In this document: piece after piece, positions 1 through 64,000 of the stretch
Layout: the number at the start of each line of letters is the position of its first letter
How positions within the stretch are numbered: the first letter of the stretch is position 1
Assembly: GCF_023703775.1 (NCBI RefSeq)
Contig: NZ_CP098514.1
Location: forward strand, 2,453,998-2,517,997
DNA length: 64,000 nt
Direction: 5' to 3'
Source: Haloplanus sp. GDY1
Lineage (GTDB): Archaea; Halobacteriota; Halobacteria; Halobacteriales; Haloferacaceae
The notes under the pieces: model-generated
Told to the model about the DNA's origin: nothing
Database searches by the model: none
The model's input: only the letters and a program-made list of their open reading frames with translations
Program-made: the position numbers and the translations under genes

Positions 1-148
1 GATCATCGGCTCCGGCTACGCCGCCGGCGGCAGCGGCGTCAGTCGCCGCAAGATGGCCTACACGGTGCTCGCGTGGATCGGGTCGCTCCTGCTGGCCTTC
101 GCGGTCGGGTTCGGCGCCTTCACCGCCATCGACGCGGTCGTGGTCTGA
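1..148 (+). CDS. C-terminal end of a membrane transporter, possibly PiT-type phosphate permease (partial)
   Basis: An open frame enters from the left edge (first full codon at base 2) and ends at TGA 146-148. The 48 visible residues contain a Gly-rich turn (SGYAAGGSGVSRRK) followed by one hydrophobic helix and a short tail. A basic RRK turn before a last transmembrane helix is compatible with the C-terminus of an inorganic phosphate (PiT) permease, but too little is visible to be sure. It converges on the CorC-type gene, one base apart from that gene's stop codon. Confidence 0.5.
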   Translation, partial: IIGSGYAAGGSGVSRRKMAYTVLAWIGSLLLAFAVGFGAFTAIDAVVV

Positions 149-149
149 C

Positions 150-1529
150 CTACCCCTCGGCCTCGGCCTCGTCGGCCGGCTCCTCCTCCTCCTCTTCGTC
201 CTCCTCGTGGATCGTGATTCGGGCCTTCATGATCCGGGTGTTGTCCACCTGCTCGATCCGGATCGTGATGCTGTCGTACTCGATCTTCTCGCCCTCCTCG
301 ACGAGGCGGCCGGCGCGGTTGAAGATGAAGCCCGCGAGCGTCTCGAACTCCTCGCCCTCCGGGAGGTCGAGACCGAGGGTCTCGTTCACCTCGTCGATGT
401 TGACCTCGCCGCGGACGATCACCACGTCGTCCTCGACGAACTCGAACGGCTCCTCCTCGTCGCCTTCGAGGATGTCGCCGACGATCTCCTCGACCATGTC
501 CTCCAGCGTGATCAGTCCCTCCGTGGTGCCGAACTCGTCGATGACGATCACCATCCGCATCCGGTTGTCCTGGATCTCCTCCAGCAACTCGTCGACGTTC
601 TTCGATTCCGGAACGTGGAGGGTCGGCTGGACCACGTCCGTCAGGTCGACGTCGCCCTCGCCGTAGTGTTTCTGCCGGATGAGGTCGCGCAGGGTGACGA
701 CGCCGATGATGTTGTCGAGGTTGCCCTCGTAGACCGGGATGCGTTCGTGATCGCTCTGGACGCACGTCTCGATGGCCTCGTCGATGGCCGCGTCCTTCGG
801 GACCGCGGTCATGTCCAGACGCGGCGTCATCACCTCCTTGGCGATGGTGCGGTTGAACCGGAAGATGCGCTGGAGCATCTCGCGTTCCTCCTCCTCGATC
901 ACCCCCTCGCGCTCCCCGGTCTGGATCATGTTCTGGATCTCGTCACGGGTGACGTAGCTCGTCTCGATGGCCGACCGCCCGCCAGTCACGCGGTTGATCG
1001 CCCGGGTCAGGTTGTCGAAGACGATCACCAGCGGCAGGAGCACCAGTTCCGAGTACTTGAGCGGGCGCGCGATCCGCAGCGCCCACGACTCGGTGTTCTC
1101 GACCGCGTAGGACTTCGGCGCGCTCTCACCGAACAGGAGGACGAGCGTGGTGATGCCGAACGTCGCCGCGATCACGGCCCGCCCCCGCGAGAGGTAGATG
1201 GCAAAGAGCCCGGTCGCGATCGACGACATGGCGATGTTGACGATGTTGTTGCCGACGAGGATGGTGATGAGGAGCCGGTGGGGGTCGGATTTCAGCTCCT
1301 GAACCGCCGTCGCGCCGGGCACACCGTCCTCGACGAGCGATTCGACCCGGTGGCGGGCCAGCGAGAACATCGCGATCTCCGAGGAGGAGAAAAACGCCGA
1401 CAGCGCGATCAACACGAGTATCGCGACCGATCCGGCGATGGTCACGGTCGTGTCGGTCAGCGGCACGATGTCGGCGATCTGCGCCGGGGGCCCGACTCCG
1501 GCGGCGCTCGCTGTCGACGACAAACCCAT
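150..1529 (-). CDS. CorC/HlyC-type CNNM-CBS membrane protein
   Basis: The 459-residue product has an N-terminal DUF21/CNNM membrane domain (about residues 20-190; FFSSSEIAMF near the start), then a pair of CBS domains (motifs EVMTPRLDM and VVTLRDLI), then a C-terminal CorC_HlyC transporter-associated domain, ending in an extreme Glu tail. Families with this order are linked to Mg2+/Co2+ export or resistance; the CBS pair probably senses nucleotides. An in-frame GTG lies seven codons upstream, but I chose the ATG at 1529 because the CNNM domain starts soon after and a purine-rich AGGAAGGG precedes it. The gene runs convergent to the partial transporter and divergent from the redox operon. Confidence 0.85.
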   Translation of the reverse strand: MGLSSTASAAGVGPPAQIADIVPLTDTTVTIAGSVAILVLIALSAFFSSSEIAMFSLARHRVESLVEDGVPGATAVQELKSDPHRLLITILVGNNIVNIAMSSIATGLFAIYLSRGRAVIAATFGITTLVLLFGESAPKSYAVENTESWALRIARPLKYSELVLLPLVIVFDNLTRAINRVTGGRSAIETSYVTRDEIQNMIQTGEREGVIEEEEREMLQRIFRFNRTIAKEVMTPRLDMTAVPKDAAIDEAIETCVQSDHERIPVYEGNLDNIIGVVTLRDLIRQKHYGEGDVDLTDVVQPTLHVPESKNVDELLEEIQDNRMRMVIVIDEFGTTEGLITLEDMVEEIVGDILEGDEEEPFEFVEDDVVIVRGEVNIDEVNETLGLDLPEGEEFETLAGFIFNRAGRLVEEGEKIEYDSITIRIEQVDNTRIMKARITIHEEDEEEEEEPADEAEAEG

Positions 1530-1632
1530 GGAAGTACCCTTCCTAATCACGGCCCTGAATTAAGCGTTGCCCTCACGCGACCCGAACGCCCCGAGCGAAG
1601 GGCTTAGGCCGCCGCCTGCCGTACGCGGGGAC

Positions 1633-1917
1633 ATGTCAGACGGCGACCCACCGATCACCCTGTATCGCCTGCAGGCCTGTCCGTACTGCGAGCGCGTCGT
1701 CCGGACGCTGCAGGACCTCGACCTCGACTACGCCTCTCGGTTCGTCGAGCCGATGCACTCCGAGCGGAACGTCGTCAAGCGGGTCGCGGGGTCGCGTCCC
1801 GTCCCCGCCATCGTCGACGAGCGAACCGGCGTCACGATGTCCGAGTCCGCCAACGTCGTCGAGTACCTGGAGTCCACCTACGGGGACGGCCTCGTCGACG
1901 CGGGAGGTGACGCCTGA
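1633..1917 (+). CDS. Glutaredoxin-like / GST N-terminal domain protein
   Basis: A 94-residue thioredoxin-fold protein with a CPYC redox motif at residues 16-19, the cis-Pro region (SRPVPAIVD) and the SES...VVEYLE segment typical of the GST_N/glutaredoxin family. It likely works as a cytoplasmic thiol-disulfide oxidoreductase; haloarchaea generally use gamma-glutamylcysteine rather than glutathione, so the thiol partner is not known. The ATG at 1633 gives a standard-length domain. Its TGA shares the A at 1917 with the ATG of the next gene, so the two are translationally coupled, and a third gene (Sua5) follows in the same way. Confidence 0.82.
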   Translation: MSDGDPPITLYRLQACPYCERVVRTLQDLDLDYASRFVEPMHSERNVVKRVAGSRPVPAIVDERTGVTMSESANVVEYLESTYGDGLVDAGGDA

Positions 1918-2429
1918 TGGTCGACTTCGAGGTGGTCTCCCTCCCCGAGACCGACCACGTCGCCGAGGGCGACCGCGCCCCCGACTTCACCCGCCCCCTC
2001 GTCAACGCCGAGTTCTGGGCGGACGCCGCCCTCTCCGACCTCACCGACGAGGGCCCCGTCTGTCTCGTCTTCTACCCGATGGACGGCGCCTTCCCCGCGA
2101 CGTACATCTGGAACGAACTCCGGGACCGCGACCTCGGCGAGCACCTCACCGTCGTCGGCGTCTCCATCTCGACGCCCTACGAACACAAGCGACTCATCGA
2201 GGAGCGGGACATGGCGTTCGACCTCTTCTCCGACCCCGCGAACGAGGTGGCCCGGACGTACGGCGTCGCACACGACCTCGACGGGATGGCCGGCGTCTCG
2301 GAACCCCGGCCAGCCACCTTCCTGCTCGACGAGGACCGCACCGTCCGGTACGCGTGGGTGGCCGAGGAGTGGCCGGACTTCCCGCCCTACGACGACCTGG
2401 AGCGCGAGATCCGCGCGCTCGCCGACTGA
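1917..2429 (+). CDS. Peroxiredoxin-like (AhpC/TSA) protein lacking the peroxidatic cysteine
   Basis: 170 residues with the redoxin layout: GDRAPDFTRP near residue 19, the LVFYPMDG strand at 50-57, and a C-terminal RPATFLLDEDRTVRYAW segment. In true peroxiredoxins the FYP strand is followed by a T-x-x-C motif; here the aligned residues are A58 and A61 (GAFPATYIWNE), so there is no peroxidatic Cys. The only cysteine is C49. A peroxidase role is therefore unlikely; it may be a structural, chaperone-like or thiol-independent relative. Start and stop overlap both neighbours by one base, so it is coexpressed with the CPYC glutaredoxin and Sua5. Confidence 0.8.
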   Translation: MVDFEVVSLPETDHVAEGDRAPDFTRPLVNAEFWADAALSDLTDEGPVCLVFYPMDGAFPATYIWNELRDRDLGEHLTVVGVSISTPYEHKRLIEERDMAFDLFSDPANEVARTYGVAHDLDGMAGVSEPRPATFLLDEDRTVRYAWVAEEWPDFPPYDDLEREIRALAD

Positions 2430-3010
2430 TGTCCGTCGACGACGCCGTCGCCGCCGTCGGCGCGGGCCGCGCCGTCGTCTACCCCACCGAGACGGTGTAC
2501 GGCCTCGGCGCCGACGCCACCGACGCCGACGCCGTCGAGCGCGTCTTCGACCTGAAGGACCGGCCGCGGGACAAGCCCCTCTCGCTGGCCGTCCCGGACG
2601 TCGACGCCGCGCTCGATCACACCCGTCCCACCGACCGCGAGGAGCGGTTCATGCGCCGCTTCCTCCCCGGTCCCGTGACCGTCGTCGTCGAACGCCGGCC
2701 GGCGCTCCCCGAGGCCCTCACCGCCGGCCGCGACCGGGTCGGGGTGCGCGTCCCCGACCACCGGACCGCGAGGTCGCTCCTCGACCGGACGCCGCCGCTC
2801 ACCGCCACCAGCGCCAACCGCTCCGGATCGCCCAGCGTCACCCGCGTCGCCGACCTCGACGACCGGGTCCGCGAGGGCGTCGCCGTCGTCCTCGACGGGG
2901 GCGAGACGCCGGGCACCGAGAGCACCGTCGTCGACCCCGGTCGCGGCGTCGTCCACCGCCGCGGCGCGATGGCCGACGACATCGACGCCTGGTTAGAGGC
3001 CGAGCAGTGA
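2429..3010 (+). CDS. sua5: Threonylcarbamoyl-AMP synthase, Sua5/YrdC family
   Basis: The 193-residue protein covers a YrdC domain: PTETVYGLGADA at about 19-30, the KxRP-like KDRPRDKPLSL loop, PGPVTVV, and TATSANRSGSPS. This enzyme uses ATP, bicarbonate and threonine to make threonylcarbamoyl-AMP, the donor used by KEOPS for the t6A37 modification of ANN-decoding tRNAs. It is the short YrdC-type form, without the C-terminal SUA5 domain. The ATG overlaps the TGA of the redoxin-like gene, and the 3' end overlaps the convergent Cas4-like gene by 18 bp. Confidence 0.9.
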   Translation: MSVDDAVAAVGAGRAVVYPTETVYGLGADATDADAVERVFDLKDRPRDKPLSLAVPDVDAALDHTRPTDREERFMRRFLPGPVTVVVERRPALPEALTAGRDRVGVRVPDHRTARSLLDRTPPLTATSANRSGSPSVTRVADLDDRVREGVAVVLDGGETPGTESTVVDPGRGVVHRRGAMADDIDAWLEAEQ

Positions 3011-3655
3011 CTTGAGCGACCGGCTTCGCACGCCACACCGCTCGCGGTACTCGCAGGCCTCGCACTTGGCCGCGTCGTCGATCCGGGGCGGCGGGCCGTC
3101 GACCCCTCGGACCGTCCGGACCGTCCGCCGGTAGGCCGCCTTGTTCCGCGTCGTCAGCCGCACCCGCCGGACGACGCCGTGAGCCGGATACTCCACCAGC
3201 GCCGCCGGCACCTCGCGGCCGCGCTCCCAGGCGAGCGCCTTCGCCATCGCCACCGCCCGCACCCGCTGGGGGCGCCACACCCCCCGCTCCGGCGGCCGCC
3301 CGGGGGAGACGAACGTCGGCGTCGGCGGCTCCCCATCCAGCACCTTGTGGGCCAGTCCCCGACACTCCCGGCCCGAGAGGACCACCTCTCTCGATCCGGG
3401 GTCGACCAGCGCCGCCCAGTCCTCGCGGGTCGCGAGTCGGTCGAGCGCCGTGCGATACGCCGCCGGCGGGGGCTCGATCGGTTCCGACGCCAATGCCGCG
3501 TCGCCCGCATCCCGGAGTTCGGGATACCGGAACGCCAGGTCGCGCCGCTCCCGGGCCGCCGGGGGCGGTCGATCACCCTCCTCCCGACGGGCGTAGTAGT
3601 ACTGGCGCGGACAGTACGCCGCCCGGGCGAGGGCAGCGAAGCTGATCTCTGCCAC
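2993..3655 (-). CDS. Cas4/Dna2-like protein with Fe-S cysteines and an apparently degenerate nuclease site
   Basis: Read from the GTG at 3655 this is a 220-residue protein. It shows the Cas4 cysteine signature: C15 in AAYCPRQYYYAR and C198, C201, C207 in CEACEYRERC, the usual four ligands for a 4Fe-4S cluster. The core resembles the PD-(D/E)XK family (VRAVAMAKALAWERG then VEYP.HGVVRRV), but the expected Asp and Glu-x-Lys are not visible: the G-x-x-D stretch reads GLAHKVL and the E-x-K strand reads TFVSPGR. No CRISPR array or other cas gene is in this window, so it is probably a standalone haloarchaeal family. I chose the GTG because the Cas4 signature starts immediately after it. Confidence 0.7.
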   Translation of the reverse strand: MAEISFAALARAAYCPRQYYYARREEGDRPPPAARERRDLAFRYPELRDAGDAALASEPIEPPPAAYRTALDRLATREDWAALVDPGSREVVLSGRECRGLAHKVLDGEPPTPTFVSPGRPPERGVWRPQRVRAVAMAKALAWERGREVPAALVEYPAHGVVRRVRLTTRNKAAYRRTVRTVRGVDGPPPRIDDAAKCEACEYRERCGVRSRSLKSLLGL

Positions 3656-3736
3656 GGCGAGCGTGGCCGCGCCATCGGGTTTGAACCCTCCGCTCGGGAG
3701 TCGACCTTCTTTGTGGCTCCGCCCCCACCGTCCACC

Positions 3737-4264
3737 GTGCTCCGTCGCCTCCGGGAAACCGGTCCGGGCCTCCTCGTGCCCCTCGCCTGGACCGTCGTCG
3801 CCGGTGCCCACCTCGGCGCCGTCTCCACCCACGCGCTGTTCGTCGCCCACGTCGTGATGGCCGCGCTCCTCGTCGGCTTCGCCGTCACCGGTCGGGCGGA
3901 GATGCGCGAGGGCGTCCTCCGGACCTGGTGGTCGATCGTCGCCGTCGGCGTCGTCGCCACGGCCCTCGGCGTCGCGGGCTTCCGCCTCGACGCCGACCCG
4001 CTGCTCGCTCTCGCGCTCTACGCGTGGATGGTGCTGCCAGCGGGCGGCCTGCTCCGGACCGGCGTGGCCGTCGCCGCCGACTCGCCGGGTGGTCGCTCCG
4101 TGACTCCCGCGTCGATCCCGTACCTCGGCGGCGGGGCCGTCTGCGCTCTCGGGACGGCCGTCTACGCCGCCGCGCCGGTCGCTCCCGTCTCCTCCCTCCT
4201 CGGCCTCGCGCTCGTCGGTGCCGGCCAGACCGTCGGCATCCTGGACGCCGTCGTCCGGTACTAA
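3737..4264 (+). CDS. Haloarchaeal multi-pass membrane protein, function unknown
   Basis: A 175-residue hydrophobic protein with about five predicted transmembrane segments, read from the GTG at 3737 (VLRRLRETGPGLLVPLAW). The basic RRLR stretch before the first helix fits an inside N-terminus. I do not recognise a functional motif. It is divergent from the Cas4-like gene, with 81 bp between the two starts that should hold both promoters. Confidence 0.65.
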   Translation: MLRRLRETGPGLLVPLAWTVVAGAHLGAVSTHALFVAHVVMAALLVGFAVTGRAEMREGVLRTWWSIVAVGVVATALGVAGFRLDADPLLALALYAWMVLPAGGLLRTGVAVAADSPGGRSVTPASIPYLGGGAVCALGTAVYAAAPVAPVSSLLGLALVGAGQTVGILDAVVRY

Positions 4265-4318
4265 TCCCGGCGTCTCGCCAGCGGCGGGCGTATCCTCCCG
4301 CGGCCGAACCCGTCGCCG

Positions 4319-4620
4319 GTGTCACGGCGGCGGCGGTCTCTCACGCTGACGGGATCGGCGCTCGCGACCGCACTGGCCGGCTGTTCCGGTCCGACCGAAA
4401 GGGGGACCGACGGCGACGCCGTCGTCCTCCCCCGGGCATGGACCGCCCCCGCGGGATCTACGTCGCCGGCCTCGCCGAGGGCACCCCCGTCGCCGAGGCT
4501 CTGCGGGCGAACGACGACCGCGAACGCGCCGCGGGGTTCGCCGTCCCCCTCGGCCGTCGCGGCGTCCGAGCGGCCTTCGGTCCGGGACCGTATCTCGGTC
4601 GTGCCGCTCGCGTTGCTCCT
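4319..4620 (+). pseudogene. Remnant of a lipoprotein gene (possibly SCO1-like)
   Basis: A GTG at 4319 opens a frame with an arginine-rich N-terminus and a clear lipobox (ALAGCSG), then GDAVVLP, a phrase I associate with haloarchaeal SCO1/SenC-type lipoproteins. After roughly residue 40 the frame loses protein character and runs into Pro/Ser/Arg-rich low complexity and then into tRNA-derived repeat DNA. The +3 frame (MDRPRGIYVAGLAEGTPV) looks more protein-like from about 4438, which suggests a frameshifted, truncated gene. The SCO1 link is weak. Confidence 0.3.
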
Positions 4621-4691
4621 CGCTTCGAGTCCATCCTGCGGTCTTTTCCCCACGTTTTCGCGAGGGAGCGAAGCGACCGAGGAAAAAGTGG

Positions 4692-4829
4692 GATGGGCCC
4701 TGCCGGATTCGAACCTCGGTCGTTCCGCTCGCTCCGCTCGCTTCACTCCCTGGCTCGAACCGGCAGAGCGGACGATTTCCTGCTCACTGACGTTCGCAGG
4801 AAATCGATGGGCCCTGCCGGATTCGAACC
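4692..4829. repeat. 24-bp direct repeat of the tRNA 3' end (two copies)
   Basis: Bases 4692-4715 repeat, without mismatch, bases 4806-4829. The second copy is the acceptor stem, discriminator and T-arm of the adjacent minus-strand tRNA plus two flanking bases. The copies are 114 bp apart. A duplicated tRNA 3' end is the footprint left by elements that integrate at tRNA genes, or by local duplication. Nothing resembling an integrase lies between them. Confidence 0.8.
4773..4806. repeat. 11-bp perfect inverted repeat downstream of the CAU tRNA
   Basis: CGATTTCCTGC at 4773-4783 is the exact reverse complement of 4796-4806, with a 12-nt loop. Relative to the minus-strand tRNA it lies immediately downstream of the 3' end, so it could be a processing or termination hairpin. 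Confidence 0.55.
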
Positions 4830-4915
4830 AGCGATCACCCGGTGTCCCATGACGGCGACGCGGCGTCGCCAGCCAGTATGAGCCGGGGGCTTTAACCGGA
4901 CTAAGCTAAGGGCCC
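4808..4915 (-). tRNA. tRNA with CAU anticodon, probable elongator tRNA-Met, with a 33-nt intron
   Basis: A full cloverleaf can be drawn: acceptor GGGCCCT pairs with AGGGCCC, D stem GCTT/AAGC, anticodon stem CCCGG/CCGGG, T stem GCTGG/CCGGC, discriminator A at 4808. The anticodon CAU occupies 4878-4880 (complement) with A37 at 4877. Position 38 is at 4843, so 4844-4876 (33 nt) is an intron at the canonical archaeal 37/38 site; the mature tRNA is 75 nt. Haloarchaeal elongator tRNA-Met is known to carry an intron here, which favours Met. The alternative is tRNA-Ile2, whose CAU is modified to agmatidine. Confidence 0.88.
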
Positions 4916-4989
4916 GTACGCTCCCAGTCGACGCCCCGGCGCCTTGAACGTGCCGGAGCGGCGTCGCCGGGTCCCATCCGCGCGCCCGC

Positions 4990-5892
4990 TCACGGGGACG
5001 CGACCCGGCGCGTCCGGGCGTCGGTCCCGGGGCTCGCCCCCCGCCGGTCCGGGTGGAGGCAGTCCGCGAGGAGTTCCAGCGAGTCGACGAGCCGCGGTCC
5101 CGGGCGGTTGAACAGCGCGTTCCCGTCGACGGCGTAGACGGCCCCCGACTCGGCCGCGCTCATCCCCGTCCAGTCCGTGCGCGCGGCGAGCGTCGTCGCG
5201 GCGTCGTGGGCCCGTTCCGTCGGGAAGCCACAGGGGGCGACGATCAGGCGCTCCGGATCGTACGCACGGAGGTCGTCCCAGGCGACGGGTTCCGAGGGGC
5301 CGTCCGGCTGAAACGACGCCTCGCCGCCGGCCAGTCGCACCATCTCGCGCACCCAGTGGCCGCCCCTGATCGGCGGATCGGTCCAGTCGAGCAGGGCCGT
5401 CCGTGGCCGGTCGCGGTCGTCGACGCTCGACCGAACCGACTCGACGCGGTCCCGCAACCGTTCCCGGAGCCGCTCCGCTTCGTCGCCCCGATTCACGGCC
5501 GCGCCGATCCGTCGCAGGTCGTCGAGGACGTCGCCGAGGGAGTGTGGGTCGAGGGTCAGGACGTCGGCGTCGAGGCCCCGCGACGACACGGCGTCGACGG
5601 CCGCCGACGCCTCGACGGCACAGACGTCACAGGTGGCCTGGGTGACGACGAGGTCGGGATCGAGCGCTTCGAGGCGGTCCGCGTGCAGGTCGTAGACGGC
5701 ACCCTCGACCGCCCCCATCTGCTCGTCGATCTCCCGGCTCGACCGGTTCTCGTGTTCGATGCGGGTCCCCGTCACGGTCGGCCGATCCCGGACCGAGGGC
5801 GGGTAGTCACAGCTGTGGGAGACGCCGACGGGGTCGACACCGAGCGCCGCGAGCGTCTCCGTCGCCGACGGGAGGAGCGAGACGACGCGCAC
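4990..5892 (-). CDS. Cobalamin-binding protein of the BtuF/helical-backbone metal receptor family
   Basis: 300 residues with the BtuF-like pattern: VVSLLPSATETLAALG at the N-terminus, GVSHSCDYPP, then two alpha/beta lobes joined by a long helix (RERLRDRVESVRSSV). It has no signal peptide, so this copy is predicted to be cytoplasmic rather than the binding protein of an ABC importer; such cytoplasmic homologues are common in archaea and are annotated as cobalamin-binding. The start is the GTG at 5892, where the first beta strand begins at once. It stands alone, between the CAU tRNA and the divergent sulfatase gene. Confidence 0.8.
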   Translation of the reverse strand: MRVVSLLPSATETLAALGVDPVGVSHSCDYPPSVRDRPTVTGTRIEHENRSSREIDEQMGAVEGAVYDLHADRLEALDPDLVVTQATCDVCAVEASAAVDAVSSRGLDADVLTLDPHSLGDVLDDLRRIGAAVNRGDEAERLRERLRDRVESVRSSVDDRDRPRTALLDWTDPPIRGGHWVREMVRLAGGEASFQPDGPSEPVAWDDLRAYDPERLIVAPCGFPTERAHDAATTLAARTDWTGMSAAESGAVYAVDGNALFNRPGPRLVDSLELLADCLHPDRRGASPGTDARTRRVASP

Positions 5893-6060
5893 GGAGGGTG
5901 ATCGGGGTGGAGGGGGGTAAACCCCCGTGATGGCGCACCGTCTCGTCGACGGCTGCCGATCAAAACCTTGAGTACGGTCGTCCCCCTTGTGACGGACAAC
6001 AGTGGTCGTCGACGGCGTCGGGGGTCGGCGCGTCGACGGCGCTCACCGTCGCATCCGCCC

Positions 6061-7494
6061 ATGACAGACACGCCCGTCTCCAACGTCCTTCTCGTCACCG
6101 TCGACTCCCTGCGAGCCGACGCGATCGAACCTTACGGCGGCGAGTACGACACCCCGACGCTCGCGGCGCTCGCGGATCGCGGCACCGTCTTCGAGAACGC
6201 CTTCGCCCACGGCAACTGGACGCCCATGTCATTTCCCTCCATCCTCGCCTCCCGGCCGGTCTTCGCCGACACGGGTCGCATCGGCGTCGACGGCGAGGCC
6301 GTGACCACCCTCGCCGAACGGCTGCGCGCGGCGGGCGTCGCCACCGGTGGCTTCAACGCCGCCAACGGCTTCCTCACCGAACACTGGGGGTACGACGACG
6401 GCTTCGACGTCTTCGACGCGTTCGTCGGCGGCGGGACGGACGGCCGCGCCGGCGAGTTCGTCGCCGCCCACCCGACGTGGGGCGCGTGGCTCCAACTGTT
6501 CACCTCGCCGTTCCGTCGCGCCGGCAGCCTCCTGCGCGGCGGCGACGACGAGCGCCCGTTCACCGACGCCTCGCGGATGCTCGACGTGGAGCGCGGCGCC
6601 ACCGACTTCGTCGAGGGAACCGACGACCCGTTTTTCCTGTGGGTGCACTACATGGACGCCCACACGCCGTACGTGCCCGCGCCGCGGTACCTCCGCGACC
6701 TCTCCGACCGCCGGGTGGGCAAGGTCCGGATGCTGGTCGCCCACGTGCGCACGGGGTTGGGGTGGTCCGTCGGGGACGGCACCCTCGCGGACCTTCGCAC
6801 GCTGTACCAGGGCGCGGTGCGGCAGGTCGACGACAGCCTCGACCGTCTGCTCTCCGCGCTCGACGCGGCGGGCGTCGCGGAGGACACCGCCGTCGTCGTC
6901 GCCGGCGACCACGGCGAGGAGTTCATGGACCACGGCCACCTCGCCCACTACCCCAAGCTCTACGACGAACTCGTCCAGGTCCCCCTGTTGGTCGACGTGC
7001 CCGGGATGCCGGCCCGCAGGGTGGCAGCCCACGTCGGCCTCGACGCCATCCCGCCCACGGTCTGTGACCTGCTCGGCGTCGACCCCGCGCCCGAGTGGGC
7101 CGGCGAGAGCCTCCTGCCGACGATCCGCGACGGCGTCGCCCCGCCCGACGATCCGGTGGTGACCGTCACCGTCCGCGGCGACGACGTGACCCAGCAGCCC
7201 ATCCCCCGGTCGCTCGACGAGGGTGCCCTGCTGGTGAGCGCCCGCGACGCCGACTGGATCTACATCCGCAACACGGAGACGGACGAGGAGGAACTGTACG
7301 ACCGCCGGGCGGACCCGGAGCAGCGAACCGACCTGTCGGCCGACGACGATCCGGCGGTCGTCGCGGCCCGAACCCGCCTCCGCGGGGTCACCGTCGACCA
7401 CGCGGAGACGCTGGCGGCGGTCGACGCCGAGGGTGGCGAGGCGGCCGTCGACGAGGACCTCGAGACGCGACTGGAAGCGCTGGGGTACAGGTAG
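6061..7494 (+). CDS. Sulfatase / alkaline-phosphatase-superfamily protein
   Basis: 477 residues. The N-terminal metal motif VTVDSLRAD (D15) and the later GDHGEEF metal motif identify the sulfatase fold (COG3119). The nucleophile region reads WTPMSFPSILASRP (residues 53-66), so the formylglycine-generating C-x-P-x-R motif of classic sulfatases is absent; T54 or S57 would be the nucleophile, as in phosphoglycerol-transferase-like members. The ATG at 6061 is chosen because the fold begins eight codons later. GtrA follows 8 bp downstream, which points to surface glycan or lipid-linked sugar modification. Confidence 0.8.
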   Translation: MTDTPVSNVLLVTVDSLRADAIEPYGGEYDTPTLAALADRGTVFENAFAHGNWTPMSFPSILASRPVFADTGRIGVDGEAVTTLAERLRAAGVATGGFNAANGFLTEHWGYDDGFDVFDAFVGGGTDGRAGEFVAAHPTWGAWLQLFTSPFRRAGSLLRGGDDERPFTDASRMLDVERGATDFVEGTDDPFFLWVHYMDAHTPYVPAPRYLRDLSDRRVGKVRMLVAHVRTGLGWSVGDGTLADLRTLYQGAVRQVDDSLDRLLSALDAAGVAEDTAVVVAGDHGEEFMDHGHLAHYPKLYDELVQVPLLVDVPGMPARRVAAHVGLDAIPPTVCDLLGVDPAPEWAGESLLPTIRDGVAPPDDPVVTVTVRGDDVTQQPIPRSLDEGALLVSARDADWIYIRNTETDEEELYDRRADPEQRTDLSADDDPAVVAARTRLRGVTVDHAETLAAVDAEGGEAAVDEDLETRLEALGYR

Positions 7495-7502
7495 CACACA
7501 CG

Positions 7503-7937
7503 ATGCTCAGGCGCTTGCTGCGGGCGATACTGGTCGGTCCCGAGGCGCCGCAGATCCGTCGCTTCTTCGCCGTCGGTGCCGTCGCGGCCGCCTTCCAGAC
7601 GGCGCTGCTCGGCACGCTCGTCGAGTGGGGGAACGTCCAGTATCTGCTCGCGGCCGTCTGCTCCATCGAGGTCACCATCGTCCTCCAGTACGGCGTCAAC
7701 AACCGCTGGACGTTCTACGACTCCAGACACGACGGCTGGCGGGAGTACGGCCGCGGCCTCCTGCGGACGAACCTCGTCCGCGGCTCCGCCATCCCGATCC
7801 AGGTGGGCGTCCTGTACGCGCTGGTCTCGGCCGCGACCATCCCCTACCTCGTCGCCAACGGCGTCGGCATCGTCGTCAGCGGCGTCTACCGCTACGTCCT
7901 CGACTCGCGGTGGACCTGGGGCTATAGTAGCGATTGA
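7503..7937 (+). CDS. GtrA family membrane protein
   Basis: A 144-residue protein with four hydrophobic helices and the GtrA signatures RRFFAVGAVAAAF, QYGVNNRWTFYD and a final RYVLDSRWTW. GtrA-like proteins are thought to flip or carry lipid-linked sugars for cell-surface glycosylation. It starts 8 bp after the sulfatase stop, so the two form an operon. The last codons (YSSD and the TGA) lie inside the left arm of the inverted-repeat element at 7922-8007, so the present C-terminus comes from the element. Confidence 0.85.
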   Translation: MLRRLLRAILVGPEAPQIRRFFAVGAVAAAFQTALLGTLVEWGNVQYLLAAVCSIEVTIVLQYGVNNRWTFYDSRHDGWREYGRGLLRTNLVRGSAIPIQVGVLYALVSAATIPYLVANGVGIVVSGVYRYVLDSRWTWGYSSD

Positions 7938-8007
7938 AACTGTTTGCACAGCGGATCGCAGTACGGTGTACGGTCAACTGTGCAATGACTTTCAATCGCT
8001 ACTATAG
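7922..8007. mobile_element. MITE-like 86-bp element with 30-bp terminal inverted repeats
   Basis: The ends read CTATAGTAGCGATTGAAA inward from both sides (18 bp perfect). The match continues as an imperfect repeat through TTGCACAG, giving 27 identities in 30 bp. The centre is about 26 bp and the element encodes nothing. It sits exactly at the junction of two convergent genes and supplies the last codons and stop codon of both. I see no obvious target-site duplication. It is most likely a miniature derivative of a haloarchaeal insertion sequence; it would also form a strong bidirectional hairpin and might act as a terminator. Confidence 0.75.
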
Positions 8008-9548
8008 AAGTCGAGGCGTCGCTGGAGGAGGCTCGCCCCGCCGAACAGGAGCATGCCGAGCGAGAACAGACAGGCGACGGCCGCGTAGGTGAGCGCCGGC
8101 TGGAGGTTCCGCATCCCCTGATTGACGAGGACGCCGAGGCCGCCGTTGGCGACGAACCACTCGGCGATGACGACCCCGGAGAGCCCGCTGATCAGCGAGA
8201 GTTTCACGCCGGCGATCACGGTCGGCAGTCCGAACCGAAGTCGGACGACCAGCCGCGTCCGCCGGGGGGCGGCCACCGAATCGAGCAGCGAGCGGTGGCG
8301 TTCGGGGAGGGTCGTGAGCCCGCTCGCCGTCGCGACGGCGACGGGGAAGAACGTGGCGAGTGCGACGAGGACGATCCCGGCGGTAACGGAGATACCCAGC
8401 CACACCAGCAACAGCGGCGCGGCGACGATGCTCGGCGTCACGCGCGCGCCGACGAGGAACGGGCCGATCACCGGCCGGCTCCGGGGCGCGAACGCGAGGG
8501 CGGCACCGAGGGACGCGCCGACGGCGCCCCCGATCCCCCACCCGACCACGAGTTTCCGGAGCGACGACGCCGACGCCCGCAGGAACAGACCGGGGGTCTC
8601 CGCGAGCGACGCGGCGACGGCCGCCGGCGGCGGCAGGAACACGCCCGCGTTCGGGACCGTGACGGTGCCCACCAGCCAGACCCCGACGAGCGCGGCCAGC
8701 GCGACGCCGCCGAAGACGAGTCGCTCCGGCGTCGGTGCCGAGACGCCACCGGTGCCGACCCCGTCGATGCCGGCCGCGTCGTCCGCCCAGCGGATCGACC
8801 GCTCGGCGAGGACGACCAGGCCGAACAGCGCGAGGCCGAGGGCGACGATCAGGGTCACCTCCCCGAACAGCAGGGGGGTGTCGAGCGCCGCGGCCGCCTG
8901 CAACACGGCGTGGCCGAGCCCCCGGGAGGCGGCGAGGAACTCGGCGATCAACACCCCCTCGACGGCGAACGGGGTGGCGATCTTCACGCCCGCGAAGACG
9001 CTCGGAAGGGCGTTGGGCAGGCGGACGTACCTGATCCGCTTCCAGGTCGACGCCTCGACGGACCGCAGGAGGTCGAGTTGCCCCTGCGGCACCGAGCGCA
9101 ACCCGTCGAGGGTCGCCACCGTGACGGGGAAGAAGGTGAGGATGGCCGCAAGCAGCACGCGCGTCCGGAGGGTCGCCCCGAAGACGACGATCAGGAGCGG
9201 TGCGATGGCGATCAGCGGGACGATGCGGACGGACACCAGGAGCGGATAGACCGCGAGACGGAGGCGTCTGGACGCGGCCATCGCGCCCGCGGCGGCCATC
9301 CCGGCGCCGACGCCGGCGACCCACCCCAGACCGATCTCGTAGCTCGTATAGAGGACGTGACCGGCAACCTGACCCGGTCGCTCCCGCAGGGCGGCGACCA
9401 CCTCGGTCGGCGCGGGAAGCAGGATCGAGGGAATCCCCCAGACGACCGTCGCGGCCTGCCACAGGCCGACCGCGACGGCGAGCGAGAACGCGGCGACGGC
9501 CGGGCGCGCGAGTCCGTCGACGGCCCGCCGAACGCGAACCGCCCGCAT
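7992..9548 (-). CDS. ABC transporter permease, two fused BPD_transp_1 domains (NitT/TauT/THI5-type importer)
   Basis: 518 residues formed by two homologous permease halves (about 1-255 and 270-518). Each half has the EAA-type loop typical of binding-protein-dependent permeases (e.g. LRSVPQGQLDLLRSVEAS in the first, LTTLPERHRSLLDSVAAP in the second). This family imports nitrate, taurine, alkanesulfonates or thiamine-pyrimidine precursors. It starts directly after the stop of the binding-protein gene, so the two are coupled. No ATPase gene follows: the reading frame ends inside the inverted-repeat element with the residues YSSD. Confidence 0.85.
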   Translation of the reverse strand: MRAVRVRRAVDGLARPAVAAFSLAVAVGLWQAATVVWGIPSILLPAPTEVVAALRERPGQVAGHVLYTSYEIGLGWVAGVGAGMAAAGAMAASRRLRLAVYPLLVSVRIVPLIAIAPLLIVVFGATLRTRVLLAAILTFFPVTVATLDGLRSVPQGQLDLLRSVEASTWKRIRYVRLPNALPSVFAGVKIATPFAVEGVLIAEFLAASRGLGHAVLQAAAALDTPLLFGEVTLIVALGLALFGLVVLAERSIRWADDAAGIDGVGTGGVSAPTPERLVFGGVALAALVGVWLVGTVTVPNAGVFLPPPAAVAASLAETPGLFLRASASSLRKLVVGWGIGGAVGASLGAALAFAPRSRPVIGPFLVGARVTPSIVAAPLLLVWLGISVTAGIVLVALATFFPVAVATASGLTTLPERHRSLLDSVAAPRRTRLVVRLRFGLPTVIAGVKLSLISGLSGVVIAEWFVANGGLGVLVNQGMRNLQPALTYAAVACLFSLGMLLFGGASLLQRRLDFYSSD

Positions 9549-10655
9549 TCAGACGGGGAGGTCGTAGTCGACGGAGACCTGTGCGGCGTAGTCGCCGACG
9601 TACTCGGCCTCGGAATCCACGTACTCGTTGGACCAGGCGCTCGCGGCCGACCCGCCGTCGCCGATCACGTCGCCCTCGACCAGGTTCGAGACCACCCGCT
9701 CCCAGGCGTCCCCGCGCTGGTAGCCCCAGCCGTGGTTCCGGACCGTCTCGGTCAACACGAGGTTCTTCGCCGTGTACTTCAGCTTGAGCAGGCCGATGTC
9801 ACGCGACTTCGACAGGCTCTCGCGGGCCTCGACCATCCGGTCCATCGCCCCCTCGGGGTGGTTGGACGCCCACGCCCACCCGCGGGCGGTCCCGCGCAGG
9901 AACCCCCGGACGACGTCCGGGTGCTCCGCGGCGTAGCCGGGACGGGTGAACACCGTCCGACCGATGGAGGGGGTGTAGTCCGCGAGCCAGAGCATCGACG
10001 CCTCGTACCCCTCGGCGTCGAGGCCGAGCGGGTCGGAGAAGATGCCGACCGCGGCGTCGACGTTGCCCGAGAGGAGGTGGGAGGTCTGCTGTTCGACGCC
10101 GACGCTGACGAGTTCCACCTCCTCTCCGATCCCCTCCTGGGCGAGCAGCATCTTCAGGTAGGAGAACGTCTTGGCTGACTCGGTGACGACCGCCACGCGC
10201 TTGCCCGCCAGTTGCGAGGGGTCGGTGAGCCGGCCGCCGAACTGCTCCTCGACGGTGTAGATGACGGCGTTGGAGTCCTGTGCCGCCGCGTAGGCGCGTA
10301 CGTCGAGGTCCCGGTTCCGCGCCTGCAACAGCGCGATGCCCGTCCCCAGCCCGACGTCCTGGTTGCCGAGGCCGACCTGCTTGGCGGCGAAGCTCCCGCC
10401 CTGCCCCGACACCAGGTCGACCGAGAGCCCCTCCTCCGCGTAGAACCCGTTCCGGTCGGCGACGAAGTACCCCGCCTGCGTCGCGTTTGGCTTCCAGTTC
10501 AGGATGACCGAGACGTCCGTCGGGTCGGCTGGCGTCCCCGTCGCCCCCGAACCGCCGGATCCCCCCGTCCCGCCGACACAGCCCGCGAGCCCGACGCCGA
10601 GCGCTGCCCCCGCCGCGCGCAACGCACCGCGGCGTGTGGTGGTTGGCCAAGGCAT
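9549..10655 (-). CDS. ABC transporter substrate-binding lipoprotein, NMT1/THI5-like
   Basis: 368 residues from the ATG at 10655. A Tat-type signal (TTTRRGALRAAG) ends in a lipobox LAGC, followed by a Gly/Ser linker and a periplasmic-binding fold opening with DVSVILNWKPNATQAGYF, the hallmark of NMT1/THI5-like proteins that bind pyrimidine precursors of thiamine, sulfonates or related compounds. An upstream in-frame start would add MGWMLSARKG before the signal and is less likely. It forms an operon with the double permease. Confidence 0.88.
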   Translation of the reverse strand: MPWPTTTRRGALRAAGAALGVGLAGCVGGTGGSGGSGATGTPADPTDVSVILNWKPNATQAGYFVADRNGFYAEEGLSVDLVSGQGGSFAAKQVGLGNQDVGLGTGIALLQARNRDLDVRAYAAAQDSNAVIYTVEEQFGGRLTDPSQLAGKRVAVVTESAKTFSYLKMLLAQEGIGEEVELVSVGVEQQTSHLLSGNVDAAVGIFSDPLGLDAEGYEASMLWLADYTPSIGRTVFTRPGYAAEHPDVVRGFLRGTARGWAWASNHPEGAMDRMVEARESLSKSRDIGLLKLKYTAKNLVLTETVRNHGWGYQRGDAWERVVSNLVEGDVIGDGGSAASAWSNEYVDSEAEYVGDYAAQVSVDYDLPV

Positions 10656-10682
10656 ACCCTTGCGTGCCGATAGCATCCATCC

Positions 10683-10692
10683 CACTTAAACA
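10683..10692 (-). promoter_or_regulatory. Probable TATA box of the ABC importer operon
   Basis: On the minus strand GTTTAAGTGG lies about 30 bp upstream of the ATG at 10655, the spacing expected for a leaderless or nearly leaderless haloarchaeal transcript. Confidence 0.5.
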
Positions 10693-10787
10693 TTTCATCG
10701 GTATATTTTTGCGACACGGCGGTGGCGGCGACGCCTCGGTCCGGTCGCTGGCGAACGTGTCGCTCCCGGTACGAACTCGGAGAAAGA

Positions 10788-10860
10788 CGCCGTCGCCAGG
10801 GCTCGAACCTGGGACCACCTCGTTAACAGCGAGGTGCTCTACCATCTGAGCTACGACGGC
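10788..10860 (-). tRNA. tRNA-Asn (GUU)
   Basis: A 73-nt cloverleaf with acceptor GCCGTCG/CGACGGC, D stem GCTC/GAGC, anticodon stem CCTCG/CGAGG around the loop CTGTTAA, and T stem CCAGG/CCTGG. The anticodon GTT reads asparagine codons. Unlike the other tRNA genes in this window it has no intron and I see no partial copy of its 3' end nearby. Confidence 0.95.
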
Positions 10861-10972
10861 TCGGATACTGGTAGTCGAACTCGCCCCAAAGGGCTTTCGT
10901 TTTCACCCGCCCCCCGTCGGTCGGTCCCGTGCGACCGACACCCTTTCGACCGGCCGGGCGGATGCCCACGGT

Positions 10973-12322
10973 ATGAGCGACTTCGAGGGAGTGCTCGCGC
11001 GGGTGGCCGACCGCGTGACGCCCGATTCCGCCGAACGGGAGCGGCTCCGGGCGGCCGTCGACGACCTGACCGACCGGGTTCGGGACGCCGCCGCCGACCT
11101 CCCGGTCGAGACGCGCGTCGTCCAGGTCGGCTCGACCGCCCGCGGCACGTGGCTGGCCGACGACCGCGACATCGACCTCTTCGTCTGCTTCCCGCCGGAT
11201 CTCGACCGCGCCGAACTGGAGCGATACGGCCTCGCGGTCGGCCGCGCGGCCCTCCCCGACGGCCGCGAGGAGTACGCCGAACACCCCTACGTCACCGGCG
11301 AGGTCCGCGGCTTCGACGTCGACCTCGTCCCCTGTTACGACGTCGCCGACGCGGCGGCGATCCAGTCGGCGGTCGACCGCACCCCCTTCCACGACGCCTA
11401 CCTGCGCGAGCGTCTCGACGACGACCTGACGCGCGACGTGCGCCTGTTCAAGGCCTTTCTCACCGGGATCGGCGCCTACGGGAGCGACCTCCGGACCCGC
11501 GGGTTCTCGGGCTATCTCTCCGAACTCCTCGTCCTCGAGTACGGCGGGTTCGTCCCGCTCGTTCGCGCCGCCGCCGACTGGCATCCGCCCGTCCGCCTCG
11601 ACCCCGAGGACCACGGGACCGCGACGTTCGACGACCCGCTCGTCGTGATCGACCCCACCGATCCGGAGCGCAACGTCGCCGCCGTCTGCTCGTCGGAGAA
11701 CGTGGCCCGCCTCCAGCATTACGCCCGTGACCTGCTCTCGGATCCCCGAGAGGACCCGTTCGTCCCCTCGGAGCCCGCCCCCGTCGACCCGGCCGACGTC
11801 CGCGCCCACCTCGACCGCCGGGGCACCACCCCGGTGGCCGTCGTCTTCGAGACGCCCGACCTCGTCGACGACCAGCTCTACCCACAGCTGCGCAAATCGC
11901 TCGGCGGGATCGCGGGCGAACTCGACCGCCGGGGGTTCGCCCCCGTTCGCTCGGCCACCTTCGCCGCCGGTCGGGCCGTCCTCCTCGTCGAACTCGCCGT
12001 CGACGAACTCCCGAGCGTCCAGCGACACGGCGGCCCCCCGGTTCACGTCCGCGAGCACGCGACCGGGTTCTACGAGGCCTACGCCGACGCCGACGTGTAC
12101 GGCCCCTTCCTCGACGGGGATCGCTACGTCGTCGAACGCGACCGCGAGTTCACGACGCCCCGTGCCCTGCTCGGCGGCGACGCCATCTTCGACGTGGCGC
12201 TCGGCGCCCACGTGGAGACGGCACTGGCGGAGGGCTACGACCTGCTCGTCGACGACGCGGTGGCCGACCTGGCCGACGAGTTCGGCGTCGAACTCGCCCG
12301 CTACTTCGCCCCCGAACCCTAG
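10973..12322 (+). CDS. cca: CCA-adding enzyme (tRNA nucleotidyltransferase, archaeal class I)
   Basis: 449 residues. The polymerase-beta-type active site is visible as VGSTARGTW (G53-S54) with DRDIDLFV (D66, D68) and a third carboxylate in GFDVDLVP. The central and C-terminal parts match the archaeal CCA enzyme. It adds or repairs the 3' CCA of tRNAs from CTP and ATP, which is needed here because the tRNA genes shown do not encode CCA. The start ATG at 10973 follows a 112-bp gap after the divergent tRNA-Asn. The 3' end overlaps the convergent deacetylase gene by 4 bp. Confidence 0.95.
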   Translation: MSDFEGVLARVADRVTPDSAERERLRAAVDDLTDRVRDAAADLPVETRVVQVGSTARGTWLADDRDIDLFVCFPPDLDRAELERYGLAVGRAALPDGREEYAEHPYVTGEVRGFDVDLVPCYDVADAAAIQSAVDRTPFHDAYLRERLDDDLTRDVRLFKAFLTGIGAYGSDLRTRGFSGYLSELLVLEYGGFVPLVRAAADWHPPVRLDPEDHGTATFDDPLVVIDPTDPERNVAAVCSSENVARLQHYARDLLSDPREDPFVPSEPAPVDPADVRAHLDRRGTTPVAVVFETPDLVDDQLYPQLRKSLGGIAGELDRRGFAPVRSATFAAGRAVLLVELAVDELPSVQRHGGPPVHVREHATGFYEAYADADVYGPFLDGDRYVVERDREFTTPRALLGGDAIFDVALGAHVETALAEGYDLLVDDAVADLADEFGVELARYFAPEP

Positions 12323-13320
12323 AGACCGTGGGCCGCCCGCACCTCGTCCAGTAGCTCGCGGGTGGCGTCGTTCGGGTCGCCGTCGTCCTCGACCGGCGAT
12401 CGGCCGTCGAACGTCTCGTGGACGGTCGCGATGCTCTCCGAGAGCGTATCGAGGCCGTACCCTCCCTCCAGCACGAACCCGAGGCCGGCGCCGGTCTCGT
12501 CGGCCGTCGTCCGCACCGCGTCGGTGAGGCGGCCGTACCCCTCCGTCGACACCTGCATCCGCGAGATGGGGTCGTGGCGGTGTGCGTCGAACCCCGCGCT
12601 GACGAGCAGGAGGTCCGGATCGAACCGCTCGATCGCGGCCGCCGTCGCCTCCCACGCCAGCAGGTAGTCGGCGTCGCCGGCGCCCGCCGAGAGCGGCACG
12701 TTGAACGTCGTCCCCTCGCCGTCGCCCGATCCAGTCTCGTCGACGTCGCCGGTTCCGGGGAACAGCCCCCGCTCGTGAATCGAGGCGTAGAACACGTCGC
12801 CGCGGTCGTAGAAGATGTCCTGCGTGCCGTTGCCGTGGTGGACGTCCCAGTCGAAGATCGCGACCCGCTCGGCCGCCCCGTCGTCGACGACCGACTGGGC
12901 GGCGACGGCGGCGTTGTTGAAGAAACAGAACCCCATGGCGTCGTCGACGACGGCGTGGTGACCCGGCGGGCGACCGAGCGAGAAGGGCGTCTCCCGCCCG
13001 TCGTCGCCCGCGAGCGCCCGCTCCGCGGCCCACTGGGCGAGGCCCGCACTCGCCAGCGCGGCCTCCCAGGTGCCCGCCGAGGCGACGGTGTCGGGGTCCC
13101 AGTTGCCGCCGCCGTCCGCACAGAACTCCCGGAGATCGTCCACGTAGCCGGCGTCGTGGACGGCGGTGACGGCCTCGACGGCCGCGGGATCGGCGTCCAC
13201 GTACTCGACGCCGTGGCGCCGGGCGAGTTGCTGGCGGATCGCCCGCAGTCGGTCGGCGGTCTCCGGATGCCGATCCCCGGTGTCGTGCCCCATGCAGGCT
13301 TCGGTGTAGCCGAACTGCAT
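12319..13320 (-). CDS. hdaI: Histone-deacetylase-family protein (HdaI / acetylpolyamine amidohydrolase class)
   Basis: 333 residues with an intact class I/II deacetylase site: RPPGHH (H121, H122), FDWDVHHGNGTQ (D157, D159, H161), SAGFDAH (D245) and EGGYGL (Y288). Zinc-dependent removal of acetyl groups from lysine or polyamines is expected. A homologue in Haloferax volcanii, HdaI, has been reported as essential. The ATG at 13320 directly abuts the TAG of the histone gene, so the two are an operon. Whether the histone itself is the substrate cannot be read from sequence. Confidence 0.9.
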   Translation of the reverse strand: MQFGYTEACMGHDTGDRHPETADRLRAIRQQLARRHGVEYVDADPAAVEAVTAVHDAGYVDDLREFCADGGGNWDPDTVASAGTWEAALASAGLAQWAAERALAGDDGRETPFSLGRPPGHHAVVDDAMGFCFFNNAAVAAQSVVDDGAAERVAIFDWDVHHGNGTQDIFYDRGDVFYASIHERGLFPGTGDVDETGSGDGEGTTFNVPLSAGAGDADYLLAWEATAAAIERFDPDLLLVSAGFDAHRHDPISRMQVSTEGYGRLTDAVRTTADETGAGLGFVLEGGYGLDTLSESIATVHETFDGRSPVEDDGDPNDATRELLDEVRAAHGL

Positions 13321-13752
13321 CTATTCGAAGAGGGCGAAGTACGTCTCGATGTCCTCCGCCTGGATGGTGCGTCGGTCGGCGTGGTCCGCGAGCGTCGCCG
13401 CCGCCGCCGCGACGTTGTCCGCGTAATCCTCCAGGATGTCGGCGAGCGCGATCCGCGCGTTCATCGACACGCGATAGCGCCCGTCGATTTCGAGGCGAGC
13501 GATGCGGTCGACCGGCGCCACCGGCAGTTCGAGCGACCCCCTGTCGACCACCTGTTCCACGCCGAAGTCGGCGGCCATCAGGGTCTTTCGCCCGTCCGCC
13601 GTCGCCCGCTCGGCCGCGTCGACGGCGAGGTCCGCCCCGTGGGACTGGATGCGTCTGGCGAGTTCCTCCGCCGCACCCGCACTCACCCGGAGGTCGCCCG
13701 CGTTCCGCCGGATGATCGTGTCCACCGGGGCGAACGGTAACTCGACGCTCAT
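13321..13752 (-). CDS. hstA: Archaeal histone, two fused histone folds
   Basis: 143 residues built of two histone-fold repeats (about 1-68 and 72-143). The first opens ELPFAPVDTIIRRNAG and the second ELPVAPVDRIARLEIDG, and both contain the R(V/M)S...A helix start. This fused pair acts as an intramolecular dimer, the usual haloarchaeal form. It is very acidic, unlike eukaryotic histones, and lacks a lysine-rich tail; only one or two lysines are present. I chose the ATG at 13752 because the first fold starts immediately there and a TATA box sits about 25-30 bp upstream. Confidence 0.93.
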   Translation of the reverse strand: MSVELPFAPVDTIIRRNAGDLRVSAGAAEELARRIQSHGADLAVDAAERATADGRKTLMAADFGVEQVVDRGSLELPVAPVDRIARLEIDGRYRVSMNARIALADILEDYADNVAAAAATLADHADRRTIQAEDIETYFALFE

Positions 13753-13758
13753 ACCGTG

Positions 13759-13784
13759 ATACCCGTCCGTATCGGGTATAATCC
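13759..13784 (-). promoter_or_regulatory. Histone promoter with an inverted repeat overlapping the TATA box
   Basis: On the minus strand GGATTATACCCG contains a TATA-like ATTATA (13777-13782) at the right distance from the ATG at 13752, preceded by a purine-rich GGAAAGG that could be a BRE. A 7-bp inverted repeat, ATACCCG (13759-13765) and CGGGTAT (13773-13779), overlaps the TATA box and extends toward the transcription start, a typical repressor-operator position. Confidence 0.5.
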
Positions 13785-13936
13785 TTTCCGTCGGCCGAAC
13801 GCCCCTCTCCGGCACTGTACGGTCGTCGTCCCGGACGGGAATCGACGCCCGCTCATACGGTTTATTGTACGTCAGTACCGATGGTTCGCCGAGACGATCC
13901 GGCGAACCCACCGGTAACCGGTTACAACGATCCGTA

Positions 13937-15388
13937 TCAGTACACCTCGTCCGCGTCGATCCGCCCGCCGTGGATCGGCCCGCGAACCGTCACCTCCTCG
14001 CCCAACCGGAGGTCCGCGTCCGTGTCGACGCTCCGCGTCTCCGTCCCGTCGTCCAGGACGACCGGATCGCCAGCCTGCACGACCGTCCCCGTGAACTGCA
14101 CCGTCTCGCCGTCGGCGGGGGCGCCGCTCGCGCCGTCGTCCGCGCCGCCGCTCCCGCTCTCGCCGTCGTCGCCGAAGGCGTCGAGTCCGGTTCCGTCGCT
14201 TCCGCTCTCGCTCTCGCTCTCGCTCCCGCTCCCGCTCTCGCCGTCGGCACCCGGCGCGTCCGCCGGCGGATCGGTGACCGTCACCGTCGATCGCCACCCC
14301 GCCGAGGCTTCCAGGTCGTCCTGCCACCCCTCCTGGATCTCGGCGTCGGTGACGACCAGGTAGTCCGCGAGGTCGACATCGAGGTCGGCCTTCTCGCCCC
14401 AGAGCGCCACCCGGATGTCGCCCGTCTCGTCCTTGAGGCGGACGTTCCGGACCTGCCCCTCGGAGCCGTCGTCGCGGTCGAACGTCCGCTTCGGGTCGGT
14501 CTCGATGACGCCGCCCGCCAGATCCACCGTCGCGCCGAGTTCGAGGTCGGCCACGTCCGTGGTCTCGGGGTCGTACGCGACGTCGGCGTCGATCTCCTCG
14601 ACCGCCCCCCGCGAGCCGACGTGCAACTCCAGGTCGCCGTCCCGCTCCCGGACGTAGCCGTCGACCACCTCGACGCTCGTCCCGGCGTCGAGTTCCTCGG
14701 CTCGGTCTGCGCGCTCGTCCCACAGCGTCACCCGGACGCGCCCCGTCTCGTCGCCGAGCGTCAGGTTGGCGACCCGGCCCTCGGAGCCGTCGTCGCGGTC
14801 GAACGTCCGTACCGTGTCCGTCGCCAGCACCAGTCCCTGCAGGGTCACGTCCGACAGGCCGAGCGAGAGGTCCTCGATGCGGTAGGTGTCCTGGATCTGG
14901 ACGTCCACCTCGGCGTCCTCGTCGACCTCCGCCTGATCGACGCTCACCTCGACGCCGCTGTACCCCTCCTGTGGACGGCCCTTGATCCGCAGGACGTCGC
15001 CCACCTCCAGTTCGCCGTCCGCGACCGACTGGGCCATCCGGTCCCAGAAGGAGACGCGCACCTGCCCGGTGTCGTCGGCCACGTCGACGTTGACGACGCG
15101 ACCCTCGTCGGCCTCCTCGTCGTCGTCGCCGTCGCTCTCGCGTTCGAACGTCCGCAGATCCCCGATCCCAACGACCTTCGCGAGGAACTTCACCTCGTCC
15201 ATCCCCGGGTCGATGTCCGCGACGCCGCTCACCTCCTCGTCTTCCAGTTCGTGAGCGATGAGCATCGCCGCCGTCTCCTCGTCGGCGAGTCCCCCCATCT
15301 GCTCGACCTTGTCGTGGACGGCGGCCTCGAACTCCTCGAACTCCACGTCGGTGTCGAGGTCCTCGTAGACGTCCTCGATTACACCCAT
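13937..15388 (-). CDS. rpaC: Replication protein A, multi-OB-fold single-stranded DNA-binding protein
   Basis: 483 residues from the ATG at 15388. After an N-terminal helical region (about 1-60) come three related OB folds (about 65-160, 170-275 and 280-385), each with the VRVS(F/L)WD or VALW strand and the repeated phrase RTFDRDDGSEG. A flexible Ser/Gly/Glu/Asp linker (about 390-430) precedes a short C-terminal OB-like domain. The length and three-OB architecture match haloarchaeal RpaC. The protein should coat single-stranded DNA in replication, repair and recombination. It is a single-gene unit on the minus strand, upstream of the histone/deacetylase pair but separated from it by about 180 bp. 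Confidence 0.88.
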   Translation of the reverse strand: MGVIEDVYEDLDTDVEFEEFEAAVHDKVEQMGGLADEETAAMLIAHELEDEEVSGVADIDPGMDEVKFLAKVVGIGDLRTFERESDGDDDEEADEGRVVNVDVADDTGQVRVSFWDRMAQSVADGELEVGDVLRIKGRPQEGYSGVEVSVDQAEVDEDAEVDVQIQDTYRIEDLSLGLSDVTLQGLVLATDTVRTFDRDDGSEGRVANLTLGDETGRVRVTLWDERADRAEELDAGTSVEVVDGYVRERDGDLELHVGSRGAVEEIDADVAYDPETTDVADLELGATVDLAGGVIETDPKRTFDRDDGSEGQVRNVRLKDETGDIRVALWGEKADLDVDLADYLVVTDAEIQEGWQDDLEASAGWRSTVTVTDPPADAPGADGESGSGSESESESGSDGTGLDAFGDDGESGSGGADDGASGAPADGETVQFTGTVVQAGDPVVLDDGTETRSVDTDADLRLGEEVTVRGPIHGGRIDADEVY

Positions 15389-15510
15389 CGTACCGTGCAA
15401 CAGGCGGACCCTCCCGTTAAGCGTTGTCCTTCCCCGGTTTTCCGGCTCTCGTCGCCCGATTCCCGGGCTCGTTCGCTCCGGCTCACGGCCGCCGCTTGCC
15501 CCGCCTTCGC

Positions 15511-15942
15511 CTATGAATCCACGGCCGTCTCGGCGACCTGTCGTCTCCCGCCAGCCGCGTCGTGGATCACGCGCACCCGATCCGGTCGGCCGCGAGCCAG
15601 CCGAATCGTCGCCTCGTACCCCCGGGGGACGAGCGCCTGCGTGCAGGCCGTGTCCGGCGGCGCGTCGCGCCGGGTCGTGACGACCACGTCGAGCGTCCGC
15701 CCGCTCACCGTCGCCGACCCGAAACTCGCGACCGCACAGCCGTTCGGCCCCGTGACACATCCCGTCACCCGCACCCGCGACTCGGAGACGTCCACCGACG
15801 CCGTCTCGGCGTCGGCACACCGGCCGGTGTCCCGGAGCGACGCCTCGTCGAGGCGGAGTGGTTCCTCGTCGTCCCTGGGCGCCTCGATACAGCCCCCCAG
15901 GACGACGGGAACGAGCGTTCCGAGCAGCGTCCGTCGGTCCAT
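15511..15942 (-). CDS. Secreted lipoprotein, function unknown
   Basis: 143 residues from the ATG at 15942 (MDRRTLLGTLVPVVLGGC): a short Tat-like signal with DRR and a lipobox LGGC. The mature part is beta-rich and has several cysteines (GRCADAE, TGCVTG, NGCAVAS, DTACTQ), which may form disulfides outside the cell. I do not recognise the family. An in-frame start nine codons upstream is possible but would put residues before the signal. Confidence 0.65.
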   Translation of the reverse strand: MDRRTLLGTLVPVVLGGCIEAPRDDEEPLRLDEASLRDTGRCADAETASVDVSESRVRVTGCVTGPNGCAVASFGSATVSGRTLDVVVTTRRDAPPDTACTQALVPRGYEATIRLARGRPDRVRVIHDAAGGRRQVAETAVDS

Positions 15943-16058
15943 GCCTCGTCCGTTGACCGGCGACGACATACCCTTTCCGTACCCTCAAAGGATCCTTTGA
16001 CTCTCCGACGGGGACGGATCGTAACCGTCTTAAGCCACTCGCGGGTATGGATGCATGA

Positions 16059-16131
16059 GTCCTGATAGGGTAGTGGACTATCCTCTTGGCTTGCGGAGCC
16101 AGGGACCGGAGTTCAAATCTCCGTCAGGACG
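16059..16131 (+). tRNA. tRNA-Arg (GCG)
   Basis: A 73-nt tRNA: acceptor GTCCTGA/TCAGGAC, anticodon stem TTGGC/GCCAG around TTGCGGA, T stem CGGAG/CTCCG with loop TTCAAAT, discriminator G at 16131. The anticodon GCG reads CGC and CGU arginine codons. No intron is present. The downstream 400 bp contains decayed copies of its 3' end. Confidence 0.93.
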
Positions 16132-16152
16132 CTCACTTCGGTCGTGACCTGA

Positions 16153-16408
16153 CTTCGTCAGGTCACTCCTTCGTTCGGTCCTGACGTGCCCCACGCTCGC
16201 TTCGCTCGCGTGGGACTCCGTCAGGACGGTTCTGCTGACGCTACGACACCGAGCGACAGCGAGGTGTCCGCGTCAGCAGAACCGGGGACACGGAGATTTG
16301 AGCAGCGAACGAGCGAAACGAAGTGAGTGAGTTCAAATCTTCGTCAGGTCACTCCTTCGTTCGGTCCTGACGTGCCCCACGCTCGCTTCGCTCGCGTGGG
16401 ACTCCGTC
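16153..16408. repeat. 70-bp direct repeat downstream of tRNA-Arg(GCG)
   Basis: Bases 16153-16222 and 16339-16408 are identical over 70 bp, offset by 186 bp. Each copy begins with a tRNA-T-arm-like TCGTCAGG and ends in ACTCCGTC just before another acceptor-like GGGACG or AGGACG. The spacer holds the hairpin at 16230-16281. Exact identity suggests recent duplication or ongoing gene conversion. Confidence 0.85.
16230..16281. repeat. Nested hairpin with loop GAGCGACAGCGA
   Basis: A 12-bp outer stem (TTCTGCTGACGC at 16230-16241 with its reverse complement at 16270-16281) encloses a 6-bp inner stem GACACC/GGTGTC (16245-16250 and 16263-16268) with the 12-nt loop GAGCGACAGCGA. The same loop occurs in a hairpin with a different stem at 33004-33031, beside the other tRNA-Arg gene. 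Confidence 0.75.
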
Positions 16409-16546
16409 GGGACGCTCACTGCGTCGCTGGCCGACTCCGTCGACCGACGGGACCATCGGTCGCTCTATTCGCGACCTGACGTGCCCCGTGCTTACTGCGT
16501 TCGCACGGGAGTGGACGTTTCCGCTGACGCCACGACGACGAGGCGC

Positions 16547-16966
16547 TCACTCCTCCCGCGCCCGCCGCTTCCACTCGCGTTCCTGCCGGCGCTCCGTGAC
16601 GTGCCGTCGCCCGTCCGCGAGTCGGTCGTGCACCTCGTCGCCGTACGCCACCACGTCCTCCAGAAACGTCGTCTGGAACTTCTCGAGGATGTCGTAGGAC
16701 CACCTGCCGGCCGTCGCCCCGTCGCCCTCGCAGGGCGGCACGACGCCGCGCGGGAGGTACTCGTCCCGCAGGCGGTCGGCGAGCCGTCGGTGCCCGGCCT
16801 CCCGCAGTCGTTCCTCGGCGACCGCCAGGTGGTCCATCGCCCGCCCGGTGCTGTGATGGAAGGCGACGAGGTGGCCGTGCGCCCGGTGGAGGTGTTCGAC
16901 GCCCAGTTCGACCTCGTGAAGCGCCTCGCGCTCGGCGTCGGTCAGGTCGATCTCGTTCTCGCTCAT
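16547..16966 (-). CDS. Conserved haloarchaeal protein, function unknown
   Basis: 139 residues from the ATG at 16966 (MSENEIDLTDAEREALHEVELG). It is helical and His-rich in the first half (HLHRAHGHLVAFHH), which could bind metal, and ends in a very basic segment (RRQEREWKRRAREE), unusual for this acidic proteome. I do not recognise a family. It is divergent from the DUF309 gene, with 75 bp between the starts. Confidence 0.7.
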   Translation of the reverse strand: MSENEIDLTDAEREALHEVELGVEHLHRAHGHLVAFHHSTGRAMDHLAVAEERLREAGHRRLADRLRDEYLPRGVVPPCEGDGATAGRWSYDILEKFQTTFLEDVVAYGDEVHDRLADGRRHVTERRQEREWKRRAREE

Positions 16967-17041
16967 GTGTACTGGTACCACGCGGCGCGGCTTGTGGGTT
17001 GCGACGGCGCGGTTTTTCCGTGTCCGCGCCGAAGGCTCAGC

Positions 17042-17662
17042 ATGGACGCGTCGCTCCGGGCCGGCATCGCGCTCTACAACGACGGCGAGCACCGCGCGGC
17101 CCACGATCCGTGGGAGGGCGTGTGGCTCGGTCTCCCGGACGGCACCGACGACGAGCGGTTCCTCCACGGCCTCGTCCAGTTCACCGCGGCGATCCACCAC
17201 GCCCGAACCCGCAACTGGAGCGGGGCCAGCGGCCTCGCGGCGAGCGCCGGCGACTACCTCGACGGGCTGGCATCGCCGTATCGCGGCGTCGACGTGGCGC
17301 CGCTCCGGCGCGCCCTCGCGACGCTCGCGGCCGACCCCGAGGTCGCCGAGCGGCGGCGTCCGCCGCCGATCCGTCACGAGGGTCGGGTCCCCGGACTGGC
17401 AGACCTGCGCTTCGAGGCGGCCGTCGAGGCCGCCGGGGCGCTGGCCGACGAGTACGACTACGACCCCGCGGTCGTCGACCGCGCCGCCGCGTTCGCCCGC
17501 GAGGAGATCGAGGCCGGCGAGCGGACGCTGTTCACGTCGACGCTGCTGGAGTTCGTCGCCGCCGCCGAGCACCGGGGGCTGGTCTACCGGCGACTCGCCG
17601 AACACGTCGAGCGACGGGAGCGGGAGTTCGACGACGTGGCTGGGCTGTTCGAGACGGAGTGA
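17042..17662 (+). CDS. DUF309 domain protein
   Basis: 206 residues. The N-terminal half carries the DUF309 pattern ALYNDGEHRAAHDPWEGVW with the following FLHGLVQFTAAIHHA helix; the second half is helical without a known motif. DUF309 proteins are small all-alpha proteins of unknown function. The start ATG at 17042 fits the domain boundary. Confidence 0.8.
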   Translation: MDASLRAGIALYNDGEHRAAHDPWEGVWLGLPDGTDDERFLHGLVQFTAAIHHARTRNWSGASGLAASAGDYLDGLASPYRGVDVAPLRRALATLAADPEVAERRRPPPIRHEGRVPGLADLRFEAAVEAAGALADEYDYDPAVVDRAAAFAREEIEAGERTLFTSTLLEFVAAAEHRGLVYRRLAEHVERREREFDDVAGLFETE

Positions 17663-17665
17663 CGC

Positions 17666-17749
17666 TCAGACCAGCGAGACGGCGTACGCGAGCGACGAGA
17701 ACAGCATGAGGCCGGTGAGGACGAGGGCGATCAGTTGCTGTCGATCCAT
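17666..17749 (-). CDS. 27-residue single-pass membrane protein
   Basis: An ATG at 17749 opens a 27-codon frame ending at TGA (17666-17668). The product begins MDRQQLIALVLTGLM and continues as one hydrophobic helix with almost no polar residues. The charged MDRQQ start followed by one transmembrane helix resembles small membrane proteins annotated in other haloarchaea. It is on the same strand as azf and lies 54 bp downstream of its stop codon, so it may be cotranscribed. Confidence 0.6.
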   Translation of the reverse strand: MDRQQLIALVLTGLMLFSSLAYAVSLV

Positions 17750-17803
17750 ATGGCTTCGTTCGCCTCCGGGGGTGAGTAGCTTTCGGCCGCCGTTCGTGAC
17801 TCG

Positions 17804-18592
17804 TTACGCATCGTCCTTCGGATCGCCCGCGAGCGTGTACGCCGCGGAGTCGTCCCGCGGGTCGTAGCCCAGCACCTCCTTCGCGCGGTCGATGGAGTAG
17901 TACTTGCGCTCGTTGTCGGAGATGCCGTAGACGATTTCGTACTCGTAGTCGGCGCGGATGCAGCGGTCGAAGAGGTGGGCACAGTCCCGATGTGAGAGCC
18001 ACATCGCCTGCCCGCGCTCGTAGTTCCGGGGCGGGTGTCCCTCGGTGAGGTTGCCGATGCGGACACACACCACGGAGAGGTCCTCCGTGTCATGGTAGTA
18101 GCGCCCCAGCGTCTCGCCAGCGGCCTTGCTCACGCCGTAGAGGTTGCCGGGGCGGGGGAGTTCCGTCCCGTCGAGCAGGTAGTCGTCGTCGGTGCGGTAC
18201 ATCTCGGGGGTCCGCTCGCCGGTTTCGTAGGCGGAGACGGCGTGGTTCGAGGAGGCGAAGGCCACCTTCTCGACGCCCGCCTCGACCGCCGCCTCGAACA
18301 CCGTCTGGGTGCCGTCGATGTTGTTCTCCAGCACGGAGTTCCAGGGGGCCTCGGGCCGCGGGTCGCCCGCGAGGTGGACCACGGCGCCGACGCCGGCCAT
18401 CGCCTCGACCATCGCCTCGGCGTCCGTCACGTCCGCGACGACGACGTCGTCGTCGGTCACGCCCGGCGGGAGGCGGTCGCTCGACAGGGGTTCCCGGTCG
18501 AGGAGTCGCCACTCGTGGGCCTCGCCGATCCCGTGCAGGATGGCCTGCCCGACGCGTCCGCCCGCGCCCGTCAGTAACACCGGGTCGTCCAT
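17804..18592 (-). CDS. azf: NAD-dependent glucose-6-phosphate dehydrogenase (Azf type)
   Basis: 262 residues of the short-chain/extended epimerase fold: NAD site LLTGAGGRVGQAIL (residues 6-19), D77-P-R-P-E loop, catalytic Y152-x-x-x-K156 in LYGVSKAAGE, and the conserved HRDCAHLF region. The sequence is close to the Haloferax volcanii enzyme that oxidises glucose 6-phosphate with NAD+ and starts the haloarchaeal oxidative pentose phosphate route. The ATG at 18592 matches the family N-terminus (MDDPVLLTG). It is divergent from mptD. Confidence 0.92.
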   Translation of the reverse strand: MDDPVLLTGAGGRVGQAILHGIGEAHEWRLLDREPLSSDRLPPGVTDDDVVVADVTDAEAMVEAMAGVGAVVHLAGDPRPEAPWNSVLENNIDGTQTVFEAAVEAGVEKVAFASSNHAVSAYETGERTPEMYRTDDDYLLDGTELPRPGNLYGVSKAAGETLGRYYHDTEDLSVVCVRIGNLTEGHPPRNYERGQAMWLSHRDCAHLFDRCIRADYEYEIVYGISDNERKYYSIDRAKEVLGYDPRDDSAAYTLAGDPKDDA

Positions 18593-18680
18593 TCGTGTGG
18601 CGTTGGGACGACCGAGACCAAGTAAGGACCGATTCGACGTCGGGCGACAGGCCTTACCACCGCCCGCACGTCGGGCCGGC

Positions 18681-19016
18681 ATGGTCAGCGACGCCCAGCG
18701 GGCCTGCTTCGAGGCGGGCATCAAGTTCGGATCGCTCTACCACCAGTTCGCGGGCACGCCCGTCTCCCCCGACAGCGCCGCGAGCCTCGAGGCCGCGATG
18801 GCCGAGGCCATCGAGAACCAGCCGTTCTGCGCGTCGGTCACCGTCGACATCGACGAGGCGGCGCTCTCCGAGGCGGCCGACGAGCACGGCTACGTCGAAC
18901 TCACCGGCCGGTTCATGGAGGTGGCAATGCGGATCGAGTACGAGGGCGTCGTCGTCGACACGGAGATGGTCATGGAGGACGGCTATCCGTTGATGCGGCT
19001 GGTCGCGGTCGAATAG
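18681..19016 (+). CDS. mptD: Archaeal dihydroneopterin aldolase MptD
   Basis: 111 residues matching the archaeal DHNA family (PF04038): FEAGIKFGSLYHQFAGTPVS near the N-terminus, IENQPFC in the middle and a C-terminal VEYEGV-like strand with TEMVMEDGYPLMRL. MptD cleaves dihydroneopterin to 6-hydroxymethyl-dihydropterin in archaeal pterin (folate or methanopterin type) synthesis. It is a single gene, divergent from azf by 88 bp. Confidence 0.85.
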   Translation: MVSDAQRACFEAGIKFGSLYHQFAGTPVSPDSAASLEAAMAEAIENQPFCASVTVDIDEAALSEAADEHGYVELTGRFMEVAMRIEYEGVVVDTEMVMEDGYPLMRLVAVE

Positions 19017-19097
19017 GCGGCTCACACCGCCGAGCCCCTCCGTTTCACTTTCACTTTCGGGCGTGCGTTTAACTCACACGCCGGCGAACTCCCGGAC

Positions 19098-19499
19098 ATG
19101 AGTCAGACGACGCTCGGCGACGACGAACTGTTCGGCGAGGCCGCGGACGAGATGCGCGCGGACGTGGAGGAACACCTCGCGGCGGCGCGGGCGGAACTCC
19201 CCGACGCCGACGAGATCTGGGAGACCGAGGCGGACAACGTCCTCGGCGTCCTCAACGGCCTCCGGTCGGCGCTCGACGCCGGCGAGGCCGAGGACCACCT
19301 TCGCCAGGCCAAGAAGTGGTACACCATGGGTGAGCGTGCGGACGCCTTCGAGGACGCCGCCGACCTCGCGGCCGCCATCGAGGACCTCGAGGCCCTGATC
19401 GAGACCATCAGCGAGGCTCACGACGACGCGAGCGACCTCGCGAACACGGTGCCGGAACTCCGCGGCTCGCTCGAGGACCTCGACGCCGACGAGGAGTGA
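19098..19499 (+). CDS. Acidic helical haloarchaeal protein, function unknown
   Basis: 133 residues, strongly acidic and almost entirely helical (MSQTTLGDDELFGEAADEM start, DLAAAIEDLEALIETISEA amphipathic stretch). It is probably a conserved DUF5790-type haloarchaeal protein; I am not certain of the family number. It has no signal or membrane segment. Its TGA abuts the TAG of the convergent creatininase-family gene. Confidence 0.7.
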   Translation: MSQTTLGDDELFGEAADEMRADVEEHLAAARAELPDADEIWETEADNVLGVLNGLRSALDAGEAEDHLRQAKKWYTMGERADAFEDAADLAAAIEDLEALIETISEAHDDASDLANTVPELRGSLEDLDADEE

Positions 19500-20243
19500 C
19501 TACCGATCGGCGGCCGCCGGCGGGTCGCGGTCGGCCACCGCCGTCAACAGCCGAGCGAGCGAGTCGGCCGCCAGATCCAGCAGTTCGTCGCCGCGCTCGG
19601 CGTCGCCGGCTCCCGGATCGCCCACCACCCCGTTCTCGGTGAACTCGTCGGAGTCGTGGGCGAGGTTCGTCCCCGTTCCCGGCACCCAGTCCCCCCACTT
19701 CTCGCTCGCCCGCTCGCGGGCCTCCGCGATCCGGTCCTCCCTGACGAGTTCGGGATGGGTCGCGCGCAACAGCGCCGTCTCCAGCGGCCCGCCGTGGCCC
19801 ATCTCGGAACTGTGGTCGCCGACCGCCTCGAACCACGTGAAGGGGACGGCGTAGGCGTCGTCGTGGCGGGAGACCCTCGCCGTCACCTCGCCGAGCGCCG
19901 GGACGTTCCCGCCGTGGCCGTTGACGACGACGACGCGGTCGAAGCCGTGGTGGGCGAGGCTCCCGATCACGTCACGGACGTAGTCGCGGAAGGTGTCGGG
20001 CGACGCCCAGAGCGTCCCGTCGAAGCGGCGGTGTTCCTCCGCGACGCCGACCGGCACCGTCGGCGCGACGACGGCCTCGCCGTCGTGGCGGTCCGCACCC
20101 GCCGCGGCCACCGTCTCGGCGTGGTAGGCGTCGGTTCCGAGGGGGGCGTGGGGGCCGTGCTGTTCGGTGCTCCCGACCGGCAGGAGGGCGAGGTCGGTGT
20201 CGGCGTCGCGCACGTCGGTCCAGGTCGCGTCGCTGAGGTGCAT
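19500..20243 (-). CDS. Creatininase-family metal amidohydrolase
   Basis: 247 residues with the creatininase metal site: LLPVGSTEQHGPHAPLGTDA near residue 20, NGHGGN at about 108, and a conserved Glu in the GGPLETALL segment. Members hydrolyse creatinine, or in archaea the formamide of ArfB in F420/riboflavin synthesis, so a role in F420/flavin formation is possible but not shown. The ATG at 20243 sits directly before the fold. Confidence 0.8.
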   Translation of the reverse strand: MHLSDATWTDVRDADTDLALLPVGSTEQHGPHAPLGTDAYHAETVAAAGADRHDGEAVVAPTVPVGVAEEHRRFDGTLWASPDTFRDYVRDVIGSLAHHGFDRVVVVNGHGGNVPALGEVTARVSRHDDAYAVPFTWFEAVGDHSSEMGHGGPLETALLRATHPELVREDRIAEARERASEKWGDWVPGTGTNLAHDSDEFTENGVVGDPGAGDAERGDELLDLAADSLARLLTAVADRDPPAAADR

Positions 20244-20286
20244 ATCCGTTCCTCGCGGGCGAGCCCCTTCAACGGCCCGTCGTCGC

Positions 20287-20329
20287 GGCCTGCGTTCGCA
20301 GGCCGGTAGCATTAGGAGTGTGGCCACAC
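20287..20329. promoter_or_regulatory. Hairpin and palindrome upstream of the histidine kinase
   Basis: An 8-bp perfect hairpin GGCCTGCG-TT-CGCAGGCC (20287-20304) is followed by a 12-bp perfect palindrome GTGTGGCCACAC (20318-20329) that ends 16 bp before the GTG start at 20346. The palindrome is in the position of an operator for a dimeric repressor or activator. Confidence 0.4.
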
Positions 20330-20345
20330 GACCCCCGGACGAACG

Positions 20346-21887
20346 GTGTCCGACCCAGTCGATGACCGAGCCGACGACCGCCGACCCGGACCTATCCGCG
20401 TGCTCCACGTCGACGACGACCCGGAGTTCGTCGAGATGGCGGCGACCTTCCTCGAGCGCGCGGACGACCGACTCGCCGTCGAGACGGCGACGAGCGCCAC
20501 GGAGGGACTGGACCGACTCGCCGACGGGCGGATCGACTGTGTGGTCTGCGATTACGACATGCCGGGGGCGAACGGCATCGAGTTCCTCAGAGCCGTCCGC
20601 GAGGAGCGGACGGCACTCCCCGTCATCCTCTTCACCGGGAAGGGCTCGGAGACGATAGCCAGCGAGGCCATCTCCGCCGGCGTGACCGACTACCTCCGGA
20701 AGGGAGCGAGCCCCGAGCGGTACGAACTGCTCGCCAACCGGATCGAGAACGCCGTCGAGGCCTCCCGATCCCGGCGGTTGCTCGACGAGCGGACCCGCCG
20801 GCTGGAGACGCTCATCAGCAACCTCCCCGGCGTCGTCTACCGCTGCCGGAACGACCCGGCGTGGCCGATGGAGACCGTCGAGGGCGAAGTCGAGACGCTC
20901 ACCGGCTACACCGCCGGGGAACTGGAGCGCGGGGCGGTGAACTGGGGCGAGGACGTCGTCCACTCCGAGGACAAGACGGCGACGTGGGAGTCCGTGCAGG
21001 AGGGGCTCGCGGCCGACGGGACGTTCGAGGTGACCTACCGGATCGTCACCGCGGACGAGCGAACGAAGTGGATGTGGGAGCGTGGCCGGGCCGTGGCGTC
21101 GCCCCCCGACGGCGACGACGTGCTGGAGGGGTTCATCACCGACATCACGGACCGCAAGGAGCGGGAGCGGGAACTCGAACGGCGGACCGCCGAACTCTCG
21201 GAGTTCGCCAGCATCGTCTCCCACGACCTCCGCAACCCGCTGAACGTCGCCCGGAGCCGCGCGAAACTGGCCCGACGGGAGTGCGACACCGACCACCTCG
21301 ATCACGTGATCCGTGCCCACGACCGCATGGGGACGCTGATCGACGATCTGCTGACCCTCGCCCGGAGCGGCGACCGGATCGCCGAGACGGAGCCGGTCGA
21401 CCTCGCCGCCCTCGTCGAGCGCTGCTGGACCGACGCCCCCACCGCCGACGCGACGCTCGTCGCCGACACCGACCGGACGATCCGGGCGGACCGGAGCCGA
21501 CTCCGGCAGCTCGTCGAGAACCTCGTTCGGAACGCGGTGGAACACGGCTCGACGAGCGACCGACGCGTCACCGACGGCGCCGACCGCGGATCGGGCGACG
21601 GTCGGACGGCGCCCGACGGGGCGCCGGACGGCGAGGGCTCCGCGGCGACCGTCACCGTCGGCGATCTGGACGACGGCTTCTACGTCGCGGACGACGGTCC
21701 CGGGATTCCCGAGTCGCACCGCGACGACGTGTTCGACCCCGGCCACTCGACGGCCGAGGAGGGCACCGGATTCGGGCTGTGGATCGTCGCGCAGGTGGCC
21801 GACGCCCACGGCTGGACGGTCGACGTGACCGAGGGCGACGGCGGCGGCGCACGCTTCGAGTTCACGGGCGTCGACATCGTCGACTGA
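20346..21887 (+). CDS. Hybrid signal protein: receiver - PAS - histidine kinase
   Basis: 513 residues, no membrane segments. Domains in order: response-regulator receiver (about 17-130; acidic pocket DDD, phospho-acceptor D69 in CDYDMPG, K119), PAS/PAC (about 152-272), HisKA with H293 in SHDLRNPLN, and HATPase (N box near 390-400, VADDGPGIP, GTGFGLWIV). A disordered Asp/Gly-rich insertion of about 45 residues interrupts the ATPase domain. An N-terminal receiver before the kinase is common in haloarchaea and lets an upstream kinase gate this one. No partner output regulator is adjacent. The GTG start at 20346 is preceded by a palindrome. Confidence 0.9.
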   Translation: MSDPVDDRADDRRPGPIRVLHVDDDPEFVEMAATFLERADDRLAVETATSATEGLDRLADGRIDCVVCDYDMPGANGIEFLRAVREERTALPVILFTGKGSETIASEAISAGVTDYLRKGASPERYELLANRIENAVEASRSRRLLDERTRRLETLISNLPGVVYRCRNDPAWPMETVEGEVETLTGYTAGELERGAVNWGEDVVHSEDKTATWESVQEGLAADGTFEVTYRIVTADERTKWMWERGRAVASPPDGDDVLEGFITDITDRKERERELERRTAELSEFASIVSHDLRNPLNVARSRAKLARRECDTDHLDHVIRAHDRMGTLIDDLLTLARSGDRIAETEPVDLAALVERCWTDAPTADATLVADTDRTIRADRSRLRQLVENLVRNAVEHGSTSDRRVTDGADRGSGDGRTAPDGAPDGEGSAATVTVGDLDDGFYVADDGPGIPESHRDDVFDPGHSTAEEGTGFGLWIVAQVADAHGWTVDVTEGDGGGARFEFTGVDIVD

Positions 21888-21890
21888 GAC

Positions 21891-23849
21891 TCAGTCGTCG
21901 TCGGACTCCGTCCCGCTCCCCGGGGCGCGTAGCTCCCCGTCGTCGAGGTCGGTCCGCGCCCCCCGCCGCGTCGCTCGCTCGACGAACTCCTCGGGAAGGT
22001 CGTCGATTTCCCCGGCCTGCACGCCCCAGAGGTTGGCGTAGAGCCCGTCGGCCCCGAGCAGTTCCTCGTGGGTGCCGCGCTCGACCACCTCGCCGTCGTC
22101 GAGGACGACGATGGTGTCGGCGTCTTTCACCGTCGAGAGGCGGTGCGCGACGACGAACGTGGTGCGGTCGGCGGTCAGCCGATCCAGCGACCGCTGGATC
22201 AGCATCTCCGTCTCGGTGTCGACGTCGCTGGTCGCCTCGTCGAGGACGAGGACGTCGGGATCCTTCAGCATCGCCCGCGCGATGGCGAGGCGCTGACGCT
22301 GGCCACCCGAGAGCTTCACGCCGCGCTCGCCGACCATCGTGTCGTAGCCGTCGGGCAGGTTCGAGACGAACTCGTGGGCCTCGGCGGCCTCCGCGGCGGC
22401 CCGCACCGCCTCGTCGTCGGCGTCGAAGGTGCCGTACGTGATGTTCTCGCGGACGGTGCCGTAGAAGAGGAACGTCTCCTGGCTGACGTAGCCGACGGCG
22501 CTCCGGAGGCTGGCGAGGGTCACGTCGCGCACGTCCTGTCCGTCGACCCTGATCGACCCCTCGTCCACGTCGTACATCCGGAGCAGGAGCTTCAGCGCCG
22601 TCGACTTCCCGGCACCGGTCGGCCCCACCAGCGCGAGCGTGTCCCCGCCCGCGGCCTCGAAGGAGACGCCGTCGAGGATGGGCTCCTCGTCGTAGCCGAA
22701 GGTCACGTCGTCGTACTCGACTCGCCCCGCGTCGACGACGAGTTCCGTGGCGTCGGGGGCCTCGTCGATGCCGGCGTTCTCGTCCATCAGCCCGAAGATG
22801 CGGGCGGCGGAGGCGTACGCCCGCTGGTACATGTTGATGATCTGCCCGAACTGCGCCATGGGCCAGATGAACCGCTGGGTGTAGAGGATGAAGGCGACGA
22901 ACTGGCCGGGGCGGAGTTCGCCGGTGAACAGCCACGGCCCCTCCCCGCGGAACACCCAGAGGCCGCCGACGGTGAAGGTGAGCGCGAAGCCGACGCCAGC
23001 GAGCACCCGGAGGCCGGGGAAGAACTTGATCCGCGTCTCGATGGCGTCCCAGTTGGCGTCGAAGTAGTCGCCCGACACCTCCTCGACCCGGTCGGCCTCG
23101 TAGCCCTCGGTGTTGCTCGTCTTGATGACCTGGATGCCGCCGAGGTTGTTCTCCAGCCGGGAGTTCACCTGCCCGACCGTCGAGCGCACCTCGGCGTACT
23201 TCGGCTGGATGGTGTCGACGAAGCGGTAGGTGAAGACGGCGATCAGCGGCACGGGCAGGAGGGCGACGACGGCGAGTTGCGGGTTCATCCACAGCAACAG
23301 CGCGGCGATGCCGACGACCATCACGCCCAGCCGGAAGGCGGCGTTCAGGCCGTCGTTGAGGAACCGCTCCAGCCGGTTCACGTCGTTCGAGAGCACCGAC
23401 ATCATCTCCCCCGTCTGCTTGTCGGCGAAGAACGTCATGTTGAGCCGCTGCATCGCGTCGTAGGTGTCGGTCCGGACGGCGTGCTGGACGTGCTGTGCGA
23501 AGCGGTTCCACCCCCAGTTTCGCACCCAGTGGAGGGCCGCGCCCCCGAGGAACGAAACGAGGACGACGCCGACGATGAACCAGAACTGCCGCTCGGGATC
23601 GGTCGGGAGCCACGCGTCCGGCACCAGCGGTAGTTCGAAGGGCCCCTCGTCGAGGAAGATGGCGTCGACCGCGACGCCCAGGAGGAGCGGGGGCAACAGG
23701 TCGAGCATCCGGGCGAGGATGCTGGCGACGACGCCGACGGCGAAGAGGCCCGACCGCTCCCGGCCGTACTCGGCGAACAGCCGCCGCATCGGGTTGGCCG
23801 TCCGCGCTCGCTGTTCCTCGAAGGGGTCGTCGTCCGCCGGGACGTCCAT
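21891..23849 (-). CDS. ABC transporter, fused permease and ATPase (multidrug/lipid exporter type)
   Basis: 652 residues, a half-transporter: six-helix ABC membrane domain (about 30-370; [20 protein letters not shown] coupling region) and nucleotide-binding domain with Walker [11 protein letters not shown]-loop YVSQE, signature [14 protein letters not shown], Walker [10 protein letters not shown] and H-loop VVAHRLS. It should act as a homodimeric exporter (MsbA/MdlB-like); the substrate is unknown. The ATG at 23849 puts a short polar tail before the first helix. It is convergent with the kinase gene, 3 bp apart. Confidence 0.88.
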
Positions 23850-23957
23850 CGTCGTCTCTGGGGGGCGAGCGGCCAAAAGGCTGACCCGCCGCCGACAGTT
23901 ATCATTCGGAATAACGGGGGCGGAGCCGTTTTCACTGCCTCTCCCTCTCGGGATGAT

Positions 23958-24902
23958 ATGTCTGACGCCGCGGACATCGAGGCCGACCTCGAGCAGGACG
24001 TCCACGAGGACATCGCACAGGAGATCGACCGGCAGGCCGGCTACGGCCACGAGGCGGCCAGCGAGATCCAGACCTCGCTCGCTGAACTCCAGGGGAGTTC
24101 CGAGGAGATCGCCGACCGGACCCGGACGATCACCGACCACACCGCCGAACAGTACGAGCGCATGACGGAGGTGGCAAGCGAGATATCGAACCTGAGCGCC
24201 GCCGTCGAGGAGGTCGCGTCGTCGGCCGAGCAGGTGGCGACGGCGAGCGAACAGGCCGCCGACCTCACCGGCGAGGGTCACGAGGCGGTCCAGCGCGTCG
24301 CCGCCGCCATGGAGCAGATCCAGGAGTCGACGGAGCACGTCGTCGAGGACGTCCGCGCCGTCGAGGACGCGGTCGCCGAGATCGACGAGGTCGTCGACAT
24401 CATCAACGACATCGCGGACCAGACCAACCTGCTGGCGCTGAACGCCAACATCGAGGCGGCGCGGGCGGGCGAGGCCGGCGAGGGCTTCGCCGTCGTCGCC
24501 GACGAGGTCAAGACGCTCGCCGAGGAGTCACAGGAGCACGCCGCCGACATCGAACGCCGGGTCGACGGCATCCAGGACTCCACCGCGACCGCCGCCGAGA
24601 GCCTCGACGAGACGCGAGACGCGGTCGGGGAGGGGGTCGAGGCGGCCGACGACGCCCTCGACATCCTCGACGACATCGACTCCTCGGTCTCCGAGGTGAG
24701 CGACGGCATCGACGAGGTGGCCGAGGCGACGGACGAACAGGCCGCCGGCCACGAGGAGATCGCCAGCATGACCGAGAACGTCACCGACGACGCCGAACGC
24801 GTCGTCGACGAGGGCGAGGAGATCGCCGCGGCGGTCGACGACCAGACCGAGCGGATCGAGGACATCGACCGCGCGGTCGAGGATCTGGTCGCCGAGCTAT
24901 AG
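23958..24902 (+). CDS. Soluble methyl-accepting transducer (Htr-like), signalling domain only
   Basis: 314 residues and no transmembrane helix, HAMP or recognisable sensor domain. Nearly the whole protein is a coiled-coil methyl-accepting domain with the hairpin tip [32 protein letters not shown] intact (about residues 153-185; CheA/CheW contact), flanked by Gln/Glu-rich methylation-type heptads. It could signal to the chemotaxis kinase from the cytoplasm, with a partner protein as sensor. Six bases at the 3' end overlap the convergent 88-residue gene. Confidence 0.88.
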
Positions 24903-25163
24903 CGACCGCGCCTCGACCGTCGGATCGATCCCCGCGGCGTCGAGGTCGACCCGGACCCGCTCGCGGAGCGGGTCGGGCACCGTCTCCCGCCCGACCGGCA
25001 CCGCCGTCTCCCCGTCGCCTTTCACCTTCCAGTAGAGGACGCAGTCGCTCGGGGCGTAGTACTCGACGGCGTATCGCTCCCCTTCGCCGTGGTAGTGGAC
25101 CCGGGCCGCGAACCCCTCGGCGTGCCACCCCTCGCGGTCGGCGAGCGCGTCGACTCCGGTCAT
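24897..25163 (-). CDS. Small conserved haloarchaeal protein
   Basis: 88 residues, probably a beta-rich single domain with several aromatic strands ([18 protein letters not shown]). No motif is recognised. Its ATG overlaps the stop of the DUF192 lipoprotein gene by 4 bp (ATGA), which shows translational coupling. Confidence 0.7.
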
Positions 25164-25699
25164 CGATCCTCGATCCGCAGTCGGTCGCCCACGTCGACGC
25201 CCGTTCGGTTCGTGTAACCCATCGGTACCTCCAGGACGTACTTCGACCGCCCGGCGTACTCCGTCAGGTCGCCGTCGGACTCCAGCGGCGCGTGATGGAT
25301 CGTCGTGACGGTGCCGTTCGCCGCCACGAACACCATATCGAGCGGGAAGTCCATGTCCCGCATCACGTAGGCGTGGCGCGCCTCGTCGTCGTGGACGAAC
25401 AGCATCCCCTGACCGGGTTCGAGCGCCGTGGTGTCGCTCAGTCCGACGTAGCGTTTGGGAAACGTGTCGGCCACCCAGACGTCCACCGCCGCCAGCCGCG
25501 TGCCGTTCTCGTCGACGAGGTAGACCGTCGTCGTCTCGTAGCTACTCCCGGGCGTCGACACCGGCGTCGACGCGCGCTCGTCGGTCGCGGTGGTCGTGTC
25601 CGTGGCCGTCGGGTCCGGGCCACCCCCCGCTCCCGCACAGCCAGCGACGGTGACGAGGGCGAGGAGGCCGACGGCGAGCAGCGTCGCACGGCGGGACAT
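25160..25699 (-). CDS. DUF192 lipoprotein
   Basis: 179 residues. A signal peptide with lipobox VAGC is followed by a Thr/Ser-rich linker (about 25-50) and a DUF192 domain: RYVGLSDTTALEPGQGMLFVHDDE, the MRDMDFPLDMVFV core and the C-terminal VLEVPMGYTNRTGV. DUF192 proteins are small extracytoplasmic domains of unknown function. It is the first gene of a two-gene operon with the 88-residue protein. Confidence 0.87.
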   Translation of the reverse strand: MSRRATLLAVGLLALVTVAGCAGAGGGPDPTATDTTTATDERASTPVSTPGSSYETTTVYLVDENGTRLAAVDVWVADTFPKRYVGLSDTTALEPGQGMLFVHDDEARHAYVMRDMDFPLDMVFVAANGTVTTIHHAPLESDGDLTEYAGRSKYVLEVPMGYTNRTGVDVGDRLRIEDR

Positions 25700-25784
25700 A
25701 GTGGACGAATCGGCCGCGCCGGGGTAAGCGTTTCGCGGCCGGAGACAGAAACCGTTATTCGGCCGGGGAACGGTGTCCCGACGA

Positions 25785-25858
25785 GGGCTCGTGGTCTAGT
25801 TGGTTATGACGCGGCCTTTACAAGGCCGAAATCGGTGGTTCGAATCCGCCCGAGCCCA
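25785..25858 (+). tRNA. tRNA-Val (UAC)
   Basis: A 74-nt cloverleaf: acceptor GGGCTCG/CGAGCCC, anticodon stem CGGCC/GGCCG around TTTACAA, T stem GGTGG/CCGCC, discriminator A at 25858. The anticodon TAC reads GUA and GUG valine codons. No intron is seen. A 38-bp segment starting in its T-arm is repeated downstream. Confidence 0.93.
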
Positions 25859-26006
25859 CTCGGATTTTGCGACGAGTCGAACGGCGAGTCGCACATCCGC
25901 GACGGGAGGACGGTTCGAACCAGACGAGTCGCGCGCAGCGAACGCAGTGAGCGAGCACGTCTCGGCGAGGTTCGAATCCGCCCGAGCCCACTCGGATTTT
26001 GCGACG
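25837..26006. repeat. 38-bp direct repeat of the tRNA-Val 3' end
   Basis: Bases 25837-25874 and 25969-26006 are identical: the tRNA T-loop side, acceptor arm and 16 bp of 3' flank. Between the copies lies degraded sequence that again contains T-arm-like GGTTCGAACC and a low-complexity GCAGCGAACGCAGTGAGCGAGC stretch. Many spurious reading frames here are explained by these repeats. Confidence 0.85.
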
Positions 26007-26045
26007 GGCCGACCGGCGCGGGTCGAATTCCGTCCGTGGACACCC

Positions 26046-26390
26046 TCACGCCGCCCGCGCCGTCGCCTCGGCCTCCTCGGTGCCCTCGGGGACGTCCACG
26101 GAGAACGTCACCCGCTTTCGCTCGTCGGCCTCCATGTTCGTCGTCTGCGTCTCGTCGAGGAGGACGGTCCCCTCGCCGTCGAGGAGTTCCAGCGTCACCT
26201 CGACGTCGCCGGCGGCGCCGTCGTTCTGCACGACGACGAAGACGTCCGTCTCGCCGAACAGGGCGTCGATGCCGCCATCGATCTCCGTCTCGACGACGGT
26301 CGGATCCGGCGACGAGAGGGCCCCACAGCCCGCGATCCCCGTCAGCAGCGCGACGCCGAGCCCCCCGACGACGGTCCGTCTGGTGTGCAT
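26046..26390 (-). CDS. Tat-type lipoprotein with a beta-sandwich-like domain
   Basis: 114 residues from the ATG at 26390 (MHTRRTVVGGLG), with a twin-arginine signal and lipobox IAGC. The mature part alternates strands (VFVVVQNDGAAGDVEVTLELL, RVTFSVDVPEG) in the style of FxLYD/CARDB-like extracellular domains. Function unknown. It is the downstream member of a pair with the 332-residue lipoprotein, 95 bp apart. Confidence 0.7.
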   Translation of the reverse strand: MHTRRTVVGGLGVALLTGIAGCGALSSPDPTVVETEIDGGIDALFGETDVFVVVQNDGAAGDVEVTLELLDGEGTVLLDETQTTNMEADERKRVTFSVDVPEGTEEAEATARAA

Positions 26391-26485
26391 GGGTGGGCGT
26401 TGTCGACAGGCGGATAAGGGCCTTCTGGCCCCCGTGGCTCCCGCGACCGTCCGGCGAGCGCCGGTATCGACCGCCACGCCCCGTC

Positions 26486-27484
26486 TCACAGCAGCCGGAT
26501 CAGCGAGTTCTCCACCTCGCCGGCGACGGTGACGAGGCGGCCCTCGCGGCGGAACTCCTCGATGGGCTGGCCGGCGTGGCGCGTTCGGATCTCCTCCTCG
26601 ACGGCCGCCCGGTCTATCGCCGCGTCCGGCGGGAGGACGTACGCCCGCTCGGCCCACGAGGTCGACTCCCGAACGTCGAGCCGTCGCCCCGTCGCGACGG
26701 CCGAACTCAGGGGGTAGTCCTCCGCGGCGGGTTCGAGTTCCCGCCCCGTGACGTAGTCGGCCGTGCCGAACCCCTCGACGAGGGCCGCCAGCGCCTCGTC
26801 CTCGTCGGTGCGGACGGCGCCGCGTCGGTGCTGGTCGAGCGCCGACGCCAGGGGCGCCGTCGCCGACGCGTCGGCCCCGATGCTGACGAGGACGTCGGGG
26901 TGGAGGCCGACCACGCGAACCTGCCCCTCCGCGGTTCGGACGAGGCGCTGCACGCCGTCGACGGCGCCGTCGGCGTCGAAGCCCGCGGCGACGAGCGACT
27001 CCCGGAGCGCGCGGGGGTCGAACGAGCCGCCGGCGACCCGGTAGGACTCGCCGGCGACCCGGGAGTGGTTCACCGTGAGGACGGCGTCGATGGCGTCGAC
27101 CGGCACCTCGACCCCGAAGTACGACGCGGTCCGCTGGCGCCAGTACCGGTCCAGCGACGCCGCGAACGACTCGCTGGCGTCCGCCCGCACCGCCGACAGC
27201 GAGAGGTGGGTGAACTCGTAGGTGCCCGGCGTGGCTGGCGTGGGCGCGACCAGCCACGAACGGTAGGGCGAGAGCGAGCGGGTGCCGGTCTCCGGCGTGG
27301 GGCGTGGCGTGGCCGTCTCGGTCGCCGTGGCGGTTCGCGTCGCCGACTCGGTGGCCGTCGCCACCGGCGTCGCCGGCCCGGTGGCCGTCGCCGCCGAGGA
27401 CCCGGACTCCGAACAGCCGGCGAGACCGCTCGCGGCGGCCGTGAGCGCCCCGAGGGCGCCGCGGAGGTACTCGCGCCGGTGCAT
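26486..27484 (-). CDS. Tat-type lipoprotein, function unknown
   Basis: 332 residues. The MHRREYLRGALG signal and lipobox LAGC are followed by an extended Thr/Ala/Pro linker (residues 27-65) of the type often O-glycosylated on haloarchaeal surface proteins. The remainder looks like two related alpha/beta segments (around FGVEVPVDAIDAVL and YVLPPDAAIDRAAVEEEI). No family is recognised. It lies divergent from ffh. Confidence 0.7.
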   Translation of the reverse strand: MHRREYLRGALGALTAAASGLAGCSESGSSAATATGPATPVATATESATRTATATETATPRPTPETGTRSLSPYRSWLVAPTPATPGTYEFTHLSLSAVRADASESFAASLDRYWRQRTASYFGVEVPVDAIDAVLTVNHSRVAGESYRVAGGSFDPRALRESLVAAGFDADGAVDGVQRLVRTAEGQVRVVGLHPDVLVSIGADASATAPLASALDQHRRGAVRTDEDEALAALVEGFGTADYVTGRELEPAAEDYPLSSAVATGRRLDVRESTSWAERAYVLPPDAAIDRAAVEEEIRTRHAGQPIEEFRREGRLVTVAGEVENSLIRLL

Positions 27485-27558
27485 CGCCCCGCGTTGGGAC
27501 CCGGGGGACTTATACTCGTTCCCGGTGCCGGCGAGCGGCCGCCTCCGCCGTGAACAAA

Positions 27559-27567
27559 GCCTTTACC
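27559..27567 (+). promoter_or_regulatory. Probable TATA box of ffh
   Basis: GCCTTTACC lies 25-33 bp before the ATG at 27592 with an A-rich AACAA just upstream; the spacing predicts a leaderless mRNA. Confidence 0.4.
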
Positions 27568-27591
27568 GGCGCCGGCGCGTAGCGAGGGCCA

Positions 27592-28989
27592 ATGGTACTC
27601 GACAATCTCGGGAGTTCCCTCCGCGGCACCCTCTCGAAACTCCAGGGGAAGTCCCGCCTCGACGAGGACGACGTCCAAGAGGTCGTCAAGGAGATCCAGC
27701 GCTCCTTGCTCCAGGCCGACGTGGACGTCGACCTCGTGATGGACCTCTCGGAGTCGATCGAGACGCGTGCGCTGGAGGAGGAGCCGCCCGGGGGAACCTC
27801 CGCCCGGGATCACGTCCTGAAGATCGTCTACGAGGAACTGGTCGACCTGATCGGCGAGTCCACGGAGCTGCCGCTGGAGCCGCAGACGATCCTGCTGGCC
27901 GGCCTCCAGGGCTCGGGCAAGACCACCTCCGCCGCGAAGATGGCGTGGTGGTTCTCGAAGAAGGGGCTCCGCCCGGCGGTCATCCAGACCGACACGTTCC
28001 GCCCCGGCGCGTACGATCAGGCCGAGCAGATGGCGGATCGCGCCGAGGTGGAGTTCTACGGCGACCCCGAGTCGGACGATCCGGTCGAAATCGCTCGCGA
28101 GGGGCTGGACGCGACCGCCGACGCCGACGTCCACATCGTCGACACGGCGGGTCGGCACGCCCTCGAGGACGACCTGATCGACGAGATCGAGGAGATCGAG
28201 TCGGCGGTCGACCCCGACCGGTCGCTGCTCGTCCTCGACGCGGCCATCGGACAGGGGGCGAAAGAGCAGGCCCGGCAGTTCGACGACTCCGTCGGCATCG
28301 ACGGCGTGGTCATCACGAAACTCGACGGGACGGCGAAGGGCGGTGGGGCGCTCACCGCGGTCAACGAGACGGACTCCTCGATCGCCTTCCTCGGCACCGG
28401 CGAGACGGTGCAGGACATCGAGCGCTTCGAGCCCGACGGCTTCATCTCCCGGCTGCTGGGGATGGGCGACCTCAAACAGCTCTCGGAGCGCGTCGAGCGG
28501 GCGATGGCCGAGACGGGCGAGGAGGACGACGACTGGGACCCGCAGGACATCATGGAGGGTTCCTTCACGCTGAAGGACATGCAAAAGCAGATGGAGGCGA
28601 TGAACAACATGGGTCCGCTGGATCAGGTGATGGACATGATCCCCGGTATGGGTGGCGGGCTGATGGACCAGTTGCCCGACGACGCCATGGACGTGACCCA
28701 GGAGCGGATGCGGACCTTCGACGTGGCGATGGACTCCATGACCGACGAGGAACTGGAGAACCCCCGCGTCATCGGTCAGGAGCGCGTCGAGCGCATCTCC
28801 CGCGGTGCCGGCGTCCCCGAGGAGTCGATCCGCGAACTGCTGGAACAGCACAGGATGATGGAGCGCACCATCAAGCAGTTCCAGGGGATGGGCGACGGCG
28901 ACATGCAGCGCATGATGAAGAAACTCCAGCAGGGCGACGGCGGCGGTGGCGGCATGGGCGGTATGGGCGGCATGGGTCCGTTCGGCTGA
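27592..28989 (+). CDS. ffh: Signal recognition particle GTPase SRP54 (Ffh)
   Basis: 465 residues: N domain (1-90), G domain with P-loop GLQGSGKTT (104-112), DTAGRH and [10 protein letters not shown], then the Met-rich M domain (about 300-435) that binds 7S RNA and signal peptides, ending in Gly-Gly-Met repeats. It targets nascent membrane proteins to the translocon with FtsY. Length and order are standard for archaeal SRP54. It is a single gene followed by a 178-bp gap. Confidence 0.96.
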
Positions 28990-29167
28990 CGCTCCGCCCC
29001 CGCGGTGTCCGGCTCCGCCGGCACGCCGCGTTCCGACACCTCTCGCACGCGTCCGGCGGCTCCCACACCGAACTCCGAGCGCCGTTCTCGGCGCCGCCGT
29101 GGCCGTCGCTCTCGCGGCCACGCGGTAGCCCCCCGACTTTTCATCCCGGCCCGCCTTGACACCGACG

Positions 29168-29749
29168 ATGACCGTCCGCGAGGTCGCCGTCGAGGCCTAC
29201 CGCGAGGCGCTTCCGGCGCTCGGCGCCAGCCTCGTCGGCGGCCTCCTCGCCGGGGTCGTCCTCGGCGGGATGCGCGCCGACCTCCGTGCCGTCGAGGGGT
29301 TGCTCGTCCTCGTGCCCGCGCTGTTGGCCACCCGCGGCAACGTCTACGGCTCGCTCGGCGCGCGCCTGGCGACCGGCCTCCACCAGGGGCTGATCGAACC
29401 CCGTGTTCGCGCCGGCGACCCGCGCCTCCGGGCGGCCGCGGCGGCCGCGCTCGTCAACGGCATCTTCACCTCGCTGTTCGCGGCGACGGCCGTCTTCGCC
29501 ATCCTCTCGACGTTCGGGATGCCCGTCGCCGCGCTCGGCCGCCTCCTCGGCATCGCCCTCGTGGCCGGCCTGCTCTCGGGCGCCACGCTCGTCGCCGTCG
29601 TCGTCACCGTCGTCTTCGCCGGCTACCGCCGGGGCCACAACCCCGACACCCTCGTCGGGCCCCTCGTCACGACCACCGGCGACGTGTTCGGCGTCCTCTT
29701 TCTCCTGATCGCGGTGCGAACCGTCGCGCTCGTCCTCGGGGGTGCCTGA
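29168..29749 (+). CDS. MgtE-type integral membrane domain protein, first half of a pair
   Basis: 193 residues with about five helices and the MgtE membrane-domain signature (ALLATRGNVYGSLGARLATGLHQG; later TTTGDVFGVLFLLI). There is no cytoplasmic N domain or CBS pair. Together with the next gene it probably forms the pore unit of a divalent cation (Mg2+) transporter. The stop TGA is followed directly by the GTG of the partner gene. Confidence 0.85.
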   Translation: MTVREVAVEAYREALPALGASLVGGLLAGVVLGGMRADLRAVEGLLVLVPALLATRGNVYGSLGARLATGLHQGLIEPRVRAGDPRLRAAAAAALVNGIFTSLFAATAVFAILSTFGMPVAALGRLLGIALVAGLLSGATLVAVVVTVVFAGYRRGHNPDTLVGPLVTTTGDVFGVLFLLIAVRTVALVLGGA

Positions 29750-30313
29750 GTGGCGACCGACTGGACCGTCCGCGCCATCACGCGGGCGATGCTCCCCGTG
29801 CTCCTCCTCCTGACCCTCGTCGAACTCGGCAGCGGGCTCGTGCTGGGGAGCTTCGAGGACACCCTGCTCCGCCACCCCTCGCTGCTCGTCCTCGTCCCCG
29901 TCACCATCGGCACCGCTGGGAACCTGGGGAGCGTCCTCGCGGCCCGCCTCTCGACTGCCTTCCACCTCGGGACGCTCTCCTTCTCGCCGGCCGACGAGAC
30001 GCTCGCGGGCAACGCCGTCGCCACCGTCGCGCTCGCCGCCTCCATCTTCCCGCTCGTCGGCCTCGGTGCGTGGGGGCTGAGCGCGCTCACCGGATCGACC
30101 GACCTCTCGCCGTGGACCGTCCTCGCCGTCTCGATGGCCAGCGGCCTCTCGCTCGCGCTGCTCGCCGTCGTCGTCACCGTCGTCGCCACCTACGCCGCGT
30201 ACCGCCTCGAACTCGACCCCGACGACGTGGTGATCCCCGTCGTCACCAACACCTGCGACGTCCTCGGCGTGGTGCTTCTCTACCTCTCGGTTCTGCTGTT
30301 CGTCCCACCCTGA
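29750..30313 (+). CDS. MgtE-type integral membrane domain protein, second half of a pair
   Basis: 187 residues, homologous in layout to the preceding protein: TIGTAGNLGSVLAARLSTAFHLG corresponds to the first partner's ATRGNVYGS segment, and VTNTCDVLGVVLLY to its TTTGDVFG segment. The GTG start at 29750 touches the previous stop codon. A bacterial MgtE chain has one such domain and dimerises; here two diverged half-genes are coupled, suggesting an obligate heterodimer. Confidence 0.85.
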   Translation: MATDWTVRAITRAMLPVLLLLTLVELGSGLVLGSFEDTLLRHPSLLVLVPVTIGTAGNLGSVLAARLSTAFHLGTLSFSPADETLAGNAVATVALAASIFPLVGLGAWGLSALTGSTDLSPWTVLAVSMASGLSLALLAVVVTVVATYAAYRLELDPDDVVIPVVTNTCDVLGVVLLYLSVLLFVPP

Positions 30314-30314
30314 C

Positions 30315-30689
30315 TCAGACGACCCGAACCGTCCGCTCGCGGGGGCCGTCACACTCCACGAACAGGACGGACTGCCACCGGCCGAGCGCGAGGGACCCGC
30401 CGTCGACCGGTATCGTCGCCGACGGTCCGAGCAGGAGCGCCCGCAGGTGCGCGTCGGCGTTGCCGTCCAGTCGGTCGTGCTCCCACCCCTCGTCCGGAAC
30501 CAGGTCCGACAGGAACGTCTCCACGTCCTCCAACAGCCGGGATTCGGCCTCGTTGATCGCGACGCCCGCGGTGGTGTGCTCGACGAAGACGGTGACGGTG
30601 CCGTCGGCGTCCGCGGGAACCGCGGCGGCGACCCGGTCGGTCACGTCCACGACGTCGAGGCGGGCGTCGGTCGAGACGGTGAACTCCAT
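30315..30689 (-). CDS. YjbQ/UPF0047 family protein
   Basis: 124 residues covering the whole UPF0047 fold: FVEHTTAGVAINE (catalytic-site His), HDRLDGNADAHLRALLLG, and GRWQSVLFVECDGPRERTV. YjbQ proteins have weak thiamine-phosphate-synthase activity and their real role is unsettled. The ATG at 30689 gives a domain that begins at the first strand. It is convergent with the MgtE pair. Confidence 0.87.
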   Translation of the reverse strand: MEFTVSTDARLDVVDVTDRVAAAVPADADGTVTVFVEHTTAGVAINEAESRLLEDVETFLSDLVPDEGWEHDRLDGNADAHLRALLLGPSATIPVDGGSLALGRWQSVLFVECDGPRERTVRVV

Positions 30690-30781
30690 GCGCCGCGTTG
30701 GGCGCGCGCACCGAAAACGTCCCGCCCGTGACGTGTCACCGCAGGCCAAGTTATTCGGTACCACGACACGTACGCCGACCC

Positions 30782-31297
30782 ATGGCCGACAGCCGCGAGT
30801 ACGAGTTCGAGGGGCACCGACCCGACATCGACCCGGACGCCCGCGTCAGTCACGAGGCGACGCTCGTGGGCGACGTGCGCGTCGGCGCCGACGCGAGCGT
30901 CTGGCCCGGGGTGGTCCTCCGGGGCGACGTGGGGCCGGTCGAGGTCGGGCGGGAGTCACACGTCGGCGACAACGCCGTCCTGCACGCCTCGACGGTCGGC
31001 GACCGGGTGATGGTCGGCCACGGCGCCATCCTCAACGAGTCGGTCGTCGGCGACGGCGTCCTCGTCGGGTTCAACACGACGGTCAACGCCGAGGTGACCG
31101 TCGGGGACCGCTGTATCGTCGCCTCCGGGACGGTCGTTCCCGAGGGGTACGACATCCCGTCGGAGTCGTTCGTCCGGGGCGTGCCCGCGACGGCGACGCC
31201 GCTCTCCGAGACGACCATCGACGCCGACTCCATCTTCGAGGAGTACAGCACCGGGGAGTACACCGGACTCGCCGCGCGCCACACCGATCTCTTTTAG
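30782..31297 (+). CDS. Gamma-carbonic-anhydrase-like left-handed beta-helix protein
   Basis: 171 residues forming a left-handed beta-helix of hexapeptide turns (DVRVGADASVWPGVVLRGDV, VGDGVLVGFNTTVNA). The RGD-type R47/D49 pair and two of the three zinc ligands (H68 in AVLHAS, H80 in MVGHGA) are present, but the third, expected five residues after H80, is N85 (GHGAILNES). Carbonic anhydrase activity is therefore doubtful; a binding or acyltransferase-like role is possible. Single gene, divergent from the YjbQ gene. Confidence 0.8.
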   Translation: MADSREYEFEGHRPDIDPDARVSHEATLVGDVRVGADASVWPGVVLRGDVGPVEVGRESHVGDNAVLHASTVGDRVMVGHGAILNESVVGDGVLVGFNTTVNAEVTVGDRCIVASGTVVPEGYDIPSESFVRGVPATATPLSETTIDADSIFEEYSTGEYTGLAARHTDLF

Positions 31298-31303
31298 CTG
31301 AAT

Positions 31304-31714
31304 TCACTCGGGCCGAACGGGGTTTCCGTCCTCGGTCGGCGGCGCGACGTGGTCGACGAACGCCTCCACGTCGGGGTCGTGGACCGTCACCTCCACCTCG
31401 ATGTCGCCGAGTTCGGCCGGGTTGCCGACGGCGAAGTTGACGACGCCCTCGAACGCCGCCTGCTTCTTCAGCGCGAACGCGAAGCCGTCGGCGTCCGCCC
31501 GGGCGAAGAACTGCTTGCGGGCGGTGTCGAGGATCTCCTGTTCGTGGAGTCGCTCCGAGAACCGCTCCATCGAGTGGGCCTCGGCGACCAGTCGCCCCGG
31601 TTCCGACTCGATGTCGGCGTTCGGGAACAGGTTCCGCACCGCGTCGGCGACCCGGTCCGTCACCTCGGTGTCGCGGACGGGCGCGACCACCCGCACGTCG
31701 ATCCGGTGGATCAT
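31304..31714 (-). CDS. RNA-binding protein, DUF54/COG1325 (exosome-associated type)
   Basis: 136 residues. The fold begins IHRIDVRVVAPVRDTEV and contains AEAHSMERFSERLHEQEILDTARKQF, characteristic of the archaeal DUF54 proteins associated with RNA binding and the exosome superoperon. The ATG at 31714 overlaps the stop of the upstream kinase-like gene by 4 bp (31711-31714), so they are coupled. Confidence 0.83.
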   Translation of the reverse strand: MIHRIDVRVVAPVRDTEVTDRVADAVRNLFPNADIESEPGRLVAEAHSMERFSERLHEQEILDTARKQFFARADADGFAFALKKQAAFEGVVNFAVGNPAELGDIEVEVTVHDPDVEAFVDHVAPPTEDGNPVRPE

Positions 31715-32262
31715 GGCTCGGCCTCCACGGCCAGCAGGTCGCGGATCCGCTCCCGGAACGCCGCCAGCGATCCCGTGTTCTCGACGGTCACGTCCGCCCG
31801 GTCCATCACCTCGCCCATGCCGAAGCCGAGTTCCCGCCGCTCGCGTTCGCGGAGCGACTCGCGGTCCAGGTCGGTGTCGTCGCGCCCCCGGTCGGCCAGC
31901 CGGGCCGCCCGGGTCTCGAACGGTGCCTCGATGCTCACGAGGAGGAAGTCGTCGCCGAACGCCTCCTCGAAGCGCTCGGCCTCGACCGGCGAGCGCAGGC
32001 CGTCGATCAGCACCGTCTCCGCGCCGTCGAGGGCGTCCTCGATCAGCGGGAGCGATCGCTCGGCGATGGCCGCCTCGCCCTCCTCCTCGCGGAGCGCCTG
32101 TGCCACCGCGCCGTGGTGTTCGGCCGGGTCGACCCCCCGGTCGCGACACGCCCGCCGGATCACGTCGCCCATCGTGACGACCGGCACGCCCGCCTCGCGC
32201 GCGACCGCGGCGGCCTCGCCCTTGCCACTGCCGGGAAGCCCCACGGTGCCGAGTACCTTCAT
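31711..32262 (-). CDS. UPF0200 nucleotide-kinase-like P-loop protein
   Basis: 183 residues with P-loop GLPGSGKGE at residues 8-16, an adenylate-kinase-like MGDVIRRACRDRG lid region and DGLRSPVEAERF, typical of UPF0200. It probably phosphorylates a nucleotide or cofactor precursor; the substrate is unproven. It is the first gene of the operon with the DUF54 protein, an association seen in other archaea. Confidence 0.82.
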   Translation of the reverse strand: MKVLGTVGLPGSGKGEAAAVAREAGVPVVTMGDVIRRACRDRGVDPAEHHGAVAQALREEEGEAAIAERSLPLIEDALDGAETVLIDGLRSPVEAERFEEAFGDDFLLVSIEAPFETRAARLADRGRDDTDLDRESLRERERRELGFGMGEVMDRADVTVENTGSLAAFRERIRDLLAVEAEP

Positions 32263-32352
32263 CGACCGTCCGTACCCGCCTCGTGGCCTTATACCCTGTC
32301 GTGTCGCCCCGACGAACGCGGGGTTTTTCGCCGCTCCACGCCTCGGCTCTGT

Positions 32353-32730
32353 ATGACCCAACGCTCCCTCCTCACCCGCGCGCTGTGGTTCGTCGTCGTC
32401 GGCTGGTGGGCCACGCCCGCCGTCGTCAACGTCGCCTGGCTGCTCTGTGGCACCGTCGTCGGTGCTCCCATCGGCGTCAAACTGATCAACCTCGTTCCGA
32501 CGGTGCTGACCCTGAAGGAGCCGCGGTCGCTCGGCGACCCCTCGGCCGCCCGGGGCCAGCGCTCCCTCGCCGTTCGCGCCCTCTATTTCGTCTTCGTGGG
32601 CTGGTGGTTCGGCTGGCTCTGGGCGAACGTCGCGAGCTTCCTCGCGGTCACCATCGTCGGTCTGCCGCTCGCGATTCCGATGTTCGACCGCCTACCGCTC
32701 GTGACGTCGCTGTACCGGTTCGACGGGTGA
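32353..32730 (+). CDS. YccF-like membrane protein
   Basis: 125 residues holding two similar halves, each with the phrase RALWFV(V/F)VGWW followed by a helix pair, as in the YccF (DUF307) family. About four transmembrane helices are expected. Function unknown. The ATG at 32353 precedes the first helix by eight residues. Confidence 0.8.
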   Translation: MTQRSLLTRALWFVVVGWWATPAVVNVAWLLCGTVVGAPIGVKLINLVPTVLTLKEPRSLGDPSAARGQRSLAVRALYFVFVGWWFGWLWANVASFLAVTIVGLPLAIPMFDRLPLVTSLYRFDG

Positions 32731-32820
32731 GGGCATCGCCTGCCGACCCTCCGCGGCGCGGCTCCGAGCGATTTCGACGAGTCGAACGGTTTTTTGACTC
32801 CCCAGCCCTCTCGCCGACGA

Positions 32821-32918
32821 GGGCACGTAGCTCAGTCCGGATAGAGCGTCGGACTTCTAACTCCGAGCCCCCGGGGGAAGTCATCCGACGGTCGTGGGTT
32901 CAAATCCCATCGTGCCCG
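32821..32918 (+). tRNA. tRNA-Arg (UCU) with a 23-nt intron
   Basis: Acceptor GGGCACG/CGTGCCC, D stem GCTC/GAGC, anticodon stem TCGGA/TCCGA, T stem GTGGG/CCCAT, discriminator G at 32918. The anticodon TCT is at 32856-32858 with A37 at 32859 and position 38 at 32883; the 23 nt between (32860-32882) form the intron at the canonical 37/38 site and include a self-complementary CCCCCGGGGG core. The mature length is 75 nt. It reads AGA and AGG codons. Confidence 0.88.
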
Positions 32919-33183
32919 CTCACTCGTTTCACTCGTTCGCGGCCACGATGTAGTCCCACTCGCTCCCGTCAGTCGCTCGTGGGACTCCCATCGTGCCCGT
33001 GCCGCACCGCCGAGCGACAGCGAGGCGGTGCAAACTCCTGGTGGGATTTGAATCAGGGAGCGGCTTCGCCGCGACCGTGGTTCAAATCCCATCGTGCCCG
33101 CTCACTCGTTTCACTCGTTCGCGGCCACGATGTAGTCCCACTCGCTCCCGTCAGTCGCTCGCGGGACTCCCATCGTGTCCGTG
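32897..33183. repeat. 105-bp direct repeat starting in the tRNA-Arg(UCU) T-arm
   Basis: Bases 32897-33001 and 33079-33183 are identical except for two positions. Each starts with the tRNA T-arm and acceptor (GGTTCAAATCCCATCG) and runs on into flank. The first copy is the real tRNA end, the second a displaced duplicate. The copies are separated by a hairpin (33004-33031) and a third, inverted T-arm-like segment (GGGATTTGAATC near 33043). Confidence 0.88.
33004..33031. repeat. Hairpin with loop GAGCGACAGCGA (second occurrence)
   Basis: GCACCGCC (33004-33011) and GGCGGTGC (33024-33031) form an 8-bp perfect stem around GAGCGACAGCGA. The loop is identical to that at 16251-16262 while the stem sequence differs but stays complementary. 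Confidence 0.75.
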
Positions 33184-33324
33184 GCAGTACCAACACGGCA
33201 GAATTTGGCCGCAGCGGGGATTTATTTCGGAGTGTCGAATGCGAGAATAGCCGGACTCGGAGTCCGTATCTCCCAACGGAATCCATCTATTTCGAGAAAC
33301 TGACCAACGGGGCCACGTACCGGT
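33184..33324. other. Intergenic DNA without a recognisable feature
   Basis: This 141-bp stretch, the tail of a 405-bp gene-free region after tRNA-Arg(UCU), is noticeably richer in A/T than the genome (for example AGAATTTGGCCG and GGGATTTATTTCGG). I see no gene or clear regulatory element; it may be foreign DNA brought in with the toxin locus. Confidence 0.5.
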
Positions 33325-33621
33325 TCAATCGAACCCATAGCGCTTGTGCGCCTCGTCGATGTCCACGATCTCGATCACGCGGACTTCCTCGTTCCCTTCG
33401 AGTACGTCGTAGGACGCGGTGTGAGTTCGCCCGATATGCAGCCGATACAGCTCCTCGCCCTCGACCACCAGCTTCTCCTTGTCACCGGATCCCGAATCCG
33501 GTCTCGGATACGGATCGTCCGCTAATTTCCGGAGGTTGTCCGTCACGATGCGTGTGCTCTTCTCGTCTAGCGCGGCGACGTACTCACGGGCCTCCGCCGC
33601 GAGGAGAACCTCATAACTCAT
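33325..33621 (-). CDS. RelE/ParE-family toxin
   Basis: 98 residues with the RelE fold: MSYEVLLAAEAREYVAALD helix, the YRLHIGRTHTASYDV strand pair and the C-terminal VIEIVDIDEAHKRYG. Type II toxins of this family cleave mRNA in the ribosome. Its ATG overlaps the end of the antitoxin frame by 11 bp, the usual coupling. Lys, Asn and Tyr content and AT-richer codons distinguish it from neighbouring genes, which suggests transfer. Confidence 0.85.
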   Translation of the reverse strand: MSYEVLLAAEAREYVAALDEKSTRIVTDNLRKLADDPYPRPDSGSGDKEKLVVEGEELYRLHIGRTHTASYDVLEGNEEVRVIEIVDIDEAHKRYGFD

Positions 33622-33808
33622 CGAGCGCCGTCAGTTCGTCAGCGTCCGCTTCACGGACTTCCGTCGCTCGTTCGACGAGCTGTCGGCGCTGGTGTTCCTG
33701 GATCAGTTCCCTAAGCAGGTCGTCGTACGTCTCGCCCGCCCCCTTGAGCTCGTTCAGCTCCTTCCATCGCTCCTCCGTGACACAGAATCGAGGAGAAAGC
33801 CCACGACT
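33611..33808 (-). pseudogene. Antitoxin of the RelE locus, 5' end apparently lost
   Basis: Reading upstream from TGA 33611-33613 gives a coherent antitoxin-like protein (VTEERWKELNELKGAGETYD, then DLLRELIQEHQRR and an acidic tail ending LTALDEL), about 58 residues of a typical haloarchaeal ribbon-helix-helix-type antitoxin. The frame is open to an in-frame TAA at 33809-33811, inside an IS200/IS605-type hairpin, but has no ATG, GTG or TTG. The first few codons and the promoter seem to have been replaced by the element end. Use of a non-standard start cannot be excluded. Confidence 0.6.
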
Positions 33809-33819
33809 TTAGTCGTGGG
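33800..33819 (+). mobile_element. Solo hairpin resembling an IS200/IS605 (IS1341-type) end
   Basis: CCCACGAC-TTTA-GTCGTGGG is an 8-bp stem with a 4-nt loop, preceded by GAAAG and followed by AGAAGTCAC, which is the usual form of the right end of haloarchaeal IS200/IS605 elements. No tnpA or tnpB reading frame adjoins it, so it is a leftover end. It touches the truncated antitoxin frame. Confidence 0.6.
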
Positions 33820-34015
33820 AGAAGTCACAGGCAAAAGGCTTCGGTGGACGAACTGCGTTCGCTACCATCGGGGTTGCGTATCGCCGGAGAATCGAATCCA
33901 TCGTACCCGTGACGGCGTGGCCGAGCGACGGCGGGTCCGCCGAACTCCCCCACGAGGTCGTCCTTGAGCCGAACCGCTCCCTCATTGCTGTTTCCCATGG
34001 GCGAAAACGTTGGTT

Positions 34016-34375
34016 CTACACCTCGCCGACCAGATACGCCCCCAGATATCCGCCCAGGGCGCTCAGGCCGACGGTGTAGACGGCGGCGATCAGGCCGACG
34101 ACGAGGACGACGAGGAGTCCGCCGATGCCCATCGCCCCGCCGTTCATGCCGATGGCGAAGAATCCGAGAAAGAAGACGGCGACGAGGCCGAAGAGGACGA
34201 GCGGCACCGTCGCGAAGGCCCCGGAGAGGGCGCCGATCCGGAGTCCCTCGGAGCTGTTGGCCTCGTTCAGGTAGGCGGCGACCCCTCCGCCGAGGGCGGG
34301 CGAGAAGGGGACGAACGACAACACGATGGTGACGACGGCACCGAGCAGCGCGTGGAGGGTCGAGTCGGAGACCAT
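34016..34375 (-). CDS. DUF5518-type small membrane protein
   Basis: 119 residues with four hydrophobic helices and Gly-rich turns (GGGVAAYLNEANSSEGLRIGALSG), the pattern of haloarchaeal DUF5518 proteins. Function unknown. I chose the ATG at 34375 rather than one five codons upstream because the first helix follows closely. The 204 bp between this gene and the IS-like hairpin hold no clear feature. Confidence 0.72.
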   Translation of the reverse strand: MVSDSTLHALLGAVVTIVLSFVPFSPALGGGVAAYLNEANSSEGLRIGALSGAFATVPLVLFGLVAVFFLGFFAIGMNGGAMGIGGLLVVLVVGLIAAVYTVGLSALGGYLGAYLVGEV

Positions 34376-34415
34376 ACGGGGACGAAACACCGCCCGTGAG
34401 AAAACGTCTTCGGCC

Positions 34416-35009
34416 CTACAGGCTCCGCTCGATGACGCGCTTCGCGGCCGTGGCCTTCTCCTTCCAGCCGTAGCCCGCCTCGTAGACGTGTCGCTTCTTC
34501 TCGACCAGTGCCTCGGGGCTCGCCTCCTCGAATCCGCCGCGGTCCCACGCGCCGCTGTCGCGCAGCCACTCCACGACGTTGGCCTTCGTCTCCTCCCAGG
34601 AGAGCCCCACCATCTCGTACCACGCGATCATGGCGAAGACGGCGTTGTCGTGACAGCCGGGGACGCTCCCGCGTTCGTAGACGGTCTTGATCGGGTCGCG
34701 GGTGGGCACCGACACCGCCTCGCGGTACTCCTCGGCGGGCAGGAGGCGGAGGCGGTCGTTGGCGTCGTCGACGCGGCCGTCGCGACGGAGGCGCTGGACG
34801 GCGGCCTGCCGCAGGGGGTCCCACTCCTCGACCGCCTCGGGGAGGGCGTCGGCGTCGGTGACCCCGCCCGAGAGGACGGCCACCACGTCGACGTAGGCGG
34901 CCTCGACGTCGGCCCACGGCGTCCCCTCGAACCGGCAGTCGGCGTCGTGCAGGCTGTTGGTCGTCCGGCAGTCGGGGCAGGGGTAGTCGAACGTCGGCAC
35001 CTTCGTCAC
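34416..35009 (-). CDS. Conserved haloarchaeal protein with an N-terminal zinc-finger-like motif
   Basis: 197 residues from the GTG at 35009. The N-terminus has YPCPDCRTTNSLHDADCRF, three cysteines and one His in a rubredoxin-like arrangement that may bind zinc. The rest is helical with ERGSVPGCHDNAVFAMIAWYE in the middle and a basic C-terminus. It lies divergent from priL with 73 bp between starts, and may share a control region with it. I do not recognise the function. Confidence 0.72.
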   Translation of the reverse strand: MTKVPTFDYPCPDCRTTNSLHDADCRFEGTPWADVEAAYVDVVAVLSGGVTDADALPEAVEEWDPLRQAAVQRLRRDGRVDDANDRLRLLPAEEYREAVSVPTRDPIKTVYERGSVPGCHDNAVFAMIAWYEMVGLSWEETKANVVEWLRDSGAWDRGGFEEASPEALVEKKRHVYEAGYGWKEKATAAKRVIERSL

Positions 35010-35082
35010 CAGTGGCGGCGCGAACTTAGGTCGTGTGGTCCGACCGTCGCGCTTATCCACCCCGCTCTACAACCGTTCGGCG

Positions 35083-36156
35083 ATGCGTCCCGACCCGCTC
35101 TACGCCCGGTATCCCTTCCTGAGCGCGGCGCGGGCGGCGGTCCAGGAGGCCGACATCTCCCCGCCGCGGCTGGTCACCGAGGGAGACCCGGCGGTCGACC
35201 GCGCCCGCGAACGGGTCGAGCGGGCGCTCATGTCGGGCACCGTCGCCTCGGAGACGCCCGAGCGCTGGAGCGACCGGGACGAACTCCTCTCGTATCCCAT
35301 CGCCCGGATCCTCGTCTCGCTGGTCGACGTCCGCGCCGCGGTCGAGAAGTACGCGAACGCGGAGGCGACGACGGCGTTCGAGCGCCTGCGGGCCGACCTC
35401 GCGGCCGACGACGAGGAGTTGCGGAGCGTCTCGACGCCCCGGGCCGACCTGTCGACGTTCCTCGACGAGTTCGACCTCGACGACGCCGTCCGGCGGGTCG
35501 GGGGCGAGCGCGGCCCGGACGACTTCCGCGTCGACGTCGACGCCTACCTCCGACTGGCCGACGCCGACTGGGGGGCGGACTGGCGACTGGTCAACCGCGA
35601 CCTCGCGGACGGGACGGTGCCGGTCGAGCGCGCGGAACTCCACCGCCTGCTCCGCGAGGCCGTACGGCGGCGGGTGGCTGAGGGGCTCCCCTTCGAGGTG
35701 CGGGGGAGCGCCGGGGGCGACGCCCTCGCCGAGGCGCTCGACGACGACGTGACCGCGCTCCGCGACCGCCTCGCCGAGCGCGACCGCCTGCCCTCGGTCG
35801 ACGTCGTCGACCCGGAGCGGTTCCCGCCGTGCATGCAGGCGCTGCTCGACGGCGAGGGCGACCTGCCGGCCCACTCGGCGTTCGCCGCCACCGCGTTTCT
35901 CGTCTCGCTGGGCCTCGACGCCGACGACATCGCGGCACGCTGGCCCGTCCTCGACGACGGCGACCTGTCCTACCGTGCGACGGTCCTCGCGGACGAAGGG
36001 GGCGGCGGGAGCCAGTATCCGGCCCCCTCGTGTGCGACGATGGACGCCTTCGGCGACTGCGTGAACCCGGACGAGCGCTGCGAGACCATCGACCACCCGC
36101 GACGGTACTACGCGGCGGCGGTGGCCGACGCCGAGTCGGCCGACGGCGCCGACTGA
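35083..36156 (+). CDS. priL: DNA primase large subunit PriL
   Basis: 357 residues. The N-terminal helical domain opens with PLYARYPFLSAARAAV, and the C-terminal iron-sulfur domain shows the four cysteine ligands in PPCMQALL, SCATMDAFG, DCVNPDE and RCETIDHP. PriL supports PriS in primer initiation during replication. The ATG at 35083 matches the family start. PriS is not in the window. Confidence 0.92.
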   Translation: MRPDPLYARYPFLSAARAAVQEADISPPRLVTEGDPAVDRARERVERALMSGTVASETPERWSDRDELLSYPIARILVSLVDVRAAVEKYANAEATTAFERLRADLAADDEELRSVSTPRADLSTFLDEFDLDDAVRRVGGERGPDDFRVDVDAYLRLADADWGADWRLVNRDLADGTVPVERAELHRLLREAVRRRVAEGLPFEVRGSAGGDALAEALDDDVTALRDRLAERDRLPSVDVVDPERFPPCMQALLDGEGDLPAHSAFAATAFLVSLGLDADDIAARWPVLDDGDLSYRATVLADEGGGGSQYPAPSCATMDAFGDCVNPDERCETIDHPRRYYAAAVADAESADGAD

Positions 36157-36166
36157 ACTCGCTCCG

Positions 36167-36364
36167 TCAGTCCGCGAGAAGGATGCCCACGGCCGCCATC
36201 ACGAGGATGAACACCGCGATGCTGGCGACGAGCGCCAGTCCGCCGGTCGACCCGAGGCCGCCGTCGTTGTAGGTGGTGCCGATGCCGAGGACGAGCGCGA
36301 CGAAAACGCTCACTGCGCCGCCGGAGATGGCGATTTTCCGAGCCATCCCCTCTTCGAGGTCCAT
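36167..36364 (-). CDS. Small two-helix membrane protein
   Basis: 65 residues: a charged start MDLEEGMARK, two transmembrane helices joined by the polar GTTYNDGGLGSTGG loop. No function is recognised. It is convergent with priL, 10 bp apart. Confidence 0.65.
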   Translation of the reverse strand: MDLEEGMARKIAISGGAVSVFVALVLGIGTTYNDGGLGSTGGLALVASIAVFILVMAAVGILLAD

Positions 36365-36595
36365 ATTCGGGAATCCGCCGGCCCCGGCAAAAGAGCTTCG
36401 ATGCTTTTCCCGCCACCGATTCGACCGTATTCGGCCGAGAGAACCCACGGAAACGAGGGTTTAGGTGCGTCGAGAACCAAGGAATACCGACGGGGCGAGA
36501 GCCGTTCCCGCTTCCGCCGCCGATCACGCGTCGGCGTCGCGACGGCCGCCCCGATCCGGCGGCCGCGGCGTCCGCCCCCGACGGATCACCCCACC

Positions 36596-37288
36596 ATGAC
36601 GCACCCAGCACACACACCCGCGTCACTGCCAGCCACCCGCTCGAAGACCACGCTCCCCGCCGCCGGCACGGCCGGTCGGTCGCGGCGCGCCCGCGTCGAA
36701 CCCATGGCCGTCAGGCCGCTCCGCGACGGCCGGTACGCCGTCGAGACCGAGGGCGGGACGTACGTCGTCGACCTCGACGCCAACGCCTGCACCTGCCCGG
36801 ACCACCAGCTCCGGCGGGCGCGCTGCAAACACCTCCGTCGGGTCGCCCTCGAAGTGACCGCGCGACTCGTCCCGCCGCCGGGGAAGCGAACCGCCGTCTG
36901 TGCGGTCTGTGGCGGGCGGACGTTCGTCCCCACGACCGTCGAGGGGCCGGCGCTCTGTTCGCGACACGCCGTCCGGCCGGGCGAGGTGGTCGCGGACCGC
37001 GAGACTGGCGACCGACTGCTCGTCGTCGCCGAGGCGGGCGCGCGGGCCGACCGCGTCGCGACCGACGAGGGCCGACTCGTCGCCGACTACCCATCCAACG
37101 CCGACTACGGCGCGCACGAACCGGTCGTTCGGGCCGTCTACGTCGATTCCCTCCGCCGCGACGGCGAGGTGCGGACCTACGCCTTCCCGGCCTCGCGGCT
37201 TCGCCGACTGCGGGACGCGACGCCCGCCGACGCGGCCGACGTGGGGCCGTCGTCGACGGACGCCGGCCCTTCGGCGACGACCGCCTAG
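36596..37288 (+). CDS. SWIM zinc-finger protein
   Basis: 230 residues. A canonical SWIM motif C-x-C-x(n)-C-x-H is visible as [16 protein letters not shown] at about residues 70-85, and a second zinc-ribbon-like CAVCGGRTF...CSRH follows at about 100-125. SWIM domains bind DNA or protein and accompany recombination factors. Its stop overlaps the stop of the convergent Hjc gene by 3-4 bp. Start choice is uncertain because the first 35 residues are low complexity. Confidence 0.75.
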
Positions 37289-37707
37289 GGGTCGTCGAGG
37301 CGCGCCTGCGTCGAGTGGCCGACGAGTTCGTCGAAGTCCGTCCCCTCGGCCAGCGCCGTCCCCTTTTTGACCCGGTAGTTGCCGCCGTCGGTGACGTAGA
37401 GGTCGCCGGGATGGAAGAAGTACCAGTCCTCGCGGTCGAACCTGACGGCGATCCGTGCGTTGGCGCCGAAGTTGCGGGCGAAGTAGATGAGGGATTCGAC
37501 CTCCTCGCCGGAGAGGTAGATTGGATCGCCGCCGCTGGATTTCGCTTCGATGGCGTAGAAGCGCTCGCCGTCCCCGGCCAGCACGTCGGGCAGGTCGCGC
37601 TCGGTCGCGCTGCCGCTCGCGGGGGCACGCATCACCGCGAAGCCCGCCGCGTCGAGTTCGTTGACGAGTTCGCGCTCCCGGCGGTCACCCTTGCGGTTCG
37701 CGGACAT
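37285..37707 (-). CDS. hjc: Holliday junction resolvase Hjc
   Basis: 140 residues with the Hjc active site: Glu11/13 in [11 protein letters not shown]41 in RDLPDVLAG, and E54-x-K56 in [11 protein letters not shown]. It cuts four-way DNA junctions in recombinational repair. The start ATG at 37707 has a TATA-like box about 27 bp upstream. Confidence 0.95.
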
Positions 37708-37730
37708 ACGTCGACTCGGCGGCGACGGCT

Positions 37731-37738
37731 CTTAAGTT
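37731..37738 (-). promoter_or_regulatory. Probable TATA box of hjc
   Basis: Minus-strand AACTTAAG ends about 24 bp before the ATG at 37707; spacing fits a leaderless transcript. Confidence 0.4.
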
Positions 37739-37794
37739 GCGGGACCGGTGGCGCGACGTCGGGGGGGTTCCGCCGCGGCCGTCGCCCGTGTGGA

Positions 37795-39480
37795 TCAGGC
37801 CTCCGTCTCCGTCGGGGCGACGTCGAACCGACTGCGGAACCGCTGTACCGCCTCGTCCGACCCGACGATCGTGAGTCGCTCCTCGCCGGTGAACTCCCGC
37901 TGAGGATCGACCGTAATCGACGGTCCGGAGTCGTCTTCGACGGCGATGACGCGACAGCCCGTCTCCTCGTAGATGCTCGACTCGGCGAGCGTCGTCCCGG
38001 CGAAGGGCGTCGCCGGGACGCGGACGATCCGGACCTGACTCGCCGGGGCGAGCACGTCCTCGCCGCGCAGTTCCCGGGCGACCATCCGGGCGCTGACCCG
38101 CGGGACCGAGAGGACGTAGTCGGCACCGGCGCTCAACGCCTTCCGCGTGGCGTCGGTGTCGCTCACCCGAACCAGTATCTCCACGTCCGGGTTCATCGAC
38201 CGCGAAAGCACCGTGGCCAGGAGGGACGCCGAGTCGTCGGGGAGGCCGACGACGATGGCGTCCGCCCGCTTGATGCCGGCCTCCTGCAGGACCGACCGCG
38301 AGGCGGCGTCGCCGACGACGTCGACCCCGTCACGATCCTCGATGTCGACGGTCACGAAGTCGATCCCCGACTCCTCGACGACCGACCGTGCGGCCCGTCC
38401 GACCTCCCCCTGTCCGGCGAGGACGATCCGCTCGTGCTGTCGGGGGCTGGGTCGCCGCCGCGTGAACTCGCTGAACGCCTCCAGCGCCTCGTGGCCGCCC
38501 GAGACGAGCAACACCGTGTTCGGTCGGATGACCGCGTTCGGATCGGGGGGCAACTGCAGTTCGCCGTCGATCCACGCCCCGATGACGTTCGCACCCGTCC
38601 GCTCCCTGATTCGCGAGTCCCGGATCCGCGTCCCGACCAGCCGGCTCCCGTGGGCGACCGGTATCTCGACCACCTCCATGTCGGCGCCCAGGTCCACCGT
38701 GTCCGTCAGTTCCGCGCTGAACGAGGAGACGGCCTTCTCCGCGAGGCGGTGGCCCAGGACGCCGTGCGGGGAGAGCACGCTGTCCGCCCCGGCGTCCAGC
38801 AACACGTCACGGAGGTCGCTGTCGTCGGTGAGCGCGATGATCTCGACGTCCGGCCGGATCGACCGCACCGTCAGGATGGTGTTGACGTTCGCCGACCCGG
38901 CGTCCGTGATGACCGCCCGGGCGCTGTCGATGCTGGCCCGCTCGAACGCCGACGCGTCCTGCGGGGAGCCGTCGATGGCCGCGTACCCCTCGGCGGAGAG
39001 TTCCCGAGCGTCCTCCTCGGACGAGGATATCAGGACGTAGTCGATGCCGAGTTCCTCCAGTTCGTCGAGGAGGACGGTGGAGTCGCGGCGGTACTCACAG
39101 ACGACGACGTGGTCCTCCTTGGGGGTGAGCCGGTCGTCGAGGTTGACCTCGGCGTCGGTGAAGAGAGGAATGATGATCAAGCGGAGCGTGAAAAAGCCGA
39201 TGCCGATGCCGGAGATCTGGATCATCGCGACGAACAGGAACATCAGCGGGCGGCTCCAGTGCCCCGAGTCCTGGCCGTAGCCGGTCGTCGTCATCGTCTG
39301 GACGACGAACTCGAACGACGCGAAGATTGACTGATCGACGCCCTCCAGCCGCCACATCGCGACGTTGTACGCGACCGTGTAGACGAGCACGAGGACGGAG
39401 AGCCCCGTGAGGTAGTAGAGGATGAGCCGGTCCCGACGGGAGAGTTCGATATCCGAGAGCCGTTCGGGGAGCGAAACCAT
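37795..39480 (-). CDS. Potassium channel with two RCK (TrkA-type) modules
   Basis: 561 residues. Two transmembrane helices flank a K+ selectivity filter TTTGYG (64-69). Two regulator-of-K+-conductance units follow, each a RCK_N Rossmann domain plus RCK_C: about 122-330 (HVVVCEYRRDS; the second Gly of the usual GxGxxG is missing) and 345-555 (IVLAGQGEVGRAA, intact). The order resembles MthK with a duplicated RCK, so ligand control by Ca2+, NAD(H) or nucleotides is likely. It should help balance the high K+ of a salt-in cell. Confidence 0.88.
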   Translation of the reverse strand: MVSLPERLSDIELSRRDRLILYYLTGLSVLVLVYTVAYNVAMWRLEGVDQSIFASFEFVVQTMTTTGYGQDSGHWSRPLMFLFVAMIQISGIGIGFFTLRLIIIPLFTDAEVNLDDRLTPKEDHVVVCEYRRDSTVLLDELEELGIDYVLISSSEEDARELSAEGYAAIDGSPQDASAFERASIDSARAVITDAGSANVNTILTVRSIRPDVEIIALTDDSDLRDVLLDAGADSVLSPHGVLGHRLAEKAVSSFSAELTDTVDLGADMEVVEIPVAHGSRLVGTRIRDSRIRERTGANVIGAWIDGELQLPPDPNAVIRPNTVLLVSGGHEALEAFSEFTRRRPSPRQHERIVLAGQGEVGRAARSVVEESGIDFVTVDIEDRDGVDVVGDAASRSVLQEAGIKRADAIVVGLPDDSASLLATVLSRSMNPDVEILVRVSDTDATRKALSAGADYVLSVPRVSARMVARELRGEDVLAPASQVRIVRVPATPFAGTTLAESSIYEETGCRVIAVEDDSGPSITVDPQREFTGEERLTIVGSDEAVQRFRSRFDVAPTETEA

Positions 39481-39510
39481 CGTGGAACGTCACTAGGTTT
39501 CCGTCGACCG

Positions 39511-39520
39511 ATAAAAATAC
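39511..39520 (-). promoter_or_regulatory. Probable TATA box of the K+ channel gene
   Basis: GTATTTTTAT on the minus strand lies 31-40 bp before the ATG at 39480 and is one of the few A/T-only runs in this region. Confidence 0.4.
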
Positions 39521-39580
39521 ACGTCCCCCGACCGCGCTCCGGCCGGGGGCGGTCACTGCCCGCTCGGACGGGGCGTCGAA

Positions 39581-40861
39581 TCAGGTGCCGTGGTCCCAGG
39601 AGTCCATGTACTCGCGCTGGTCGTCGCTCAGGTCGTCGATGGCGATGCCTTCGGCGTCGAGTTTCACCTCGGCGATCTCGCGGTCCAGTCGGTCCGGCAC
39701 CTCGTGGACGCCGGCGTCGTAGGCGTCGGGGTTGGCGGCGAGTTCGCGCACGCAGACCGCCTGCACGCCGAAGCTCTGGTCCATCACCTCGACGGGGTGG
39801 CCCATCGACAGCGGCCCGGCGAGGTTCACCAGCCGCCCCTCCGCGAGGACGTTCACCCGGCGGCCGTCCGGGAGTTCGTACTCCTCGACGCCGTCGCGCA
39901 CCTCCCGGCGCGAGACGGCCATCTCGTCGAGTTCCTCCAGGTTGATCTCGACGTCGAAGTGACCGGCGTTCGCGAGCAGGGCGCCGTCGCCCATCCGCTC
40001 GAAGTGCTCGCGGGTGATGACGTCGCGGTTGCCCGTCGTCGTCACGAAGAGGTCGCCCTCGCTCGCGGCTTCGTTCATCGGCATCACGTCGTAGCCCTCC
40101 ATGTGTGCTTCGAGGGCGCGCCGGGGGTCCACCTCCGTGACGACGACGTCGGCGTTCATGCCCGCGGCCTTCTTGGCGACGCCCCGGCCGCAGTAGCCGT
40201 ACCCCGCGACCACGACCGTCTTCCCCGCGACGGTGAGGTTCGTCGTCATCGCGACGTTGGTGAGCGCGGACTCGCCGGTGCCGTGGACGTTGTCGAACAG
40301 CGTCTTCATCGGCGTGTCGTTGACGGCGAACATCGGGTACTGCAGGGCGCCGTCGTCGGCCATCGACCGCAGGCGGTGGACGCCCGTGGTGGTCTCCTCG
40401 CACCCGCCCTTGAGCTGGGGAATCAGGTCGGGGTGTTCGTCGTGGACGTGGGTCACCATGTCGGCGCCGTCGTCGACGGTGATGGTGGGATCGACGCCGA
40501 CGGCGGCCTCGATGGCGTCGTAATACTCGTCGGTGTCGACGCCGTGGACGGCGTAGGAGGTGACGCCGGAGACGGCGTGCAGCGCCGCGCTCACGTCGTC
40601 CTGCGTCGACAGCGGGTTGCAGCCGGTGATGGCCACCTCCGCGCCCCCGACGGCGAGGAGTTCGACGAGGACGGCCGTCTTGGCCTCGACGTGCATCGCC
40701 ATCGCGATGCGCTCGCCGGACAGCGGTTCCTCGGCCGCGAACGTCTCCCGGAGTTCGGCGAGGATGGGCATGTGGGACTCGGCCCAGTCCATCTTCCGCC
40801 GCCCCTCGGCGCGGGCGGCCTCGGGGTCGTCCAGTCGCTCGGCTATCGTCGGAGCGGTCAT
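39581..40861 (-). CDS. ahcY: S-adenosylhomocysteine hydrolase
   Basis: 426 residues with NAD-binding GYGYCGRGVA (220-229), the substrate pocket EAKTAVL and NDTPMKTLFDNVHGTGES, and SMGHPVEVMDQSF. The enzyme splits SAH into adenosine and homocysteine and keeps methylation going. It ends without the long C-terminal extension with terminal Tyr found in eukaryotic enzymes, as usual for archaea. The SAH/MTA deaminase-like gene lies just upstream on the same strand beyond three 69-bp repeats. Confidence 0.95.
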   Translation of the reverse strand: MTAPTIAERLDDPEAARAEGRRKMDWAESHMPILAELRETFAAEEPLSGERIAMAMHVEAKTAVLVELLAVGGAEVAITGCNPLSTQDDVSAALHAVSGVTSYAVHGVDTDEYYDAIEAAVGVDPTITVDDGADMVTHVHDEHPDLIPQLKGGCEETTTGVHRLRSMADDGALQYPMFAVNDTPMKTLFDNVHGTGESALTNVAMTTNLTVAGKTVVVAGYGYCGRGVAKKAAGMNADVVVTEVDPRRALEAHMEGYDVMPMNEAASEGDLFVTTTGNRDVITREHFERMGDGALLANAGHFDVEINLEELDEMAVSRREVRDGVEEYELPDGRRVNVLAEGRLVNLAGPLSMGHPVEVMDQSFGVQAVCVRELAANPDAYDAGVHEVPDRLDREIAEVKLDAEGIAIDDLSDDQREYMDSWDHGT

Positions 40862-40882
40862 ACGCCTCGTAGCGCGAGGCGT
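40862..40882. promoter_or_regulatory. 8-bp inverted repeat at the ahcY start
   Basis: ACGCCTCG (40862-40869) and CGAGGCGT (40875-40882) are perfectly complementary with a 5-nt spacer and abut the ATG at 40861. It could be an operator or a 5' RNA hairpin covering the translation start. Confidence 0.4.
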
Positions 40883-40913
40883 GGCAAAACGCTACCGTCT
40901 CGAACGCCCGAGC

Positions 40914-41120
40914 GCGCCCCGCCGCGTCAGCGGGGGGCGCGCTCGACGGGTTCGAGACCTGCGGAGTTGCGGGAATGCCTACGCGCCCCGCCGCGTCAGC
41001 GGGGGGCGCGCTCGACGGGTTCGAGACCTGCGGAGTTGCGGGAATGCCTACGCGCCCCGCCGCGTCAGCGGGGGGCGCGCTCGACGGGTTCGAGACCCGC
41101 GGAGTTGCGGGAACGCCTAC
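40914..41120. repeat. Three tandem copies of a 69-bp unit
   Basis: Units start at 40914, 40983 and 41052. Copies 1 and 2 are identical; copy 3 differs at two positions. Each unit holds GCGCCCC...GGGGCGC able to form a GC hairpin, and CTCGACGGGTTCGAG, a second inverted repeat. The last four bases of copy 3 contain the stop codon of the amidohydrolase gene, so the unit may have arisen from the 3' end of that gene. There are no unique spacers, so it is not a CRISPR. Confidence 0.9.
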
Positions 41121-42409
41121 ACCCCGGCCCGATCCAGCAGGGCCGCCGCCCGCTCGCTCGCCCGCGCCATCACTCGCTCCTCGTCGAGCGTCAGCACCTC
41201 GCGGTCGCGCATCACCACCCGCCCGTCACAGACCGTGTGGCGGACGTCCGACCCCCGGGCGGCGTACGCGAGGTGGCTCACGAGGTCGTGCCGTGGCGTC
41301 AGATGCGGGCTGTCGAGGGCGACCACCGCGAGGTCGGCCGCGGCGCCCGCCTCGATCCGACCGGCGTCGACGCCGAGGACGTCGGCGCCGCCGGCGGTCG
41401 CCATCCCGACGGCGTCGGGCGCGGCGACGGCGCTCGCGTCGTCGGCCGCGAGTTTGCCGAGCATGGCGGCGTCGCGCATCTCGTCGAACAGGTCGAGGTC
41501 GTTGTTCGAGGCGGCGCCGTCGGTGCCCAGGCCGACGGAGACGCCCGCGTCGAGGAGGCGCTGGACCGGCGCCATTCCCGAGGCGAGTTTCATGTTCGAG
41601 GCCGGACAGTGGACGACGCCCGTCCCCGTCTCCGCCAGCAGGTCGATCTCCCCTTCGTCGAGGTGGACGCCGTGTGCGAGGAAGTCCGACCCGGTACAGA
41701 GGCCGAGGTCCCGCGCCCACTCCAGGGGTCGTTCCCCCCGCTCCTCGACGATGGGGGCCACCTCGTCGACCGTCTCGTTGGCGTGGTAGTGAACCGGGAC
41801 CCCGGCGTCGAGCGCCCCCTCGGCCGCCAGTTCCAGCAGGTCGGGCGTGACGGTGGTGAGGCTGTGGGGCATCACCGCCGTCCCGATCCGCCCGTCGGCG
41901 GCGCCGTCGAGTTTCCGGGCCATCTCGACGCTCTCCTCGACGTCGGCCCGGGCCGCCTCCTCCGCTTTGCCCGCCGCGATGGCGCCGTGACCGAGGACGG
42001 CCCGCAGCCCCGCCCGCTCGACGGCCGCGGCCGTGCGGTCGATCTCGAAGTACATGTCCGCGAACGTCGTCGTCCCCGACCGGATCATCTCCAGCAGACC
42101 GAGTTCGGCCCCCGCCTCGACGTCTTCGGGGTCGAGCGCCGCCTCGACGGGCCAGATGTCCTCCCGAAGCCACGATTCGAGGGGCTTGTCGTCGGCGTGC
42201 CCCCGAAGGAGCGTCATGGCGACGTGGGTGTGGGCGTTCACCAGCCCCGGGATCACGAGGCCGTCCGACGCGTCGAGGGTTTCGTCGCCCCCGAGGTTCG
42301 CATCGACCTCCAGGATTTCGCCCGCTCCCCGGTCCACGAGTACGTCCGCCTCGACGACCGACGCGTCCGGTCGGAGGACGCGCCCGCCCTGGATCGCGAG
42401 TGTTGCCAT
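41117..42409 (-). CDS. Amidohydrolase of the MTA/SAH/5'-deoxyadenosine deaminase type
   Basis: 430 residues with the amidohydrolase metal site: NAHTHVAMTLLRG (H60, H62), VHYHANET, AHGVHLDEGE, and GLGTDGAASNNDLDLF. The sequence fits the MtaD/DadD deaminases that convert 5'-methylthioadenosine, SAH or 5'-deoxyadenosine to inosine derivatives. Placement just upstream of ahcY on the same strand links both to clearing SAM by-products. The actual substrate preference cannot be read from the sequence. Confidence 0.88.
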   Translation of the reverse strand: MATLAIQGGRVLRPDASVVEADVLVDRGAGEILEVDANLGGDETLDASDGLVIPGLVNAHTHVAMTLLRGHADDKPLESWLREDIWPVEAALDPEDVEAGAELGLLEMIRSGTTTFADMYFEIDRTAAAVERAGLRAVLGHGAIAAGKAEEAARADVEESVEMARKLDGAADGRIGTAVMPHSLTTVTPDLLELAAEGALDAGVPVHYHANETVDEVAPIVEERGERPLEWARDLGLCTGSDFLAHGVHLDEGEIDLLAETGTGVVHCPASNMKLASGMAPVQRLLDAGVSVGLGTDGAASNNDLDLFDEMRDAAMLGKLAADDASAVAAPDAVGMATAGGADVLGVDAGRIEAGAAADLAVVALDSPHLTPRHDLVSHLAYAARGSDVRHTVCDGRVVMRDREVLTLDEERVMARASERAAALLDRAGV

Positions 42410-42489
42410 ACCCCCACCTCGCCCCCGGTCGGGAAAAGGCTCCGGCTTCGGCGGAAAGACATATGCGACTCGGCCGGGGAGTGCCGACG

Positions 42490-43131
42490 ATGCCCTCCAT
42501 CACGCGCAGACGCGCCCTCCAGGGCGCCGTCGCGCTCGTCGCCGGCTTCGCCGGCTGCTCCGGCGACTCGTCGTCGAGCACGAACTACCCGTCCGAAGCG
42601 GACGGGAACATCGCGTTCGATCCCCGGTCGTACCGCCTGCGAACCACCGATCCCGGTCCCCTCGTCTGGACGGGCGAGCGCCCGACGCCCGAGGGCGACG
42701 AGGAGCGAGCCCACTACCGCCACCACGTGTTCGTCGCCAGCCCCGAGGAGGCCGACGCCGTCTCCTTCGCGGACGTCGACGGGGCCGACGGCGCCCGCGA
42801 GTTCCTCGACGCCACCGACTACGACGCCGAGACGGTGTTCGTCGAACAGTGGACCATCGAGGAGTGTTTCACGCCGAACCTCTGTTACGTCCAGTGGTCG
42901 GAGACGGACGTCGAGACGAGCTACGCCCGGCGCTACCGCGACGCCCACGTCCACTGCGAGGCCGACGCGCAGGACACGATCGCGACGCTGATCCGGATTC
43001 CCGCGGCCTTCGACCCGAGCGACGTCAACAGTTACGGGTCGAGCTACGGCTCCAGCACCTGCGAACGCGAGAACGAACTGCTCCGTCGCCGGCGCAACGA
43101 GTCCGACGGCTCGGGTGGTGGCCGGCCGTGA
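42490..43131 (+). CDS. Tat-type lipoprotein, function unknown
   Basis: 213 residues from the ATG at 42490 (MPSITRRRALQGAVALVAGFAGC): twin-arginine signal and lipobox. The mature domain has paired cysteines (EECFTPNLCY, HCEADAQ, STCEREN) that may form disulfides. An in-frame ATG nine codons earlier gives MRLGRGVPT before it. The TGA overlaps the GTG of the next lipoprotein gene, so the two are coupled. Confidence 0.7.
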   Translation: MPSITRRRALQGAVALVAGFAGCSGDSSSSTNYPSEADGNIAFDPRSYRLRTTDPGPLVWTGERPTPEGDEERAHYRHHVFVASPEEADAVSFADVDGADGAREFLDATDYDAETVFVEQWTIEECFTPNLCYVQWSETDVETSYARRYRDAHVHCEADAQDTIATLIRIPAAFDPSDVNSYGSSYGSSTCERENELLRRRRNESDGSGGGRP

Positions 43132-44444
43132 CCGGGCGCCTGACGCGCCGCGGGGCGCTCGCCCTCCTCGGGACGCTCGCCGGCTGTAGCGGCGTGAACC
43201 CCCTCTCCTCGGGATCGGAGGAGGTCGACCTCGACGGGGCCGCGATCCGGGCGCTCGCCGACGGATCGGTCCCGGCCGCCCCCCGGCGACTCCCAATCGA
43301 CGTCGGTTCGGATCACCTCGCGGCGACCGAGCGCCGGGCGCGGCGCCTCCTCGACGCCGTCCCCGCGTCGCTCGGCCCCGACGAGATTCCCAACGGCGCC
43401 ATCCGAAAGCGGGTGCGCCACGCCCGCGAACACGCCGCCGAGAGCCTCTCGGAGGCGACGGCGGCGCCGACCCCGTTCGAGCGGCTTGAGGCCTTCGCGG
43501 ACGCGCGAGCCGACGCCCGCTTCGCCGCCGCGGCGTGGCGTGCCGTCGACGAGGGGCTGACGCGCGACGACCTCGCCGAGGAGATCGAGGCGGTCCGCGA
43601 GGACCGGCGTGCGTTCCGGGAGCGGTGGCGGCACGTCGGCGCCGACCCCGTGGACGCGACGCGCGTTCACGCGGCCATCGAGCAGCGGATCGACCACCCG
43701 GGACCCGACGTCGGCGGCGACCCCCGCCGCTACCGCCCCGGGAACCCGCTCGGCGTCGGCGAAATCGCGGAGGAAATCGAGCAAGCGCGGGTCGCCGTCG
43801 ACGACGCGGCCCACCTCTACGACCGGCTGACCGCGTCCCTCGACGACCCGACCGATCTGCGGCCGCGACTCGTCGACGCCCGCCGGCGACTCCGCGAGGC
43901 GTTCGAGGCCGAGCAGGCCGACCTGTCGTCGGTCGATCCGGAGGAGCCCTGGCGGATCGAGGGGGCCGACGTCGACGTCGACGTCGAGGAGACGCCGGCC
44001 GCGGAGGCGCTGGATGAACTCTTCCGCCCGATCAACCCCGAGTACGACGAGGGGTGGGAGGAGACGACGCCCGCCCGGGCGCTCACCTGGGCACACGCCG
44101 CCTTCGTCACTCTGAACGCCTTCACCTCGCTGCGCGAGCGGGTTCGCGAGGGCGAGACGTTCGCCCTCGACTCGGCCGACGACGTGGCCGCCGTGCGCAC
44201 GGCCGCCGTCGAGGCGCTCCGGTGGGCCGAGGAGAACCCGGCGGAACCGACGCTGACGCGGCTGTCGACGCCCGACCTGTCGGATCAGCTGACGTGGGTC
44301 GACGAGGAACTCCGGTCCGTCGACGACACCGTCCACGCGGCGTGGCTCCGCAACGACGTCGCGACGTACCTGACCGTCGAAGCGCGGTCGCGGACGACGC
44401 CGCCGGCGAGTCGGCGGGTGGCCGAGGCGCTTCGCGGGGGGTAG
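43128..44444 (+). CDS. Large helical lipoprotein, function unknown
   Basis: 438 residues from the GTG at 43128. The signal (TGRLTRRGALALLGTLAGC) ends in a lipobox; the mature protein is nearly all helical, very rich in Ala, Arg, Asp and Glu, with long amphipathic helices such as AEEIEAVREDRRAFRERW. No family is recognised. It overlaps the preceding lipoprotein gene by 4 bp. Confidence 0.68.
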   Translation: MTGRLTRRGALALLGTLAGCSGVNPLSSGSEEVDLDGAAIRALADGSVPAAPRRLPIDVGSDHLAATERRARRLLDAVPASLGPDEIPNGAIRKRVRHAREHAAESLSEATAAPTPFERLEAFADARADARFAAAAWRAVDEGLTRDDLAEEIEAVREDRRAFRERWRHVGADPVDATRVHAAIEQRIDHPGPDVGGDPRRYRPGNPLGVGEIAEEIEQARVAVDDAAHLYDRLTASLDDPTDLRPRLVDARRRLREAFEAEQADLSSVDPEEPWRIEGADVDVDVEETPAAEALDELFRPINPEYDEGWEETTPARALTWAHAAFVTLNAFTSLRERVREGETFALDSADDVAAVRTAAVEALRWAEENPAEPTLTRLSTPDLSDQLTWVDEELRSVDDTVHAAWLRNDVATYLTVEARSRTTPPASRRVAEALRGG

Positions 44445-44470
44445 GCGCGGGCCGCCGCCCCGCTCGATTC

Positions 44471-44590
44471 GAGGCCGACGGGGGTCGGCCTCGCAGCCGC
44501 GTCGCCCCGAGGCCTCGCTCCCTTCGGTTCCGCCCCGCTCCGCGGCTCGCGTTGCTCGCCGCATCGCCCCGAGGCCTCGCTCCCTTCGGT
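44471..44590. repeat. Hairpin and 27-bp direct repeat before hisG
   Basis: A 9-bp stem GAGGCCGAC/GTCGGCCTC (44471-44479 and 44484-44492) lies just after the lipoprotein gene and may help end its transcript, though no T-run follows. Bases 44502-44528 and 44564-44590 are an exact 27-bp direct repeat containing CGAGGCCTCGCTCCCTTCGG, the same low-complexity class seen beside tRNA genes. Confidence 0.65.
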
Positions 44591-44644
44591 CGCTCGGCCT
44601 CGCCTCCGAAAGGCAGTTGTCCCGTGGCCGAGAGATGACTGACA

Positions 44645-45490
44645 ATGCGCATCGCCGTTCCCAACAAGGGCCGCCTGCACGACCCGTCCATCGACCTGCT
44701 GGAACGCGCCGGCCTGCACCTCGAAGGCGGCGCGGACCGGAAACTCTACGCGGACACGGTCGACCCGGACGTGACCGCGCTGTTCGCCCGCGCGGCCGAC
44801 ATCCCCGAGTACGTCGCCGACGGCGCCGCGGCCGTGGGGATCACGGGGCTCGATCAGGCCCGCGAGTCCGGTCACGACCTCGTGGACCTGCTGGACCTGG
44901 AGTTCGGGCGCTGTCGACTCGTCGTCGCGGCGCCCGAGGACGGGCGGATCGAGACGGTCGCGGACCTCGCGGGCGGCACCGTCGCCACCGAGTTCCCCCG
45001 GATCACCCGCGACTTCTTCGACGAGCGCGGCGTCGACGCCGAGGTGGTCGAGGTGACGGGCGCGACGGAACTCACCCCCCACGTCGACATGGCCGACGCC
45101 ATCGTCGACATCACCTCGACCGGGACGACCCTCCGGGTCAACCGCCTCGCCGAGATCGAGGAGGTGCTGTCGAGTTCGGTGCGCCTGTTCGCCCGCCCCG
45201 ACGTCGTCGACGACGAGAAGGTCTGGCAACTGGTGACCGCCTTCGAGTCCGTCCTCGCGGCCGAGGACCGCCGCTACCTCATGTTGAACGTCCCCGAGGA
45301 CCGCCTCGACGACGTGCGCGACGTACTCCCGGGGATGGGTGGGCCGACCGTCATGGACGTCGCGGGCAGCGACGACGTGGCCGTCCACGCCGTCGTCGAG
45401 GAGCGCGCCGTCTTCGCCGTCATCACCGACCTCAAGGCCCTGGGCGCGAGCGACATCCTCGTCACCGAGATCGAGCGGCTGGTGGAGTAG
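44645..45490 (+). CDS. hisG: ATP phosphoribosyltransferase HisG, long form
   Basis: 281 residues: [22 protein letters not shown] at the start, ITGLDQARE, the PRPP loop in [12 protein letters not shown], and the C-terminal regulatory domain (about 205-281). This is the long HisG, which binds histidine for feedback control and needs no HisZ. It catalyses the first step of histidine synthesis from PRPP and ATP. No other his gene is nearby. Confidence 0.95.
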
Positions 45491-46507
45491 TCACTCGTCG
45501 GGTCGGGGCTCCCACCGCTCCGCGTCGACGGCCTCGCCGCCGGCCCGCAGGTCGGGCGTCGTCACCGCCGGATGGATCGCCAGCGCCCCGGTTCGCCACC
45601 GCGCCCAGAGCGCGATGGCGGCCGTCCCGAGCGCCATCGCGCCGACGCCGAGGAGCCCCGCCTCGGGGCCGAACGCGCCGCCGGTGAGGAGTCGCGGCCC
45701 CGACGTCTCGACGACGACGACGCTCGCGCCGACGCCGAGCCCCGAGACGGGGAAGCCGTAGACGCCGCCCTGAAACAGGTTCCAGGTGACGTGGAGGCCG
45801 ACGGGCACCGCGAGTTCGCCCGTCAGGACGTAGCCCGCGGCCAGCATCACCCCCGCGACGACGATGGCGACGGTGCTCAGGGTCGTGGCGTTGGGGTTGG
45901 TGGCGTGCGCGAGGCCGAAGACGAGCGACGAGACCAGGGTGGCGGCGGCGACGGCGCCGCGTTCGCCGACCCAGCCGACCAGCCCCTCCGCCGCGTTCGT
46001 CAGGAGGTAGCCCCGCGCGAGCAGTTCCTCGTAGACCCCGACGAGCAGGAAGACGCCGACGAGGCCGAGGAATCGGACGGCGAAGCCGGCACGCGGCTGG
46101 ACCGTCCCCGTGATCCGAACCCACCCGGCGGCGAGGTAGACGAGAAAGAGCAGCGTCATCAGGCCGGCACCGAGGGCGAGGCCGAACCCGCAGTCGAGCC
46201 ACCAGTCCCGATCCAGTCGGAAGCCGAAGTCCCGCAGGTGACGCCGATCGACGTACCGCCCGGCGATCAGAGTCGACAGCGAGACGACGCCGCCCGTGAG
46301 GGCGACGCCGAGGACGGCGCTCGCCGCCGTCGCGGCCGCCTCGCCGAACGCCGCTTCGAGGGCCGTCCGGACCCCGCCGAGGGCGCCGCCCGCTCCGAGG
46401 CTCGTTCCGATCGCCAGCAGGGCGGTGACGACGACCAGCAGGACGACCCGGAGGAGCGCCCGGGGGCGACGCTCGGCGTCGTTCCACAGCAGCGTTCGGG
46501 GACCCAT
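45491..46507 (-). CDS. CPBP-family intramembrane metalloprotease
   Basis: 338 residues with about eight transmembrane helices and the CPBP (Abi) motifs: VYEELLARGYLLT (EE-x3-R), FGLAHATNPNA and LHVTWNLFQGGVYG (His ligands). CaaX-protease and bacteriocin-processing proteins share this fold. The ATG at 46507 is used; another in-frame ATG three codons upstream is possible. It is convergent with hisG with no gap. Confidence 0.85.
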   Translation of the reverse strand: MGPRTLLWNDAERRPRALLRVVLLVVVTALLAIGTSLGAGGALGGVRTALEAAFGEAAATAASAVLGVALTGGVVSLSTLIAGRYVDRRHLRDFGFRLDRDWWLDCGFGLALGAGLMTLLFLVYLAAGWVRITGTVQPRAGFAVRFLGLVGVFLLVGVYEELLARGYLLTNAAEGLVGWVGERGAVAAATLVSSLVFGLAHATNPNATTLSTVAIVVAGVMLAAGYVLTGELAVPVGLHVTWNLFQGGVYGFPVSGLGVGASVVVVETSGPRLLTGGAFGPEAGLLGVGAMALGTAAIALWARWRTGALAIHPAVTTPDLRAGGEAVDAERWEPRPDE

Positions 46508-46570
46508 CGCCCACACGTCCGTGACGGCCCCCCATAGGGATTGCCGTCGACCGGGCCGGCCGACGGCCTA

Positions 46571-46612
46571 AAATCACAACGAGAAAATATAATGAATATA
46601 TGCACAAATTAC
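46571..46612 (+). promoter_or_regulatory. A/T-rich island with TATA-like sequence before a small membrane protein gene
   Basis: A stretch reading AAATCACAACGAGAAAATA and on through ATAATGAATATATGCAC is strikingly A/T-rich for this genome and holds TATA-like sites (about 46586-46592 and 46596-46601) 40-55 bp before the ATG at 46640. An inverted repeat CGTGTG/CACACG follows (46613-46638). Confidence 0.45.
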
Positions 46613-46639
46613 GTGTGGGTTGCGAACGAAGCACACGCT

Positions 46640-46861
46640 ATGAGCTCCGCCACCGCCGACCTCGTTCCGGCGCTCGACTCGCCGCTCGACGCGGTCGATT
46701 CGCTCCTCACGACCGGCGCCGTCCTCGGGGTCACGACGTACGCCGCGAGCCTCCTCCTCGGGAACGTCGAGACGGCGACGGCGGGCGTCGGTCTCGGGGT
46801 CGTCTGTGCTCTCGGGACGCTCGCCGTCCGCAGCGCGCGCGGGGTCGCGGGCGCGCTGTGA
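46640..46861 (+). CDS. Small membrane protein
   Basis: 73 residues with two hydrophobic segments (TTGAVLGVTTYAASLLLG and TAGVGLGVVCALGTLAV). No family is recognised. It ends one base before the stop of the convergent 124-residue membrane protein. Confidence 0.6.
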   Translation: MSSATADLVPALDSPLDAVDSLLTTGAVLGVTTYAASLLLGNVETATAGVGLGVVCALGTLAVRSARGVAGAL

Positions 46862-47236
46862 TTACCCCGGCGCCGACCGGACGAGCACGTAGAGGCTGAA
46901 GAGGACGCTCCCGAGGATGACGCTGACGACGGCGTGGACCCCGGTGACGGCGGCGGTCAGCCGGCGGTCGAGGCCGTAGACGTACCCGACGAGCGCGGCG
47001 TCGAGGACGAGCGCGACGACCACCGCGGGTATCGAGGGGAGTTCGAGCGCCGTGGCGACGACGGCGACGGCGGCGGGGACGGGACCGACGAGGAAGGCGT
47101 TCCTGATCGGCACGTCCCCGAGGACGTTCCGGGCGGCGATGTGGGCGGTCAGCGACAGGAACAGCGCGAAGAGCGCGACGGTGCCGGCGACGGCGACGGC
47201 CGGGGCCGACCCGACGCCCGACTGCAGGGGACCCAT
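46862..47236 (-). CDS. Four-helix membrane protein (haloarchaeal conserved type)
   Basis: 124 residues with four predicted helices and a conserved-looking polar turn NVLGDVPIRNAFLVGP between the first two. It lies 9 bp downstream of tbp on the same strand and is probably cotranscribed with it. Function unknown. Confidence 0.7.
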   Translation of the reverse strand: MGPLQSGVGSAPAVAVAGTVALFALFLSLTAHIAARNVLGDVPIRNAFLVGPVPAAVAVVATALELPSIPAVVVALVLDAALVGYVYGLDRRLTAAVTGVHAVVSVILGSVLFSLYVLVRSAPG

Positions 47237-47245
47237 CCGGGGGGA

Positions 47246-47806
47246 TCAGCCCAGCAGGCCCAACTCTTCGAGCCTGGAGACGATGACGTCGACGGCTTCC
47301 TCGGCGTCCTCGGGCTGTTTGCCGCCCGTGATGACGAGTTTGCCCGAGCCGAAGAGGAGCGCGACCACGTCGGGGTCGTCGAGGCGGTAGACCAGCCCCG
47401 GGAACTGCTCGGGTTCGTACTCGATGTTCTCCAGACCGAGGCCGATGGCGATGGCGTTCAGGTTGAGGTTGCGGCCTAGGTCCGCGCTCGTGACGATGTT
47501 CTGGACGACGATGTCGGGGTCCTCGTCGACGTCGATGCGCAGGTCGCGGAGTTTGTCGAAGACGATGTGGAGGCTCTCGTGGACGTCGTCGGTGGACTTC
47601 GCGCCCGTGCAGACGATCTTGCCGGATCGGAAGATCAGCGCCGCCGACTTCGGGTTCTGCGTCCGGTAGACGAGGCCGGGAAACTGCTCGGGGTCGTAGT
47701 CGGCCCCTTCCAGGTCCATCGCGACGCTCTGAAGGTCGAGTTCCTGGCCGATGCCAGTAGAAGCCACCACGTTCTCGATGTTTATCGTCTCCTTGGGGTC
47801 GGTCAT
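47246..47806 (-). CDS. tbp: TATA-binding protein
   Basis: 186 residues formed of two direct repeats of the TBP saddle (about 1-92 and 93-183), seen in the paired phrases EQFPGLVYRTQNPKSAALIF and EQFPGLVYRLDDPDVVALLF, each followed by SGK(I/L)V(C/I)TGAK or TGGK. It is very acidic. TBP recruits TFB and RNA polymerase to promoters; haloarchaea usually have several paralogues, and this looks like a main form. Its own TATA box is visible upstream. Confidence 0.96.
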   Translation of the reverse strand: MTDPKETINIENVVASTGIGQELDLQSVAMDLEGADYDPEQFPGLVYRTQNPKSAALIFRSGKIVCTGAKSTDDVHESLHIVFDKLRDLRIDVDEDPDIVVQNIVTSADLGRNLNLNAIAIGLGLENIEYEPEQFPGLVYRLDDPDVVALLFGSGKLVITGGKQPEDAEEAVDVIVSRLEELGLLG

Positions 47807-47824
47807 GTATCGACTTAAGTGTCG

Positions 47825-47833
47825 TATTTAAGG
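47825..47833 (-). promoter_or_regulatory. TATA box of tbp
   Basis: Minus-strand CCTTAAATA with an upstream GAA (BRE-like) lies 19-27 bp before the ATG at 47806, so the transcript should be leaderless. Because the product is TBP itself, autoregulation at this site is possible. Confidence 0.5.
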
Positions 47834-47930
47834 TTCAAAAAGGTTGGTGCGAGTGGCTGATAGGTCACGCCGGTGAGCGATCGGCGGCGGGTCCGGTATC
47901 CTCATGCCCGCGGGCCGCCGACGGGGACGC

Positions 47931-48896
47931 GTGTACGGTCTCGAACTCGCGGGCGAGGACGACGCCTTCGCGGCCCGGGAGGCGGCGTGTGCGGCGACGG
48001 CCGTCGAGGTCGTCGCCCCCGGCCTCGCGACGGCCCGCGGCGTCGACGCCGACCGCCTCCGGACGCTCGCGTACACCCACCGCGCGAGCCGCCTGCTCGG
48101 TCGGTGTGCGGCGAGCGTCGACGCCGCGCGCGCCCTCGTCGAGGCGTCGGCGCTGGATCGAACGGGGACGGTCGCCGTCCGCGCCCGCGACGTGCGGGGG
48201 ACGGCCGGCGTCGACACCCGGCGCGCCGAGCGGGAACTGGGGTCGGCACTCGTCGACCGCGGCTTCGCGGTCGACCTCGACGCCCCCGACCACGAACTCC
48301 GGGCGTGCTTCGCCGACGACACCTGCCTCGTCGGGTGGCTGGTCGCCGAGAGCGTCCGCGACTACGGCGACCGCCTCCCCACCGACCGCCCCTTCTTCCA
48401 GCCGGGGAGCATGGCGCCGCTGGACGCCCGGGCGCTCGTCAACCTCGTCGGCGTCGACCCCGGCGACACCCTCCTCGATCCGATGTGTGGCACCGGCGGC
48501 ACTCTGATCGAGGCGGGGTTGATCGGCGCGCGGCCGGTCGGCGTCGACGCCCAGCGGAAGATGGTGCGGGGCGCCCGCGAGAACTGCCGGGCGTACAGAG
48601 GCGACGCTCAGGTCCTGCGCGGCGACGCGACCCGCCTGCCCCTCGTCGACGACGCCGTCGACGGCGTCGTCTTCGACGCGCCCTACGGTCGACAGTCGAA
48701 GATCGAACGCCACTCGCTGGCCGACCTCGTGGCCGGCGCGCTCTCCGAGGCCCGGCGCGTGGCCCCGTGTGCGGTGGTCGTCGGCGACCGCTCGTGGCGC
48801 GAGGCGGCGGTCGAGAGCGGGTGGACCGTCGAGACGACGTTCGAGCGCCGGGTCCACCGCTCGCTCACGCGACACGTCCACCTGCTGTCGCGGTAG
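47931..48896 (+). CDS. trmG10: tRNA (guanine-10-N2) methyltransferase with THUMP domain
   Basis: 321 residues from the GTG at 47931 (VYGLELAGEDDAFAARE), the usual family start; an ATG nine codons upstream (47904) would add MPAGRRRGR. A THUMP domain (about 40-140) precedes a Rossmann methyltransferase with the SAM motif LLDPMCGTGGTLIEAGLIG and the catalytic DAPYGRQS. It dimethylates G10 in tRNA. It is convergent with the TRAP operon. Confidence 0.9.
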   Translation: MYGLELAGEDDAFAAREAACAATAVEVVAPGLATARGVDADRLRTLAYTHRASRLLGRCAASVDAARALVEASALDRTGTVAVRARDVRGTAGVDTRRAERELGSALVDRGFAVDLDAPDHELRACFADDTCLVGWLVAESVRDYGDRLPTDRPFFQPGSMAPLDARALVNLVGVDPGDTLLDPMCGTGGTLIEAGLIGARPVGVDAQRKMVRGARENCRAYRGDAQVLRGDATRLPLVDDAVDGVVFDAPYGRQSKIERHSLADLVAGALSEARRVAPCAVVVGDRSWREAAVESGWTVETTFERRVHRSLTRHVHLLSR

Positions 48897-48909
48897 CGGG
48901 ACGGCCGGA

Positions 48910-51648
48910 TCAGGCCGTCTCGGGCTCGGACTCCGCCTCGCCCGTCCCGGACGTGATGAGCCCGGAGTCGCCCTGCCCCCGGTTCCCGAGCACGAGCGCG
49001 GCGAACAGCGCCAGGCCGACGCCCCGGAGGGCGACGTCGATGGCGACGGACACCTCGTCGCCGCCGCCGCTCCCGACGCCGACCAGGCCGACGAGGTCGA
49101 GCGCGCCGCGGACGGCGAGTTCGGGCGCCATCAGGAGGAGCGAACTGACGGCGAAGGCCGCGCGTTCGACCCGCGCGACCGGCGTGTAGACGTAGCCGAT
49201 GACCGTCGCGGCGAGGGCGACCACGCCGAGGAACACCCCGGCCACGGGGACGATCACCTCGGGGACGAGGTATGCGAGGTCGAACAGGTCGGCGGTCCCG
49301 AGGACGGAGTACTTGTCGCCGATCTCCAGTTCGGCGGCGTTCGGCTCGCGCCGCAGGAGGACGATGCCCGGCGTGAGGACGAACGCGAAGGGGACGATGG
49401 CCTTGTTCAAGGAGAGCGAGAAGGCCTCGATCCCCGTCTGGAAGGCGTCGGATTTCGCCACCCCCGAGGCGGCGTAGGCGGCGACGGCCACCGGCGGCGT
49501 GATGTCGGCGATGACGCCGAAGTAGAGGATGTAGAGGTGGGCGGCGAGTTCGGGCACGCCGAAGGCGGTGAGCGCCGGCGCCAAAAGCGAGACGAGGATG
49601 ATGTAGGTGACCGTCGTCGGCATCCCCATCCCGAGGAGGATGGAGGAGACGGCGGTCACGAGCAGGAGGAGGACGAGCGACCCCCCGGCGACGGCCTTGA
49701 TGAGCGCCACGAGGTTCGGCCCGAGGCCGGAGACGCTGATGACGCCGGGGATGATGCCCGCGGCGGCGACGGCGATGACGACCGGCACCGCGGTGCGGGC
49801 GCCGCCGTCCATCGACTTCCCGAGGAAGGTCCCGAGGCGGTAGAGCCCGTTCCGCGAGAGGCCGGGCCGCCCGAGCGCGGTCGCCGTGTTCTCGGCGGCG
49901 TCGTCGACGGCCTCGTCGAACTCCAGCAGCGTGGCGTCGAGGGTCGGCCGCGTCGCCAGCGTGAGGACGCCGGCGACGATGCTGATGCCGCCGAGGCGGC
50001 CGACGGTGGCGGCGAACGCCGCCCGAAGCGACATGCCGCCCGGCCCGCCGCCGAGGGCCGCCACCAGCGGGCCGGCCCCGGCGACGTAGTGGGAGGCGAG
50101 CGTCGCGACGAACAGCAGGCCGAAGACGGCTCCGAGTCGGCCCCGGGTCTCGTCGCTGTAGGCCGCGACCAGCGTGATCAGGGCGCCGATGGCGATGAGC
50201 GTGAACCACGCCGACCGCGCCACCGACAGGCGCGCGACGATGAGGTAGTAGAGCAACAGGACGATGGGGACGAGGTAGAACCACCCGCTCCGGAGGTGGG
50301 AGCGCACGTCGACGAGGTCCGAGGCGTCGAGGCCGCCGATGCCGAGGCGCGACGCCTCGAAGTGGACCATCACCCAGACGCCGAAGAAGAAGACGATGGC
50401 GGGGATGGCCGCGGCGACGATGACGTCAGCGAACGGCGTCGCCGTGTACTGGACGATCAGGAACGCGGCCGCACCCATGACGGGCGGGAGAATCTGCCCG
50501 CCCGAGGAGGCCGACGCCTCGACGCCGCCCGCGAACTCCGGCCGGTAGCCCGACTTCTTCATCAGCGGGATGGTGAAGGCGCCGGTGGTGACGGTGTTGG
50601 CGATGGAGGACCCGGAGATGGTCCCCATGAAGCCCGAGGCGAGGATGGACGCCTTCGCGGGACCGCCCTTGCGCGTCCCCGTCGCCGCGTACGCGAGGTC
50701 GATGAACCACTGGCCGGCGCCGGACATCTCGAGGAACGCCCCGAAGAGGATGAAGATGTAGATGAACTGCACGGAGACGGTGATCGGGATGCCGAAGACC
50801 CCGTTCTCGGTGTTGTACCAGAGGTTCTGGATGATCGACGCCCACGAGAGTTCGGGGATGGAGAGGACGCCGACGTAGGCGGCGTTTTGCGGGATGAGCA
50901 CCCCGAAGCGGGCGTAGACGACGAACGCCGCGACGATGAGCATGAGATACAGCGAGATGGCCCGGCGGGTCGCCTCCAGCACGAGGAGGACGCCGACCAC
51001 GCCGAGCACCATCGCGTACGACGTCTCGGTGAGCGGTCCGAGCAGGCCCGCCACGGGGTCGAGGAACGTGAACACCTCGTGGATCGGGCGGCCGGCCTCC
51101 AGGCCGAGCGCGCGCATCCGCTGGATCTCGTCGTAGTCGGTCAGGAAGTACACCGCCGACAGCACCGCCAGCGGGATCAACGCGAGGTCCACGGGCGTCA
51201 CGCGGTCGAGGTCGGAGTCGACGAACCCCCACCGGAGCGCCCCACCGACGGCGTTGACGGCCCGCGAGAGGGGGTGGTCCCGGCCGAACCGCTCCTCGAC
51301 GGCCCCGCCGAGGCGCCGACACCGGGACGCGATCGGTCCGTCGCCGGTGCTGGCCGGATACAGGAGGAAGGCGAGGACGAGACCGAAGGTGACGTGGACG
51401 GCGTTGATCTGGAGCAGTTGGAGCGCGACGAACTCGATCTCGCCGATCAGCGGCAGGGTGATCGAGAGGACGAACCCCTTGGCGGCGAGCCACATCTGGA
51501 ACAGGGAGAAGGTGATCCCGACGGCCGCGACGGCGACGGCCGCGAGGCCGCCCAGGGAGCGTTTGCGCTCGATCTCCTGGATGATCGCCTCGGTTTCCTC
51601 CCGGTCCGGTCCCTCGGCCGTGTCGTCCGTCTGTGAGTCGTCGGTCAT
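48910..51648 (-). CDS. TRAP transporter permease, fused small and large subunits (4TM/12TM type)
   Basis: 912 residues with about 18 hydrophobic helices. The N-terminal part corresponds to the DctQ-like segment and the long remainder to DctM with the repeats GAFLEMSGAGQWF and ILLGMGMPTTVTYIILV. Fused permeases work with TAXI-type binding proteins. Uptake is secondary, driven by Na+ or H+, often of dicarboxylates or amino acids; the substrate here is unknown. The ATG at 51648 overlaps the stop of the DUF1850 gene by 4 bp. Confidence 0.92.
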   Translation of the reverse strand: MTDDSQTDDTAEGPDREETEAIIQEIERKRSLGGLAAVAVAAVGITFSLFQMWLAAKGFVLSITLPLIGEIEFVALQLLQINAVHVTFGLVLAFLLYPASTGDGPIASRCRRLGGAVEERFGRDHPLSRAVNAVGGALRWGFVDSDLDRVTPVDLALIPLAVLSAVYFLTDYDEIQRMRALGLEAGRPIHEVFTFLDPVAGLLGPLTETSYAMVLGVVGVLLVLEATRRAISLYLMLIVAAFVVYARFGVLIPQNAAYVGVLSIPELSWASIIQNLWYNTENGVFGIPITVSVQFIYIFILFGAFLEMSGAGQWFIDLAYAATGTRKGGPAKASILASGFMGTISGSSIANTVTTGAFTIPLMKKSGYRPEFAGGVEASASSGGQILPPVMGAAAFLIVQYTATPFADVIVAAAIPAIVFFFGVWVMVHFEASRLGIGGLDASDLVDVRSHLRSGWFYLVPIVLLLYYLIVARLSVARSAWFTLIAIGALITLVAAYSDETRGRLGAVFGLLFVATLASHYVAGAGPLVAALGGGPGGMSLRAAFAATVGRLGGISIVAGVLTLATRPTLDATLLEFDEAVDDAAENTATALGRPGLSRNGLYRLGTFLGKSMDGGARTAVPVVIAVAAAGIIPGVISVSGLGPNLVALIKAVAGGSLVLLLLVTAVSSILLGMGMPTTVTYIILVSLLAPALTAFGVPELAAHLYILYFGVIADITPPVAVAAYAASGVAKSDAFQTGIEAFSLSLNKAIVPFAFVLTPGIVLLRREPNAAELEIGDKYSVLGTADLFDLAYLVPEVIVPVAGVFLGVVALAATVIGYVYTPVARVERAAFAVSSLLLMAPELAVRGALDLVGLVGVGSGGGDEVSVAIDVALRGVGLALFAALVLGNRGQGDSGLITSGTGEAESEPETA

Positions 51649-52130
51649 AGTCGGTCGAGCACGGTCGCGAGCGCGGAGCGGTGGCGGATCGAGAGCGTCA
51701 CCGACTCGCCGTCGGAGAGTGCGACCAGATCGTACGTCCGGCCGTCGACCTGGAGTTCGTGGCCGGCGATCCGTCCGGGCGCGACCGTGAATCGCTCGTA
51801 ACTCCCCGGTGGATCGTAGATAAAGGTCCCGTTCTTCCGAGTGACGTTGACCCGGCTCGGCAGCCCCCAGCCGTACGATTCGAACTCCATCCGGGTGTTG
51901 ACGAGGCGGTCGCCACGGACGGTGTAGCCGTCGTAGACGCGGGTCTTCTCGACGCTGTGGGTGTACTCGAGGCCGACGGTCGAGCCGTTCTCGACCGGGA
52001 CGGTGAGGTACTCCTCGCCCGTCTCGGCGTCGGCGACGACGAGCACCTTCCCCCCGGGGACGGCCGCGGCGCTCCCGACTGTGGCGACGAGGACGACCAG
52101 GGCGACGAAACCGACGTGTGTCCGCTTCAT
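51645..52130 (-). CDS. DUF1850 secreted protein of the TAXI-TRAP operon
   Basis: 161 residues with an N-terminal signal (MKRTHVGFVALVVLVATVGSAAA) and no lipobox, then the DUF1850 domain: VGLEYTHSVEKTRVYDGYTV and MEFESYGWGLPS. DUF1850 genes recur beside TAXI-TRAP permeases; the role is unproven, perhaps a coupling factor. It overlaps the permease gene and lies 48 bp downstream of the binding-protein gene. Confidence 0.87.
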   Translation of the reverse strand: MKRTHVGFVALVVLVATVGSAAAVPGGKVLVVADAETGEEYLTVPVENGSTVGLEYTHSVEKTRVYDGYTVRGDRLVNTRMEFESYGWGLPSRVNVTRKNGTFIYDPPGSYERFTVAPGRIAGHELQVDGRTYDLVALSDGESVTLSIRHRSALATVLDRL

Positions 52131-52178
52131 GTGTCGAATCGGCTCACGTCTTCCGACGGACGGGCGGTGCGACCGGCG

Positions 52179-53195
52179 TTACGCGTCGAAGTACGCGGCC
52201 GCGCCGGGGTGGAGTTCGATGGACATGCCGTCCTGGGCGGAGTCCCGGCTGATGAAGTCCGTCTTGATCGTGAGTTCGTCGACGTTGTCGAAGATGGCCG
52301 CGGTGACCTCCTCGACGGTCGCCTCGGGGACCCCCGAGCGCGTGGCGATCATCGCCTGCACGGCCACCGTCTCGACGGCGCTGTCGACGCCGGTGTACGT
52401 GCCCGCGGGGATGGTGTCGTCCGCGAACCAGGAGGCGGCGTCCTTGACGGCCTGCCGGTTCTCGCCCTGGATGGGGACGAGACGCACGTCGTTCGTCGTC
52501 GCGAGGTCCTCGATGGCGCCGACGGGCCACCCGCCGACGACGAAGGCGGCGTCGATGTCGCCGTTCCGGAGCTGATCGGCCGCCTGCGAGAAGGAGGCGT
52601 TCTGCTCGTTGAACTCCGTGATGCCGACCGCTTCGAGGATCTGCAGGGCGTTGACCTGCGTCCCCGACCCGAGGTCGCCGGTGTTGATCGTCGCACCCGA
52701 CAGATCCGAGAGCTGCGTGATGTCTGTGCTCTCGAGCGTGACGATGGTGATGGTCTCGGGGTAGAGCGTCGCGACGCCCATCAGGTTGTCGACGGCGTTG
52801 TCCTGGAACGCCTCGATGCCCGTCCCGTTCTTCGCGAAGTACGCGATGTCGTTCTGGATCAGGGCGAAGTCGGCGTCCCCACTGGCGAGGTTGCCGACGT
52901 TCTCCACGCTCGCGCCCGTCGACTGGACGTTCAGCGTGAAGTCGGTGTTGGCCTCGACGACCGACTTGAACTCGTTGGAGAGCGGGAAGTACGTCCCACC
53001 GGTGCCGCCGGCGTGCCACGAGAGGCGGGTGTCGGCGTCGCCGCCGCCACCGTCGCCACCGTCGCCGTCGCCGCCGTCGCCACCGCCACCGTCGCCGCCG
53101 TTGCCGCCGCCGTTGCCGCTACAGCCGGCCAGGGCGGCCACACCAGTCAGTCCCGCTGCGCGAAGGAACCGTCGGCGCGTCGAATCGTCTGACAT
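52179..53195 (-). CDS. TAXI-family TRAP substrate-binding lipoprotein
   Basis: 338 residues. Twin-arginine signal (DDSTRRRFLRAAGL) with lipobox LAGC, a Gly/Asp linker (about 30-58), then the TAXI fold: WHAGGTGGTYFPLSNEF, DFALIQNDIAYFA, and INTGDLGSGTQVNALQILEA. It delivers ligand to the fused permease. First gene of the operon; the ATG at 53195 is favoured over one 14 codons upstream because the signal follows it and a TATA box lies 26-33 bp before it. Confidence 0.92.
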   Translation of the reverse strand: MSDDSTRRRFLRAAGLTGVAALAGCSGNGGGNGGDGGGGDGGDGDGGDGGGGDADTRLSWHAGGTGGTYFPLSNEFKSVVEANTDFTLNVQSTGASVENVGNLASGDADFALIQNDIAYFAKNGTGIEAFQDNAVDNLMGVATLYPETITIVTLESTDITQLSDLSGATINTGDLGSGTQVNALQILEAVGITEFNEQNASFSQAADQLRNGDIDAAFVVGGWPVGAIEDLATTNDVRLVPIQGENRQAVKDAASWFADDTIPAGTYTGVDSAVETVAVQAMIATRSGVPEATVEEVTAAIFDNVDELTIKTDFISRDSAQDGMSIELHPGAAAYFDA

Positions 53196-53220
53196 ACTTT
53201 TGATACTAAAGGGGCCGGCA

Positions 53221-53228
53221 CATTTAAC
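53221..53228 (-). promoter_or_regulatory. TATA box of the TAXI-TRAP operon
   Basis: Minus-strand GTTAAATG lies 26-33 bp upstream of the ATG at 53195. Confidence 0.5.
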
Positions 53229-53252
53229 CCTATCCAAACGATTCGGGAGTGG

Positions 53253-53861
53253 TCAGCCGGTCGACGGTTCGTCGGTCCGGAGCGCGATCACCGTCTCGCC
53301 GGCGCGGACGGGGTCGCCCTCGGCGACGAGCAGATCGGCCCGGTCGTAGGCGGCCGGGAGCACCACGTCGGCCCGGCTTCCGAAGGCGATGTGTCCGATC
53401 CGGTCGCCGCGGGCCACCTCGTCGCCGGTCGCGACGTAGGGGTAGATGCGGCGGGCGAACCAGCCGGCGATCATCGACAGGTCACAGGTGTCGAGGGTGA
53501 CGTCGACCCGCTCGTTGCGATCCGAGTCCTTGCTGAACGCGGGGCGGTGAGCGCCGGGGCGGTGGGCGGTCGACTCCACCGTTCCCGCGCGTGGCGCCCG
53601 GAGGACGTGCACGTCGGTGACGTTCATGAACACGCCGACGCGGATCCGGTCGCCCTCCTCGCGGACGACGGAGACGCGGCCGTCGGCGGGGGCGACGACG
53701 CCCCGCGGCGGGGGCGACCGCTCGGGGTCGCGGAAGAACCACACGACGAAGCCGCCGAGAGCGAGCGCGAGGACGCCAAGCGGCGGCGAGACGACGGCGA
53801 GCGGTATCGCGGCGACGAGCGGCGGGAGGGCGTACCGGCGGGCGCCGGGTGCCAGCCTCAC
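53253..53861 (-). CDS. asd: Archaetidylserine decarboxylase (phosphatidylserine-decarboxylase type)
   Basis: 202 residues from the GTG at 53861, with two N-terminal hydrophobic helices, FFRDPERSPP, VFMNVTDVHVLRAP, and the self-cleavage Gly-Ser in GHIAFGSRADVVLP near residue 171. The proenzyme cuts itself at this Ser to make the pyruvoyl cofactor, then converts archaetidylserine to archaetidylethanolamine. In Haloferax the homologue is also needed for lipid anchoring of archaeosortase substrates. The GTG overlaps the stop of the RFC gene by 3 bp. Confidence 0.9.
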   Translation of the reverse strand: MRLAPGARRYALPPLVAAIPLAVVSPPLGVLALALGGFVVWFFRDPERSPPPRGVVAPADGRVSVVREEGDRIRVGVFMNVTDVHVLRAPRAGTVESTAHRPGAHRPAFSKDSDRNERVDVTLDTCDLSMIAGWFARRIYPYVATGDEVARGDRIGHIAFGSRADVVLPAAYDRADLLVAEGDPVRAGETVIALRTDEPSTG

Positions 53862-54874
53862 GCCCGGCCCTCGGTTCGCTGGCCCCACGTCGCCAGCAGG
53901 TGCGTCAGGTGGAGGCGGTCGTCCGTTCCGGTCACCAGATCCAGATCCACCTCGCCGGCGAGGCGGTGGAGGCGCGCGAGTTCCTCGCCGTCGTACCGCT
54001 TGCGCGCGGTCGACAGCAGGTCAGCCAGCAGCGACTGGCCGTCGTACCCCTCGTCGTCCAGCAGCGTCCCGACCGTCTTCCGGGCGTCGGTCAGGTCGCC
54101 CGACTCCGTCGCGTCGAGGATCGACTCCAGGTCGTCGTCGTACCCCACGTCCCCGAGCGTCTCGTGGACCGTCGTCATCGTCACCTCGCCGGCGGACTCG
54201 GCGGTCGTCTGTGCGCCGAGGACCGCCCGCCGGAGGTCGCCGCCGGCGTAGCCGGCCACGAACTCCAGGCCGTCGTCGTCGTAGTCGACGCCCTCGGCGT
54301 CCAGAATCCCCCCGACGACGGCCTCGATCTCGTCGGCCGTCGGCGCACGGACGGGCACCGGGAAACACCGCGAGCGCACGGGCGCGATGAGCGTCGAGGG
54401 CTGGCGGGTGACGATCACGAACTGGGTGGTGCGGTGGTACCGCTCCATCACCCGCCGGAGCGCCTGCTGGAAGTCCTCGCGGATCGCCTCCGCGTTGTCG
54501 AGGACGACGGTCTTGTACTCGCCGGAGACGGGCGCGTAACTCGCCGACTCCTTCAGCACCCGGTTGATCATGTCGCGTTTCGCCATCCGGGAGCGGCCGG
54601 TCAGGAACTGCTCGAACCGGGGATCCTCGCGGATCTCCTTTTTCGTGCGGTCGAAGAAGTCCGCGACGTTGATCTCCACGAGGTCGTTGGCGGGGTCCTC
54701 GTGGGCGGCGTCGGCGAGGGCGCGGACGGCGGCGGTCTTGCCCGATCCCGGCGGCCCCTGCACGACGAGGTTCATCGGCTCGTCGACCGCCCGCCGGAGG
54801 CGGTCGCGGACCGACGACTGGGGCAGGTCGTCGAGTGTCGGCGCGTGGGCGTCCGTCCAGAGCGGGGCGTCCAT
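53858..54874 (-). CDS. rfcC: Replication factor C small-type subunit (RfcC-like) with altered ATPase motifs
   Basis: 338 residues: Walker A GPPGSGKTAAV (40-50) is intact and the SRC arginine-finger motif is present (PVRSRCFP). The Walker B region reads VVLDNAEAI, with Asn where the catalytic Glu of DEAD normally sits, and sensor 1 reads VTRQPST instead of the usual CNY-type Asn. The clamp-loader collar domain follows. It probably serves as the second small subunit in the PCNA loader, binding but perhaps not hydrolysing ATP well. Confidence 0.87.
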   Translation of the reverse strand: MDAPLWTDAHAPTLDDLPQSSVRDRLRRAVDEPMNLVVQGPPGSGKTAAVRALADAAHEDPANDLVEINVADFFDRTKKEIREDPRFEQFLTGRSRMAKRDMINRVLKESASYAPVSGEYKTVVLDNAEAIREDFQQALRRVMERYHRTTQFVIVTRQPSTLIAPVRSRCFPVPVRAPTADEIEAVVGGILDAEGVDYDDDGLEFVAGYAGGDLRRAVLGAQTTAESAGEVTMTTVHETLGDVGYDDDLESILDATESGDLTDARKTVGTLLDDEGYDGQSLLADLLSTARKRYDGEELARLHRLAGEVDLDLVTGTDDRLHLTHLLATWGQRTEGRA

Positions 54875-54908
54875 CGCCGGGCCCTAGTCGACCGGCGGGT
54901 AAGAATCC

Positions 54909-55331
54909 CTATGTCTCGTCGGCGACCTCCTCCTCGGCCGTCGCGGATCGCTCCCTCGGCGGGGTCCGCGACGGGCGCCGCCGCGCGGCTTCGGGCGTCT
55001 CCGTCTCCAGCAGGGCGTCCAGTTTCGCCTCGAACGCCTCGTCCGAGAGGTCGCCACGGGCGTACCGCTCGCGGAGCGTCGCCAGCGCCGCGTCCACGGA
55101 GTCGTCGTCGCGGTCGACCGTCGATCGGTCGGGGGACCGCGACTCGTCGGTCCCCCGGAGGATGCTGACGATCGGGACGACCACCGCGAAGCCGACGACC
55201 CAGACCATCCAGAACGCGGAGACGTCGAGTGCCATCGCCACGAACCCGAGGCCGAGAACGACGAGCGACGCGATGGCGACGAGGGGATCGGTGTCGGCGT
55301 CGGCGTCCGGGTCGGCGTCGGGAGCGCGCAC
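54909..55331 (-). CDS. Two-helix membrane protein with C-terminal SHOCT domain
   Basis: 140 residues from the GTG at 55331. After an Asp-repeat N-terminus come two transmembrane helices (LVAIASLVVLGLGFVAMAL, FWMVWVVGFAVVVPIVSIL), then a SHOCT-type helical hairpin LRERYARGDLSDEAFEAKLD near the C-terminus. SHOCT domains mediate oligomerisation in many prokaryotic membrane proteins. Function unknown. It is divergent from rnz. Confidence 0.75.
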   Translation of the reverse strand: MRAPDADPDADADTDPLVAIASLVVLGLGFVAMALDVSAFWMVWVVGFAVVVPIVSILRGTDESRSPDRSTVDRDDDSVDAALATLRERYARGDLSDEAFEAKLDALLETETPEAARRRPSRTPPRERSATAEEEVADET

Positions 55332-55385
55332 GCCGGGGCGTACGGCCGCGACGAAGATAAAATCCCGCGCCGCGCATCGACACGG

Positions 55386-55392
55386 GTTTATC
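55386..55392 (+). promoter_or_regulatory. TATA box of rnz
   Basis: GTTTATC sits 23-29 bp before the ATG at 55415. Confidence 0.45.
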
Positions 55393-55414
55393 GCCGCCGC
55401 CCGCAATCGCTGGT

Positions 55415-56338
55415 ATGTCGATGCGCGTGACGTTTCTCGGCACCAGCGGGGCCGTCCCGACGACCCAGCGGGCGCCGAGTGCCGTCCTCGTGAACCGCGA
55501 GGGCGAGCGCTTCCTGTTCGACTGCGGCGAGGGGACACAGCGCCAGATGATGCGCTTCGGAACCGGCTTCGACGTCTCCCACATCTTCGTCACGCATCTC
55601 CACGGCGACCACATCCTCGGGATTCCGGGCCTGATCCAGTCGCTCGACTTCAACGACCGCACCGACCCGCTGGCGATACACGTCCCGCCGCGCTCCCGGG
55701 AGGAGGTCGAGCGCCTCGTCCACGCCGGGGGCCACCGTCCCGGCTACCCCGTCCGCATCCACGAGGTGTCGCCGGGGTCGATGGCGTACGACGCCGCCGA
55801 CTTCGCGGTTCGCACCGTCGAGACCGACCACCGGACCCGCTCGATGGGCTACGCGCTGGTCGAGGACGACCGCCCCGGGCGCTTCGACCGGGAGCGCGCC
55901 GAGGAACTGGGTGTGCCCGTCGGCCCGAAGTTCGGCCGCCTGCACGAGGGCGAGTCGGTCGAACTCGACGACGGCCGGGTGATCGACCCCGAGCAGGTGG
56001 TGGGCGACCCCCGCCCCGGCCGGAAACTCGTCTACACCGGCGACACCCGGCCGGTCGAGGCGGTGGTCGGGGTCGCCGAGGGTGCCGACCTCCTGATCCA
56101 CGACGCGACGTTCGCCGACGACGAGGCCGAGCGGGCGCGCCAGACGGGGCACTCGACCGCTCGCGAGGCGGCGGAGGTGGGCGCCCGTGCGGGTGTCGCC
56201 CGACTCGCGCTCACGCACATCTCCTCGCGGTACGCCGGCCGGTGGGAGGACCTCGAACGCGAGGCGCGGGAGGTCTTCGACGGGGAGTGTTTCGTCGCGA
56301 GCGACGGGCAGACCGTCGACGTGCCCTACCCCGAGTGA
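55415..56338 (+). CDS. rnz: Ribonuclease Z
   Basis: 307 residues with the metallo-beta-lactamase motif THLHGDHILG (H61, H63, D65, H66), the exosite-type GTSGAVPT start, YTGDTRP and the final AL-H-ISSRY motif. It removes 3' trailers from tRNA precursors, which pairs with cca elsewhere in the window. The length is that of the short archaeal form. Confidence 0.95.
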   Translation: MSMRVTFLGTSGAVPTTQRAPSAVLVNREGERFLFDCGEGTQRQMMRFGTGFDVSHIFVTHLHGDHILGIPGLIQSLDFNDRTDPLAIHVPPRSREEVERLVHAGGHRPGYPVRIHEVSPGSMAYDAADFAVRTVETDHRTRSMGYALVEDDRPGRFDRERAEELGVPVGPKFGRLHEGESVELDDGRVIDPEQVVGDPRPGRKLVYTGDTRPVEAVVGVAEGADLLIHDATFADDEAERARQTGHSTAREAAEVGARAGVARLALTHISSRYAGRWEDLEREAREVFDGECFVASDGQTVDVPYPE

Positions 56339-56455
56339 CCACGCGAGGGCCTGCCGACGCGAGGGCGGGAACGCCTCGACCATCGCCGCGTGGCGACCCG
56401 GGCAGCCGTCGCGTGCGCGGTCTCGTGTCGCCGTTGGCGTCTCGCCGCCGTGGAG

Positions 56456-56464
56456 TATTTATTT
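56456..56464 (+). promoter_or_regulatory. TATA box of the DUF460 gene
   Basis: TATTTATTT lies 22-30 bp before the GTG start at 56486; a second GTG at 56481 is out of frame. The spacing supports the internal GTG as the real start of a leaderless message. Confidence 0.5.
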
Positions 56465-56485
56465 CGCGCCGTCCTACCGCGTGAC

Positions 56486-58456
56486 GTGAACGCCCGGACG
56501 AGTGCGCTCGACGCGCTGGTGTTCGGCGTCGACGTACAGAGCGGCGACGTCCGCGGGGACGCCCCCTCCTACGCCGTGGTCGCGTACGACGGCGAGAACG
56601 TCGACCGCGACGTGGTGTCCTTCCGGAAGCTCAGGCGACTGGTCGAGCGCGAGGAGCCGGCCATCGTCGCCACGGACAACGTCTACGAACTCGCGACGGA
56701 CCGCGACGACCTGGTGCGCTTTCTCCGGTGGCTCCCCGACGGGACGCGGCTGGTGCAGGTGACCGGCGCCGAGCGGCCGGAACCCCTCTCGCGGGTCGCC
56801 TCCCGGCACGGCGTCCCGTACGGCAAGGAGCCGATGAAGGAGGCGGAGGCGGCCGCCCGCCTCGCCGCCGCCAACGTCGGCCACGAGGTGACGGCCTTCA
56901 CCGACACGACGACGGTGAAGGTGTCCCGCGGCCGGTCGACGGGCAAGGGCGGGTGGAGCCAGGACCGCTACACCCGGCGGATCCACGGCAACGTGAAAAA
57001 GCGCGCCCGCGAGGTGGCCGACGCGCTCGACGACGCCAACCTCGACTACGAGCGCGACGTCACCGAGAAGTACGGCGGCTACGCCAACGCCACCTTCACC
57101 GTCGAGGCGGCGCCGGACGACCTCCCGGTGGGGCAGTCCCGCTCGGGCGACACGCGCGTCGAGATCGAGCGCGAGCGCCGGGACGGCATCGAGTTCGAAC
57201 CGCTGGTGAAGCGCCGTGACCGCGTCCTCGTGGGCATCGACCCCGGGACCACGACCGCCGCGGCCGTGGTCTCCCTCGACGGCGAGGTGCTGGACGTGTT
57301 CTCGACGCGGACGGCGGACACGGCGGGGGTCATCGAGTGGCTTGTCGAGCGCGGGCGGCCCGTCGTCGTCGCCGCCGACGTCGAGCCGATGCCCGAGACG
57401 GTCGAGAAGTTCCGCCGGAGCTTCGACGCCGCGGGCTGGGTGCCCGACGCCGACCTGCCGGTCGACGAGAAACTCCACCGCACCCGCGACCACGCCTACG
57501 ACAACGACCACCAGCGCGACGCGCTGGCGGCCGCCCTCTTCGCCTTCGACGCCTACGAGGACCAGTTCGAGCGGGTGACCCGGAAGGTCCCCCCGCAGTT
57601 CGACCGTGGCGAGGTGATCGACCGGGTCGTCACCGGCGAGGCGTCGGTCGAGGCGGTCCTCCGTGACCTCTCCGACGACGAGGAGGCCGACGAGGAGGAG
57701 TCGAGCCACGAGCCCCGGGAACTCTCGCCCGAGGAGCGCCGGATCAAGCGCCTCGAGCGGCAGGTCGATCGCCTGGAGGACACCGTCGAGGACCTCCGCT
57801 CCAGCCTGGAGGAGAAAGAGGAGCGCATCGCGGAGTACGAGGAGGAACTCTCCGAGGCCCGCCGCGAGGAGCGCCGCGAGGCCCGCGAGCGCCGCGAGGT
57901 GAACCGGCTGGAACGGGAGGCCGAGCGGCTGGAACGGGAACGCGATCAGGAGCGCGACCGCGCCGACGAACTGGAGTCGAAACTGGAGCGGCTGAAGGCG
58001 CTCTGGAAACTCGACCACTCCGACTTCGCCGACGTCTCCGAGGGTCGTGACCTCGTGCCCGTGAAGGTGATCGAGCAGTTCACCCGCGACGCCATCGAGG
58101 ACGCCGACGAGGCGTACGGACTGGCGGCTGGCGACGTGGTCTACCTCCGGGACGCGAGCGGTGCCGGGCGCTCGACCGCCGAGCGACTCGTCGCGACGGA
58201 CCCGCGGATCGTCCTCCGGGACGGCAACCTCTCGGACGCCGCCGACGAGGTGCTGTTCGAGGCCGACGTGCCGGTCGCGCCCGCGGCGGACGTGACGATC
58301 CAGGAGGTGGACGAACTCGCGGTCGCCCGCGAGAGCGACGTCGAGGCGGCCGTCGAGGACTGGGAGCGCCGCGCGGACGAGCGCTCCAAGGAGCGGAAAT
58401 CGGAGATGGTCGACCAGATCATCAGCGAACACCGGGCCGAGAGCGGCGGCGACTGA
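56486..58456 (+). CDS. DUF460 protein: RNase H-like domains, coiled coil and nuclease-like C-terminus
   Basis: 656 residues. The N-terminal part (ALVFGVDVQSGDVRG) and a second unit near 250 (GIDPGTTTAAAVV) look like RNase H-fold domains; the second has a D-P-G-T-T metal or nucleotide motif and a D-H-A-Y-D-N-D-H-Q-R-D-A segment. Residues about 430-530 form a long charged coiled coil, followed by a mixed C-terminal domain (VKVIEQF..., AAGDVVYLRDASGAGRSTAE). This DUF460 layout is archaeal and may relate to RNA or DNA processing; it is not characterised. It is downstream of rnz. Confidence 0.8.
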   Translation: MNARTSALDALVFGVDVQSGDVRGDAPSYAVVAYDGENVDRDVVSFRKLRRLVEREEPAIVATDNVYELATDRDDLVRFLRWLPDGTRLVQVTGAERPEPLSRVASRHGVPYGKEPMKEAEAAARLAAANVGHEVTAFTDTTTVKVSRGRSTGKGGWSQDRYTRRIHGNVKKRAREVADALDDANLDYERDVTEKYGGYANATFTVEAAPDDLPVGQSRSGDTRVEIERERRDGIEFEPLVKRRDRVLVGIDPGTTTAAAVVSLDGEVLDVFSTRTADTAGVIEWLVERGRPVVVAADVEPMPETVEKFRRSFDAAGWVPDADLPVDEKLHRTRDHAYDNDHQRDALAAALFAFDAYEDQFERVTRKVPPQFDRGEVIDRVVTGEASVEAVLRDLSDDEEADEEESSHEPRELSPEERRIKRLERQVDRLEDTVEDLRSSLEEKEERIAEYEEELSEARREERREARERREVNRLEREAERLERERDQERDRADELESKLERLKALWKLDHSDFADVSEGRDLVPVKVIEQFTRDAIEDADEAYGLAAGDVVYLRDASGAGRSTAERLVATDPRIVLRDGNLSDAADEVLFEADVPVAPAADVTIQEVDELAVARESDVEAAVEDWERRADERSKERKSEMVDQIISEHRAESGGD

Positions 58457-58497
58457 CCGCCCCCACGGCTTTGGTGGTCGGCCGAGAGGGGAGAGCC

Positions 58498-59067
58498 ATG
58501 AGCGAGGCCGACGCGGGTGACGAACCGGCTGACATGGGCGACCTCTTCGACGAACTCGAGGAACTCGAGGACCTCGTCGAGACCGACGTCGCCCGCGAAC
58601 AGGTCCGGGAGACGATGCGGGTGGCGATGGTCGCTAGCGCGGCGGCGAGCCCGTTCGGCCGCGTGATCCGGGGGTACGACCGCGCCGACCTCACGGAGGC
58701 GCTGCTGGGCAGCCTCCTGTTCGGGATCCCGATGGCCGTCGAGGGCGGCACCCAGGAGGTCGGCACCTTCCTCGCCCCCCGCCCCCTCTTCCTGGGGGGC
58801 ACGTTCGCCTTCGCCGTCGCCCTCGTCGTCGGCATCATCTACGTCGCGGACTTTCAGGACGTCCGGGTCTACCGGCCCATCTTCGGGCTGATCCCGCGGC
58901 GTCTCGTTGGCGTCGTCGGCGTCTCCTTCCTGACCGCCGTCCTCCTCCTGACCGCGTGGGGCCGGGTCGACTGGGGAGCCCCGACCCTCGCGCTCGCGAA
59001 CGCCGTCGTGGCGTTCGTGCCGATGAGCATCGGGGCGGCGCTCGGCGACCTGCTGCCCGGGTCCTGA
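58498..59067 (+). CDS. DUF2391 membrane protein
   Basis: 189 residues. An acidic N-terminal tail (ELEELEDLVETDVAREQV) precedes four or five helices (LLGSLLFGIPMAVEGGTQEVG, LGGTFAFAVALVVGIIY) in the DUF2391 pattern. Function unknown. It starts 42 bp after the DUF460 gene and may share its transcript. Confidence 0.8.
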   Translation: MSEADAGDEPADMGDLFDELEELEDLVETDVAREQVRETMRVAMVASAAASPFGRVIRGYDRADLTEALLGSLLFGIPMAVEGGTQEVGTFLAPRPLFLGGTFAFAVALVVGIIYVADFQDVRVYRPIFGLIPRRLVGVVGVSFLTAVLLLTAWGRVDWGAPTLALANAVVAFVPMSIGAALGDLLPGS

Positions 59068-59078
59068 ACATCAGAAGT

Positions 59079-59085
59079 CATATTT
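59079..59085 (+). promoter_or_regulatory. TATA box of tyrS
   Basis: CATATTT lies 23-29 bp before the ATG at 59108. Confidence 0.4.
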
Positions 59086-59107
59086 CGGCGCCGCCGTCGT
59101 CTAGTGT

Positions 59108-60109
59108 ATGGACGTCTACGAGCGGATCACCCGGAACGCGACCGAGGTGGTCACGGAAGCGGAGGGGCGAGCGCTGGCCGAGGACCCCGAGGGCAAGCGC
59201 GCGTACGTCGGATACGAGCCCTCGGGCGTGTTGCACATCGGCCACATGCTCACCGCGACGAAACTGATGGATCTGCAGGAGGCCGGCTTCGAGGTGACGG
59301 TCCTGCTCGCCGACGTCCACGCCTACCTCAACGACAAGGGGACCTTCGAGGAGATCCGCGAGACGGCCGAGCGCATGAAGGCGCAGTTCCTCGCGTACGG
59401 CCTCGACGAGGAGCGCACCGAGTTCGTCTACGGCTCCGAGTTCCAGTTCGACCGCGAGTACGTGTTGGACCTGCACGCCCTCGAACTGGAGACGAGCATC
59501 GCCCGTGCCGAGCGGGCGATGGCGGAGATCAAGAGCGGCGACACGGTCACCGTCTCGCAGGCGGTCTACCCGCTGATGCAGGCGCTCGACATCGTCTACC
59601 TCGACGTCGACCTCGCGGTCGGGGGGATGGAGCAGCGCAAGGTCCACATGCTCGCCCGCGACACCCTGCCGAAGATCGGCGAGGACCCCCCGACCTGCCT
59701 GCACACGCCGCTGATCGCCGACCTCGACACCGGCGTGGGGAAGATGTCGGCGAGCGAGGGCGTCTCCATCTCCATGGAGGACTCCGCGGCGGACATCGAG
59801 GAGAAGGTCAACGGCGCCTTCTGTCCGCCGACCCGGGACCCCGATCCGGACGACGAGGGCCGCGAGCGGGAGAACCCCGTCCTGCAGATCTTCGAGTACC
59901 ACGTCTTCCCGCGGTACGACACGGTGGTCGTCGACCGCCCCGAGCAGTACGGCGGCGACCTGACCTACGACGACTACGAGTCGCTGGCGGCGGACCTGGA
60001 GTCCGGCGAGTTGCACCCGGCGGACGCGAAGGGGGCGCTGGCGACGTACCTCGACGAACTGATCGCGCCCGGGCGAGCGAAACTGCGGGACGCCGCGTCC
60101 GACGCCTGA
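59108..60109 (+). CDS. tyrS: Tyrosyl-tRNA synthetase
   Basis: 333 residues of the archaeal/eukaryotic TyrRS type: HIGH at 43-46 (LHIGHM), KMSAS at 212-216, YGSEFQFD, and a short anticodon-binding C-terminus. It charges tRNA-Tyr with tyrosine. It begins a run of translation genes (eif1A, rio1, KH protein), each with its own TATA box. Confidence 0.95.
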
Positions 60110-60146
60110 TCGATCGCCCGCGACGCGCTCGGCGATACGTCGGCGG

Positions 60147-60153
60147 GTTTAAC
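60147..60153 (+). promoter_or_regulatory. TATA box of eif1A
   Basis: GTTTAAC lies 25-31 bp before the ATG at 60178. Confidence 0.5.
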
Positions 60154-60177
60154 ACTCGCCACCGCGAACGTTCGACC

Positions 60178-60468
60178 ATGAGCGAGAACGAAAACGGCGG
60201 GCGAAGGGACCTTCGAATGCCCGACGACGACGAGGTGTTCGCCGTCGTGACGAACATGCTCGGGGCGAACCGGGTGAAGGTACGCTGTGCGGACGGGGTG
60301 GAGCGCACCGCCCGCATCCCCGGCCGGATGCAAAAGCGCATCTGGATCCGCGAGGACGACGTGGTGCTGGTCGAACCGTGGGACTGGCAGGACGAGAAGG
60401 CCGACATCTCGTGGCGCTACGAGAAGTCCGAAGCCGACCAGTTGCGGCGCGAAGGCCACATCGAGTAG
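60178..60468 (+). CDS. eif1A: Translation initiation factor aIF1A
   Basis: 96 residues forming the OB fold of aIF1[37 protein letters not shown] and [13 protein letters not shown]. It stabilises the scanning-type 30S initiation complex. The acidic N-terminus ([19 protein letters not shown]) is normal for haloarchaea. Confidence 0.95.
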
Positions 60469-60474
60469 CGGAGA

Positions 60475-60483
60475 CTTTTACGG
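60475..60483 (+). promoter_or_regulatory. TATA box of rio1
   Basis: CTTTTACGG lies 23-31 bp before the ATG at 60506, directly after the eif1A stop. Confidence 0.4.
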
Positions 60484-60505
60484 CGTGACGACGTATCCCG
60501 GGTGA

Positions 60506-61375
60506 ATGAGTGACCGCGAGGAGTACGGCCTGCTCGCCCCCGAGGAGGGCGAGGGCGAGGGCTTCGGCGACGAGTGGGAGGCAATCGACGTCTCCGACAC
60601 CGAAGCGGATCGCATCGCCAGAAAGCGGGACCGCGAGTTCGCCGAGTTCCGCAAGCGCCTGAAGGACGCCGACCAGTTCAAGGTGGAGCAGTCGGTGTTC
60701 GACGACGCCACCTTCGCGGCCATCTACAAGCTCGTCCAGGACGGGCACATCGAGGCCTTCGGCGGCCCCATCTCGACCGGCAAGGAGGCGAACGTCTACG
60801 AGGCGCTGGGCGACGACGACCGGGACGTGGCGGTGAAGATCTACCGGGTCAACGCCTCGAACTTCCAGCAGATGCGGGAGTATCTGGAGGGCGACCCTCG
60901 GTTCGAGGGGATCGGCTCGGACAAGAAGAAGGTCGTTCTCGCGTGGACGAAAAAGGAGTTCGCCAACCTCCGGCGAGCGAAGGCGGCGGGCGTCCGGGTG
61001 CCCGAACCCATCGCCGTCGAGCGGAACGTGCTGGTGATGGAGCTGGTGGGACTGGTCGAGGACCGCGCCCGTCGGCTGGCGGAAGTCGAGGTGCAGAACC
61101 CCGAGACGGCCTTCGAGGTGGTCCGGGAGTACATGCGACGGCTCTACGGCGCCGGCCTCGTCCACGGCGACCTCTCGGAGTACAACCTGATCATCCACGA
61201 CGGGGAACTGGTCGTCATCGACCTCGGGCAGGCGGTGACGGTCCACCACCCCAACGCCGCGGACTTCCTGGAGCGGGACTGCCGGAACGTGGCCGCCTTC
61301 TTCACCCGGCAGGGGATCGACGTCGACCCCGACGACCTCCACGAGTTCGTGACGGCCGTGGACGCGGAGCCGTAA
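60506..61375 (+). CDS. rio1: RIO1-type serine/threonine protein kinase
   Basis: 289 residues: P-loop STGKEANVYEA (about 95), the conserved RVNASNFQQMREYL, catalytic LVHGDLSEYN and metal-binding IDLGQAV. Rio1 takes part in late small-subunit ribosome assembly. The neighbouring KH protein is the archaeal partner of the same pathway (Pno1/Dim2-like), so the order is meaningful. Confidence 0.94.
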   Translation: MSDREEYGLLAPEEGEGEGFGDEWEAIDVSDTEADRIARKRDREFAEFRKRLKDADQFKVEQSVFDDATFAAIYKLVQDGHIEAFGGPISTGKEANVYEALGDDDRDVAVKIYRVNASNFQQMREYLEGDPRFEGIGSDKKKVVLAWTKKEFANLRRAKAAGVRVPEPIAVERNVLVMELVGLVEDRARRLAEVEVQNPETAFEVVREYMRRLYGAGLVHGDLSEYNLIIHDGELVVIDLGQAVTVHHPNAADFLERDCRNVAAFFTRQGIDVDPDDLHEFVTAVDAEP

Positions 61376-61390
61376 ATCCGGTTCGAGAAC

Positions 61391-61397
61391 GCTTAAA
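61391..61397 (+). promoter_or_regulatory. TATA box of the KH-protein gene
   Basis: GCTTAAA lies 25-31 bp before the ATG at 61422. Confidence 0.5.
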
Positions 61398-61421
61398 CGG
61401 CTCCGACCGGTATCGAGCGAT

Positions 61422-61952
61422 ATGCAACACGTAAAGGTCCCGCAGGACCGCCTCGGCGTCCTCATCGGCGAAGGCGGCGAGACCATGCGCGAGATCGAGC
61501 GACGCGCCGAGGTCCGCCTCGACATCGACTCCGAGAGCGGCAGCGTCGCCATCGACGCGACCGGCGACCCCGTCACCGCGATGGTCGCCCCCGACATCGT
61601 CCGGGCCATCGGCCGCGGTTTCAAGCCCGACGCCGCGCTCTCCCTCCTCGACGACGACATGCGGATGTTCGACCTGATCGACGTGGAGGAGGCCACCCGA
61701 AACAAGAACGACCTCCAGAGACAGAAAGGTCGCCTCATCGGCGAGAACGGCCGCACGCGAGAGCTGATGGAGGAACTCACCGGCGCCGAGGTGGTCATCT
61801 ACGGCACCACCCTGGGCATCATCGGTCAGCCCGAGGAGGTCCAGGCCGTCCGCCGGGCCGCCGAGATGCTGCTCGACGGCGCACCCCACGGCGCGGTGTA
61901 CGGCTTCCTCGAACGCAAGCACAACGAACTCACCCGCGGCGTCGAACTGTAA
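61422..61952 (+). CDS. KH-domain RNA-binding protein, Pno1/Dim2-like
   Basis: 176 residues with two KH folds: VPQDRLGVLIGEGGETMREIE (GxxG loop GEGG) and GRLIGENGRTRELMEELTGA (GENG). This is the archaeal Pno1/Dim2 family that binds 16S rRNA in ribosome biogenesis. It sits just after rio1, which agrees with that role. The ATG at 61422 is followed directly by the first fold. Confidence 0.9.
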   Translation: MQHVKVPQDRLGVLIGEGGETMREIERRAEVRLDIDSESGSVAIDATGDPVTAMVAPDIVRAIGRGFKPDAALSLLDDDMRMFDLIDVEEATRNKNDLQRQKGRLIGENGRTRELMEELTGAEVVIYGTTLGIIGQPEEVQAVRRAAEMLLDGAPHGAVYGFLERKHNELTRGVEL

Positions 61953-61979
61953 GCCGCTCGCTGCCCTCGTTCCCCTCCG

Positions 61980-62046
61980 CCGGCGCTCCCTTCTCCACTT
62001 CTTTGTCCCTCTGCCGGCGCTCCCTTCTCCACTTCTTTGTCCCTCC
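61980..62046. repeat. 33-bp tandem duplication, pyrimidine-rich
   Basis: Bases 61980-62012 and 62014-62046 are identical copies of GCCGGCGCTCCC followed by TTCTCCACTTCTTTGTCCCTC. They lie just after the KH gene. The T/C-rich half resembles archaeal pyrimidine-rich terminators, so the pair may be a double terminator. Purine-rich on the other strand, it could form unusual DNA structure. Confidence 0.75.
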
Positions 62047-62154
62047 GTCACCCCCTCGATCCACGGTAACGAGTAACGATAATCCCCCACCCTCGTGCGA
62101 CCGGGTGATTCCGCTAATCACGTGACTGCGGTACGGTGTCGCACACGACGTATC

Positions 62155-62168
62155 GAAACGCTTTTATA
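62155..62168 (+). promoter_or_regulatory. Promoter (BRE and TATA) of the thermosome gene
   Basis: CGAAACGCTTTTATA: a BRE-like CGAAA directly before TTTTATA, 27-33 bp upstream of the ATG at 62195. The CGAAA/TTTATA arrangement is like that reported for heat-responsive cct promoters of Haloferax, so heat induction is likely. Confidence 0.65.
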
Positions 62169-62194
62169 GAATCACAATCAATCGATGACTGAAT

Positions 62195-63883
<1,689 letters not shown>

Positions 63884-63960
63884 GCCCGGCCACCAGCCCG
63901 CTCACCCCCACGTAGCGAGTCGCCCCGCCTTTCGACCGACCATTCTTTCGACGCCGACCG

Positions 63961-64000
63961 CTAGCGACGCGCGTACCCCGCGATCAGTTCCGGCGTGATC
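63961..64000 (-). CDS. C-terminal end of an unidentified gene (partial)
   Basis: On the minus strand a TAG at 63961-63963 closes a frame open to the right edge (ITPELIAGYARR). Only twelve residues are visible, so the product cannot be identified. It would be convergent with the thermosome gene, with 77 bp between the stops. Confidence 0.3.
   Translation of the reverse strand, partial: ITPELIAGYARR

Follow-up and report, generated by a model that had tools for sequence, protein, structure and literature searches.

A probable IS630-type MITE in Haloplanus whose two arms resupply the stop codons of convergent genes at CTAG targets

The RUP element of Streptococcus pneumoniae, a MITE derived from IS630-Spn1 (PMC2229807), is a non-autonomous sequence of about 100 bp with TA termini, IS630-like ends and stop codons in its reading frames, and in all these respects it resembles an element located at 7922..8007 of the 64,000-nucleotide stretch of Haloplanus sp. 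GDY1 DNA analyzed here (the window). RUP, however, was described as intergenic or as inserted inside IS genes, and a systematic replacement of two overlapping stops was not described for it (PMC2229807). The autonomous IS630 elements (Tenzen and Ohtsubo 1991; ISY100, PMC2170065) have in common with the window element the TA duplication, a CTAG preference and related terminal repeats; the preference for TA within CTAG is given by the title of Tenzen and Ohtsubo 1991, as cited in PMC2170065. Unlike these, the window element, at 86 bp too short for a transposase gene, lacks a transposase and carries an internal palindrome, and in its own genome we found no intact related IS. IS870, according to the title of Fournier et al. 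1993 as cited in PMC6471742, also needs a CTAG target and involves stop codons, but its logic is the reverse: IS870 obtains its own stop from the target, and in the present case it is the element that supplies stops to the target genes.

Inverted-repeat elements of comparable size, about 80-110 bp, are known from the haloarchaeon Haloquadratum walsbyi, where they were described as MITEs or small mobile repeats (SMRs; PMC3119063). The SMRs, however, do not duplicate their target, lack a related transposon and are directed at IS605-type elements, while the window element has a TA duplication and a related IS630. The Correia/NEMIS and Rickettsia palindromic elements (PMC2229807) are likewise palindromes that contribute coding sequence to host genes, but they add internal peptides or fuse ORFs, and restoration of both stops of a convergent pair was not described for them. 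Neither IS630-type MITEs nor TA duplication nor a preference for CTAG is new (PMC2229807, PMC2170065); in the open-access literature searched we found no report of an element restoring both stops of a convergent pair, or of stop-codon restoration by a MITE.

The arms of the window copy, CTATAGTAGCGATTGAAACTGTTTGCACAG and CTATAGTAGCGATTGAAAGTCATTGCACAG, agree at 27 of 30 positions and are identical over the outer 18 bp (7922..7939 on the + strand and 7990..8007 on the − strand), exactly as an earlier note on this DNA had described; in an inverted-repeat search they extend to 37 nt at 84%. The earlier note had also given 86 bp as the size of the element. This figure is right for the whole repeat, which has no strand assigned and includes the C and the G of the CTAG target on either side, but the mobile part is the TA-flanked 80 bp at 7925..8004 (TAGTAGCG...CGCTACTA, also without strand), as deduced from the TA duplication, with an empty CTAG set against an occupied CTA...TAG and a net gain of 82 bp. 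The C and first TA of the target lie at 7922..7924 and the second TA and G at 8005..8007 (both +), as indicated by the empty-site comparison, the boundary logo and excision.

Two convergent genes end inside the repeat, each at a TGA in element positions 14-16, as indicated by the ORFs and gene-end positions. The gtrA-like gene (7503..7937, + strand; Pfam PF04138, GtrA_DPMS_TM) ends in ...RWTWG-YSSD* at the TGA of the left arm (7935..7937, +), and the fused ABC permease gene (7992..9548, − strand; two matches to Pfam PF00528, BPD_transp_1) ends in ...RRLDF-YSSD* at the TGA of the right arm (7992..7994, −). The shared YSSD-TGA ending, noticed earlier, was thus borne out by the ORFs, and the proposal that both C-termini were changed agrees with the orthologues, which end in ...RWTWQ/G* and ...RRLDW*. 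The further suggestion that a missing ATPase gene was connected with the insertion has to be given up, because the same gtrA-permease gene order is present in five relatives without the element (G002, G003, G008, G009 and G011). We also noticed that over 7576-8007 the third frame is open through the whole element and stops only at the far TAG, so that a gene entering in this frame would be extended by a long tail; among the genes of the fetched loci no case of such readthrough was found.

The frame in which genes enter the element can be understood from its empty sites. At locus L068 of genome G007 the occupied junction reads ttC-TATAGT..ACTATA-Gtc, and the same junction in G000 (the genome of the window), G009 and G008 reads ttCTAGtc; the occupied form can also be aligned as ttCTA-TAGTAG...CTACTA-TAGtc, the net gain of 82 bp being 80 bp plus the duplicated TA. 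At many other element-free junctions orthologous to G000 and G007 sites the two genes overlap by four bases (-4; CTAG or CTAA), the left gene ending with TAG and the right gene with CTA as read on the + strand. When the window copy is excised with one TA kept, the junction becomes gggCTAGaag, and both genes would stop there, gtrA with RWTWG* (as in G004) and the permease with RRLDF*, where relatives have RRLDW*. No CTAG overlap was found at the window site in the relatives examined, in which the gaps are 1-76 bp, and it is by excision that we infer a CTAG ancestor for this site. Since the C of CTAG occupies the third position of the final codon in each gene, both reading frames continue into the element as TAT AGT AGC GAT TGA; in the TGA subfamily both arms read in this way in the CTAG double-stop frame, which gives the tail YSSD. 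The CTAG target thus accounts for the reading frame, for the symmetry and for the tail that both proteins have in common. Direct replacement of stop, spacer and stop by the element was also considered and was dropped, since the CTAG empty sites account for the frame.

The rarity of CTAG in haloarchaea is documented (PMC6471742), and 224 kb of the window's own genome contained 33 CTAGs in comparison to 147 expected: 8 (about a quarter) were double stops, 3 were the stop of one gene only, 12 lay between genes and 10 within them. Double stops make up 14% of the non-interior CTAGs over all fetched loci, and 8/23 (35%) in random parts of G000. An element that seeks CTAG and is unable to survive inside genes would thus often meet convergent stops.

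The repeat is not confined to the gtrA/permease junction, and it was on its presence elsewhere in the genome that the earlier note had made its MITE reading depend. BLAST located it at 10 places of its own genome and a covariance model built from 35 copies at 17, and 107 of the 122 copies fetched are exactly 86 bp long. Of 40 related genomes 13 contain the element, among them 9 of the 11 that belong to the same genus, and tens of copies per genome are common; the copies lie mostly at non-orthologous junctions. The MITE reading is supported by these dispersed copies, by the orthologous empty sites and by the IS630 elements of sister species with related ends. Plasmids of Haloferax, Haloarcula, Halostella, Halobellus, Natronorubrum and others contain matching stretches of near-constant length with 72-80% identity; those examined, in Haloferax mediterranei, Haloarcula hispanica, Halobellus and Natronorubrum, are intergenic. 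No match was obtained in phage records, and when the genome contig collection was scanned for the exact pattern of the ends, the only matches were two in bacteria (Spirosoma and a Flavobacteriales MAG), both probably unrelated palindromes.

The copies fall into a TGA subfamily, with CGATTGA in the arms and TGA at element positions 14-16, and a sister subfamily with CGTTTGGA or CCTTTGTA in the arms and no stop at these positions; the C-T-A boundary logo is conserved at both ends in both subfamilies. A TGA-type variant, TAGCAACTGAAA, with the tail YSSN, is present in at least 13 copies in G029, a genome of another family (L121-L133); four have one stop and none lies on a double stop, possibly owing to a different CTAG landscape. 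At L193 (G001), orthologous to L146/L194, a decayed copy retains only the right arm, tcaatcgctccgatag, in recognizable form, and its TGA is still the stop of the right gene, which suggests that the stop persists longer than the element itself. A second family of palindromes, about 80-96 bp long and with ends TCATACGG(A/T)TTATTGTAA, was seen between convergent genes at L218, L222, L230, L338, L339, L341 and L348; here a gene often ends on a TGA at the extreme edge of the element, and the family may be another IS630-type MITE with a stop-friendly target of its own.

Gene ends at the fetched loci were then compared between the subfamilies. Genes were called on these loci by a self-trained codon model that reproduced the window genes, and the frames were set by this home-made caller, with which the orthologues agree where checked. 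Inside TGA arms, 59 of 67 gene ends fall at element position 16, and the other stop frame (TAG) accounts for 5 gene ends as against 59 at TGA (binomial p = 9e-13). Both convergent genes are in the TGA frame at 21 of 52 TGA/TGA elements and at none of 59 non-TGA elements (p = 8e-9), and at least one gene is so at 35/52 and 2/59, respectively (p = 1e-13); six orthologous pairs among the copies share ancestry, so these counts are not fully independent. When the comparison is restricted to five genomes containing the TGA type, the numbers with both genes in frame are 21/40 and, for TGA-less copies, 0/22 (p = 1e-5). In the genome of the window, 12 of the 17 copies supply at least one stop at the TGA and 5 supply both. 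In five of the six diverged G000 copies detected only by the covariance model, this TGA again serves as the stop of a gene, and in some of the diverged copies it is still used though the neighboring stem bases have decayed. What the earlier note overlooked is that the family as a whole supplies stops in this way, as a consequence of the CTAG target of the element. Among the tails, 23/59 are YSSD and most others are close variants (DSSD, YRSD, YSSN), with YSSG, RSRD and DRGE as further variants. At L070 (G007), GATTGA is changed to GGTTGA in both arms and both proteins end in YSSG, a visible compensatory change.

A candidate source of transposase was found in the sister species G003 and G004, in the form of IS630 elements, 1061 bp long, in which one ORF has an HTH match and another a DDE_3 match (Pfam HTH_33, DDE_3). 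Their ends, CTATAGTAGGCATTAGAAGTAATTGC, are identical to the right arm of the MITE at 19-21 of 26 positions; for random 26-mers compared with the arm, 14 was the 99.9th percentile and 19 the most seen in 20,000. The end consensus of these elements is CTATAGTA(A/G)..C.TTAGAA...TTGC, and similar transposases are encoded in 53 of 293 genomes of the order. Read in the CTAG-stop frame, 32 of 34 IS630 arms have TAG at positions 14-16; of 17 IS630 copies, none has a gene ending at this TAG. The earlier note had proposed to look for an IS with the same ends and a target-site duplication, and related ends are indeed present on the IS630 of sister species, together with a TA duplication deduced from empty sites, but no intact element of this kind was found in the window's own genome. 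Its single DDE_3 match is weak and has an internal stop, and a search around it gave no matching ends; for this reason the window copy is, as far as the sequence indicates, probably no longer mobile. At L093 (G004:C1 840940-844025) an IS630 transposase gene (842099-842569) is located between two oppositely placed MITE copies, a possible composite unit. At L329 and L252 (G000 contig C2, 147066-150138) a TGA-less copy and the single IS630 transposase remnant of its genome are separated by about 3 kb.

The exact position of the repeat between two gene ends would also be expected of a local terminator hairpin, or of a chance palindrome containing stop codons, that is not transposable at all. We find this scarcely credible in view of the 17 copies in the same genome and tens in sister species, mostly at non-orthologous junctions, the exact empty sites and the IS630 with related ends. 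A function of the hairpin as a bidirectional terminator, which the earlier note had thought possible, or as a stabilizer of mRNA 3ʹ ends, selected at convergent genes and with its mobile origin secondary, we consider unlikely. As single-stranded RNA the window element has a strong predicted fold (-45.2 kcal/mol in comparison to -18.7 for shuffles; z = -8.7, 0/200 shuffles), and paired stem changes are in excess, with 52 cells changed on both sides and 23.5 in shuffles (0/500), the palindrome having been imposed by hand for this test as for the covariance model; RNAalifold, run on the 35-row alignment, returned no base pair. Palindromes could, however, be maintained equally by transposase binding or by exchange between the arms, and the paired changes may reflect either of these or an RNA function. 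The hairpin has no U tract, the terminator scan gave no terminator-like site (GC stem with T tract), and no Rfam match exceeded the gathering score. The TGA-less subfamily keeps the hairpin and yet avoids double stops, and sister species are without the element at most of the same junctions with nothing obvious lost.

Placement is the other argument for such a function: TGA/TGA elements sit on double stops in 40% of cases, more than the 14% among non-interior CTAGs over the fetched loci (p = 2e-6), but the G000 availability of 8/23 (35%) is near the observed placement. TGA copies thus occur at double stops at or above CTAG availability, and with estimates from 14% to 35% they may be truly enriched there or only be allowed, whereas TGA-less copies avoid double stops. 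Alternatively, the YSSD tail itself could be under selection, for example as a shared C-terminal signal for stability or localization that was spread by the element. The 23 YSSD tails out of 59, with close variants as most of the rest, are in agreement with this, but the tail is dictated by a terminal repeat that the transposase must recognize, the host proteins are functionally unrelated, and variants such as YSSG, RSRD and DRGE occur; we regard it as very improbable.

We therefore consider it highly probable that the window element is a non-autonomous IS630-type MITE that targets CTAG and whose two arms resupply the stops of convergent genes; the 13 TGA/TGA copies of G029, none of which lies on a double stop, count against this explanation. 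As suggested by the empty sites, the element would insert into the TA of CTAG and duplicate it, presumably mobilized in trans by an IS630 transposase. In this compact genome CTAG is infrequent, and 4-bp overlaps of convergent stops make up a large share of the non-disruptive CTAGs. Insertion at such a double stop would break both stops, with element positions 2-16 in frame with both genes, and each gene would gain four residues (YSSD) and a new TGA. Because both genes regain a stop, the insertion would be tolerated; the absence of TGA-less copies from double stops points to their removal by selection.

A bolder reading is that the stop at positions 14-16, TAG in the IS630 relatives and TGA in the MITE subfamily, is an adaptation of the element, making insertion into a double-stop CTAG harmless, opening a niche closed to its TGA-less relatives and rendering the copies hard to lose. 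We put this forward tentatively, with somewhat more doubt than belief. The stop place common to the IS relatives and the TGA lineage is suggestive of it, but a constraint of transposase binding on the ends could be the cause as well, and the stop codon may instead be a lucky pre-adaptation.

The element provides a model of how a transposable element can live harmlessly in a gene-dense genome, with a stop overlap as its target and in-frame replacements in both directions. It explains why dozens of haloarchaeal proteins, though unrelated, share one short C-terminal tail, and its TGA and TGA-less subfamilies, which have the same target, constitute a natural experiment on stop-codon selection. It also connects the scarcity of CTAG, recognized for a long time, with the way in which convergent genes end.
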